DNA of 42,794 nucleotides. It comes from a virus. The position numbers were made by a program, and so were the translations under genes. Positions 1-42,794 of this stretch are shown one piece after another; position 1 is the stretch's first letter, and every line of letters starts with the position of its first letter. The notes below the pieces were generated by a model that saw nothing but the letters and a program-made list of their open reading frames with translations, had not been told where the DNA came from and did not search any database. The stretch lies in IMG/VR virus record IMGVR_UViG_3300037493_002938, positions 1 through 42,794 of that record. One strand, 5' to 3'.

Positions 1-165
1 ATTTACATTGAACCTGCAAACATTCAAAAGAACGCAGACGGCACAGTACCAGAAAAGAAAGACCCGATTGTAATTGATATTGCGACTGGTACAATTGTAG
101 AAAAGAAAGTCGAACCAGAAATGCCTGGAATCGATATGTCGCCACGCGAAGAAGATTTAAAGTAA
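1..165 (+). CDS. 3' end of an unknown protein (partial)
   Basis: The first frame is open from the window edge to a TAA at 163-165, giving 54 C-terminal residues that end in PREEDLK. The piece is rich in Glu, Lys, Pro and Asp and looks soluble and possibly unstructured. I recognise no domain. It runs in the same direction as the nuclease genes that follow and is separated from them by a possible hairpin terminator. The start lies outside the window, so function cannot be judged. Confidence 0.6.
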   Translation: MYIEPANIQKNADGTVPEKKDPIVIDIATGTIVEKKVEPEMPGIDMSPREEDLK

Positions 166-169
166 ACAC

Positions 170-235
170 AACCTGCTCCGATGTCGTCACTGTAATTGCG
201 TAGCGAAAACATACTTCATCGGGGTTCGTTTTTAT
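170..235 (+). terminator. possible long-loop hairpin with T-run
   Basis: CCGATG (178-183) is complementary to CATCGG (217-222). The stem can be extended by AACC (170-173) with GGTT (223-226) across a 4-base bulge. A run of five T follows at 229-233. The 33-base loop is long for a classical intrinsic terminator, so this may instead be a processing site or leader structure for the downstream nuclease genes. Confidence 0.35.
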
Positions 236-248
236 AAGAAGGTTAATA

Positions 249-1148
249 ATGAAGATACTCGTATTTAGCGACCCTCATATCGAAGAATCATCATTAGATG
301 AGTTGAATCTGATTTTCTCTGAAATTATTAAAGAGAAAGCTGACCAACTTATTATTCTTGGAGACTACTTTGACAAGAAGGGCAGAGTATCAAGTAAAGA
401 ACTCATCTTTGGCAGTAAGTGGCTAAAGAAATTTAAGCAACGATACGAAAGAGTGGTGTGGGTAAGCGGTAATCACGACAATACTCAAGACGTTAGTTTG
501 GCTGACATATTTAAACCATGGGGTATCGAAGTAACATATGGTAGTTATCTGGCTTCAGATGGATACAATTCTATTTATTATGGACACGAGTTTGCAGAAG
601 ATACATTATCTTTTGACACTAATGCGCAATTATTGTCATTGAGTAAGTTAAAAAAGAAAAAGGTAAGATTTGTGTTCTTAGGTCATTATCACGACCACCG
701 TATCATTGCAGACGAAGATGACTTCACGGCGTGTTACGTAGGTTCTTGCAGGTATATTAAGTTTGATGAGAAAGAAACTATTCAAAAATACTTTATTATA
801 ATTGACCACGGCGAGGTAAAACAGTACACCATAGAATCTGCAATACCATTAAAGAATATTGAATACTCGCAGATAGCCAGAATAGAAACTCTGAATAGCA
901 ACACTAAGGTTAGGTTAATTCTTCATTCTCTTAATGAATATAAGAATGTGGCTTCTCAAATACCGACGTGGACTAAGAAGTTTACCAAGTTTGTTGTTAA
1001 GCATGATTATTTAAATGGTATTGAGGTTGATACTTCTGTTAGTGTGGCTAGTTTGGCAGAGTTGGTTAAAGCGTTTCTTGATAAGATAGAAGATAAAAGT
1101 GTGCGCACATTACTCGAACAAGAGTTTAAAAAAGAGAGTATTTTATGA
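249..1148 (+). CDS. sbcD: SbcD/Mre11/T4 gp47-like nuclease subunit
   Basis: This 299-residue calcineurin-like metallophosphoesterase is expected to pair with the SbcC-like ATPase encoded next and to act on DNA ends and branched DNA during phage recombination and replication. The metal-binding motifs appear in order: FSDPH at residues 6-10, GDYFD at 38-42, GNHD at 74-77, YGHEF near 115, and GHYHDHR near 146. The length is close to T4 gp47 and shorter than cellular SbcD. GAAGG precedes the ATG at suitable spacing. The gene overlaps the next by 4 bases (ATGA), so the two subunits are probably translationally coupled. Family assignment is firm; biochemical activity is inferred. Confidence 0.93.
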   Translation: MKILVFSDPHIEESSLDELNLIFSEIIKEKADQLIILGDYFDKKGRVSSKELIFGSKWLKKFKQRYERVVWVSGNHDNTQDVSLADIFKPWGIEVTYGSYLASDGYNSIYYGHEFAEDTLSFDTNAQLLSLSKLKKKKVRFVFLGHYHDHRIIADEDDFTACYVGSCRYIKFDEKETIQKYFIIIDHGEVKQYTIESAIPLKNIEYSQIARIETLNSNTKVRLILHSLNEYKNVASQIPTWTKKFTKFVVKHDYLNGIEVDTSVSVASLAELVKAFLDKIEDKSVRTLLEQEFKKESIL

Positions 1149-2584
1149 TTTTAAACTCTATTAAAGTAACTGATTATCGGCAATTTAAAGGCGAGCACTT
1201 ATTTACGTTTGATAAGATAACTCTAGTGAAAGGCGCTAATGGTAGTGGCAAATCTAATCTCGCTCGCAAGGCTCCATTGTTAGGATTATACGGGTATAGA
1301 GGTTCTGATAACTTAGATGAAATAGCTACACGTGGATTATCTAAAACGTGCGAGATAGCGTTAAACATCACCAAGAATAACAATACATACGAAATAACTA
1401 GAAAGATACCAACAAATGTTAGTATTAAAGTAAATAATGAATTGGTAAGTTTTAAAGAAAAGAATAGCACAGAAGCAAAAGAATACATCTCTAAATACTT
1501 TCACGACGCAGATTATTTTAAGAAGTTCAGATTGATAGACGCTTATGACAAAGATACCAACTTCTTAAAAGACGGTACGTCTACTATTAAAAAAATATTG
1601 TTCTCTTTATATAACGATAAAATTAATAATATCAAACAGAGACTGTTGACCGAGAAAAGATTGCGCGAGAATTTCTGTATATCTCAAACAGCCTATAAAC
1701 ACTACCCATCTGAAAAACGACTGGCCGTGTTAAAAGCTGGCGAACAGAAATATAATATACTCGCGTCTAAATATAATAAAACCGTGCGAGATTTATCTTA
1801 TACGAAAGAAAGACTGAGAAGCCAAATCGGTGCGTTGACAGAGCGTATAGAATATGCAAGAAATCAGATTGAAAAAACACAGACACAAGATAAGTGTCCG
1901 TCCTGTTGGCAAACCATCACACAGACAATGAAGACAGACATTATTGTGGCTAAAAATCAAACCATCAAAGAAAGTATCTCATCAAAAAATGTCTTGGTAA
2001 GAGAATTCAATGCCTTAAATAAAGAATACGCAGTTGCTCAAAGAAAATATGAGAAAGTATTGCGTATTGTATCAAAGATTCAAACGCTTATGACCAAGCT
2101 GCAAGGTCGTATGCGCCAGAAAGAATATAAATATACAGAGCAAGATATTATTACCGTGAAACAAGCGTTAACTACTGTAGACCAATTTGGTTCGTTTTAT
2201 TTAACAAAAACGTTATCTATTTTAAAACCAATAATCAACAGTGTACTGAGTAAGATTAATCATGAACTCGATTTTATCTATACTGAGACTGGTGATTTCG
2301 AGATTATATTAAAGAAAAATGACGGTTCATTGTGGAAATATAAAGACCTATCTACTGGTCAAGAACTGATGTTACAGATAGCGTTTAAAATGGCGTTATT
2401 GTTAGAGCGTGGCGAAGAAGGTTTATTAATAGCTGACGAAGGCTTTGGTGCATTAGATGCGGACAACCTATCACATATCATCACGCTAATTGACAGTATG
2501 CCGTTTCAGTTAGTGTTCATATTACATAATTTTACCGATGTACCGTCTAATATTAAAGTTATTGATTTAAACAAGAGAGGTTAA
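1145..2584 (+). CDS. sbcC: SbcC/Rad50/T4 gp46-like ATPase subunit
   Basis: This 479-residue SMC-type ABC ATPase is the partner of the SbcD-like nuclease. Walker A is GANGSGKS at residues 30-37. A zinc-hook CPSC lies at 251-254 between two short helical arms. The ABC signature LSTGQ is at 402-406, Walker B GLLIADEG with the following D-loop at about 426-438, and the H-loop His is at 461. The coiled-coil arms are very short, roughly 80-90 residues on each side, so the protein is much smaller than cellular SbcC and slightly shorter than T4 gp46. All catalytic motifs look intact. Confidence 0.93.
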   Translation: MILNSIKVTDYRQFKGEHLFTFDKITLVKGANGSGKSNLARKAPLLGLYGYRGSDNLDEIATRGLSKTCEIALNITKNNNTYEITRKIPTNVSIKVNNELVSFKEKNSTEAKEYISKYFHDADYFKKFRLIDAYDKDTNFLKDGTSTIKKILFSLYNDKINNIKQRLLTEKRLRENFCISQTAYKHYPSEKRLAVLKAGEQKYNILASKYNKTVRDLSYTKERLRSQIGALTERIEYARNQIEKTQTQDKCPSCWQTITQTMKTDIIVAKNQTIKESISSKNVLVREFNALNKEYAVAQRKYEKVLRIVSKIQTLMTKLQGRMRQKEYKYTEQDIITVKQALTTVDQFGSFYLTKTLSILKPIINSVLSKINHELDFIYTETGDFEIILKKNDGSLWKYKDLSTGQELMLQIAFKMALLLERGEEGLLIADEGFGALDADNLSHIITLIDSMPFQLVFILHNFTDVPSNIKVIDLNKRG

Positions 2585-2586
2585 CC

Positions 2587-3003
2587 ATGTTTGTCTACGC
2601 CATTGGTATTTGGAATGAAGCTAAATACGTAACGAGACTTTTAGGTTCTCAGATTGAATACACTCAAGACCAGTTTGAAGCTATGATTCACGAGACTATC
2701 GAAATGGTGGTTCAACATAGATTATCAATGGGGCAAGCCACTCACAGTTTAAGTGACATCTGGGACCAAATGGTTCTTTTTTTAACAGAAGACAGAGACT
2801 TCGTAACTATTAAAGCACCTGCAACGTGGCAGGCTTACGGCTCAGCTTCTATATTTACAGATGACTATAATCCAGCTGTAGATAAAGAGTTGATTGCTGT
2901 TCGTAAATACTTGAACACCGCTGGCTATAGTACAACGTGTGACAGCGCGTATACTAAGTATTTTTTACCGAAAGATAAAAAAGGAGAAGCCAATGAAGTA
3001 TAA
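2587..3003 (+). CDS. unknown 138-residue protein
   Basis: The gene starts two bases after the SbcC-like gene with a GAGAGG ribosome site. It encodes an acidic soluble protein (start MFVYAIGIWN) with no membrane segment and no motif I recognise. The middle holds aromatic-rich segments (LSDIWDQMVLFL, WQAYGSASIF). Its 3' end overlaps the next small gene by 11 bases. Position in the nuclease operon suggests an early or middle DNA-metabolism gene, but that is only context. Confidence 0.7.
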   Translation: MFVYAIGIWNEAKYVTRLLGSQIEYTQDQFEAMIHETIEMVVQHRLSMGQATHSLSDIWDQMVLFLTEDRDFVTIKAPATWQAYGSASIFTDDYNPAVDKELIAVRKYLNTAGYSTTCDSAYTKYFLPKDKKGEANEV

Positions 3004-3175
3004 AAATATTATTGTAGTTACTGTACCATATTCTAATGAGCCGATTTATTACTGTGAATTCTGCGGTGAACAAATCACAGAAGATGAATTCAAAGACCAC
3101 AAGTGCGCAAAGAAAAACTGGTTAACAATCTTAAAATATAAATTCTTATTATGGATAACAAGCAAAATCAAATGA
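2993..3175 (+). CDS. small zinc-finger-like protein, 60 residues
   Basis: I place the start at the internal ATG at 2993 because AAGGAG lies just upstream (about 2980-2986); a longer upstream start at 2939 has no such site. The protein has a CEFCGEQ...DHKC pattern (Cys, Cys, His, Cys), consistent with one zinc-binding finger, and a basic hydrophobic C-terminus (LKYKFLLWITSKIK). It overlaps the preceding gene by 11 bases and the following one by 4 bases. Role unknown; nucleic-acid binding is a guess from the finger. Confidence 0.65.
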   Translation: MKYKNIIVVTVPYSNEPIYYCEFCGEQITEDEFKDHKCAKKNWLTILKYKFLLWITSKIK

Positions 3176-3897
3176 GAAGTTGTATAATTATTGGAGGCGG
3201 TCGTTCTGTGCGAGCGGAAAGAGATGACCTCTGGTACAATATACACAAACATGAGAATGTTTGGACGTTAAATTTCGTGTTTAAATTCATGCCATACTTA
3301 CCAAAGGCGATAGTATGGTATGATTATTTATTCGCTAAGCGCGTGTATTATGACTTAATGAACGCTCATCAATGTGTAAATGCTATAAGAAGAATCTGCG
3401 CTCTTACACCGCAGTACACAGATGAGTTCTTTTATAGTTCTGGTTGGCGAGCATTTGAGGCGTATACAGCCACTCATAAGGCCGAGAACTTCAAAGGACT
3501 TGACAGTAAGAGTTTAAACATGGTATACTCAGGTAAACATAGATTAAGCGGTACATTTGCTCTTTCTTTGGCGGTGTGTGAGGTTGATACTGTGTATTTA
3601 CTTGGTTATGATTTTGGTGTCTTTGGTGATAAAACTCATTGGTATCAAGAAGAAGCTAAGTTATTAAATATTGAGTCATCTGGTTTTAATAATCACGCGG
3701 TATATTTAAAACCTAAAACAGACGTGAAATTAAATCAGCCTAACGACTTCATTAAAGACTTTGATGTGTTCACTACTATACCAAAAAAGATAGTAGTGGT
3801 TGGTCAGTCTAATTTATATCAGTTTGAAAAAATCGATTACAAAGAATTTTACGAAAGAATTGCCAATGAAGAAATTACAAATAAAACAATTAATTAA
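3172..3897 (+). CDS. DUF115/'norphogenetic'-like putative transferase
   Basis: The protein is 241 residues from the ATG at 3172, which overlaps the upstream stop as ATGA; an earlier ATG at 3151 has no Shine-Dalgarno and is less likely. The N-terminus SCIIIGGGRS is a glycine-rich Rossmann-like loop, followed by predicted strands with KAIVWYDY and later LSGTFALSLAV and YLLGYDFG. This layout recalls the DUF115 / phage norphogenetic proteins, a group distantly related to GT42-type sialyltransferases. The neighbouring glycan genes fit a sugar-transfer role, but no catalytic residue can be assigned by eye. Confidence 0.55.
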   Translation: MRSCIIIGGGRSVRAERDDLWYNIHKHENVWTLNFVFKFMPYLPKAIVWYDYLFAKRVYYDLMNAHQCVNAIRRICALTPQYTDEFFYSSGWRAFEAYTATHKAENFKGLDSKSLNMVYSGKHRLSGTFALSLAVCEVDTVYLLGYDFGVFGDKTHWYQEEAKLLNIESSGFNNHAVYLKPKTDVKLNQPNDFIKDFDVFTTIPKKIVVVGQSNLYQFEKIDYKEFYERIANEEITNKTIN

Positions 3898-4039
3898 AGA
3901 TACAGAGAGAGAAAGAAATAGATTAGCGACGAAAATCTCTCGATACAAAGAAAAGATTCTCGAAACTGAGCAAGAACGAGAGCGGTTGAGTGGTGTACGT
4001 TGGGATTTCATTCAAATATTAGGGAGGTCTCATGAGTAG
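3866..4039 (+). CDS. small basic coiled-coil protein A (57 residues)
   Basis: The start is placed at the ATG at 3866, inside the end of the preceding gene (32-base overlap), with GAAAG just upstream. The product is almost entirely charged helix with heptad-like spacing and ends DFIQILGRSHE. It is clearly related to the next small gene: both share the pattern I-RY-(x)2-3-I-E-EQE-E-LS-VR-x4-Q-LG. No function is known to me. Confidence 0.6.
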   Translation: MKKLQIKQLIKDTERERNRLATKISRYKEKILETEQERERLSGVRWDFIQILGRSHE

Positions 4040-4178
4040 GGATAGATTATTAAATAGAATAATTCGTTATCAAAAAAGAATAATTGAAATCGAACAAGAA
4101 ATAGAAGAATTAAGTAGAGTACGACGGTCTTATCTTCAGTTATTAGGAAAGGCATTACATGAGCAAAATAACATTTAA
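4032..4178 (+). CDS. small basic coiled-coil protein B (48 residues), paralogue of A
   Basis: ATG at 4032 is preceded by a strong AGGGAGG at 4021-4027, and the frame stops with TAA at 4176-4178. The product begins MSRDRLLNRIIRYQK and ends LQLLGKALHEQNNI. It aligns over about 35 residues with the preceding small protein, indicating a tandem duplication. It overlaps the neighbours on both sides, typical of this operon. Function unknown; a short helical adaptor or inhibitor is possible. Confidence 0.6.
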   Translation: MSRDRLLNRIIRYQKRIIEIEQEIEELSRVRRSYLQLLGKALHEQNNI

Positions 4179-4338
4179 AGTCGATGATATGTTTTGTACG
4201 ATATTGAATACGTTGAAAGACTGTCCTTTTTTAAAAGACGATGTGTGTACTAAATATGAAGTAGACCTGTCTTATGACTACGAATCTGACAGTATGCAGT
4301 GTTTTAGATGTTTACAGTGTAAAAAGGATTACAAATGA
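4159..4338 (+). CDS. Cys-rich 59-residue protein
   Basis: ATG at 4159 overlaps the end of the previous gene; the stop is TGA at 4336-4338. The protein has six cysteines (residues 13, 22, 30, 48, 51, 54), with CFRCLQC near the C-terminus looking like a metal-binding knuckle. The next gene starts within its stop codon (ATGA). No clear Shine-Dalgarno is seen, so coupling to upstream translation is likely. An alternative start at 4189 would lose the first ten residues. Function unknown. Confidence 0.5.
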   Translation: MSKITFKVDDMFCTILNTLKDCPFLKDDVCTKYEVDLSYDYESDSMQCFRCLQCKKDYK

Positions 4339-4451
4339 AAATCACAATTAACAATTACGTATTATTACTTTTAGCCATAGCGTATATAACGCACTCTGCG
4401 GTCGCACTGCTTGGCGCTGTAATCGTTATTTTATGGGAGTCTATATCATGA
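4335..4451 (+). CDS. 38-residue single-pass membrane peptide
   Basis: ATG at 4335 overlaps the preceding stop as ATGA, and its own TGA (4449-4451) overlaps the ATG of the next gene. Most of the peptide (YVLLLLAIAYI ... VALLGAVIVIL) is one hydrophobic stretch long enough to span a membrane. It could anchor or localise the glycan enzymes that follow, or be an unrelated small phage membrane protein. Supported by continuous coupling rather than by homology. Confidence 0.5.
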   Translation: MKITINNYVLLLLAIAYITHSAVALLGAVIVILWESIS

Positions 4452-5737
4452 ACAATATTGGCGTGATTTTAGCATGCGGTTTAGGTGTGCGCTTTGAGAG
4501 CAGAATACCCAAAACGTTTGTTAAACTCAATGGTAAACACGTAATACAGTATTCAGTAGACGCAATGATTAATTCTAATGTCTTTTCTAAGATTATTGTT
4601 ATGGTTAGCAATAAAAAATATTATAATTACACACACGAGAAGGTAGTCATAGTTGAGGCAAAAACCAAAACAAGAAACGAAACTGTCTTACGAGCTATTC
4701 AATACATTGAAACAAATCAACGCAAACTTCAACCACGAAACGTTTTATTTCACGATGCGGCCAGACCGTTAATTCGAGCAGATGAGTTTAAACCTTTTAT
4801 AGACGAACTCTCAACTAACGATGCTTGCGTAACTAGAGCTGGTGTTGTAGATGCACTAATTCAACAAATTAATGGTACAGCTTGTGAACAAAATCGTGAC
4901 GAATATGTATTAGTACAGACCCCAGAGGCTTTTCGATACGAGATATTAGTAGCGTCTAAAGATAATTTAAAGACCTCAACTAAAAATTCTATTGTCGCGA
5001 CTATCGGTGTTGGTTCGTGTGGTTTTATATCGTTAACACGACATTCTAATTTAAAAATCACCACACCTAAAGATTTATTTATTGCCGAGCAATTGTTGAA
5101 ATATACACCGTATATTAAGAGCGAACCAGTTGCCATGAAAAAGGCCTTAGTATTTGGAGGTCACGGTGGTATTGGTAAAGAGGTGTGCAAACAATTATGT
5201 AAGCGAGGCTGTGAGGTATTCGCACCTACACACGAACAACACGACCTAACACTCACAACTCTGCAATGGGATTGGTTACAACAGTTTGACGTTATTATTA
5301 ATTGTGTTGGTTTAGCCACTAAAGACGAAGATGGTTTATTATTGCCATTTAATACTATAATGCGTACTAATGTTCTTGGTAGTTTGAACATTCTCAATGC
5401 ACTAAACCAAAGACCGTCAGAATCGCGTAAAAACGTGGTTCTGGTGAGTTCTTCTGCCGCTACTCGTGGTAGACAAGGCTTAACGCTCTACAGTGCCTCT
5501 AAGGCCGCTTTACATAGCATTACAGAGTCTTTGAGTGGTGAGTTGAAAGAAAAGAACACATATGTTAATATTGTCTGTCCAGAAAAGGTTAACACGGCAA
5601 TGGCTAAGCGATTACACGGCACAATAAACACCAAAGAGACCTTAACACCTTCTGAAGTAGCTAGAGCAATTATATCATATTGTAAAACAGACGAGGCTGG
5701 TTCAATTGTTCATATCAGAAAGGGAATGAAATGTTAA
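4448..5737 (+). CDS. bifunctional cytidylyltransferase-SDR, CDP-ribitol synthase-like
   Basis: Start taken at 4448 (429 residues) with GGGAG nine bases upstream and an ATGA overlap. Residues 1-225 are an IspD/TarI-type cytidylyltransferase: ACGLGVRF at 9-16, PKTF at 21-24, DAARP at 103-107 and the C-terminal KITTPKDLFIAEQLL at 203-217. Residues 230-429 are a short-chain dehydrogenase: GGHGGIG at 237-243, NCVG near 285, SSSAATRG near 334-341, catalytic Tyr348 and Lys352 in YSASK. This order matches the Haemophilus Bcs1/Acs1 bifunctional enzymes that reduce ribulose-5-phosphate to ribitol-5-phosphate and activate it as CDP-ribitol. The LicD-like gene next door fits CDP-ribitol use. Another CDP-polyol product is possible. 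Confidence 0.85.
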   Translation: MNNIGVILACGLGVRFESRIPKTFVKLNGKHVIQYSVDAMINSNVFSKIIVMVSNKKYYNYTHEKVVIVEAKTKTRNETVLRAIQYIETNQRKLQPRNVLFHDAARPLIRADEFKPFIDELSTNDACVTRAGVVDALIQQINGTACEQNRDEYVLVQTPEAFRYEILVASKDNLKTSTKNSIVATIGVGSCGFISLTRHSNLKITTPKDLFIAEQLLKYTPYIKSEPVAMKKALVFGGHGGIGKEVCKQLCKRGCEVFAPTHEQHDLTLTTLQWDWLQQFDVIINCVGLATKDEDGLLLPFNTIMRTNVLGSLNILNALNQRPSESRKNVVLVSSSAATRGRQGLTLYSASKAALHSITESLSGELKEKNTYVNIVCPEKVNTAMAKRLHGTINTKETLTPSEVARAIISYCKTDEAGSIVHIRKGMKC

Positions 5738-7299
5738 GTAAAGTATATCAAGATACCTTTTTTGACTTCTTAGAATTTTTAAATAAGAATAACATCAAGT
5801 ATTGGTTAATGTGTGGCACTCTTTTAGGTGCGTGTAGAGAGAAGAATTTTATTGAATGGGATGATGATATTGATATTGGATTATACGCAGAAGACTACTG
5901 GAAAGTACGTGAGCTGTTAGATAAATCTGACACTTGGCAAAGTTTCTTTACATGGAGAAGAGAAATCGCATTAATACATCGAGATTTACCGCGTAGTCAT
6001 TTTAAGGTTGATTTATTCTTCATAGAAACTAAGTCAGAAAAAGTATATATTTATTCTTACAAGAAAAATGAAACGAATTCATTATGGGACATAGAATGGC
6101 GTGCTTGGTTTCCTAAAGGTTATTTTAATGAGTTAATCTCTATAGACTTTCTTGGTCATACCGTAACTATACCGAAAATGTATGACGAGATATTGACTCA
6201 TCATTATGGCGACTGGCGTAATCCACCGCCTAAAGACTGGTCAGTCACTCACACAAGTAATATCGAGACCGAGTATCGAGAGATTGCAATTATCATACCT
6301 ACGTTCATTAGAGACTCTAAGTTAATGACCGAGGTAGCTTCTATTAAAAAATATTTACCAAAAGATAGATGTAGAATCTATATAGGAGACCAAGGAACAG
6401 AGACTGTTGAAAAGACTAAATTCTATAAAGGTTTAGAAAAGGAAGGTCATAAAGTCTTTCAATTACCATATAATTGTGGTCTATCGTATGCGAGAAACTT
6501 TCTCATTAAACAGTCAACCGAACCGTATATCTTTCTTATAGATGACGATTTCTTAATGACTAAGAAAACTAATCTGTCGCTGTTTATTCGAGTGTTATTA
6601 ACTAAACCAAACATAGGCTTGGTCGGTGGTGAATTGGCGAATAGAGAGAACTATAATTATAATTTGATTTATGATAAGAAAAATGGTAAATTAATTTATG
6701 CAAAACAGAGAGCTGAGCAACGTTTATCAATACGTTCTTACCTACAAGAGTCAATACCGTTTAGTTACAGCGATTCAATTTTAAACTTCTTCTTGGCAAA
6801 GAGAGAGGTTTTTAATGATATTGAATGGGATAATCATTTACCACTGTGCGAACATACAGACTTTATGTTACGTATGAAAAAGACACCTTGGAGAGTTACA
6901 TTTACCAACGCAGTATCAGCCGAACATCAATTAGAAACCAATACTGAAGAGTATCGAAAATTTAGAAGTGTCACTAATTCACGAATTGGTGTACAGCATT
7001 ATTTAGCTAAATGGAATTTAAAAGCGGAGGCCAATATCAGTTATATCACAGATGATATTGATTCTGTAGATGTTAAAATGAAAAACGACTGGTCTCAACG
7101 TCAAAAGGTTTACATCGTTCACTCATCGTCAGAACAAATCAGTAATACTGAACCTAACAGTATGGTTGTGGCAACGTGTGCATTTGACGCTAAATTAGCG
7201 ACGAGTAATGTTGTGTGGATGCCACCGTATACGCCGAGAGACCTTATATTTAAAAAACTTAAATTAGACCAAGATAAGGCGGAGATTATAAGCTTATGA
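5731..7299 (+). CDS. LicD/fukutin-type transferase fused to GT2 glycosyltransferase
   Basis: This 522-residue two-domain protein has a LicD fold at about 1-175: GTLLGACR at 29-36, the metal-binding WDDDIDIG at 43-50, and HYGDW at 158-162. LicD-family enzymes move phosphocholine or, in fukutin relatives, ribitol phosphate from a CDP carrier to a sugar. Residues 185-522 are a GT-A glycosyltransferase with IIIPTF at 188-193, GDQG near 219, CGLSYARN at 249-256, the DXD-like DDD at 271-273 and CEHTDF near 370. The gene overlaps the CDP-ribitol-synthase-like gene by 7 bases, so donor synthesis and transfer are adjacent. The acceptor is unknown. Confidence 0.85.
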   Translation: MLSKVYQDTFFDFLEFLNKNNIKYWLMCGTLLGACREKNFIEWDDDIDIGLYAEDYWKVRELLDKSDTWQSFFTWRREIALIHRDLPRSHFKVDLFFIETKSEKVYIYSYKKNETNSLWDIEWRAWFPKGYFNELISIDFLGHTVTIPKMYDEILTHHYGDWRNPPPKDWSVTHTSNIETEYREIAIIIPTFIRDSKLMTEVASIKKYLPKDRCRIYIGDQGTETVEKTKFYKGLEKEGHKVFQLPYNCGLSYARNFLIKQSTEPYIFLIDDDFLMTKKTNLSLFIRVLLTKPNIGLVGGELANRENYNYNLIYDKKNGKLIYAKQRAEQRLSIRSYLQESIPFSYSDSILNFFLAKREVFNDIEWDNHLPLCEHTDFMLRMKKTPWRVTFTNAVSAEHQLETNTEEYRKFRSVTNSRIGVQHYLAKWNLKAEANISYITDDIDSVDVKMKNDWSQRQKVYIVHSSSEQISNTEPNSMVVATCAFDAKLATSNVVWMPPYTPRDLIFKKLKLDQDKAEIISL

Positions 7300-7937
7300 A
7301 TAAACGAGCTTTAATAGTAGTTGCTCACGCAGACGATGCGGAATTGTCTATGGGAGGTACATTAAATGAGTTGATTAAAAAAGACTATCAGATAAAAATT
7401 GTTCATACAACATTGTCTGATTATACCGATTACAATAACAAGACATTACGCACGCGAGCGCAGGCGATAGACGAGAGTTCAACCGCTTTAAATAGTTTTG
7501 GTATAACCGATAGTCAGTTTCTTAATTTTAGAACTAAACGTCTACAATACAATAATGAAACCGTAGAAGCAATTAATAAGATTATAGATACCTTTGAACC
7601 AACAATTATATTCACTCATCACGTTGAAGACCGTCACCAAGACCACTGTAATACAGCTAAGTCTGTTATTGGCGCGGCTAGGTATCACGATAATGTATTG
7701 ATGTTTGAACCTGTGTATCCGTCCAACACACATTTAGGTTTTCAACCTCAAATCTATATAGATATGTCAACCTCAATGCAAAATAAACTCTATGCACTGT
7801 CGTTGCATAAAACTCAATTTCAAAAATATGACCACTGGAATGAACTGGTTATCTCGTTAGCTAGAACTCGTGGTATTGAGATAGGTGTAAAGTATGCCGA
7901 GGCTTTTATGCCATTAAAAATGAGGTTATCACTATGA
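7296..7937 (+). CDS. PIG-L/LmbE family N-acetyl-sugar deacetylase
   Basis: The protein is 213 residues. The zinc motif AHADDAE lies at 10-16 and is followed by MGGTL; the second motif HHVEDRHQDH spans 108-117. These are the hallmark residues of PIG-L deacetylases, which remove acetyl groups from GlcNAc-type sugars on glycolipids, glycans or small thiols. It starts within the stop of the LicD-GT gene and ends within the start of the WbqC-like gene (both 4-base overlaps). The likely substrate is a sugar in the glycan made by this cassette. Confidence 0.88.
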   Translation: MNKRALIVVAHADDAELSMGGTLNELIKKDYQIKIVHTTLSDYTDYNNKTLRTRAQAIDESSTALNSFGITDSQFLNFRTKRLQYNNETVEAINKIIDTFEPTIIFTHHVEDRHQDHCNTAKSVIGAARYHDNVLMFEPVYPSNTHLGFQPQIYIDMSTSMQNKLYALSLHKTQFQKYDHWNELVISLARTRGIEIGVKYAEAFMPLKMRLSL

Positions 7938-9136
7938 AAGTAACTATTCATCAACCAGAACACGCTTGTTGGTTAGGTCTTATCGACAAAATATCTAAAG
8001 CTGATGTGTTCGTTATTATGGACGAGGTGCAGTTTGAAAAGAACTATTTTCAGAATCGCAACAAAATAAGAACTAAGATTGATTGGACGTGGTTAACTGT
8101 ACCTGTAGAAAAACATAACCATAAACCTATTAATCAAGTAAAAATAGCAAATGAGACCAATTGGAGAAGTAAATATCTCGGCTTACTAAAAGAGAATTAT
8201 GGTAAGTCTATTAATTTTAAAAAATACTACGCCACAATAGAATCGATTATCAGTAAAGACTGGGTATATCTTTCTGATTTAAACATTGAACTCTTAAAGT
8301 TCTTTCTTGCCGAATTTAATGTAACCACCAAGGTTATACTGATGTCAGAGTTAAATTTACCTGCAATGGCTGACGGTACAGAGAAGTGTTTACAGATATG
8401 TAAAGCGGTTAGTGCTACTACCTACTTGTCAGGTACGTCTGGCAGAGACTATCTGGATGTAACTAAGTTTACAGAAAACAATATTAAAGTTGAATTTCAC
8501 GACTTCTTTCATTACCCTTATGACTTAGACCGCGTTGGTTTATCAGTTTACGATTGTTTGTTTACTGTTAAAGATATAAACTACACATTGCACGATTCAT
8601 GTAAAGGTATTAAGAGTTTGGTTAAGATTTTGAGTTCTATTTCACTGTCTAAGCATTTGTCTATTCTTGAGGTATTCGGTGGTGACGGATTTGGTCACTT
8701 AAAAGGTTATGCCAATGACTACTCAGACGTTTCTATTTGGGATATAAACTTAATAAACTGTGAAATGTTAAAAGCTCATTACTCAAAAGCTTCTATCAAC
8801 TGTGTGAACTCTCTTGAATATTCTGACTGGTTAGTGAAGAACACCAATATACGATATGATATTGTTATTGTTGATACTCCGGCTCAACTGTCAAATGATT
8901 TAATTCTTGCCAAGGCCGCAAATCTAATACACGGCGAAGGTTATCTTATAGTCAGATATATCAAACAACCATATAAAGAACACGAGTCGGTTGTTAGAGA
9001 CCTACCACTTTCTGAAATGAGTAGACAGATAGGCGACCAATATGATATACTAGAATCGTGGTTAGAGCCACGAGAGTATTATTTCTTAAATGATTGGTTA
9101 TATAATGCAGTCTTTCATATTAAAAGAAAGAGTTGA
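7934..9136 (+). CDS. WbqC-like protein fused to a SAM-methyltransferase-like domain
   Basis: Residues 1-215 follow the WbqC family: HQPEHACWLGLIDKISKAD at 6-24, QFEKNYFQNRNKI at 33-45, WLTVPV at 53-58, YLSGTSGRDYLD near 164-175 and HYPYDL near 193. WbqC proteins occur in bacterial polysaccharide loci and are proposed to help transfer aminoacyl or similar groups to sugars. Residues 240-400 carry a Rossmann start EVFGGDGFG at 246-254 and WDI at 269-271, like a class I methyltransferase, although the glycine motif is not canonical and activity is unproven. The length of 400 is well above a lone WbqC domain, so this is a fusion. Confidence 0.78.
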   Translation: MKVTIHQPEHACWLGLIDKISKADVFVIMDEVQFEKNYFQNRNKIRTKIDWTWLTVPVEKHNHKPINQVKIANETNWRSKYLGLLKENYGKSINFKKYYATIESIISKDWVYLSDLNIELLKFFLAEFNVTTKVILMSELNLPAMADGTEKCLQICKAVSATTYLSGTSGRDYLDVTKFTENNIKVEFHDFFHYPYDLDRVGLSVYDCLFTVKDINYTLHDSCKGIKSLVKILSSISLSKHLSILEVFGGDGFGHLKGYANDYSDVSIWDINLINCEMLKAHYSKASINCVNSLEYSDWLVKNTNIRYDIVIVDTPAQLSNDLILAKAANLIHGEGYLIVRYIKQPYKEHESVVRDLPLSEMSRQIGDQYDILESWLEPREYYFLNDWLYNAVFHIKRKS

Positions 9137-9137
9137 T

Positions 9138-10418
9138 ATGTCTAAAATGCCACCAGATACCTACAATGCAATGCCTATTACCAACCAAGACTTGACTAGT
9201 CTCACTGTGGTCAAGCCTAAAAAGAGTAATCAGATAGGTATTGTTATTGTCAACTTCTTACGTAATAAATTATTGCTTAACTTGGTTGTGAGTATTTTTA
9301 AATACCAACCGGGAGTCAAACTCTATATTGTTGAACAAGGAATCTATAATAAAGAATTAGAGTTGTTTTACGATATGTTAACGGCAAAAGGACACGAGAT
9401 TATTTACGCAGGATTTGATGCTGGATTAAGTCACTGTAGAAATCTGGGAGTAGCTAAAGTTACAGAACCATATGTAATGTGGTGTGATAACGATAATCTT
9501 TTCTTAGAAACCACTAAACTTGATTTAGCAATTGAGAAATTAAAATCATATAACTTAGATATTTTAGGCTTGGCTGAATTGTTTGACAATAAGATTAGGC
9601 ATTATGAAGTTAATTTAACTATTAGACTTAATCAAGTGATATATAAAGAGGCTGAAACTACACCTGATATTACTAGATGTGATATGTGTATGAACTGTTG
9701 TGTGGCTCGTACTGAGATATTTAAAGGTCTTCAGTGGGATAGTAGAATGAAATTAGCTGAGCATTTAGACTTTTTTCTCACGGCTAAACAGATAGGTATG
9801 AAGGTTGCTTGTAGCGAGATAACCATATCTAACCAGAATGTACAAGACACGCACGATATTGTGTACACGAGTTTTAGAAATAGAAATAAAAATTTTTGGA
9901 TATTATACGCTCAGAAGTGGGCGGTGCGTGATATAGTTGGTTTAGACGGTAATGCGTGGACAATACCGTGTGACACTCAACCTATGGCAAATAATACCGT
10001 TGTACAGAATATACCAAAAGTTGAAAATGTTAAAGCTAATGAGGTTATTATCAAACCACTTAAAATTGAACAGGTCGTGTCTACATCAGCTAGTAAAATC
10101 TTGGCTGAGTTTAACTCAATCATAACGGTAGGCGGAACTTCTTGCATATTAACTAAGAAAACATGTGCCGAGGCTTATAAAAGAGAACCTATTACCAATC
10201 CGATATACATAGCCGCTGCAATTACCGCACAACAAAAACAAATATTGCAGAGTAGAGGTTTTGATTTTACAGGAAATACAATCTCTAAACAAGATATAGA
10301 GATTAGAGTAGAACCTAAATTCACCACAACATATGAATTATCATCATCTATAGAAGGTTATCGATTTAAACTGCCGTGTCCAACGAATAAATATCTATCG
10401 AACAGAGGTTTATTATGA
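9138..10418 (+). CDS. GT2-like glycosyltransferase with DND motif
   Basis: Start placed at 9138, one base after the preceding stop, giving 426 residues; an upstream in-frame ATG at 9090 would overlap by 47 bases and has no better ribosome site. IGIVIVNFLR near 33-42, VEQG near 65, AGLSHCRN at 95-102, DND at 117-119 and AEHLDF near 210 mirror the GT domain of the LicD fusion and of the next gene. DND replaces the usual DDD/DXD and could still bind metal. About 110 C-terminal residues beyond the GT domain are of unknown nature and may bind the acceptor or a partner. Confidence 0.78.
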   Translation: MSKMPPDTYNAMPITNQDLTSLTVVKPKKSNQIGIVIVNFLRNKLLLNLVVSIFKYQPGVKLYIVEQGIYNKELELFYDMLTAKGHEIIYAGFDAGLSHCRNLGVAKVTEPYVMWCDNDNLFLETTKLDLAIEKLKSYNLDILGLAELFDNKIRHYEVNLTIRLNQVIYKEAETTPDITRCDMCMNCCVARTEIFKGLQWDSRMKLAEHLDFFLTAKQIGMKVACSEITISNQNVQDTHDIVYTSFRNRNKNFWILYAQKWAVRDIVGLDGNAWTIPCDTQPMANNTVVQNIPKVENVKANEVIIKPLKIEQVVSTSASKILAEFNSIITVGGTSCILTKKTCAEAYKREPITNPIYIAAAITAQQKQILQSRGFDFTGNTISKQDIEIRVEPKFTTTYELSSSIEGYRFKLPCPTNKYLSNRGLL

Positions 10419-11221
10419 GTAAAATAGCGGTATTAGTTACAACGTTTAAACGCGATAAACTATTGTTTGATACAATAGCGTCTATTATAGAGTATTGGAA
10501 TGATGATTACGTGTTACTTGTAGGCGACCAAGGAGAATTAACAGACGAGAAATGTGTTATGTTCGATAAGTTAAGCTCTTTATACAATGTTCATTATTGT
10601 GGCTTACCATATGACTGTGGTTTATCGTTTGCTAGAAATTATCTGGTAAAGAAGGCTGAGTTTTACGAATGTGATTATTGTTTATTATTAGCTGATAGTT
10701 TACAACCAACTCAGGTATATGACTTTGAACCTATCATTAAATTCTTAAACGGTAACATACGAAGAGGTATTGTTGGATTTTCTGGCGGGAAAGAATGTAT
10801 ACCGTGGGAATATAATATGGAACTTATTAAGAATGAATATTTCTTATTAAAACAACCGAACAAACAATCTATCAGTGATGCATTAGAGATTTTTCAATGT
10901 GACCTCGTTAAAAACATCTTTCTAGCTAAAACCAAATGTCTTTTAGCCAATTCATGGGATGAAGATTTAAAAATGGCTGAACACGAAGATTTCTTTTGGA
11001 GACTAAAGAATAACCTCATAGACTTTAGTAAAGAGTATGGTGAAGAAATATTTCAACCATATCAAGTGTTTTATACGCCATCTATTGAAGTTAAACACGT
11101 TAAAGCTCACGATATAAGTAAAGAATATAAACAACTCAGAGATAGAACATACACAGAGTTCAGACAGTTATTATTAAAGAAATATGGTATTAAAAGATGG
11201 GTAAAATATGAACAAGAGTAA
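10415..11221 (+). CDS. GT2-like protein lacking a normal DXD motif
   Basis: The protein is 268 residues and paralogous to the two preceding GT domains: IAVLVTTFKR at 4-13, GDQG at 37-40, CGLSFARN at 68-75 and AEHEDFFWR near 190. At the DXD position it has ADS (93-95), so one metal-binding acidic residue is replaced. It may be an inactive or regulatory subunit, or use a different metal-binding arrangement. It overlaps the previous gene by 4 bases and the next by 14. Family assignment is good, activity doubtful. Confidence 0.75.
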   Translation: MSKIAVLVTTFKRDKLLFDTIASIIEYWNDDYVLLVGDQGELTDEKCVMFDKLSSLYNVHYCGLPYDCGLSFARNYLVKKAEFYECDYCLLLADSLQPTQVYDFEPIIKFLNGNIRRGIVGFSGGKECIPWEYNMELIKNEYFLLKQPNKQSISDALEIFQCDLVKNIFLAKTKCLLANSWDEDLKMAEHEDFFWRLKNNLIDFSKEYGEEIFQPYQVFYTPSIEVKHVKAHDISKEYKQLRDRTYTEFRQLLLKKYGIKRWVKYEQE

Positions 11222-12149
11222 GGTGTTAGTAACTGGCGGTTGCGGCTTTATTGGTTCTAAAATCGTTGACTTACTCGTTAAAGAAGGTCATTCGGTAGTA
11301 GTGTTAGATAATATGACTACTGGCCATTTAGAAAATATATCAAAAGAAACTTTACAATCTGGTAACGTTAATATTATTAATGGTGATATTCGCAACTACG
11401 CCGACCTAGTAAGCGCCACAAATAAGGTTGATGTTATTTGTCATCAAGCCGCATTAACCTCTGTACCTAATTCATTTAAAGATAAAGAAGAATATCTGTC
11501 TGTGAATATCGAAGGTACTAATAAACTACTTGAAATCGCTAATAAGAGAGGTATTGGTTCTGTCGTCTTGGCCTCATCAGCTGCAGTATATGGTGATAGT
11601 ATATTTGTGAAACAGTCAGAATCACGCGAGGCTTATGGTTTAAGTTCACCATATGCATGGTCTAAACACATAAACGAACAGCAGGCTCTGTATTATAATA
11701 CATTTACACATCTTCGTGTGATGGCCTTACGTTACTTCAATGTGTATGGCGAAGGTCAGTCTATTAATGGTGAAGGTGCGGTCATACCTACGTTTGCCTC
11801 TAAAATGCTCAAAAACCAGCCTATTTTCATTTATGGTGATGGGAAGCAGTATAGAGACTTTATTCATGTTAAAGACGTTGCTAGAGCCAATTACGCTGCA
11901 ATGCAGAGCATTGAAAAAGGTGTGTTCAATGTAGGTACGAGTAATTGTATTAGTATCAATGAATTGTCTCAAGAATTAACTACTCGCACTGGCTATACTG
12001 AAAAGATTCAATACAAGCCAGCTCGTAAAGGCGATATTTGGTTATCATGTGCAGATATGACAGAAACGATTAAGCGTTTAGGTTTCAAGAGTTCAATAGC
12101 GTTGTATTCGCCAGAAGGTCTAGACGTAATCGTAGAAAGTTTAAAATGA
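11208..12149 (+). CDS. NAD-dependent sugar-nucleotide epimerase (GalE/WbpP-like)
   Basis: This 313-residue extended SDR has the NAD-binding GGCGFIG at 10-16, SSAAVYGD at 123-130 and the catalytic pair Tyr149/Lys153 in YAWSK. The sequence GYTEKIQYKPARKGDI near the C-terminus is typical of UDP-glucose or UDP-GlcNAc 4-epimerases and related dehydratases. It would supply a nucleotide-sugar donor to the glycosyltransferases upstream. The exact substrate cannot be told from the sequence. Confidence 0.9.
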   Translation: MNKSKVLVTGGCGFIGSKIVDLLVKEGHSVVVLDNMTTGHLENISKETLQSGNVNIINGDIRNYADLVSATNKVDVICHQAALTSVPNSFKDKEEYLSVNIEGTNKLLEIANKRGIGSVVLASSAAVYGDSIFVKQSESREAYGLSSPYAWSKHINEQQALYYNTFTHLRVMALRYFNVYGEGQSINGEGAVIPTFASKMLKNQPIFIYGDGKQYRDFIHVKDVARANYAAMQSIEKGVFNVGTSNCISINELSQELTTRTGYTEKIQYKPARKGDIWLSCADMTETIKRLGFKSSIALYSPEGLDVIVESLK

Positions 12150-12586
12150 AGACTTATTCTAAAACTTTTGAAAAGACTTTAAAAACAACTTTACGGTTAT
12201 TTAATATTGACGTAAATATAAAAGCTGTAAAGCGTTTAAAGTATCCGGCCGCTGTTATTAGAGTAAAACCCTACACAGTGTGGTATGTTAAACGTGTGTT
12301 TGTGAGTAAAGACTTTGCGGTAGCCTGCGCTATTCATGAGGCTGGTCACATTATTAATATGTATTTTGGTTTAGAAGAAGTTTCTCTTAAAACATTTGAC
12401 CAGACTGTAATGTCAGAATATAAGGCTGAGTTGTTCTTAGTTCGTATGTTAAAATACTTTGATAAACCTTTTTACAAAAGATACCTAGAGATTATTTCTG
12501 ACTGTGTTAAAAGTAAGAAATGGTCTAAACTCTACCCAGTTCACTTCAGAGCAATGAAATCAATTCTTCGTTTGGAATCTAAATAA
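12146..12586 (+). CDS. small HExxH metallopeptidase-like protein
   Basis: The protein is 146 residues and coupled to the epimerase by a 4-base overlap. HEAGH at 64-68 is the zinc-protease motif, with acidic residues in SEYKAEL (90-96) about 25 positions later that could give the third ligand. This arrangement resembles gluzincin-type or ImmA/IrrE-like peptidases, but the protein is short and very basic elsewhere. It is the last gene of the plus-strand operon. Target unknown; a regulator-cleaving or host-takeover protease is possible. Confidence 0.6.
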   Translation: MKTYSKTFEKTLKTTLRLFNIDVNIKAVKRLKYPAAVIRVKPYTVWYVKRVFVSKDFAVACAIHEAGHIINMYFGLEEVSLKTFDQTVMSEYKAELFLVRMLKYFDKPFYKRYLEIISDCVKSKKWSKLYPVHFRAMKSILRLESK

Positions 12587-12595
12587 CCATAGTAA

Positions 12596-12650
12596 TTTGT
12601 ACATATTCATACAATCTATTGTATATAATCATACATAGGCTTGTATGGCT
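12596..12650. promoter_or_regulatory. array of TGTAT/ATACA half-sites at 11-bp spacing
   Basis: Half-sites occur at 12598 (TGTAC), 12609 (ATACA), 12620 (TGTAT), 12631 (ATACA) and 12642 (TGTAT): exactly 11 bases apart and alternating in orientation. The last four form two tandem 22-bp units of the form TCATACA-N5-TTGTAT-N4. Such regular dyads on one helical face look like binding sites for a dimeric DNA-binding protein, although each dyad could also fold as a hairpin in RNA. A TATAAT lies inside at 12624-12629 without a convincing -35. Confidence 0.5.
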
Positions 12651-12661
12651 TAGAAAGCAAA

Positions 12662-12685
12662 AGAGACTAGATTTCTCTAGTCTCT
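12662..12685 (-). terminator. end-of-operon terminator hairpin
   Basis: A perfect 10-bp stem, AGAGACTAGA (12662-12671) and TCTAGTCTCT (12676-12685), encloses four bases. On the minus strand the loop is GAAA, a stable GNRA tetraloop, and the stem is followed by TTTTGC, a short U-run. It is therefore best read as the terminator of the minus-strand virion operon. It could also stop plus-strand transcripts, though no T-run follows on that side. Confidence 0.7.
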
Positions 12686-12710
12686 AAGCAATTGATAATA
12701 GTATAATGAC

Positions 12711-12811
12711 GCTCGGTGTGTGGTGATTGTTCGCTCATGATTTTCAAAGCCACCGAGAACTCTTGAAAAATAGACCGAACAATATCATAAAATCGCGTAA
12801 ATAGATTACGC
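12711..12811. ncRNA. putative pseudoknotted RNA element at the convergent junction
   Basis: Three perfectly complementary pairs are seen. Pair 1: CTCGGTG (12712-12718) with CACCGAG (12751-12757). Pair 2: ATTGTTCG (12726-12733) with CGAACAAT (12776-12783). Pair 3: TTTTCAA (12741-12747) with TTGAAAA (12763-12769). Pair 3 nests inside pair 2, and pair 1 closes on the apical loop of pair 3, which makes an H-type pseudoknot. A further hairpin, GCGTAA-ATAGA-TTACGC (12795-12811), covers the stop codon of the last virion gene. Complementarity holds for either strand; the downstream terminator orientation favours the minus-strand transcript. No known RNA family is recognised. Confidence 0.45.
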
Positions 12812-13117
12812 TATAGAAGAACATCTAACTTTCACATTAACATTATCATAACTGACACCGTTATCGTAGTCTAAAATAACCTCAACCTCGTCTTTGGGAA
12901 ACACTTTCACATCTGATATATCAACCACAGTCTTATAATCAACCGAAGTCAGTATTACATGCGTGCCTGACGTTAATATTGAAACACCGTTTAACAACAC
13001 ATCAATATTCACTTCGTCAATTGAACCACTTGTAACTTGTAAATTATTAACCACCGCGATTATTTTAACTATCTTGCCTTGATTAGCTATAATTTGTTTT
13101 AACAATGTTTTTGTCAT
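12806..13117 (-). CDS. small virion-operon protein, 103 residues
   Basis: AAAGGT stands just upstream of the ATG. The product is rich in Val, Ile, Asp and Asn with alternating patterns typical of beta-sandwich structural or fibre-accessory proteins. It is the last gene of the minus-strand operon, directly after the discoidin-domain tail protein, so it may be a fibre partner or chaperone. I recognise no family. Confidence 0.65.
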   Translation of the reverse strand: MTKTLLKQIIANQGKIVKIIAVVNNLQVTSGSIDEVNIDVLLNGVSILTSGTHVILTSVDYKTVVDISDVKVFPKDEVEVILDYDNGVSYDNVNVKVRCSSIA

Positions 13118-13125
13118 AAATACCT

Positions 13126-15174
13126 TTATTTACACACCGCACTTATAGTAGCTATATTAATAGTATAATTATCTGTAGTTTCAATTTTCCATAAACATGT
13201 TTTGTCTGAAGAGGTTTCAAATTCTACTGTGCCGCCCATTAACGTATAATTAAGTCTTGATTCTCCTAAATTAGTTAATATTACTTGGCTCCAGGTACTT
13301 CCGTTATCTTTTGACATAGAGACAATAATATCTGAATTTAATACTGTACTACTATCTATGTTACCTTCAATAATAATATAACCTTTGGTAGGAGAACTCA
13401 CACACTCCCACGACTTAGATATTAACGTCATTGGTAATATCTGTGTAATTTGACCATAATTTCCATACCCTCGTATCTCGTTAACTACTATGATGCTATC
13501 TGCCCGCCAGTTATCGATAAAATATATTCTATAATAAAGATAGTGTGTCGAATTTTCGAAAGTGTATGTATATGTTTCGGTAGTTGTTCCTGATGGTAGA
13601 ATATCGGTATAAATATCAGTCCATGTAGAATCGTTATTAGAACCTTGTATTGTAAAATTCTTTCCGCACCGTCCATCTCCATCACCATAAGATGTAATTA
13701 CTATCTTTATAATTATTTCTTCAGTTAATAGCTGAAATTTTATCCAATGAGGAAAATCATCGAAACTTGAAGCCCAATAAGTTCCTAAATTACCGTCTAT
13801 CACATTACTAGCTAAATAACCTGTTCCAATATAACTAAGTAAACTATCAGCCGTTACCGTACTAGAGACAAGCTTCTCTGTTTCTTCCTCTGTTTCTTCC
13901 GTTGAACTAAAATTTGTATATTCTGTTTCATAGAAAGTTTCGTTTATACAGTTAGTTAGTTCTATACCATCTTCAGTGCCAAGCCCATCAACTACCCCAT
14001 TAACAATTTTATAATAGGGAGAGGCTTGTAACTTTAAATTAGTGGCAAATCCAAATAAATAATTATAAATATCATTTGCGTCTGTTCCTCCCGTAGGGGT
14101 TTGAAAAGAACTTTTATCTGTACTGGCATTGTAGGTAAGTACGTCACCGTCTTGTGGATGTCCGCTTGTTACTTCTACATCAGATAAATCAAATAATGAC
14201 ATTGGTTTATCTTCAAATTCTAAATCATTAGTATAGTAATCTTCTTGAATCTTTTGATACCCGATTATCTCTATCATATCAGACGTGATTTCTGTCGTGA
14301 GAGGCGTGATATTTTTAATTAAAGCTACAGGTATTTCATATTTAGAGGCTGAATAACTCTTCTCGTGTACTTCATATCTAAATAACAAATCATCGGCAGA
14401 TAGGTTATCAATGGTTGCACGTGCAAAGACTATGTAATCAACAGAACCAGTGAGAGGCAACGGTATTACAACAGCTTCTTCTGGTAATGGCGTTTTACTA
14501 CCAAAATGTAATGAGTTTAAATTAGCGTTACAATATACCATTAGGTCACTTACGCCGCTCTCAGTATATGGAGTGACTGTCATTTTTTGCGTAAAGACTG
14601 TCGGTATTACTTCCATTTGATTAACAAACACCTGACGCAAAACGTGATTAATGTTACCGCTGGCAACTCCAACCTGACGTAAGTCTCTAAGTAATGAACC
14701 GTCGTAGTCTGTTGCGTCGTGTTCTACCCATACTCTACAGATAGGTATACGGTCGGTATTGTCACCGATAGACGGTGAATATTTATTAACAACATATGTC
14801 GAATCGCTTTCAAGATATACATAAACCCATCTGTCTTCTGTATACGTAGGCAGTGTTATTTCTTGTGCAGGCATTGAGACTATGGTATCTTGGTCAAAAG
14901 AGGCCACGCCCGAACCAATAAATAACTGTAGGCTATTCGCGGTTGTCTTTGTTGGCACAAGTCCGTCCATAATACGCTTATCAAGCAACATGGCTATAAG
15001 TGGCATTAGAAGAGTTTCAACTTTGGTCAAAATCCCGTCGTCTTGTTGTAGATTTATTGACTGCCACTGACTATTCTGAGGTAATTGAGTCTCAGAACCT
15101 GTGCGTCTTTCTACACGAGCCAGTTCTTTTCTTATCTGAGCTCGAACTATTGAGGATAACGGTCTACTTCTCAT
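13126..15174 (-). CDS. tail/baseplate fibre protein with F5/8 type C (discoidin) domain
   Basis: The protein is 682 residues. The N-terminal third (LQLFIGSGVASF, then RWVYVYLESDSTYVV) looks like a virion-attachment region. A linker SLFDLSDVEV...GDVLTYNAST at about 327-353 is the common phage-fibre joint. Residues 436-571 form a discoidin/F5-8C domain, with ASNVIDGNLGTYWASS at 455-470, FTIQGSNND and LYYRIYF, known for binding sugars or lipids. The C-terminal 100 residues are a beta-rich cap. AGGAG precedes the ATG, which overlaps the upstream stop. It is probably a receptor-binding or adhesion protein at the tail tip. Confidence 0.8.
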   Translation of the reverse strand: MRSRPLSSIVRAQIRKELARVERRTGSETQLPQNSQWQSINLQQDDGILTKVETLLMPLIAMLLDKRIMDGLVPTKTTANSLQLFIGSGVASFDQDTIVSMPAQEITLPTYTEDRWVYVYLESDSTYVVNKYSPSIGDNTDRIPICRVWVEHDATDYDGSLLRDLRQVGVASGNINHVLRQVFVNQMEVIPTVFTQKMTVTPYTESGVSDLMVYCNANLNSLHFGSKTPLPEEAVVIPLPLTGSVDYIVFARATIDNLSADDLLFRYEVHEKSYSASKYEIPVALIKNITPLTTEITSDMIEIIGYQKIQEDYYTNDLEFEDKPMSLFDLSDVEVTSGHPQDGDVLTYNASTDKSSFQTPTGGTDANDIYNYLFGFATNLKLQASPYYKIVNGVVDGLGTEDGIELTNCINETFYETEYTNFSSTEETEEETEKLVSSTVTADSLLSYIGTGYLASNVIDGNLGTYWASSFDDFPHWIKFQLLTEEIIIKIVITSYGDGDGRCGKNFTIQGSNNDSTWTDIYTDILPSGTTTETYTYTFENSTHYLYYRIYFIDNWRADSIIVVNEIRGYGNYGQITQILPMTLISKSWECVSSPTKGYIIIEGNIDSSTVLNSDIIVSMSKDNGSTWSQVILTNLGESRLNYTLMGGTVEFETSSDKTCLWKIETTDNYTINIATISAVCK

Positions 15175-17972
15175 GTTAACTCCTCTGTTGCTAATATCGG
15201 CAAAGCTTGAAAATCATATCTTTTCCAGTTTATATATAATGTCTTATTTAAGTTCATACTTGTAACATTTGAATCTGCAATGCCTTCTACTTTAGCCAAA
15301 CGTAAATTAAAGGTCATAGAATCAAAATCTACAGTGGCTATTCCGCTTACTGTACTTGGATGATACATAGTGGCTAAATAAGCTCCTTCGACGTATACTA
15401 CCAACTGACCATCAATTGCGCCTAACGGTCTTATGACCAATTCTGACGGTAATGTGAGCGTTCCCATTAAAATGTTGCTTCCCGACTTACTATCGACTCC
15501 TTCATAAAAATCCCATTCGAGCGCACTGGCGTATGGTAAATCTAGGTCTGTACTAGGCGAGTGTGCTTTCGCGGTGTAGATATTTAACTTTTCATTATCT
15601 TGCGCATAGAACGAGGCTGTAACCGCAGAAGGCGTTAACTCACCAAGCCATGCTTGTCTAACTGGGTTGTCGAGGTCATAAACATAACTACCCCAATATA
15701 GTCTACCACTCTGAGCACTGATAAACGGTGTGCCTCCGTCAGCGTATGACCACGCTAACTCTTCTATGGTGTGACTTTCCGTTATCACACTATCTCGTAT
15801 CTTTGTAAGATATAAATTGCGATTATAATTTCCAGTTGTTCCTGTTATCTCGGCATTAGCTTTTAAGTAATGATATCCACTAACATCTACAGCCAGACCT
15901 TGCGCAAAAAACTCTAAAGGTTCTGTACGAGTGAGTGTACCTATGGTTGTCCATGTATCTAAGTTCATATCATATTTTTCAACATTACCATCGAAAACTC
16001 CGTATATAAATTGATAACCAGAGATAAGGTCTATTTGTGTTGCGCCAGCTTCTACCATCGGCAATGTACCTAATTTTTTTGTAACAAAGCGCCAGTCAGA
16101 TAACCAAATGTCATTATCTGTATCAATAAATATTAAATGGTCATTGCCTGCGTAAAATGATACAGTATTACCTTTATTTAACAGTGGCTTTCTACCAACA
16201 AATATATATTCAGAGGCTGTGCGTGTCTCATAGTCTAAACCGCTGTAAATCTCTATTGTGGCTAGTTTCTTCGCAAAAAACACATCTGCGTCTGTAAACT
16301 CTGGGTAAGAACCAGACTGAAATGAAATATCATACATCTGACTAAATGTACCTTGATATGATTTCATGTAGTGTTCATTCGGTTCAAATGTTGATGGCAC
16401 AGTAGGGAGAATTAATGTTTCGTCATTCTTCTCAACTTTTAAAAATAAATCTGAAATATAAGCCTCGTCATTTGCGTTTGAATCGTGCAAGTCTCGTACA
16501 TTGCCGCTTACAAATAACGTGGCGTTGTAGTTTGTATCTGATTTAAATGTGACCATATCTATAGGTAACGCAAAATCAAATCTACCAAATGACCGTTCGT
16601 TTTTATATTGGTCTAACGCGCCAACGATTTCAGGGAAGCTTAATCCGCCAACCTCTAAGCTGTGACTCATTTTACCGTGTTGCTCTTTAATCTCGTCAAT
16701 AAAGAAGATTCTATAAACACTAGGTACGATGTGACTAATGTAAATAGAGTTTCCAATGTGAACCGCGGGATTATATACAATATCGTATGAGCCGTGAATA
16801 ATCGGCTTATATACTTCTGATAGCAGATATTGCGCTCTGATGCACGTTTTGAGATAAGTATTTAAACCGTCGTCTTTTTGTTTATAATATTTAAATCCAA
16901 TTCTATCATAAATCGGTTTATATGTAAAATCTGCGTATACGGTAGTTTCTTTTGGATGTTCTTCATCATATGTCCACGTACCTGCAATCAAATCACCTAA
17001 TGCGGGCGTGAACTTCAGCGTAATTAACCCAGTTAAATAGTCATAAGTATAATCAGTTGGTGATATTAATTCGTTAGTGAGTGAATTACGAAATAACTTA
17101 ATAGAAAGTGGATACACCTTAACATAACCATAACCTTGACCATGGTAATATTTCTGCATCCAATAATTTGGTATTTGTATAGTAGTTGCTATACCGTCGC
17201 CTATCATAATAACATTACCAAGTGTGGCGGTAAATTTAATCAGGTCTTTTTCCCAACACTGAATTTCAGCGATAGCAAACGCCCAATTATAGTATGCGTG
17301 AAACTCAACCTTCTGTTTACCTTTATTATGTACTTTAATGTCATTAGCGATAAACGTTGGATATTCTTCAACGCTCAATGTGTAAATAGGTATCTTTAAG
17401 ATATAAGGTTCAACAGAGTAGATTTTACGCTTATTACCTTCTTTATCGGTAAGATAGTCGCCTTCTGAAAATTCTTCTGCCGTGAAAAATTCACCTTCTC
17501 TAAATAAGAAATGGTCAGTTGTGGTAATCAACTCACCACCATCAAAGATTATCTTAATCAATTCATTGTCATAGTCTATATGTTGAAATGTATTTAAAAC
17601 GGTTCTAGTATAAATTTCTTCTGAATCTGAAAAACAATAAACCTTATCGCCTATTCTAACACTCTCGATAGGCACTTTACCTTTTGGAGTGTCGATAAGA
17701 GTTCCTTGAATAAAACAACCTTTTTTCTTAAAAGCTATAGGCTTCCAGGTCTTCCAATATTCAATGTAATCTTTATGAAAGTGTCTATCAGATGACAACA
17801 CATCTAATATTAAATGTGCTTTGGCTTGAAACTGAATAGGTAGAAATTCATAGATATACGCATGTAACATTTCATGAACAAAAGTACACCACTTCTGAAA
17901 TCCAGTCAGCCTATCATCAAGTACAATCATTTTGGTTGTACTGTCGTAATAACTTAAATAAAAATCATTCAT
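15171..17972 (-). CDS. tail protein: SprT-like metalloprotease + Hint domain + beta-rich body
   Basis: The protein is 933 residues. The N-terminus has VHEMLH (32-37), a zinc-protease HExxH with a further HFH at 64-66 as possible third ligand, recalling SprT-like proteases. Residues 86-216 are a Hint (intein-type) domain: Cys86, TLIDTPKGKVPIESVRIGD, TTTDHF at 150-155 (block B) and VHN at 214-216. The residue after HN is Lys, not Cys/Ser/Thr, so it resembles a bacterial intein-like cleaving domain. The remaining 700 residues are beta-rich, with a DYTYDYLTGLITL module near 310, and probably belong to the tail tip or baseplate. Start overlaps the small upstream gene by 4 bases. Confidence 0.78.
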   Translation of the reverse strand: MNDFYLSYYDSTTKMIVLDDRLTGFQKWCTFVHEMLHAYIYEFLPIQFQAKAHLILDVLSSDRHFHKDYIEYWKTWKPIAFKKKGCFIQGTLIDTPKGKVPIESVRIGDKVYCFSDSEEIYTRTVLNTFQHIDYDNELIKIIFDGGELITTTDHFLFREGEFFTAEEFSEGDYLTDKEGNKRKIYSVEPYILKIPIYTLSVEEYPTFIANDIKVHNKGKQKVEFHAYYNWAFAIAEIQCWEKDLIKFTATLGNVIMIGDGIATTIQIPNYWMQKYYHGQGYGYVKVYPLSIKLFRNSLTNELISPTDYTYDYLTGLITLKFTPALGDLIAGTWTYDEEHPKETTVYADFTYKPIYDRIGFKYYKQKDDGLNTYLKTCIRAQYLLSEVYKPIIHGSYDIVYNPAVHIGNSIYISHIVPSVYRIFFIDEIKEQHGKMSHSLEVGGLSFPEIVGALDQYKNERSFGRFDFALPIDMVTFKSDTNYNATLFVSGNVRDLHDSNANDEAYISDLFLKVEKNDETLILPTVPSTFEPNEHYMKSYQGTFSQMYDISFQSGSYPEFTDADVFFAKKLATIEIYSGLDYETRTASEYIFVGRKPLLNKGNTVSFYAGNDHLIFIDTDNDIWLSDWRFVTKKLGTLPMVEAGATQIDLISGYQFIYGVFDGNVEKYDMNLDTWTTIGTLTRTEPLEFFAQGLAVDVSGYHYLKANAEITGTTGNYNRNLYLTKIRDSVITESHTIEELAWSYADGGTPFISAQSGRLYWGSYVYDLDNPVRQAWLGELTPSAVTASFYAQDNEKLNIYTAKAHSPSTDLDLPYASALEWDFYEGVDSKSGSNILMGTLTLPSELVIRPLGAIDGQLVVYVEGAYLATMYHPSTVSGIATVDFDSMTFNLRLAKVEGIADSNVTSMNLNKTLYINWKRYDFQALPILATEELT
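17325..17717 (-). other. Hint / intein-like domain within the tail protein
   Basis: The segment encodes residues 86-216 of the 933-residue protein. It begins with the nucleophile Cys (codon 17715-17717) after a KKKG sequence. It has a typical first strand (KVPIESVRIGDKVYCF), the TxxH motif in ITTTDHFLF, the penultimate block YTLSVEEYPTFIAN and the terminal HN. No homing-endonuclease insert is present at 131 residues, matching mini-inteins and BIL domains. Lys at +1 argues against normal protein splicing and for cleavage at one or both ends. Confidence 0.78.
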
Positions 17973-18130
17973 TTATTACCTTCTAACTTTTTAATATCTT
18001 CAAGGTGCGTATTTAATACATGAGAATAGATACAAGGTGAACACTTTGACTTGTGGTCACAGAATTGGCATTTGTATATTTTACCATCAAACTTTATATA
18101 TTTTCTAACATTCATTGGTAAATATGGCAT
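17969..18130 (-). CDS. small zinc-finger-like protein, 53 residues
   Basis: An ATG at 18130 opens a frame to a TGA at 17969-17971 that overlaps the next start as ATGA. The protein has CQFCDHKSKCSPC (residues 21-33) followed by HVLNTH (37-42), consistent with one C2H2-type or treble-clef zinc site. The ribosome site (GAGAAAG) is weak. It sits between the hub protein and the metalloprotease-Hint protein; tail assembly or regulation are both possible. Supported by tight coupling and the metal-ligand pattern. Confidence 0.55.
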   Translation of the reverse strand: MPYLPMNVRKYIKFDGKIYKCQFCDHKSKCSPCIYSHVLNTHLEDIKKLEGNK

Positions 18131-18132
18131 AA

Positions 18133-18363
18133 TTACTTTCTCATATACTTTGGATACTTGTTTTTATCAAACCACATCTTACCATCTTTAGAAAAATCAT
18201 ATACATCACTTATCTCGTTCTTATGTGGTAATACTTCTTTTTCTAATTTAAGAGCTTTCTCTTGTTCATGGCGCAGTATTCTACGTGCGAGTCTCTTTTC
18301 TCGCTTTTCACTTCTACTCGTTGTAACCCCTATAACTGCGTGATGTCTGTATGAACGGCTCAT
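18133..18363 (-). CDS. basic protein of 76 residues
   Basis: The start is placed at 18363, one base after the stop of the large hub gene (TAA-T-ATG); a longer frame from 18408 lies inside the hub gene and is unlikely. The product (MSRSYRHHAVIGVTTSRSEKR...) has a highly basic N-terminal half with an Arg/Lys-rich helix and an acidic-aromatic C-terminal half ending KYPKYMRK. I know no function. The N-terminal part could bind nucleic acid. Confidence 0.6.
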   Translation of the reverse strand: MSRSYRHHAVIGVTTSRSEKREKRLARRILRHEQEKALKLEKEVLPHKNEISDVYDFSKDGKMWFDKNKYPKYMRK

Positions 18364-18364
18364 A

Positions 18365-21300
18365 TTATTTCTTGCTCGTTGTTTCTTTGTGTGTATCGAC
18401 CCACGCAAAACATTCAGATGAAAGTACGTGAATCTTTTTTATTTTTATATTTTGGTTAAAATCATTTTTAAATTTCAACCAGGAACCCGTGTTGCCATTT
18501 TGTTTATTTGCGGTTTCACCAGATGGATACCAAACTTGACCAGTCTCGTCTTCTACTTTAATCAACAATTCTTCTCTAATAATTTTATTTTTATAAGAAC
18601 CTACACAGATACAGATTTCATCCCATAGTACCGCTTCTGGTAATGTGACAAGTAATTGCGGGGCTTCTGTTCCCATAGGTCTATTTGAATTATCTGTCTG
18701 CATAACATGCCATTGAATACCTGACCAAACATCACCATCAACTGATGCGGTTCCAACATAGTTAGAGGGAGCTTGTTCGGATATAGTTTTAATCAAAACA
18801 GCTGGAATAGACGGTGATATATATTGTACTGTCTTTAATGCCGTATTTTGCGCGTATGCATATCCGGGCGCCCATGTGCAAGTGTCTGTCACGGTAGAAA
18901 AGCCCGCAACATTGTTTCTATCTGAGAGTTTACCTAACACCTGAACACCTGTGTAAATTTCTTCGTCTGACAGTGCGGTTTCTGCTGTTTTCAACATCTT
19001 TAAGAACATATCTGGTAAATAAAAGTAACCCGCATAATCAGACTTATCAACGAACATTTGTTTTAATACATCGCCTCGCATTACATAGGTAGAAATTTTA
19101 GTATACTCACCTTTTAATTTACCGTATTCGTCTACGTGAATTAAATAAGACGGCTCAACCTGTTTCATCAATTCTTCGATAATCTCCATATAGGTATCTA
19201 TGCTCTCGGTCAAAAACCACTGTTCATTTATAGTTATATCGGTTTTCTGTAAGGTCTTGTATGTGTAATTAATAGTCAACGGCGTTTCTTCTATATGTAA
19301 ATAATTTAAATGCAATTCTGCGTCAACACTTGAAAGAGCGTCATAATAAGCCACTCTAATTTTGTATAGGTCATTGCGAGCGGTTCCTGTTCCTAAAAAC
19401 TCTACTAATGTCCATGTATTTATATCTGCTGGCGTAACATCTAAGTATTCAGACCCGCCACTTTTATACATTAATGTAATTCTATATTTTGTAATTTTAT
19501 TTGTCTTAATATAGATACCAAGAGTATCGTATTTACCAGCACTTTTATAAAAATAATGTCTATCGTAATCCAGGTCTACATAGTCTCCTTGAGTCCAGTT
19601 GCTTACTTTAATAGAAGCCTCGCATGCGAAAAAATCTTCTTCATCTCTTTCAACCACGATTTCGCTAGTTGATTTCAACACGTGTTGAGTGCTGAATATG
19701 GGGTCGAGAATATATTCGGCTCTATTAAAATTGGTGAGCATTGTGATTTTTCCTGAGTCAAGGTCTGTTGTGTAATCTGCTGGCAAGATTCCAATATCTT
19801 CTCTTACTGTTATATTCTGAACACTAATCAGTCTATTTTTATTAGTATAAAATACATTACCGCTACCTTTATAAAGAGTTTCTGATGCGGTATCCTGCAA
19901 TTCGGCTGCGGTGAATCCAACTTCTGTGGCTAAACTTTCAATAATGTCTTCAACTTCGTTAGTTCCTTCGAGTTGATAACTATAAGTTGCATAAATATCA
20001 TACACCTCGCGACATGTGATTGTTATATTATGACTAAATACTGTGACGGTATCTTCTGCGATAGGGTCAAGAAGTATTATAGTGTTTTTCTCATAGTCAA
20101 TAACAAAATCTTCTGCTGACAACGATTCATACTTATCAACATTAATAAAATCTGTACCAACTCCCCCAACGCAAGTATATTCAATTTTCTCTATCCAGTT
20201 ATGAACAATTTCTGGTTGAGAACTCTTATTCATAGTAAAGGTGAGTGCGAAGGTGGCTCTATCATCACCAACTGAATTTTCTGCGGCTATCTTATTCGTT
20301 TGAACAATACCGTTATTACCCAAAGTATTGATAAAAATAAACACTTCACCACGAGGGTAGTCAACAACATATTCTCCGGGTACTAACCGTCTACCGCCAA
20401 CATATACTGCGGGAGTTGGAAACTGAACCCATGCTGATTGAGAACTACGAAATCTAATACCATCAAATGTTCTAAGATTTTCAGTCACAGATACTTTTGT
20501 CGGTGAAAAATGATAATCTTCAACCGTTTTGCGTGTAAATCTTCTAAACTTATCATGAGCAACAATATGAATGGCCAATTTAGAAGGTGCTACGCTGCTC
20601 ATGTAGCCAGTGAATTTTCTATATAACTGTGTTACTCCAGCAATATCTTTCATCTTTTGATTAATGATAACTTTATTGCCAAAAAATGTTTGCAAGGCTC
20701 CTTCTGAGTAGAATGGGCTCAGTTCTTCGGCTAATACTAAGTCTATTGAAGCCTCTGTTGCCCCTAAGTCTGCCTTTCTGTCAATACTATATGTCTGTAC
20801 AAATTGACTTAAATCATATTCCACATCATTAATATCATAAACTATAACTTGAGAATCTACATATATGTCTTTTTTATTTAAAGTATCATAGAGTTCATCT
20901 TGATTCATTTTAAAATCAAACGTATGTGTTAATAAAGATACAGGTGTAGTTTTTAAACCTAAAAGATAATTATCATGATATGGTACGTCTGCGTCAATAA
21001 CTTCTATCGGTATTAGTTTATTGTTCTGATTAATATTCTGCAAATAGTGTCTAATATTTACACGTTCTTCAGTTTCATTTTCAAGAACATAGGTCATTGT
21101 GGCTTCTTGATTTTCAAAGTCTCGCGTAAGCGAGGCGTAGTTGAATGTGGATACGCAGTTATTTATTGTAAACGCCTTTGTATCGGTTAAGGTTACTCCA
21201 AATTGATTGGTGGCGGTGGCGTTGACGATAAAATTACCTCTTGCGAGAAAATCGTCAGATTCAATTAACTTATAACTCCAATCAGCGTCGTTAGCGTTTG

Positions 21301-22624
21301 TGGCTGACATTTCTTGATTTAAAAAAGCAATGCACTGCTCATAATAATCCGTAGTGACGTTAACCTCTAATGCAATATCTTGAGCGTCGAACCAGTCTCT
21401 GGCCTCTACAGTAATTCTAGGTAAAAGTGAGCAGAGCGAACTTTCTGGTTCTGTTATCTCCAATGTTGGCACTAAGTATGACATTTCGTATCCGGCAATA
21501 AATATCTGGTTGGTTAAAACCATAGCCCATTCTAAATAAGAGTCGCTACCGTTTAATCCACAAAAACCAAATGCGCCTGTTTTTCTCATCTTTAAATTGG
21601 TATCAGTTGTTCCTCCTGAACCGTTTCCGCTGTTAAAAGTGTAATACAATTCGCCCGCATCTGACTTCTTTAAAGTGCTTACATATTCTTTATCAACCCA
21701 AGATTCAAATGTGGTAGGTGGTGCAAAGCCACAATCGCCGCTATCATAATAATAATTAATACTTCCAAGTTGATACACATAAATAAAATGATGTGATAAA
21801 GGGTCTAAGATACTCGGTACTCCTCTATCGGTCGTATCATAGTGAGTATCTAATAATCCTGGACGTGAACCACAGCTTTCCCATTCTCCTCTTTGATTTG
21901 AGTAATGATTTACTTGAATCCACGCTCTAAAACCCTCGAAAGTACCTTGAGTTATTTTGCCATTTTCGGTTTCTAAACCTAAATAAATACCGTATCCAGC
22001 TCCAAAATGATAATCAAAACTATCTGTCGGTTTCGACCATACAAATTTACCGGGAGCTATTTTACCTTTGTAATCTATTTCATATAGCCAAGGGTCATAA
22101 CTTTCTTTTGTGTAGAAATTAGCTTGACGTAACATGTTGGTTGCACAACTCTGCGCCATTAATAATTTAGAACCAGATACGCTATAACCTTCTCCAAAAT
22201 TCCATTTAGAACTATCTTGTGTATCAAAATCATCATATAACGGTACTATATCTTCTATGTTGGTGGTACGAAGTGATTGTCTAGATGTACCTGTCGGTGG
22301 TTCATATAGTTTACCATACTCAAGAATAACTTCAATCTGCTCATCATGTTTTACTTTTTGCAATTCTAAAATATAAAGTGAAGTACCGCCATAATTCCAT
22401 TCTCTCTCAAAGAATCTAATTAATTTCCAAACACCTTCTACCTTCTGATAAAATACAATATCGCTACCGTCTACTTTACATTCATCATAGTTAAAAATAG
22501 CGGGATAAATAGAAAACTTAAACTGAAATAAATCATAATCAACATCAATAGCATCGAAGCCTGCTTCTGGCTCAAGATACCTTGGCGTAATCGTGCATAA
22601 TTGATATTTTAATAAAGAAGTCAT
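18365..22624 (-). CDS. large tail hub / tail-tip protein, 1419 residues
   Basis: This is the biggest protein of the window, placed after the tape measure and the Dit-like proteins, where siphophages encode their tail hub or tail-associated protein. The region around residues 125-380 (FDTQDSSKWNFGEGYSVSG ... GYGIYLGLE) resembles a jelly-roll lectin-like insert. Around 600-700 (DLSQFVQTYSIDRKADLGATE, VIINQKMKDIAG) it resembles baseplate-hub sequences. Later parts contain repeated beta modules, and the C-terminal 150 residues (SNRPMGTEAPQLLV ... LHVLSS-type ending) look discoidin-like. GGAGGC precedes the ATG. Hub role is inferred from size, position and fold hints. Confidence 0.7.
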   Translation of the reverse strand: MTSLLKYQLCTITPRYLEPEAGFDAIDVDYDLFQFKFSIYPAIFNYDECKVDGSDIVFYQKVEGVWKLIRFFEREWNYGGTSLYILELQKVKHDEQIEVILEYGKLYEPPTGTSRQSLRTTNIEDIVPLYDDFDTQDSSKWNFGEGYSVSGSKLLMAQSCATNMLRQANFYTKESYDPWLYEIDYKGKIAPGKFVWSKPTDSFDYHFGAGYGIYLGLETENGKITQGTFEGFRAWIQVNHYSNQRGEWESCGSRPGLLDTHYDTTDRGVPSILDPLSHHFIYVYQLGSINYYYDSGDCGFAPPTTFESWVDKEYVSTLKKSDAGELYYTFNSGNGSGGTTDTNLKMRKTGAFGFCGLNGSDSYLEWAMVLTNQIFIAGYEMSYLVPTLEITEPESSLCSLLPRITVEARDWFDAQDIALEVNVTTDYYEQCIAFLNQEMSATNANDADWSYKLIESDDFLARGNFIVNATATNQFGVTLTDTKAFTINNCVSTFNYASLTRDFENQEATMTYVLENETEERVNIRHYLQNINQNNKLIPIEVIDADVPYHDNYLLGLKTTPVSLLTHTFDFKMNQDELYDTLNKKDIYVDSQVIVYDINDVEYDLSQFVQTYSIDRKADLGATEASIDLVLAEELSPFYSEGALQTFFGNKVIINQKMKDIAGVTQLYRKFTGYMSSVAPSKLAIHIVAHDKFRRFTRKTVEDYHFSPTKVSVTENLRTFDGIRFRSSQSAWVQFPTPAVYVGGRRLVPGEYVVDYPRGEVFIFINTLGNNGIVQTNKIAAENSVGDDRATFALTFTMNKSSQPEIVHNWIEKIEYTCVGGVGTDFINVDKYESLSAEDFVIDYEKNTIILLDPIAEDTVTVFSHNITITCREVYDIYATYSYQLEGTNEVEDIIESLATEVGFTAAELQDTASETLYKGSGNVFYTNKNRLISVQNITVREDIGILPADYTTDLDSGKITMLTNFNRAEYILDPIFSTQHVLKSTSEIVVERDEEDFFACEASIKVSNWTQGDYVDLDYDRHYFYKSAGKYDTLGIYIKTNKITKYRITLMYKSGGSEYLDVTPADINTWTLVEFLGTGTARNDLYKIRVAYYDALSSVDAELHLNYLHIEETPLTINYTYKTLQKTDITINEQWFLTESIDTYMEIIEELMKQVEPSYLIHVDEYGKLKGEYTKISTYVMRGDVLKQMFVDKSDYAGYFYLPDMFLKMLKTAETALSDEEIYTGVQVLGKLSDRNNVAGFSTVTDTCTWAPGYAYAQNTALKTVQYISPSIPAVLIKTISEQAPSNYVGTASVDGDVWSGIQWHVMQTDNSNRPMGTEAPQLLVTLPEAVLWDEICICVGSYKNKIIREELLIKVEDETGQVWYPSGETANKQNGNTGSWLKFKNDFNQNIKIKKIHVLSSECFAWVDTHKETTSKK

Positions 22625-22625
22625 T

Positions 22626-23405
22626 TTATAAAGCCTCCAAATAAACCGTCACTCGATATTGTTGGCTAGCGCCTTGCTGAAAATCAATAAAGTCTTTACT
22701 GATATTCGTAACTCTACATGCATATAAGTCATCTTCATGAGTTCTCACTAGCACGTCTTTTCTTTGCAAAGATTTTAAATACATGAATTGTTCTCGCGTT
22801 ATTCCAGTAAAAGTTATATTAGCGATATTAGACTCGTGTTCATAAGCTATTGGGTGAATCAAAAACACCTCATCGTTAACTGTATCAACCGTCTCTTCTT
22901 GAATACCGTGTGATGTATTTGCCCCTGTCGGGTTTCTTTCCCAATAATGCGTAGAAGTTTCTATCTCATTTATTTGACCAAAAGTATCAGAATCTATAAT
23001 AGCGACATTGTCGATTATAATTTCACACGCGCTAGAGTCTATGCGCACCAAGGTCTCTAATGTTATACTAGTCACCTCTGCTTCAAAAATATGCCACTCG
23101 GTATCCACAGGCGCAATGTTGTGCGCATAATTATTCGTAATCACTGTAAAATAAAATGCTCCCACGCTTAAAAATCTATAATTAACAACCACTCGATATT
23201 TTGTGCTTTTTCCAACAAACGAATTTTCAATAATAGTGTTAGTTAATTTTATAGCGTGTGTGTGCTCTCTTTCTGATATAAAAAGGCATTTAGTAGAGTC
23301 ACCTATCCAGTTGTCGCCGAGTCCGTCCTGGTCGGTGTCTCTTTGAAAACTGAAATTTTCATTCTCTGGCTGAGCAAATAACCATTTTACGTAATTAGTA
23401 GACAT
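22626..23405 (-). CDS. Dit-like distal tail protein, paralogue of the upstream gene's C-half
   Basis: I choose the ATG at 23405 (259 residues) because GGAG lies just ahead and the overlap with the upstream gene is only 11 bases; a longer frame from a TTG at 23447 is possible. The protein aligns with the C-terminal half of the 683-residue neighbour: YVKWLF-Q-ENENF-F versus YVRWILNEPLNINFAF, CEIIIDNVAII versus CEVVLDNFAIV, and KDVLVRTHEDDLYACRVT versus KKILLRTHNMVALAVRVT. Position right after the tape measure block and before the hub suggests a distal tail ring protein. Confidence 0.7.
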   Translation of the reverse strand: MSTNYVKWLFAQPENENFSFQRDTDQDGLGDNWIGDSTKCLFISEREHTHAIKLTNTIIENSFVGKSTKYRVVVNYRFLSVGAFYFTVITNNYAHNIAPVDTEWHIFEAEVTSITLETLVRIDSSACEIIIDNVAIIDSDTFGQINEIETSTHYWERNPTGANTSHGIQEETVDTVNDEVFLIHPIAYEHESNIANITFTGITREQFMYLKSLQRKDVLVRTHEDDLYACRVTNISKDFIDFQQGASQQYRVTVYLEAL

Positions 23406-25446
23406 AACACTCCAGTTTAGTGTCATAGAGCTGAGTAGTTTGTTCAAACCCTACTGGAACATCTAATGTTACTCCGGTAACTCTGACGGCTAAAGCAACC
23501 ATGTTGTGCGTTCTTAATAATATCTTTTTACCGACTAACGATTTAATATAGTTTCTATCATTGTATTTTAATAAACTCCATGGCAAAGATACTTTAGTTC
23601 CCTGATAATAATTAATACGTGGTGTTTTTGTTTTGCCCATTAATGTTTGTTCTTTACCTTCTTTATTTTCATACGGCACTGTTAAAGACTCTGGGTTCCG
23701 TACTGGGTAAATAGGTACGATAGCAAAATTATCTAAAACTACTTCACAATCATCTGAATAAACTTTTATAATCAATCCATCCGTAGTTCCGATATTAAAT
23801 GAGGTATTCCAGTAATTCCATCCTCTACTTACTAAACGTGAATCAAACTCGTCAAACTTTACCGTTTCTAAGTTATTCCATATCTCTATTTTAAAATATT
23901 TTTCTTCGTTATCATCATTAATGATTTTAAAGTTAGTCCACAGTCTAAGAGCTTGGTCATGATAATCTGTAGTATCGACTTCGCATGTAAATACACCAGT
24001 TACTTGAGCGCTTTGTGTACTGAATAATAATTTCAAACAATGCGAATGAAAATCTTCGCTATATCTCTCGTCAGTCACACTACCCATGAGAGTATAATTA
24101 TCTGAACCATCTTCAAAGGCAAAATTTATATTTAATGGTTCATTTAATATCCAACGAACATAAGGACAATACGTTAAGCTAGAGATTAATTCAGAAAAAT
24201 ATACACTATCTTTGGGATGAATTAATTGATAATGAGTCTCTGAATCTTCTACATCAAATGTTTCTGACTTTCTAGCATCAATACGACCGTGAAAAGTTTC
24301 ATCAAAATAAAGACTGTAATCTACAAAAATAGGCACAACAAGACCTTCTTCTAGGTCTCCTATTTCTGCCAATACTATCGATTTATTTATATTTTCAGTT
24401 TCTACCAAATTACCAGTATCTGCAACTGCCTTTATCTCTTTATTTGTATAGATACTCATCGTACCGCTATCGTTTTCACAAATCACCATCTGCCCAGTGT
24501 TAAAATTTGGCCCGGCCGCCATTTGAGGCACAGATGTTGTATGTGCACTTATATCAGACAGTGTCCAACTTGAGGTGTACAGGGCTGATTTACATTTAGT
24601 GGCGCTGTTATAAAAGACTGCAATTGTATTATTGACCACGGCTGCACATGGGATTCCAGTTGTTGCATTTGTGTCCACATAAGATTGTGTCCACGAAACA
24701 TCTCCTATGGCCTTCTTGTATTCTGCTAATTTATAGACACTTGAGTTCAAACATCTACAGTAAATATAAAAAGTGTCAGATTTAACACAGATAGTGCCAA
24801 ATCCGTAGTTGCCAGAATCAATCTCTGTAATGGCTCCCCAAACTCCACCAGAGCGCTGTTTATAATAAATTTTATTAGATTTTGATTCGAGAATACATAT
24901 ATTATCTGAACTATCAACAGATACTTGCGCGTATCCGTTAGCTGCGCCGTCGTTTATAATTTCAGTATCAGACCAGGAACCGTCATATTCTGCCATCCAC
25001 AAATCAATATCGCTTGATGTGTTTACTTTACCATAAAAGCAAAATATCTTTGCTCCGTTAACCGTAACTGTTGGATACTGTTTATTGGCCGAGCCAGACG
25101 ATGTCGAAATCTTTAATGGAGAACTCCATCCACTCTCGTTTCGAGTTACATAATATATATTAGCGTATGTGCCAGCTTTTTTTGTGTAAACGCAGTGAAT
25201 ATATCCGTTCTCGTCACAACAACACCACAAACCATGTGTATGGTCGAGATTGCTTGAGTCAATATCTATGTCTGCAGTGTTTGACCAGTTTATACCGTAA
25301 TCCTCTGAATATCTAACAACTAGCTTATTAACTCCGCCTTCGGCAGATACCCAGGCAAATGCCCACAGTCGATTTGAGTCGTCTAAAACTAAAGAGCGAC
25401 ACAGTGCTGCCCCGTCGGGAGTACCAGTCGGAAGTGTATTAAACAT
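23395..25446 (-). CDS. sialidase-like beta-propeller fused to a Dit-like domain
   Basis: The protein is 683 residues. Residues 1 to about 340 are a beta-propeller of the BNR/sialidase type: an Asp-box SEDYGINW lies at 47-54, followed by repeated blade patterns (W-x-SPLKIS, GVWGAITEID, DVSWTQSYVD). Sialidase activity is not assured because I do not see the full catalytic Arg triad. Residues 390-683 are related to the next gene and look like a distal-tail (Dit) ring domain carrying an N-terminal sugar-binding extension. Likely role: tail-tip ring with a glycan-binding or glycan-cleaving arm. Confidence 0.72.
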   Translation of the reverse strand: MFNTLPTGTPDGAALCRSLVLDDSNRLWAFAWVSAEGGVNKLVVRYSEDYGINWSNTADIDIDSSNLDHTHGLWCCCDENGYIHCVYTKKAGTYANIYYVTRNESGWSSPLKISTSSGSANKQYPTVTVNGAKIFCFYGKVNTSSDIDLWMAEYDGSWSDTEIINDGAANGYAQVSVDSSDNICILESKSNKIYYKQRSGGVWGAITEIDSGNYGFGTICVKSDTFYIYCRCLNSSVYKLAEYKKAIGDVSWTQSYVDTNATTGIPCAAVVNNTIAVFYNSATKCKSALYTSSWTLSDISAHTTSVPQMAAGPNFNTGQMVICENDSGTMSIYTNKEIKAVADTGNLVETENINKSIVLAEIGDLEEGLVVPIFVDYSLYFDETFHGRIDARKSETFDVEDSETHYQLIHPKDSVYFSELISSLTYCPYVRWILNEPLNINFAFEDGSDNYTLMGSVTDERYSEDFHSHCLKLLFSTQSAQVTGVFTCEVDTTDYHDQALRLWTNFKIINDDNEEKYFKIEIWNNLETVKFDEFDSRLVSRGWNYWNTSFNIGTTDGLIIKVYSDDCEVVLDNFAIVPIYPVRNPESLTVPYENKEGKEQTLMGKTKTPRINYYQGTKVSLPWSLLKYNDRNYIKSLVGKKILLRTHNMVALAVRVTGVTLDVPVGFEQTTQLYDTKLECYVY

Positions 25447-25908
25447 TTATACTGTTCTTTTTGTTTCTATCGTAATTTTAATATGAAAATCAACATCAGA
25501 ACCTACATTCTGTGAGTCAAAAATTAATCTGTCGAGCATTGTAACGCCGTCTGCTGTGAAAATCCCCGCTTCAGTGATTGTTTGGCCACTTTCAAATGTA
25601 AACGTCGCTTCCCAGGTCGCTTTATTGTCTGCTTCATAGGCCAGTGTAGCTGCTAGAATGTCAACCTGATTTTCAAGTTCAGTGTCTGTATTCGTTGGTG
25701 CGGTCGCATCGGTTCCTATTGCCAACTTGGTGAATGGTGCGGTTGATACTCCATTAAGTAATTTAGCGATTCTTTCTAACCCTGAATTCACAATTAAATT
25801 ATGTTTACTGAATCTACTCAAAACCTTACCAGTCTTCTTACAAATTCTTTCACCTACTACCAAGGTATCAAATCCAAAACTGTCTTTACTTTTAATATTA
25901 CGATTCAT
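25447..25908 (-). CDS. phage structural protein, 153 residues
   Basis: AAGGAG precedes the ATG. Motifs NLIVNSGLERIAKLLNG, KLAIGTDATAP, LENQV, TWEATFTFES and ITEAGIFTADG belong to a common phage minor structural/fibre-accessory pattern. The protein shares the same order of motifs with the upstream 168-residue protein. It lies between the tape measure and the propeller-Dit protein, so a tail-tip or tail-decoration role is likely. Confidence 0.65.
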   Translation of the reverse strand: MNRNIKSKDSFGFDTLVVGERICKKTGKVLSRFSKHNLIVNSGLERIAKLLNGVSTAPFTKLAIGTDATAPTNTDTELENQVDILAATLAYEADNKATWEATFTFESGQTITEAGIFTADGVTMLDRLIFDSQNVGSDVDFHIKITIETKRTV

Positions 25909-25917
25909 TTTATCTCC

Positions 25918-26424
25918 TTACGACAATGTTATGGAAACAGAAACTTCCCATACTTCGCCTGAATTTTTTGTACCTTTATCTGACACTTTTCTATTTAACA
26001 TTACTCCTGTCGTACCCGAAACCGACGGGTTATAATTAACAATGCAAAATTCTTGCCAACTAAAGTTAGCCACCAGTTCTGTAAACGTAGCTTTAAATGT
26101 TACTTTCTGGTCTGTACCCGCTGTTGGAAAACTAGTGTCCATTTCTGCATAAGCTTGAAAGTCGCCTTCTAACTCTGTTTGTGTTGCAACTGCTGAGGTA
26201 TCAGAGTCTCCAACCCCTATCATGGCGTGGTCATGGTCAAAGTAGTCCTCTGCACCTTTATCATTAATAACACAGTTCCAAAATAAATTAATACCTGTGT
26301 TTACGCAGATATTGCCGTCTATTTTCTCTACCGCATATGCGGCTTTATTATCATAATCATGTCTATTATGATACTTGGTAATAAGCCACTGAGTATCGTG
26401 AATTAATTGTTCTTTATTGTTCAT
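25918..26424 (-). CDS. phage structural protein, 168 residues
   Basis: GAAGG precedes the ATG and an excellent sigma70-type promoter lies immediately upstream. Motifs CVNTGINLFWNCV, AMIGVGDSDTSA, TELEGDF, VTFKATFTE and WQEFCIVN are spaced as in the downstream 153-residue protein, suggesting the same fold and an old duplication. It is expected to be a virion component near the tail tip; no enzymatic motif is seen. Confidence 0.65.
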   Translation of the reverse strand: MNNKEQLIHDTQWLITKYHNRHDYDNKAAYAVEKIDGNICVNTGINLFWNCVINDKGAEDYFDHDHAMIGVGDSDTSAVATQTELEGDFQAYAEMDTSFPTAGTDQKVTFKATFTELVANFSWQEFCIVNYNPSVSGTTGVMLNRKVSDKGTKNSGEVWEVSVSITLS

Positions 26425-26440
26425 ATTTTGCCTTCAGTTA

Positions 26441-26470
26441 AGTATACCATATCTATTGTTAGGTTGTCAA
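26441..26470 (-). promoter_or_regulatory. sigma70-type promoter with extended -10
   Basis: On the minus strand TTGACA (26465-26470) is followed by an 18-base spacer and TATACT (26441-26446), with TGG directly before the -10, giving an extended -10 element. It lies in the only sizeable gap between the tape measure and the next gene; the -35 begins right after the tape-measure stop codon. Transcription would drive the tail-tip genes independently of the upstream head and tail-tube genes. Confidence 0.75.
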
Positions 26471-29400
26471 TTAAAATATCATCGGCCCGGCCATATCGCC
26501 TCTCATTATTTGTCTCTGATAGTCAACAGATTGAGCTTTTCCCATATGTATTGAGACCTTTTCGGCAATTTGGTTGGCTACTTCTTCGTTTGTTCCTTGT
26601 ACTTTATCTATGTTAATAGAGATAGCTATTTGGCTAGGTCTAGAAAAATAAGCTGATTTTGGTAAAGCGTACATTGATGGCAGTGGTGCAACGTTAACAC
26701 CAAAGTTAGGTGTCATGTCTTTAACTGTCTCTTGTTGCCAAGACGAGGTGTCTTCTGTTGTCTTTTTCTTTTTACCCATAAACATACTGGCTAATGTCAA
26801 TATAGCGCCGATTATCATGGTAGGCGGAGTAGGTATACTCATTAATACCCCTCCAATTCCGCTCATGGCCATAGCCGCTCCACCTCTACCGGAGTTCATC
26901 ATAGCTCCAGTCACGCCTCCCATAATACCGCCCATTAAGGAAAATTTCTGACCAGCTGCTCGTGTTGAAAAGGCGCTACCGATTCCGCTTAATCCTCCGC
27001 CACCTCCACTATACTTACCTATAGGGTCTGCATAACCTGCTGGCGCATAACCTCCTGGATATGTGCCTCCTGTTTGTCCAAGAGCGAGTGCTCCAGCACC
27101 TACCCCTAGAGCGCCTAATCCGAGTCCTGCGGCAGACGCGACGCTAGCTGACTGTCCACCTGCTATTTGGCCCGCATTTACTTGTTGATACATGGCGGAG
27201 CCCATACGTGACGCATTGAGAATAGCATCGTAATAGAACATACTACCTTGCTGAGAGCCTGGGATAAGTTTATCTGTAAGTCCTTCGCTCTTACCAAGAA
27301 TATTGCCCCACACATCGCCTATGCCTGTTTGGCTAAATAATTTTTTGGTTAATCCTTCAGAAAAGGCGTCGGCAAACTGCTTACGCATCTTAGCGCCAAT
27401 ATCGTTAATGAATTGGTCTATGGTGGTTTCTTGCTGTATTAATGAGCTTAACGAGGCCGACATATTACTTCTAAATGCGTCGCTATACTGTTTTTGCATT
27501 TCAATACGTTTTTGTTCAACCTCGTTTACGAGTTTAGCAATGTCTAATACTTCTTTTTGACCGTCTACAGCCACTCCTAATAATTGAACAATTTTTTCAT
27601 AATTACCAGCCTGCGCGAGTGTCAGAATTTGTTCTGTGGTTAACATTTCGATTCGTTTATCGCTAGTTGCAGCAATTTTATTGTATTTTTCTACTAAAGC
27701 TGACACGTGGTCAACCAATTTGGCCTGAGATATTTGAATATCATTATAGTAATTAGCGGCCATTTGAACGTATTTTAATTCTTGCTGTAACAGTGTTAGT
27801 TTTTCTTTGGTCGTTTCTTTTAACTGCATCTGTACTTTAACAGGGTCTATTTCTTTTGATGGTACATTATTTTTTTGTATTGGTGCGGCATTTATAGAGT
27901 CGTATATGCTTTCAGCGTCCTTGGCGACTTGAACCAAGTCACCTGCGGCGGTTCCCATACTGAGTATGGTTCTTATCGTAGCTTCTCCTGTGGCTCCCAT
28001 TGCTAATCTAACGGCTGCAAGACCGGGACCAAGTACAATTTCTTTGAAAAAATTTACAGTATCTCTTCCAGCTTTTTGCGCGTTTTCAGATGTATTTCCT
28101 AATAATTCATTTACACCTTTAATAATATCTTGAAAACGTGTGGCTTCTAATGCACCTTTAAAGAAAGCCGCTGTCAATTCTTTATTTAAATTAGTTGCTA
28201 TTTCAGTTTGTTTAAATAGTGAATTCGTAACTACGCCTAAGCGATTATTAAAAACATCAATGTTTTGTTTATTGGCTTCTGCATTGTCTTTGGAAGCTTC
28301 GGTGTTTTTCTTAAATAATTCTAAAACTGAAGTTAAATACTGAACAACTTGAGAGCCTTTAGCGCCGCCAAAAAGTTTTGCCGTTATTTCTGCAGCTTCA
28401 ACGTTACGACCAGCTGCTTGTAATTCTTTTAATTTTGCAACAATACGTTCAAAAACTTCTGGCAATCTGTCGTTTTCATCAACATAAATACCTAATTCAG
28501 CGCCAACATCTTTGTAGTGTTGAGCCAACTGTAATGTGGATGAACGCAACAACGTACCAGCTTTACCAGCCTTAATACCTGCAGTATTTAATGCGGCTAA
28601 GAAAGATACGCTTTCGCCTATCGTAAAATTCATGGCTTTGGCTGTACCCGAAAAGTTCTGCATAGAGCTCGCGAATTCACCAAGAGAAAATGCGTTATCT
28701 TTATCTAATTTAATAATTAACCCTATTAAGGATTTGTATTTTTCTTCTTCTGTAAGAGTTTTTCCAAAGCTGTCTCCTAACAATAACATGGTTTGCGCTA
28801 GTGAGGTTGCTAGAGTCTTCATGTCTGTAAACATGGCAACAGAACCTTCTCCTGCGGCTTTCATACCCGCAACTGAAGCTTCAAAACTCAAGCCTGTCGT
28901 GGCAAATTCAATAAAAGTTTCTCTCATTTGACCAACAGAAATACCAGTCTTTGCGGAGGCTTTCTCTGATTCTCTAGTTAAAATTTCTAATTGTTTCTGG
29001 TGTTCTTCCACTGAAGACGATAAAAATTGCGTTGCGTGAGCTAACTGTTTATCAGATTCTAATAAATACTCTACACCTTGTGAAAACGTCTGGCCAATCG
29101 CCATAACCGCGCCACGAAGAGCTAACCATATAGGGATTGTCATTGCCGCTCGCTGAGCTAATGCGCCCATCTGAGCCGCGTAACTTTTCATCTTACTGCC
29201 AGTATCAACAATAGATTTTGCGACTATTTTATTGGCATTTTCTAACGTGCCTGATGTTTGATAGTACTGACCGGACGCTGTTTTCCAATTTACTGTTAAG
29301 TAACGTGTTAAAGCGCCATTCTTTTCTATTACATGAGTAAATGAGCTGTTTATGATTTTGTGCGCTTTCGGAACGTCTGTGCCAAGCTTTTGATTAGCCT

Positions 29401-29482
29401 CGTTTAATCTATCGATGTCGGCTTTTGCTTTTTTCAGCGACTCTGTATTAGCGAAAAAATTTATAAAAAAATCATTATTCAT
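26471..29482 (-). CDS. tail tape measure protein (TP901 type)
   Basis: The protein is 1003 residues. The N-terminus is helical and charged. The central segment ISVGQMRETFIEFATTGLSF ... SFLAALNTAGIKAGKAGTLLRSS is the conserved TP901-type tape-measure domain with a hydrophobic helix (MTIPIWLALRGAVMAIG) ahead of it. Residues about 780-900 are glycine- and alanine-rich, and GIGGVLMSIPTPPTMIIGAILTLASMF is a strong membrane-like segment, as expected for a protein ejected with DNA. The length predicts a tail of roughly 150 nm by the usual 1.5 Å per residue rule. Tail chaperone genes lie directly upstream. Confidence 0.9.
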   Translation of the reverse strand: MNNDFFINFFANTESLKKAKADIDRLNEANQKLGTDVPKAHKIINSSFTHVIEKNGALTRYLTVNWKTASGQYYQTSGTLENANKIVAKSIVDTGSKMKSYAAQMGALAQRAAMTIPIWLALRGAVMAIGQTFSQGVEYLLESDKQLAHATQFLSSSVEEHQKQLEILTRESEKASAKTGISVGQMRETFIEFATTGLSFEASVAGMKAAGEGSVAMFTDMKTLATSLAQTMLLLGDSFGKTLTEEEKYKSLIGLIIKLDKDNAFSLGEFASSMQNFSGTAKAMNFTIGESVSFLAALNTAGIKAGKAGTLLRSSTLQLAQHYKDVGAELGIYVDENDRLPEVFERIVAKLKELQAAGRNVEAAEITAKLFGGAKGSQVVQYLTSVLELFKKNTEASKDNAEANKQNIDVFNNRLGVVTNSLFKQTEIATNLNKELTAAFFKGALEATRFQDIIKGVNELLGNTSENAQKAGRDTVNFFKEIVLGPGLAAVRLAMGATGEATIRTILSMGTAAGDLVQVAKDAESIYDSINAAPIQKNNVPSKEIDPVKVQMQLKETTKEKLTLLQQELKYVQMAANYYNDIQISQAKLVDHVSALVEKYNKIAATSDKRIEMLTTEQILTLAQAGNYEKIVQLLGVAVDGQKEVLDIAKLVNEVEQKRIEMQKQYSDAFRSNMSASLSSLIQQETTIDQFINDIGAKMRKQFADAFSEGLTKKLFSQTGIGDVWGNILGKSEGLTDKLIPGSQQGSMFYYDAILNASRMGSAMYQQVNAGQIAGGQSASVASAAGLGLGALGVGAGALALGQTGGTYPGGYAPAGYADPIGKYSGGGGGLSGIGSAFSTRAAGQKFSLMGGIMGGVTGAMMNSGRGGAAMAMSGIGGVLMSIPTPPTMIIGAILTLASMFMGKKKKTTEDTSSWQQETVKDMTPNFGVNVAPLPSMYALPKSAYFSRPSQIAISINIDKVQGTNEEVANQIAEKVSIHMGKAQSVDYQRQIMRGDMAGPMIF

Positions 29483-29483
29483 T

Positions 29484-29864
29484 TTAGTTCTTCTTTACTG
29501 GTTTCTTCATTTCAAATGAAAAAGAACCCGGCTTGGAGTCGTGGTTAACTTTGTTTGAGTTTTTTTGCTCGTTCATAAACTCTTCGTTTTGCTTCTGCAC
29601 CTCTAATTGATGATTTCTCCACACCAAATAGGCCTCACATCTAAGGTTGTCATGTATCACAGCATCTGTTAGGTACTTAGGCTTCATGGTGCTCATCTCT
29701 TCGTATAGATTGTGGCATTTTGTGAGCTCGTGAATAAACACTAGCTGTATTTTGGTAAAATTCATCTTGTTCAAAAAGATTTCACAATGCACGCTTTTAA
29801 TCATCATAGCGTACATCATCTGATACTTCCACGTACACGCTAGTTTATGTAAGTTTTCTAACAT
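29484..29864 (-). CDS. putative tail assembly chaperone, second frame (126 residues)
   Basis: The ATG follows the upstream stop by one base and has no Shine-Dalgarno, so it is translated by re-initiation or by frameshift from the upstream gene. The frame is open through the upstream poly-T site without a stop. The product is helical, with Cys and Met in the first part and a charged C-terminal tail rich in Lys and Asn. Its place just before the tape measure matches the GT part of G/GT-type chaperones. Confidence 0.6.
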   Translation of the reverse strand: MLENLHKLACTWKYQMMYAMMIKSVHCEIFLNKMNFTKIQLVFIHELTKCHNLYEEMSTMKPKYLTDAVIHDNLRCEAYLVWRNHQLEVQKQNEEFMNEQKNSNKVNHDSKPGSFSFEMKKPVKKN

Positions 29865-29865
29865 A

Positions 29866-30528
29866 TTATAATGTGTAGTCTGCCTTAAAAAATATAGCCA
29901 TTGCGCACGCCGATAAACGATTTACCAACTCTTCTTCGCCAACTTCCATTTCTTCAACACTTTTAAATATGCGAACCCACTGGTCGTCAACTAACTTCTC
30001 TGAACAGTTAACTATCAAAGATTTTAAGAAGTGGTTTTCACACACGTCTTCAATACTATACAATAAAAGTTCTGAGCGTTTGGCGCTCTCTTGATATTGG
30101 TCAATTCGTATCTTTAAAATATTCTGTTTAAGTTCTGCGATTTTAGCCGCGTCTTCTTCTGACGGATTTTCTTTGGCCTGCTCTGTTAATAATAACTGCT
30201 GTGCTTCAATTTTCTCATTCAAGAACGCTATCTTATCATCAAAGCATTTGAAGTCAATACCTTGTTTTTTATAGGCTGCCATTAGCTTTTCACGAAGCAT
30301 GTAAATTGGTTTACCGTTCTCGTCAGTTGCTTGTAACATCTGAAGAAATTTCTTGTCTTTTTCTTTCTTAGCAATGTTCTTTTCTTTAAATTCGGCGTTT
30401 CGAACTCTATACTTTTCATCTTTATAGACTAATTCTATTTTATTATCAACGATAGCCTCTTCAATAGTGAAAAAGTTCTCTTCTGCTAATCTCTCTAAGG
30501 CCTGCGCTTCTAATTTCATATCATTCAT
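29866..30528 (-). CDS. putative tail assembly chaperone (220 residues)
   Basis: I choose the ATG at 30528 because AAAGGAG lies eight bases upstream; a frame start at 30564 is inside the previous gene and lacks a site. The protein is highly charged and helical, with a coiled-coil centre (IAFLNEKIEAQQLLL ... AAKIAELKQNILKI). Location directly before the tape measure suggests the G-type tail chaperone. A run of six T (minus strand) occurs near its end. Confidence 0.6.
   Translation of the reverse strand: MNDMKLEAQALERLAEENFFTIEEAIVDNKIELVYKDEKYRVRNAEFKEKNIAKKEKDKKFLQMLQATDENGKPIYMLREKLMAAYKKQGIDFKCFDDKIAFLNEKIEAQQLLLTEQAKENPSEEDAAKIAELKQNILKIRIDQYQESAKRSELLLYSIEDVCENHFLKSLIVNCSEKLVDDQWVRIFKSVEEMEVGEEELVNRLSACAMAIFFKADYTL
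29887..29892 (-). promoter_or_regulatory. possible ribosomal frameshift site (six U)
   Basis: In the minus-strand message the 220-residue gene reads ATA TTT TTT AAG eight codons before its stop. A +1 or -2 slip on the six U would enter the frame of the 126-residue gene, which is open from here through its ATG. It is not a standard -1 heptamer in the reading frame used, so the call is tentative. Confidence 0.35.
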
Positions 30529-30529
30529 A

Positions 30530-30769
30530 TTATTTCTCCTTTGGTCTTTCGACGATAATTTCAAAATTTTTATATCCTAATAATGATGCAATAAACTTCC
30601 CAGCGAAATCCCGATGAGATTCGTGTATTGTATCTTTAATAAGATTTTTTAATATTTGATTTTTAATGTCGAGAGACTCTACTCTTGCGAGTACCTTACC
30701 GACCAACTCGTTGCTGTGTTGTTTTAAAAACTCATCCAACTGTTGTTTTGTAAAACTTAATTCAACCAT
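30530..30769 (-). CDS. small protein between tail tube and chaperones (79 residues)
   Basis: AAGGACG lies just before the ATG. The product is helical and charged, with FTKQQLDEFLKQHSNELVGKVLARVESLDIKNQIL and a C-terminal IIVERPKEK. It sits right after the hairpin that follows the tail-tube gene. In several siphophages a small tail-assembly factor occupies this slot, but I see no homology. Confidence 0.6.
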   Translation of the reverse strand: MVELSFTKQQLDEFLKQHSNELVGKVLARVESLDIKNQILKNLIKDTIHESHRDFAGKFIASLLGYKNFEIIVERPKEK

Positions 30770-30798
30770 AACCGTCCTTACCTTACGTTATGAGGACA

Positions 30799-30834
30799 GA
30801 GAGAATGGCTCAGAAAAATCTAAGCCACTCTCTC
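30799..30834 (-). terminator. stem-loop after the tail-tube gene
   Basis: On the minus strand GAGAGAGTGGCTTAGA pairs over 16 positions with TCTGAGCCATTCTCTC across a TTTT loop. Two positions are G-U wobbles that would be A-C mismatches on the plus strand, so it is shaped for the minus-strand RNA. It is followed by TGTCC rather than a U-run, so partial termination or mRNA end protection is more likely than strong termination. Confidence 0.6.
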
Positions 30835-30840
30835 AATCTA

Positions 30841-32094
30841 TTATATCGCTAACTTCGATTCATTCGTCGTGATTAACATATTATCACTTTCTAACGTAAC
30901 CGACTTAGTGATAAAATCGTTCACAGGAATCCCAGTTTCATTTGCCGTAACCGAGAGATTATCAATCTGATAACCAATCTTGAAGGTTGTTTTATCAGAA
31001 TCATCGTAAATCTTTACAACCAAGGTAATCGTATCAGAAAACTTGGTCATATCAATCAAACCATAATTCTGGTCTGCAACGCCTCTCAACATTTCTTCGA
31101 TAGCGTAATCTTTCACAAGACCGTTCAACGTAACACGAACAGACTTGCTGCGAATACCTGTTTCTACGGTTTCAATGTTGCCGATTTCTTTAACATCTAA
31201 TCTGTCAAAACTTGCATCTAATGAGAGTGAACCGACTCGGTACAGATACTTCGTCGTAACACCATCAATAAGGTAAATTGATGCACAATATGCATGCAAT
31301 GCGCAAGCATCGATGTCGTTCAGCGAGTGATACTCCTGACCTGTGATATAGCTAGACGCGGTGTAATACACCTTAATAACGTCTCCGGTTTCACAATTCA
31401 GTACCGTAAGCACTCCGCCTAAATAGGTAAAGTCTACACCGTAAACTAAATCAGTCGTGTTCTCATCGTCTGTACCAACATCACGCACGCGCAACACTCG
31501 ATACATAGCTTCTCCGGTATCAGGGTTAACCACAGCCACCGGGTCAGAAATCGTAATATCTACGTGATTGCCACTCTGAAGTGCTGGCTGACCGCTTGCA
31601 TCTACTGTGAAAGTCTTGTAGATGAAATATAAGTTGTCGTTCTGCCAAATCAACTTGTTATCAGCGTTTGCTTCAAAACTTCTTTCAATGATGGCCGATG
31701 CATCGCCAATGTTTAAACCGAGACTTTTAAGGCGACATTTTGGCAACAGAATAGAAGCTTTTAATGTTTCTTCATCTTCACCTTCGTATCCAACGATGTC
31801 TACAAACGAGGCGCTAAAGTCATCTAATTCAACTGCGTCTCCGCTGGCCATATTTGCTAACTTTAAAAAGAATTCTAACGAACCATACTCAAACTGACGT
31901 AACGAAACCCCTACTTCTGGCGGTTTCTTGATAGAACAGACTTTATCTTTTCTACCAATTTCATAGATATTATCTACTGCCATTGTGGGTGAGCCAGTAA
32001 CTTGCTGTAAACGGTCAATTTCAGACCGAGTAGCAATCCCGTTGAACGGTATAACTGTTGGCTTCCAATAACCTGCGTGTCTAATTTCTGACAT
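30841..32094 (-). CDS. major tail tube protein
   Basis: The protein is 417 residues and has the best ribosome site of the region (AGGAGG). Its position between tail terminator and tail chaperones/tape measure, plus a strong stem-loop after it, marks it as the abundant tail tube subunit. The sequence is beta-rich, with an internal YGVDFTYLGGVLTVLNCETGDVIKVYY module near residues 225-250 that may be an inserted decoration domain. It is longer than the usual 150-250 residues, consistent with an extra domain. Confidence 0.75.
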   Translation of the reverse strand: MSEIRHAGYWKPTVIPFNGIATRSEIDRLQQVTGSPTMAVDNIYEIGRKDKVCSIKKPPEVGVSLRQFEYGSLEFFLKLANMASGDAVELDDFSASFVDIVGYEGEDEETLKASILLPKCRLKSLGLNIGDASAIIERSFEANADNKLIWQNDNLYFIYKTFTVDASGQPALQSGNHVDITISDPVAVVNPDTGEAMYRVLRVRDVGTDDENTTDLVYGVDFTYLGGVLTVLNCETGDVIKVYYTASSYITGQEYHSLNDIDACALHAYCASIYLIDGVTTKYLYRVGSLSLDASFDRLDVKEIGNIETVETGIRSKSVRVTLNGLVKDYAIEEMLRGVADQNYGLIDMTKFSDTITLVVKIYDDSDKTTFKIGYQIDNLSVTANETGIPVNDFITKSVTLESDNMLITTNESKLAI

Positions 32095-32105
32095 ATATCC
32101 TCCTA

Positions 32106-32315
32106 TTATCTCGAAATTTTACCTTCGATTTTTGCTGTTCTTTGTTTATGTGCTGCACAACTTTTTTCAATACTATCAAGACGTTCTTCAATTTTGTCAA
32201 CCTTCATTCCAAGATGTCTAAAATCATTAAACTTTAACAATACGACTCCGGCGACTGTTGCTAATGTTGACCAAAATGACCATTGAGTTACCCAAGACTG
32301 TAATGTTTCTATCAT
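32106..32315 (-). CDS. small membrane/coiled-coil protein (69 residues)
   Basis: AAGGAG precedes the ATG. The N-terminal half, WSFWSTLATVAGVVLLKF, is a membrane-spanning segment; the C-terminal half, VDKIEERLDSIEKSCAAHKQRTAKIEG, is a coiled coil. The layout recalls the XhlA/hemolysin or holin-like groups but in reversed order. Its place among tail genes is odd; it may be a holin-related, superinfection or membrane-anchoring factor. Confidence 0.6.
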   Translation of the reverse strand: MIETLQSWVTQWSFWSTLATVAGVVLLKFNDFRHLGMKVDKIEERLDSIEKSCAAHKQRTAKIEGKISR

Positions 32316-32316
32316 A

Positions 32317-32811
32317 TTATTCTCTCCTTAAAAACACAAGTAATGATATAAACCTGTGATACTTTTTATGTTTTTCTATAGTATCTCCAACTACAATATC
32401 TCTATTTTCTACTACTCTAAGAACCTGTATGAGACCTTTTTCTTCTGAGTCGTCTAGTGCGGCATTAGTGTTAATGTCTTCGTCTGCGATTGTATATTCA
32501 TAATACGGTACGCCTGCGACCTTGACTAACACAGAGCCTAACCAGTCTCCTAGGTTTCTTTTTTCTATATTGCGAGTAGCGTAAACATCTATTTCTATCG
32601 GAAAATATTCTATCTGTTGATGACTACCTATTTCTGCTGCAAGATACTGTGTGGCTCCGATGTTAACGGCTATTACAGGGTTCGATTCTTTGTCATCATC
32701 GTTCCACGCAGATACCACATTAACAGTTGTTAACCCTGCATCAGACAATTCATCCTTGAGATAGTCTATAATTGACTGGCATATATTATTTGTTACACCA
32801 TATTCGCTCAT
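32317..32811 (-). CDS. tail terminator-like protein
   Basis: The protein is 164 residues. ICQSIIDYLKDELSDAGL at the N-terminus, then a beta sheet with PVIAVNIGA, IEYFPIEIDVYAT and a final FISLLVFLRRE, is the typical pattern of tail terminator proteins that cap the tail tube. It overlaps the gp10-like gene by 4 bases and precedes the tail tube gene. Assignment rests on order and the secondary-structure pattern. Confidence 0.65.
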   Translation of the reverse strand: MSEYGVTNNICQSIIDYLKDELSDAGLTTVNVVSAWNDDDKESNPVIAVNIGATQYLAAEIGSHQQIEYFPIEIDVYATRNIEKRNLGDWLGSVLVKVAGVPYYEYTIADEDINTNAALDDSEEKGLIQVLRVVENRDIVVGDTIEKHKKYHRFISLLVFLRRE

Positions 32812-33353
32812 AAATTTGCCAACCTTCCGAAAATTGCGCCTAATTTTAATGATATTGTAGCATACGCGCGCGAGATAAAATGAATACCTATTACTGGGTT
32901 CTTGGGAGTCATTCTTCCATTTGACTGTGCAAATTGAAATCTACCACCGTTTGCTCCTGGTCTCGGTGCGCCATCAGAAAAGCTACCTCTTGGATTGGTT
33001 CCGCCTCCTGGCATTCCGCCCCATTCTAACATCTTCCAACCTTGACCAGTATCTTTTGAATAATTAGGGTCTCTATGAACCGCTTCTATTTTTTCTATAT
33101 TACCTACTCCAACCGCAATGGTTGAGTCGGTACGTGTTATAATTGTTGTATCTATTAGTCCCGTCAACGTTGGTTTGTTGCGCGGAAATACTGGTCTTTT
33201 TCTACTTGAATCTATATTAAGTTTCATTAGCGTCTCTGCTTCTTTGGCAGATTGAATAACCTTTTCCTGAATGTTGTCACTGACTTGACCGCATCCAAGA
33301 GCGAGTTCTCTTAAACTTTTACCAGTATGTTTCATTGTTACACTGATATTCAT
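32808..33353 (-). CDS. HK97 gp10-like head-tail joining protein
   Basis: The protein is 181 residues. The N-terminal helices (LRELALGCGQVSDNIQEKVIQSAKEAETLMK) followed by TITRTD-like strands and a long flexible loop (MLEWGGMPGGGTNPRGS) are typical of the HK97 gp10 family. It lies between the presumed stopper and the tail terminator, the usual order in siphophages. Start overlaps the previous stop (ATGA) without its own strong ribosome site. Confidence 0.72.
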   Translation of the reverse strand: MNISVTMKHTGKSLRELALGCGQVSDNIQEKVIQSAKEAETLMKLNIDSSRKRPVFPRNKPTLTGLIDTTIITRTDSTIAVGVGNIEKIEAVHRDPNYSKDTGQGWKMLEWGGMPGGGTNPRGSFSDGAPRPGANGGRFQFAQSNGRMTPKNPVIGIHFISRAYATISLKLGAIFGRLANL

Positions 33354-35896
33354 AATTTTTTAATTAAAGCAACGCCCATATCTGCTTTATCCCAAATTTG
33401 TGCTTGGTTGCCAGCGTCTCTATAAACCGCATATTCTACGCCGTCAATTTCTATCTTACCTGCAACTTTTAATAAGTCGATATACTTTTTCTCAAAGACG
33501 AGCGTTTTAGCGCCTATCTCTGATAATCCTAAATTCTGCCATACAAGTGCTGACGGTGAAAAATCTTTAACAAGCGCCTGCATTGAGATTGCTGGCAGTA
33601 GATGTCTGGTTTTTGTTTTCTCGTACGGGTCATTTTTACGCACAATTGCTGGATACACTAGTATTTTTTGCGCTTTAATTCTAAATAACTTTTTTAAATT
33701 AGGCAATATCTGTATTGGCAACTTCTGCATTGGCGCATAAGCTTGAAGAATAGCGTAGTAATCTGAGTCTGGTACTAGCACGATTTCTAAATCACCAACA
33801 TAGGTGTAATTTAATGAGGTGTCTGCGTCTGAATTTAATTCAAAACCAACATTACCATTATAGAGATAGCCCAATCCAAATACATAAAAAGACTCTTCAC
33901 TCAATGAAAATGTTAACTCACCATTATAGGCGTAGTTAAATGCGTGTCTTACTTGTGATGCGGGTAAAAATACTACGTTCGTATTGCCTGAATATTGAAA
34001 ATCTGTTCTAAGTTCGTTTGCGGATGCTGGAATTAATTCAAATCCCATATTACCAGAATAGCGATAAACTTTATAAATTCTACGATATGCACCAGCAACG
34101 GTAAAATTAAAATTAATATCTCCAGAATATCTAAATATATGTCCAAATATAACCTGTGCGTTTGGCGTTAAACTAAACACTGTGTTTCCTAAATAACGAT
34201 ATATATTTTGTAATCTGCCGATTGCGTTAGGTATAAGTGCAAGTGTCTGAGCGCCACTATATGTATATGTTTGCGGCGGTATTGGTGGTGTAAAATTCGC
34301 GGTATAGTTACATGTGTTACTGATACGTACATAATCGAGTTTGCCTTTAATTCTTCCCGCAGTATATAATAAACTGTAAAATAAGTTAATAACGTTCTGT
34401 GTTAAATTCGGAGGGGTAGAGTATGTAGTCTGTAGCGTTCCATCTTTGAAAAAATACAAAGTGAACCCATCTGATGTCGTGGCGACATGATGCCACGTAT
34501 TAAAACTAAAACCGTCTAAAGCTGTCCACCCTGTACCGGGCCCCCAATAAGCCCAGATACCATAATTACCAATAGTTCCTGTTCGTGCGCCTATACCAAT
34601 CCCAGTATTGATGGTCTCGTCACCAACTTCAACAAAATTTCCTATAACTCCATTATTATAATCACTTGGTAATTTACAATAAAATTCTATTGTCCAGCTG
34701 CTTCCCAAAGCAAACTCTGGCTTCGCGAAATATCTCATGTAACTACTGTGGTCTGGCGAGCTTATGCACCCTTGGCCTTCTTGGTGGTCGGCCGTGGTGT
34801 TTATCAAGTTACCAGTTACCGTATAATCAGTATGTGCAAATAAGCTCTCGTCTATAAATATTTGACTTCCGTTTGTATTGTTTCCGCGTAAATCTAAAAT
34901 TATACTGGACTCAATATGGTTATACGATGTAAAATACCCGGTGTAATACCAAGGTTCAAGGTTTGCTGCATTTTTCCAATATGTTATTTTTTTGTCCGAA
35001 CTTCTTGGTACAACTAAGGCTTGTCCAAGTGCACTGTGCTGGTCTCTCATCCAACTAAACTGCTCTCTCTGCTCTATATCGTAATTGGTTTCAGTAGGTC
35101 TAATGCCTGTCCAACCCCATTGACCACTAGATTCTGAGCCCTGATTGTGTAAGAAGAATGGAGTATTGTATCTTGTAACAATATCAGTTTTTGTGTGAGT
35201 TGCGGTAAAAGTTTCTGAGTATGTTCTTTTAATAGAAGTAAATGCGATGCTTTTAACTCCTCCAATAATATATAATTTAATATCAGAATTTTCTCGTTTA
35301 AATTGAAATTGTCTACTAGAATTTATACCAATAACATAATGTCTATAAGTTCTATATAAAATTTTTTGTCCATTATCATATAAATCTAAAATATCTCCAG
35401 CTTCTCTAATATCAAATTGATAATTATTAGGATAATTTTGATTTTCAATTAATACTATAGCAGCACTATAAGAAGCGTCTAGTGTTGAAGAAACATCTAT
35501 AGTTTCCCAAGCTCCTGTAGACGATAATGTTATACTAATAGCATTGGTTAAATAAAGTATGTCGTCTTCTGTGGTGTAGCCTAATAAATTAAGTCTTGCT
35601 ATGCTCGCATCATTGCTATAGGTTTGAAAAGTTTTACTTGTATTAGTACCAGAAAACAATAAAATATGTCCGCCCGTGTCACATGTTCCTAGTGAGGAGT
35701 TGACTATTCTATTGTCTGTACTTCCTTTTTTTCTCGTATTAAGAAGGTTACTAAAATTCATTGTAGAACCGGACAATATAACTCCTTGACAATTAGAAGG
35801 TATTATTGCCAAACTAGATAAATCAATATCTGACCAACTACCTGTAGTTAATTTAGATGTTAATTTAATTGGCGTAGTAAATATATTTACTGACAT
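33350..35896 (-). CDS. neck appendage: LamG domain, eight repeats and stopper-like C-terminus
   Basis: The protein is 848 residues. Residues about 1-330 are beta-rich. Residues 335-540 form a LamG/concanavalin-like lectin domain (WTIEFYCKLPSDYNNGVIG ... FNTWHHVATTSDGFTLYFFKDG). Residues 544-718 hold eight tandem repeats of about 22 residues built on Y-x-Y-S-G-(x)3-4-F-x-L-x-P. Residues 725-848 end with KIEIDGVEYAVYRDAGNQAQIW, reminiscent of head-closure (stopper) proteins, expected at just this place in the gene order. The protein could form a collar whisker attached to the neck. The ribosome site is weak. Confidence 0.65.
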   Translation of the reverse strand: MSVNIFTTPIKLTSKLTTGSWSDIDLSSLAIIPSNCQGVILSGSTMNFSNLLNTRKKGSTDNRIVNSSLGTCDTGGHILLFSGTNTSKTFQTYSNDASIARLNLLGYTTEDDILYLTNAISITLSSTGAWETIDVSSTLDASYSAAIVLIENQNYPNNYQFDIREAGDILDLYDNGQKILYRTYRHYVIGINSSRQFQFKRENSDIKLYIIGGVKSIAFTSIKRTYSETFTATHTKTDIVTRYNTPFFLHNQGSESSGQWGWTGIRPTETNYDIEQREQFSWMRDQHSALGQALVVPRSSDKKITYWKNAANLEPWYYTGYFTSYNHIESSIILDLRGNNTNGSQIFIDESLFAHTDYTVTGNLINTTADHQEGQGCISSPDHSSYMRYFAKPEFALGSSWTIEFYCKLPSDYNNGVIGNFVEVGDETINTGIGIGARTGTIGNYGIWAYWGPGTGWTALDGFSFNTWHHVATTSDGFTLYFFKDGTLQTTYSTPPNLTQNVINLFYSLLYTAGRIKGKLDYVRISNTCNYTANFTPPIPPQTYTYSGAQTLALIPNAIGRLQNIYRYLGNTVFSLTPNAQVIFGHIFRYSGDINFNFTVAGAYRRIYKVYRYSGNMGFELIPASANELRTDFQYSGNTNVVFLPASQVRHAFNYAYNGELTFSLSEESFYVFGLGYLYNGNVGFELNSDADTSLNYTYVGDLEIVLVPDSDYYAILQAYAPMQKLPIQILPNLKKLFRIKAQKILVYPAIVRKNDPYEKTKTRHLLPAISMQALVKDFSPSALVWQNLGLSEIGAKTLVFEKKYIDLLKVAGKIEIDGVEYAVYRDAGNQAQIWDKADMGVALIKKL
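33743..34267 (-). repeat. eight tandem 22-residue YxYSG repeats
   Basis: Repeat starts (Y/F-x-Y-x-G) are at residues 544, 566, 588, 611, 633, 655, 677 and 697 of the 848-residue protein, with periods 22, 22, 23, 22, 22, 22 and 20. Copies begin YTYSG, YRYLG, FRYSG, YRYSG, FQYSG, YAYNG, YLYNG and YTYVG. Divergence between copies is high, so this is an old protein repeat rather than a recent DNA duplication. Confidence 0.85.
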
Positions 35897-35920
35897 AATA
35901 ATCTTTTGTTTAAGAAAACA

Positions 35921-35943
35921 AGTGAGAGTAATTAGCTCTCACT
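35921..35943 (-). terminator. stem-loop after the 131-residue structural gene
   Basis: AGTGAGAG (35921-35928) and CTCTCACT (35936-35943) form a perfect 8-bp stem with a 7-base loop. On the minus strand it is followed by TGTTTTCTT, a reasonable U-rich tail. The stem sequence GTGAGAG is shared with the hairpin behind the capsid gene. Confidence 0.7.
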
Positions 35944-35952
35944 ATCAGTCAA

Positions 35953-36348
35953 TTAAGCACAAGTAATTCTAGGTGTAACTTTTACGTTTGACCCATCTGT
36001 AACATTGTAAGGGCCATTTGAAAAGGTCTCTACTGCTAACAATTTACCGCTATTATCAACAGACGTTGCGATAAAGTAACCATATGTATCGCCCCATGTT
36101 CCGCCATTAGCTGTAAATGATTGTTCTGCGTAGCTGGCCAAATCTGCCAATACTGTCCAAGAACCTCTCGTTAACGCAATACGCGCATAACCATAACCAC
36201 TCGGTTCGGTCAAGCCTGATAATACTGCATTTTCTGCTGGTTCGCTGGTATTCTTAAATAATCCTAAATACAATGTTCCGTCTACTGCCGTAGCACCAAA
36301 CAAAATATTTAATACTCTATTTTCTCCTTCATCGCACCATTTAGGCAT
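35953..36348 (-). CDS. small virion structural protein (131 residues)
   Basis: The motifs TLYLGLFKNTSEP, LTEPSGYGYARIALTRGSWT and FTANGGTWGDTYGYFIATSVDNSGKLLAVETF are a widespread phage virion protein pattern, usually annotated as a minor structural or fibre/decoration protein. GGAGG precedes the ATG and a hairpin follows, suggesting high expression. It lies between the connector and the neck-appendage gene. Confidence 0.7.
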   Translation of the reverse strand: MPKWCDEGENRVLNILFGATAVDGTLYLGLFKNTSEPAENAVLSGLTEPSGYGYARIALTRGSWTVLADLASYAEQSFTANGGTWGDTYGYFIATSVDNSGKLLAVETFSNGPYNVTDGSNVKVTPRITCA

Positions 36349-36363
36349 AAATCCTCCTATTAA

Positions 36364-36969
36364 TTATTCTTCTTCGAAACTTAATTCGTCTAATTTGTTA
36401 AATTGTCCAACTGCGTCTCTCATGTAATCATTAATGAGCGTTTGTATCTTTGTCTCTTTGCTCATATCTTGCTTAAAATTAATTGTAATATCCAGTGCTT
36501 TATATTGTGCCCAGTCCGGCTTAATCAAGATAGCCGCAACTAATGCCACCAACATGTATTCTGAATTGGTTGCTTCTGTTGCAGATAGGTCTTGGTCTTC
36601 AATGGTGAAGCTGGTCTCTCCATCTACTATTTCAAAATTCTTACCATACCAAATAGCTATTCTAGACAAAGCTACTTTGATATATTTTTTAATAATAGAA
36701 TCTGAGTAATTAGGATAGTACGTATACATTATCTGAACAACATCACCTTCGGTTAGTGAGCCTGTCATTGTGATTGTCAGATTCACCGCATTAAATGTAT
36801 AGTCTGAGGTGTCTACTCCATTGACTAGTACCTTGAGCGTATTGACATCTATTTTATCTTCCCAAAGTGTAAAGTTTTTAGATGAAATATACTCATGTAC
36901 TTCATTTCCAGACAAAGCAAAATCTTCAATATCTGTTCTGATTATTTCTATTAACTGTGCACTTGTCAT
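36364..36969 (-). CDS. head-tail connector (gp6/gp15-like)
   Basis: The protein is 201 residues. It has an N-terminal helix (SAQLIEIIRTDIEDF), a beta module (LVNGVDTSDYTFNAVNLTITMTGSLTEGDVVQIMYTYYP) and a helical half with SDSIIKKYIKVALSRIAIWYG and LVALVAAILIKPDW, typical of connector/adaptor proteins that bind under the portal. It follows the major capsid protein directly. The assignment uses gene order and the helical pattern. Confidence 0.65.
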   Translation of the reverse strand: MTSAQLIEIIRTDIEDFALSGNEVHEYISSKNFTLWEDKIDVNTLKVLVNGVDTSDYTFNAVNLTITMTGSLTEGDVVQIMYTYYPNYSDSIIKKYIKVALSRIAIWYGKNFEIVDGETSFTIEDQDLSATEATNSEYMLVALVAAILIKPDWAQYKALDITINFKQDMSKETKIQTLINDYMRDAVGQFNKLDELSFEEE

Positions 36970-37004
36970 TGTAACCTCTTTTTAAATATCTACTATAAAG
37001 ACAA

Positions 37005-37031
37005 GAGGTGAGAGATTTATTCTCTCACCTC
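37005..37031 (-). terminator. stem-loop after the major capsid gene
   Basis: GAGGTGAGAGA (37005-37015) and TCTCTCACCTC (37021-37031) form a perfect 11-bp stem with a 5-base loop, seven bases after the capsid stop codon. On the minus strand it is followed by TTGTCTTTAT. It probably reduces downstream transcription or protects the capsid message end. Confidence 0.75.
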
Positions 37032-37037
37032 CGAAGA

Positions 37038-37997
37038 TTATATACTAAATTTGGCTAACGCAATCGGACAACGCGCAACCACATTAAACTCTTCATAACC
37101 CCAATACCCAAACACAGCAACCGCACTACCGCCGATTTCTAACAATTTCGGCATGGCAAGCACTGCTCTCTGCTTCTGAGTATCGATTTCAACGTCTTTG
37201 ACTGCAATTGGATTCAAGTCCTTGCGAGCCAATACAAACGGTTTGCCATCTAAGCCGCTTTTAACAGCGATTAAATATGCAACATCCGGGTCAATGATGG
37301 TCGTAGACGCGCCGTCATCTGACAACGTGTAATGACCAGCATAGATGATTTCAACGCTAAGGTCTTTCACCATGTCGGCAATCGAACGATACTTGTTCTC
37401 ATCATAATCCCAATCCAAAATCTGGTCGTCAATGTTAGAACCAGTGACCAACAAGAATTTGTCGCCTACATCTTTCAAGCAGGTGCGAAGTCTGCGTAAG
37501 CCCTTATAGGTGAACTTATTACCTTCGCCAGAAATAGGCACTAACTCATTTGCACCGGGAACGGCCGCATCAAGCACAGCAAAGAACTTGGAAACTTCTT
37601 TCAAGTCCATTGAAGCCATAGCATCCGTTTTCATTAAAGCCAACGAATCATAACCTTTTGCTGACATAACGTCATTAATTGGCATATAGTTGACTTTAGA
37701 GGTCAGAGGCACAACAGACAACGTCTGCAGAGTCTCTTTGCTCACCTTGTTCATCTGAACTTCACCATTGTTACCAATGGCATATACCGTTTTGGTACGC
37801 GCAGCGTCAATTCTAAAATAGAAATCTGAGCTATCTTTCGTAACCACAACAGCGTCGCACAACGTAGCTAAAATCGGAGGCAGCGGTTTATCAACATCAA
37901 CGGGCTGACCGATGATACTTGAAACCTCTAACGCGATTTTTTCTGCCGTAGCGCCTTTTAACTCTTCTAACTTTTCTAACCACAATTTCTGATTCAT
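37038..37997 (-). CDS. major capsid protein
   Basis: The protein is 319 residues with a strong AGGAGG ribosome site and a hairpin right after the stop, both fitting very high expression. It follows a protease-scaffold gene and precedes the connector. The C-terminal part (DVAYLIAVKSG-LDGKPFVLARKDLNPIAV ... VAVFGYWGYEEFNVVARCPIALAKF) has the usual HK97-fold end pattern. The N-terminal helix (NQKLWLEKLEELKGATAEKIALEV) could be a short delta-like region cut off or retained on maturation. Confidence 0.85.
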   Translation of the reverse strand: MNQKLWLEKLEELKGATAEKIALEVSSIIGQPVDVDKPLPPILATLCDAVVVTKDSSDFYFRIDAARTKTVYAIGNNGEVQMNKVSKETLQTLSVVPLTSKVNYMPINDVMSAKGYDSLALMKTDAMASMDLKEVSKFFAVLDAAVPGANELVPISGEGNKFTYKGLRRLRTCLKDVGDKFLLVTGSNIDDQILDWDYDENKYRSIADMVKDLSVEIIYAGHYTLSDDGASTTIIDPDVAYLIAVKSGLDGKPFVLARKDLNPIAVKDVEIDTQKQRAVLAMPKLLEIGGSAVAVFGYWGYEEFNVVARCPIALAKFSI

Positions 37998-38018
37998 ATT
38001 TCCTCCTATTTGAACTTC

Positions 38019-38633
38019 TTATGAGTTCATTATCTTAATATAGTCGTTCAAACCCTTAGATAATTTTACATTGAGACTTTCTTCGTTGTCTTTTGCTGAA
38101 ACCGTCAATTTCTCAGCTTTTGATGTCTGAGCTTCGATGGCGGCTTTCTGCGATTTGGCAAGTTCGTACTTGTCTTCAATTAAAATCTCTGCATCCGTAA
38201 GGTCTTTTCCAAACTCTCCAACTTCATCTCTGCGTTGCTTAATAGTTACTGCGTTAGTTTTGTACATTGCTACCTGCTCGTCTGTGGCGGCTTTAAGGCT
38301 AGCCATTTCTGCGTCCTTGGCGGTTAATGCCAATTTAGCACCTTCGAGTTCGGCAACTTTGCTTGCAACTTCTGCTTTCACATTCGTCAACTCAGTTTCT
38401 GCAGCCGTGAGTTTTGTGAGAACTTCGTTATGTTTTGTTTCAATATCTACAAACTTCGTATTCAACTCTACGTATTCTTTGCTCTCTTCAACTTTAATTG
38501 GTTGAACCTGCGCTGCTTTTTTTAATTCCTCAGCCTTTAGTTCAGCCGCTTTTTGTTCTTCTGCGGCCTTGAGTTCTTCAGCGACTTTTAACTCTTCGGC
38601 TTTCTGCTCGTCTGTTTTTTGTTCAATGCTCAT
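38019..38633 (-). CDS. nested in-frame scaffold protein (204 residues)
   Basis: The internal ATG at 38633 (Met366 of the fused protein) has AAAGGAG nine bases upstream, as strong as most real starts here. Translation from it yields only the coiled-coil scaffold part (SIEQKTDEQKAEELK ... LNDYIKIMNS) without the protease and zinc ribbons. This mirrors the C/Nu3 arrangement of phage lambda, where a scaffold is made from inside a protease gene. Inferred from the ribosome site and domain boundary. Confidence 0.65.
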   Translation of the reverse strand: MSIEQKTDEQKAEELKVAEELKAAEEQKAAELKAEELKKAAQVQPIKVEESKEYVELNTKFVDIETKHNEVLTKLTAAETELTNVKAEVASKVAELEGAKLALTAKDAEMASLKAATDEQVAMYKTNAVTIKQRRDEVGEFGKDLTDAEILIEDKYELAKSQKAAIEAQTSKAEKLTVSAKDNEESLNVKLSKGLNDYIKIMNS

Positions 38634-39728
38634 ACTCTCTATCTCCTTTAATGCCAATTGACTCCACGAAAATTCAAAGTTTAATTTACAATGCTCACAT
38701 TCTATATTTTTTTTATCTTCGTTCGACAGTATGACAAATTTAGTTTGTCTGTTACATTGCGGGCACGTAGCTTGTAATTCCCAGTTTGATTGAAACTGGC
38801 GATTAATCTGTTTATTAAGGTCTTTGTTCTCAGAAGCCTTAAACGTCAAATTATATACAGAACTACAATTCTCTGTTTTGCACGCAATCTTTGCCGTAGA
38901 AGAATTATTTTCTAATATTTTCCACTTACTCTGTTGACATTCTGGACAGGTACATTCAAAGTCTACTGTCTGAGGCGGTAACATCCACTCACCATTTTTA
39001 TTTACAATACATTTGCAATTTGGACAGGTCTTAAATTCGTTTTCATCATCCAATGCTATAAATCTATGTTGACATTTTGAACACGTAACATCAGTTGCTG
39101 AATTAATAATTTGCTCATCTTGATTAGCATATACTAGGTCTGTGCGTTCGCTGTGCTTCTTTGCCATTTCTAAAACTTTAGCTTCTTTTACAGCGGGTTT
39201 AGATTTAAAAAGAATAGCGCCGCCTGCAAAAGTATAATCATTTAAAATTCTTGTTCCGTCTGCGTTATATTCTACCTGACCTTGTACTGGCATGATTTCC
39301 CATGAGGTTGAGAGTTTGCCTTCTGCGAAAAGTTGTTTAGCCTCTTCCCACTCGTCTTGAAAATTCGATTTATAAATCACGCCATAGGTAGTAATTACTT
39401 TGCCTTCTTTAGAGGCTCCGATGTAATGACCGATTACATATTTGCGAATATGGTCTATGTCAATCGGTTTTCCTATAATAGTGTTGAGTTTTTTATTAGC
39501 CACGTCGTCATTCAACGTCACTCCGTTGGCGTTTTGCGTTTCAGTGAGTGCGTATATCTGCTTAAACCCTGCCAAGTCCTGATTACCTTTTAAGTCAATC
39601 CCGGCCTTTTGAGCCATTAAGACGATGTCTGACTTCTGCGATGCTTCGGTTAACTCTTCGATTTCAACAGAAGAATTCTGTTTCACATCATTGAGTAACT
39701 GTTTTAATTCATTTATATTTATTGACAT
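38019..39728 (-). CDS. fused capsid maturation protease, zinc-ribbon segment and scaffold
   Basis: The protein is 569 residues. Residues 75-185 match phage prohead proteases of the S78 type: GKPIDIDH (His93), KYVIGHYIG, ITTYGVIYK, and GKLSTSWEI with Ser140/142 as candidate nucleophile. Residues 214-350 carry four to five CxxC zinc-ribbon pairs (CSKC 216, CPNC 235, CTCPEC 259, CPQC 322, CEHC 344), an unusual insert. Residues 366-569 form an Ala/Glu/Lys-rich coiled-coil scaffold. AGGAG precedes the first ATG and a second strong site precedes an internal in-frame ATG. Confidence 0.82.
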   Translation of the reverse strand: MSININELKQLLNDVKQNSSVEIEELTEASQKSDIVLMAQKAGIDLKGNQDLAGFKQIYALTETQNANGVTLNDDVANKKLNTIIGKPIDIDHIRKYVIGHYIGASKEGKVITTYGVIYKSNFQDEWEEAKQLFAEGKLSTSWEIMPVQGQVEYNADGTRILNDYTFAGGAILFKSKPAVKEAKVLEMAKKHSERTDLVYANQDEQIINSATDVTCSKCQHRFIALDDENEFKTCPNCKCIVNKNGEWMLPPQTVDFECTCPECQQSKWKILENNSSTAKIACKTENCSSVYNLTFKASENKDLNKQINRQFQSNWELQATCPQCNRQTKFVILSNEDKKNIECEHCKLNFEFSWSQLALKEIESMSIEQKTDEQKAEELKVAEELKAAEEQKAAELKAEELKKAAQVQPIKVEESKEYVELNTKFVDIETKHNEVLTKLTAAETELTNVKAEVASKVAELEGAKLALTAKDAEMASLKAATDEQVAMYKTNAVTIKQRRDEVGEFGKDLTDAEILIEDKYELAKSQKAAIEAQTSKAEKLTVSAKDNEESLNVKLSKGLNDYIKIMNS

Positions 39729-39772
39729 ATGTCTCCTATTTAAGATAATTCATAACTCATATTATTTATTAT

Positions 39773-40315
39773 TTAATCTATTAAATTAATCTCTTGTCCA
39801 ACACAAGATGTATCAATATTAATTGTCATTTCAGTTCGTTTTAATAAATTAAGTATTTCTATATTCATAATTTCTATAGAATATTCACTATCGCTAGTAG
39901 GTAAAACAGAAACGTTAACCTCTGCTATGGTAATTACTTCTTGAGTGTCAATCTTTTTAATTTCAACGGTTGTTTTTACCACACCATTCTCAATAACTAC
40001 TTTCTGTACGATGGCTGATAGGTTATTTTGTGCGTATTCTGTTCCGATAGCAATAACATTAACGCCTCCCATTTCGTATGTCGTTAACGTAGTTAGTTTA
40101 TCATTTATTTTAGATAGTAATGCTTCATTAGAAAATAAATTATTAGCGTCAAACATATAAATATGTTCAAAGAGAGAATGGTTACAGTTAGATGAGAAAT
40201 ATTCAACTCTGACAAAAACCGCTGAAGCTATCGCTTGTGGAAACTCCATATCCGGGTCGTTAGAAGATATTTCTTTTATTCTTGCTGAAAATTTACAAGA
40301 TTCTAATTCTGGCAT
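39773..40315 (-). CDS. unknown virion-operon protein (180 residues)
   Basis: AAAGGAC precedes the ATG. The product is beta-rich, with a long alternating segment (IVQKVVIENGVVKTTVEIKKIDTQEVITIAEVNVSVLP) and few charged helices. It lies between a LamG fibre gene and the protease-scaffold gene. It could be a decoration or portal-associated protein, but no family is recognised. Confidence 0.6.
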   Translation of the reverse strand: MPELESCKFSARIKEISSNDPDMEFPQAIASAVFVRVEYFSSNCNHSLFEHIYMFDANNLFSNEALLSKINDKLTTLTTYEMGGVNVIAIGTEYAQNNLSAIVQKVVIENGVVKTTVEIKKIDTQEVITIAEVNVSVLPTSDSEYSIEIMNIEILNLLKRTEMTINIDTSCVGQEINLID

Positions 40316-40334
40316 ATGAGTCCTTTAATTTTGT

Positions 40335-41915
40335 TTAACATAATTCTACTTTAACCTGGTCTGCGGTTCCACGTTTGAATATCAAATAAACTCTATCTAC
40401 ACCAGAACTAACTTCATTCCAAATAACCATTGCCTGAGTATTTGTAAGTGTAGGTTCTACGGCTGATTGTATCATTTTTAATTTAATTTCTCCAGAAACT
40501 TCAACATCGCCGTTGCATACAATTTTATCGCCAATATATCCGATGTTTATGGTTCCTGGGTCAGTAACAATTGTTCCTGAAGTACGCGAAATAATATTCT
40601 TGTCTACCTCTGACCCAACTACAATCCCGTCTATCCATGTCACACCACCGCTGAGAGTGGTTGTAAAGTTATTTGGCCCGCCATCCGTAAGAGATATTCC
40701 CGAACCTTCGTTCATCGATAACAATATAACAGTATGTTCGTCTGCCTCTAACTGTGCGCTTGTATCTATTGTGTCTGTTCTTATGTTATCTGATATTCTG
40801 ATTTCATCTATCACCATTCGATTATAGAGGCCATAACCGGGCAACGCGGCAATCCAAGCGTCGGAACTGTGTGTCGGAAACGAATATGATGTACTCCAAG
40901 TTTCAATAAGCACATTGTCTCGATAGACCTTTAGGTTATTGGTTGATAGTGTGCTATCCCACGTATATCTCAGAGTGTAGAGCGTGTTTGCGCTCCATAA
41001 TAACGAAGTTACCCCGTAATAGTTCGCTGCGCCATCAGAAAACCCTAAAACACCGTATCCTCCGGCCAAACTCTCAATTGTACACTCAACTCGTGCTTGT
41101 CCAACGGTTCCATCAATATAGATTATCTGTTGAGACGTTGGAACAGTATCCTTAAAAAACATTTTTATATCAACGGTTATTTTTCCACTTGCTGGATGTA
41201 ATGCTGGTTTATTTGTAATTGTAGCGTATCCGCTGAGACCGTCAAAAGACAGTGCTTTTCCTGCAATTGCTTCGTTTATTTTTAAACCTTTTGAAGACGC
41301 TAATGAAATATCTCCAGAAATTGATAAATTACCTACACTTCTAGTAAAATCAAAAGTTGTATTTCCTGCGTTATCTTTAAGAGTATATATATTACTCTTT
41401 ACATCTAATTCAAATAAGTTAAAATCTCCAATACCTGACTTGGCATTGCGAAAATATATTTGTTTGTTGTCTAATCTTCCTATTGAAAAATTATCGGCTG
41501 ACATCGTGTCGTTTTGTATGTTTTGATTATAAACTACAAATCCGTCTCCTGCTATATTTTGCGAATCTCCTTCAACTACAGCATTGCCTGAACGAAATAT
41601 TGCGCCGTCTCCGCCAACTGCGCAATTTAAAATTTGTACTCTGTTTTGAGGGTCAAGAGTTCCTATTTCTATTCCAGTTGTAAATGGTGTTTCCGCGCCT
41701 ATTTCTTTCCAATCAGATAAACTTCCAGACGAAGCCGCGATTGACCACGTATATAGTTTATCAGTATCTCTAACCACTATTAAATCATTTTCAGTATTGT
41801 TTGCGATAGGTAGACTATCGCGCGTGTCTACTGTAGCTTTGAGCGGTAGTGCGCTATCAAGCGGAACCGCATCAAACTTGCCTGTCATCGAATTCATTAT
41901 ATATTTATATTGCAT
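40335..41915 (-). CDS. virion fibre with LamG-like lectin domain
   Basis: The protein is 526 residues. The N-terminus (MTGKFDAVPLDSALPLKATVDTRDSLP and LIVVRDTDKLYTW) is a typical fibre attachment region found in many phages. Residues about 85-215 are shaft-like (IEIGTLDPQNRVQILN, NFSIGRLDNKQIYFRN). Residues 215-430 form a concanavalin/LamG domain (KALSFDGLSGYATITNKP ... DNVLIETWSTS ... MVIDEIRISDNIR). The C-terminus has a fibre-tip pattern (GDVEVSGEIKLK). Its place before the capsid genes suggests a head or neck fibre. Confidence 0.75.
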   Translation of the reverse strand: MQYKYIMNSMTGKFDAVPLDSALPLKATVDTRDSLPIANNTENDLIVVRDTDKLYTWSIAASSGSLSDWKEIGAETPFTTGIEIGTLDPQNRVQILNCAVGGDGAIFRSGNAVVEGDSQNIAGDGFVVYNQNIQNDTMSADNFSIGRLDNKQIYFRNAKSGIGDFNLFELDVKSNIYTLKDNAGNTTFDFTRSVGNLSISGDISLASSKGLKINEAIAGKALSFDGLSGYATITNKPALHPASGKITVDIKMFFKDTVPTSQQIIYIDGTVGQARVECTIESLAGGYGVLGFSDGAANYYGVTSLLWSANTLYTLRYTWDSTLSTNNLKVYRDNVLIETWSTSYSFPTHSSDAWIAALPGYGLYNRMVIDEIRISDNIRTDTIDTSAQLEADEHTVILLSMNEGSGISLTDGGPNNFTTTLSGGVTWIDGIVVGSEVDKNIISRTSGTIVTDPGTINIGYIGDKIVCNGDVEVSGEIKLKMIQSAVEPTLTNTQAMVIWNEVSSGVDRVYLIFKRGTADQVKVELC

Positions 41916-41944
41916 ATTTGTGTTTTTCTATTTAAATTTATAAT

Positions 41945-42794
41945 TTACGGAATCATGGTGGATTTGGTTACCCAAACACCAACTTCTCTACATTCAAAAA
42001 CTAAATTATTACCACTTCTTATAATTCGCCAAGAACCGTTAGTGGCGGGGTCTCCAAAATAAAACGCTCCTGTAGATGCGACCTCAGCGTCTCCTGAGGA
42101 TAAAACTTTAGTGGTTTTTATAGTACCATTGACTTCTAACTTATAGACCGGGGCAGTAGTCCCAATTCCCACATTACCGCCAGCGGTTACTCTAAAATGT
42201 TCAGCGGAAGAAGTAGCACCTATATTAGTAGTGTTGATTGAAAAGTGCGTTCCCTGTGCCGCGTCAGTCCAATTCTCCGCTGCCCAAAAGGTTAAACGCC
42301 CTCTATGACCACCGCTCCATCCGGTAGTGCCGTAACCTCGTCCCGCAAAACTCACAAGTGCATCGCCACTTTGCACTGCAGTAGGCGCGCTTGCCGTTCC
42401 TCTTGCCCGTCTTCCAAGAAAATTACTATTACCAGACACGTTAAAAGAATCGACAGTCGAAATTGTGCCAGCGTTACTTGCTACAACTAACGACGAATCC
42501 GGGGAAGACGTTCCAATCCCAACATTTTTCGCGGAAAAATCGCCGAAGATTAACGGCGTATCTGACGCGCTGTTGTTAATATACAAAGTATTGCTCACTG
42601 CTCGCGCAGAACTAGGGCCCGCGCCATAGCCTAAAAACACATTACCTGTCGACCCAGCATTAGCATTATAACCAGCCCGTCCACCAATCGCGACATTATC
42701 GTTTCCTGATGCAACATTAAATAACGAATAATACCCTACTGCGGTGTTACGCTGTCCTGTTAAACTCTCAATCATAGAAAAGTCGCCGAGCGCG
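41945..42794 (-). CDS. tail/head fibre with adhesin-like repeats (5' end missing)
   Basis: The frame is open to the window edge; the first ATG at 42775 sits inside a repeat and is not the real start. The N-terminal visible part has GQRNTAVGYYSLFNVASGNDNVAIGGRAG, the repeat of trimeric adhesin-like head domains, then NVGIGTSSPDSSL and GNVGIGTTAPVYKLEVNG shaft units. The C-terminal cap is about 50 residues (GSWRIIRSGNNLVFECREVGVW). It lacks a peptidase S74 end. Probable trimeric fibre. Confidence 0.8.
   Translation of the reverse strand, partial: ALGDFSMIESLTGQRNTAVGYYSLFNVASGNDNVAIGGRAGYNANAGSTGNVFLGYGAGPSSARAVSNTLYINNSASDTPLIFGDFSAKNVGIGTSSPDSSLVVASNAGTISTVDSFNVSGNSNFLGRRARGTASAPTAVQSGDALVSFAGRGYGTTGWSGGHRGRLTFWAAENWTDAAQGTHFSINTTNIGATSSAEHFRVTAGGNVGIGTTAPVYKLEVNGTIKTTKVLSSGDAEVASTGAFYFGDPATNGSWRIIRSGNNLVFECREVGVWVTKSTMIP

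Follow-up and report, generated by a model that had tools for sequence, protein, structure and literature searches.

A probably self-cleaving BIL-like Hint domain behind an HExxH leader in a putative phage tail protein, and its relatives in the N-terminal arms of gpJ-type tail-tip proteins

A Hint domain of the A-type BIL kind, probably self-cleaving, is encoded among the tail genes of a phage in the IMG/VR virus record IMGVR_UViG_3300037493_002938, and similar domains recur in the N-terminal arms of gpJ-type tail-tip proteins of uncultivated phages. The assignment of the domain itself is well founded. In the phage studied here, whose whole 42,794-nt stretch of DNA is called the window, the Hint is preceded by a leader with an HExxH motif, which makes this phage a variant within the recurrent tail-tip set; that set is arguably a more solid discovery than the protease leader. 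Known carriers of Hint/BIL domains include inteins, Hedgehog proteins and polymorphic toxins. If the domains described here are active, tail tips would be self-processed after translation, and the leader processed in the window phage may be a protease; if this is true, BIL domains in tail-tip arms would add to phage tail maturation a processing step not yet described.

Results

The Hint lies in a 933-aa ORF (17972 to 15171), composed of the HExxH leader, the Hint and a 717-residue body, on the minus strand, a point on which the first-pass annotation was silent; the plus-strand translation of the same stretch is riddled with stops. M1 is preceded by a ribosome-binding site (AGAAGG, 17984-17979), and a 4-base ATGA overlap joins the start of the gene to the stop of a preceding 53-aa ORF (17969..18130, minus strand) that carries a CxxC and additional Cys/His residues and looks zinc-binding (zinc-finger-like). 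Two small ORFs lie directly upstream. From the HExxH to the Hint no further start carries a ribosome-binding site, which puts the HExxH region on one chain with the Hint. One neighbour of the 933-aa ORF is a 1419-aa ORF, which follows the tape measure gene downstream, and the other is an F5/8C-domain ORF; from this position we infer a tail role for the protein. The body (residues 217-933; 15174..17324, minus strand) is tail-associated by position and otherwise uncharacterised: Pfam, PHROG, NCBIfam and relative searches found no family or homologue, and its single-sequence model reached a pLDDT of 30. Identification of the body as gpJ was also considered and dropped, since hmmsearch and hhalign gave no match between the two. 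The term tail-tip used for this protein in the first-pass annotation therefore reduces to its gene position, and the parallel with tail-tip proteins drawn below rests on the Hint together with that position. In addition, no JAB (gpK-type) motif occurs among the window's open frames of 50 codons or more, no syntenic phage was found via relatives of the capsid-like, hub-like and 168-aa neighbours, and there was no defence-family match.

Elsewhere in the window, two neighbouring tail-module ORFs on the minus strand (22626-23447, with a TTG start as called, and 23395-25446) share 53 bases in different frames and look alike at their C-terminal ends; they possibly encode paralogous distal-tail-like proteins. 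Furthermore, a single plus-strand ORF of this phage contig (4433-5737) encodes an IspD-type cytidylyltransferase followed by a short-chain dehydrogenase, amid glycosyltransferase-like genes and a WbqC-like gene (7934-9136).

The Hint occupies residues 86-216 (17325..17717, minus strand), with Cys86, T151-T-D-H154 as the TxxH motif, H215-N216, Gly85 at -1 and Lys217 at +1, and with a Lys/Gly-rich linker enclosing it (KKKG before, KGK after). The first-pass annotation had read exactly this 131-residue domain, with the same intact motifs and the same +1 residue, from the DNA letters, and the profile searches bear it out with a Hint match well above what chance would give: PT-HINT (PF07591) scored 34.4 bits against a cut-off of 27.7, and Hint_2 29.6 bits against a cut-off of 28.4. 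The closest solved structure by sequence was 2lwy, a BIL of Clostridium thermocellum (phmmer, E=1e-10), which was also the best fold match of the AlphaFold model in Foldseek (E=1.3e-11, TMt 0.87; pLDDT about 97 across the Hint); the second-best fold match was 6y75, Tetrahymena BIL2. The domain thus combines the Hint fold, an N-terminal Cys, a TxxH and a C-terminal His-Asn with the lack of Cys, Ser or Thr at +1, as A-type BILs do, and Lys217 sets it apart from class 1 inteins, which have one of those three residues there. No toxin domain joined to the Hint was recognised in the 717-residue body by Pfam, PHROG or NCBIfam; the body could conceivably be a toxin domain of an unfamiliar kind. In an alignment of 22 Hints, the other 21 being 26-40% identical to that of the window, C86, H154, H215 and N216 are invariant and T151 is nearly so. 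The conservation of catalytic residues in such divergent domains argues for retained activity. The window Hint has a Pro (YPTF) at the block-F position where many relatives have a His, which could slow Asn cyclisation.

The leader (residues 1-85, ending KKKG; 17718..17972, minus strand) is a probable minimal zincin, judging from its sequence and its predicted structure. Its HEMLH motif occupies residues 33-37 of the 933-aa translation (17862..17876, minus strand), as first annotated. The label SprT-like that had been attached to it gives way to M78/IrrE, which the profiles favour at threshold; the SprT profile, PF10263, was not listed up to E=10 for residues 1-85 in a search whose filters drop most matches above about E 0.1. 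For Peptidase_M78, whose cut-off is 22.0 bits, the isolated leader (residues 1-85) scored 22.2 bits and the full-length protein 17.1. In addition, phrog_87 ('metallo-protease') matched the leader at E=0.003, and residues 8-38 aligned with phage metalloproteases in tblastn (E=1e-4). LIS04_32, considered as a relative of the leader, was ruled out because it had no metallopeptidase match. AlphaFold predicted the order beta-beta-helix(HExxH)-helix-helix, with a pLDDT of about 70 over most of residues 1-85, and candidate ligands beyond the HExxH, picked from the sequence, are H53, D57, H64, H66 and E71. Among the window's open frames of 50 or more codons there is only one other HExxH (HEAGH, in a 146-aa protein at 12146-12586, plus strand, which has no significant family match).

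That the leader is no protease, but carries a chance motif or is the decayed remains of a small gene joined to the start of a Hint-bearing tail protein, seems to us somewhat unlikely; this explanation concerns the leader only and is compatible with any outcome at the Hint. The Peptidase_M78 match is borderline in score and spans residues 6-44 only, a PDB search with nothing but the leader also turned up an unrelated lectin, a spurious match (E=0.003), the confidence of the model is moderate, and the two small ORFs directly upstream would fit such a fusion. However, the chance expectation of an HExxH in 85 residues of this composition is only 0.003, the HExxH helix is picked out by several profiles and by tblastn alike, and the predicted beta-beta-helix order suits a minimal zincin. 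A protease cargo is plausible but borderline.

Relatives of the Hint were collected in two ways. A pattern scan for Cys-Phe..Gly-Thr followed by Val-His-Asn-Lys-Gly, which demands Lys at +1, gave 52 viral stretches, most of them encoding a short leader that ends in a Gly/Lys run, a Hint of ~130 aa, a second Gly/Lys run and a long tail-tip-like protein. A profile scan showed that at least 134 IMG/VR stretches encode Hint relatives; 80 were retained, and among those read the Hint mostly lies in the Gly/Lys-rich N-terminal arm of a gpJ-type tail-tip protein. One post-Hint sequence matches 1404 deposited phage records, many annotated as tail tip or host specificity protein J, which identifies the post-Hint part of the relatives as gpJ, and a JAB-motif ORF, as expected for gpK, lies upstream in 14 of the 16 Hint-gpJ loci examined. 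The Hint-less gpJ of seven deposited phages start with the same sort of short, mostly Lys/Gly-rich arm (MYRQGMQPLKGSKGG-DAGKQRQPVEAPDSL), so the Hint sits inside a pre-existing arm or linker. None of the relatives read has an HExxH before the Hint; the sole ORF of the profile-scan list with an HExxH string anywhere (L115) has it within the Hint.

Other arrangements were seen in the course of these scans. In three IMG/VR stretches (L124, L125 and L129) a tail-assembly-I-like N-terminal region, labelled gpI from general resemblance, is followed by a poly-Gly run, a similar Hint, a Gly/Lys run and a hydrophobic stretch; if this N-terminal region were ubiquitin-like, it would parallel the Tetrahymena Ubl-BIL locus. 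Tandem Hint domains occur within one ORF in L034, L121 and L127, the last two having two consecutive Hints near the N-terminus, followed in L127 by a gpJ-like protein. In L145 and L113 a motif of the pre-Hint leader (VIAGAGGGG, VKGSKG) recurs after the Hint, as if the insertion had duplicated the arm.

The window Hint is 30-39% identical to gpJ Hints. In the tree its neighbours are the gpJ Hints L073, L087 and L088 (support 96/90). Mostly gpJ Hints make up the 35-row set in which they all fall (95/84), separate from toxin Hints and 2lwy. An AU test did not reject its grouping with toxin Hints and 2lwy (p=0.164), so that the sequences give support, not proof, for a relationship with the gpJ-arm Hints.

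Among the parsed sequences the +1 residue is Lys in 95 and Gly in 10, stray counts of T and Y having arisen where an internal His-Asn was parsed in error. Lys had been demanded at this position by the first scan; in a second sample of 45 sequences, picked by the N-terminal side only and therefore unselected on the C-terminal side, Lys was found in 34 and Gly in 11 (10 and 8 when non-redundant), plus one Gln by eye. The idea of a universally conserved Lys at +1 was dropped, as Gly is nearly as common among the non-redundant cases of this unselected sample. Cys, Ser or Thr never occurred at +1 in the tail-type Hints tallied, and the -1 residue is Gly in 34 of 38 Hints. The genuine phage inteins found, in a DNA polymerase and a helicase, have Ser or Cys at +1.

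Discussion

We propose, at about an even chance, that the window protein is a single chain processed by its own Hint, mostly into three pieces, of which the leader is a small M78-like zincin. In this scheme the 933-aa protein would be made as one chain, Cys86 would attack the Gly85-Cys86 bond to form a thioester, and Asn216 would cyclise with the aid of His215 and free Lys217. Since Lys217 lacks a nucleophilic hydroxyl or thiol, three pieces would usually result, an 85-aa leader, a 131-aa Hint and a body starting KGKQ; in a minority of molecules the freed amine may join the flanks again. The usual leader of 13-40 residues would here have been replaced or extended by the zincin. BILs without a +1 nucleophile have been reported to give mainly cleavage products (PMC7664689), and type A BILs can still splice without one, via attack of the freed amine, with cleavage dominating (PMC4031507). 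The earlier claim that Lys at +1 points to cleavage rather than splicing is upheld as far as the signature is that of A-type BILs, which are mainly cleaved, but is too strict in that splicing is possible without the nucleophile (PMC4031507). The chain most likely ends up cut into leader, Hint and body, although substantial splicing is conceivable.

A Hint that mainly splices, excising itself and rejoining KKKG to KGK, would leave a mature HExxH-body fusion and release nothing. The ability of A-type BILs to splice without a +1 nucleophile (PMC4031507) is in agreement with this, as is the presence of the unstructured Gly/Lys linker also in Hint-less gpJ, since splicing would restore a normal-looking arm. 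We nevertheless regard it as unlikely, because cleavage products are reported as dominant for BILs (PMC7664689, PMC4031507) and because the tallied tail-type Hints lack C, S or T at +1, whereas genuine phage inteins have Ser or Cys. Still less probable is a Hint that has no activity, or only a structural role, and that travels with the tail genes as an insert in a flexible linker; the linker position would suit such an insert, and its spread within tail modules would need no mechanism, but catalytic residues that stay invariant or nearly so in 22 divergent Hints from different host proteins argue against it. A BIL2-like transfer, in which a lysine side chain (of Lys217, Lys219 or another protein) attacks the Gly85 thioester and the leader becomes isopeptide-linked, is very improbable: Tetrahymena BIL2 forms Lys isopeptide bonds (PMC8616854) and is the second-best fold match (6y75), and the leaders end in Gly with lysines coming after the Hint, but Gly is at +1 in 8 of 18 non-redundant cases and the Lys/Gly richness may be plain linker composition.

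Returning to the processed chain, the tail BIL could act as a releasing or attaching device by which the HExxH leader is cut free, or moved via its Gly thioester to a lysine, during assembly or infection, an extension of the proposal that we consider quite doubtful. The substrate of such a protease might be another tail protein, the host envelope or a host protein. The idea of the first-pass annotation that the leader is released at assembly or ejection, to act in the host, is speculative.

No direct relatives of the whole 933-aa protein were found in viral contigs, genome contigs or deposited phages. Pattern scans of 2.9 million viral contigs, using exact motifs, a spacing of ~45-55 residues from the HExxH to the Hint start (other spacings could escape) and either codon for the first His, gave no second HExxH-Hint case; two matches proved to be unrelated, one being a helicase intein (L068) and the other having its HExxH in an own short frame (L153). 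Furthermore, four Hint-containing protein queries against 50,697 deposited phage records matched helicases, portal proteins, a DNA polymerase, toxin-like proteins and others of the kind, with no Hint in a tail-tip gene among the matches read or named, and no account of Hint domains in gpJ was found in the open-access literature. The statement of the first-pass annotation that no tail protein with such an order has been described can be kept for the order of HExxH and Hint, but not for the Hint in a tail-tip arm, which recurs in many uncultivated phages.

Several known systems share features with the window protein. The Peptidase_M78 (IrrE/ImmA) zincins, including phage phrog_87, have the HExxH and the strands and helix before it, but the match of the window leader ends at residue 44, its score is only at threshold, and the third ligand is represented by candidates only. 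The PT-HINT (PF07591) polymorphic toxins share a score above the family cut-off and the same catalytic residues; in contrast, the window protein has no recognised toxin domain after the Hint, belongs to a tail module and has an HExxH domain in front. In the Tetrahymena BUBL locus, BIL2, the second-best fold match, likewise lies between two protein modules, although the setting is a eukaryotic polyubiquitin and the identity to the window Hint is 22%. The Hint-bearing versions of lambda-type gpJ in IMG/VR have the same Hint subfamily (about 38% identical) and a Gly/Lys-rich N-terminal arm, whereas the window has a body that is not detectably gpJ, an HExxH leader of 85 aa instead of 13-40 aa and no JAB (gpK-type) motif. 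Lastly, the A-type BIL 2lwy shares with the window Hint the fold (TMt 0.87), the N-terminal Cys motif, the TxxH, the C-terminal His-Asn and the lack of a +1 nucleophile; the window Hint differs in lying in a phage ORF among tail genes, within a Lys/Gly linker, and in grouping in trees with the Hints of gpJ.
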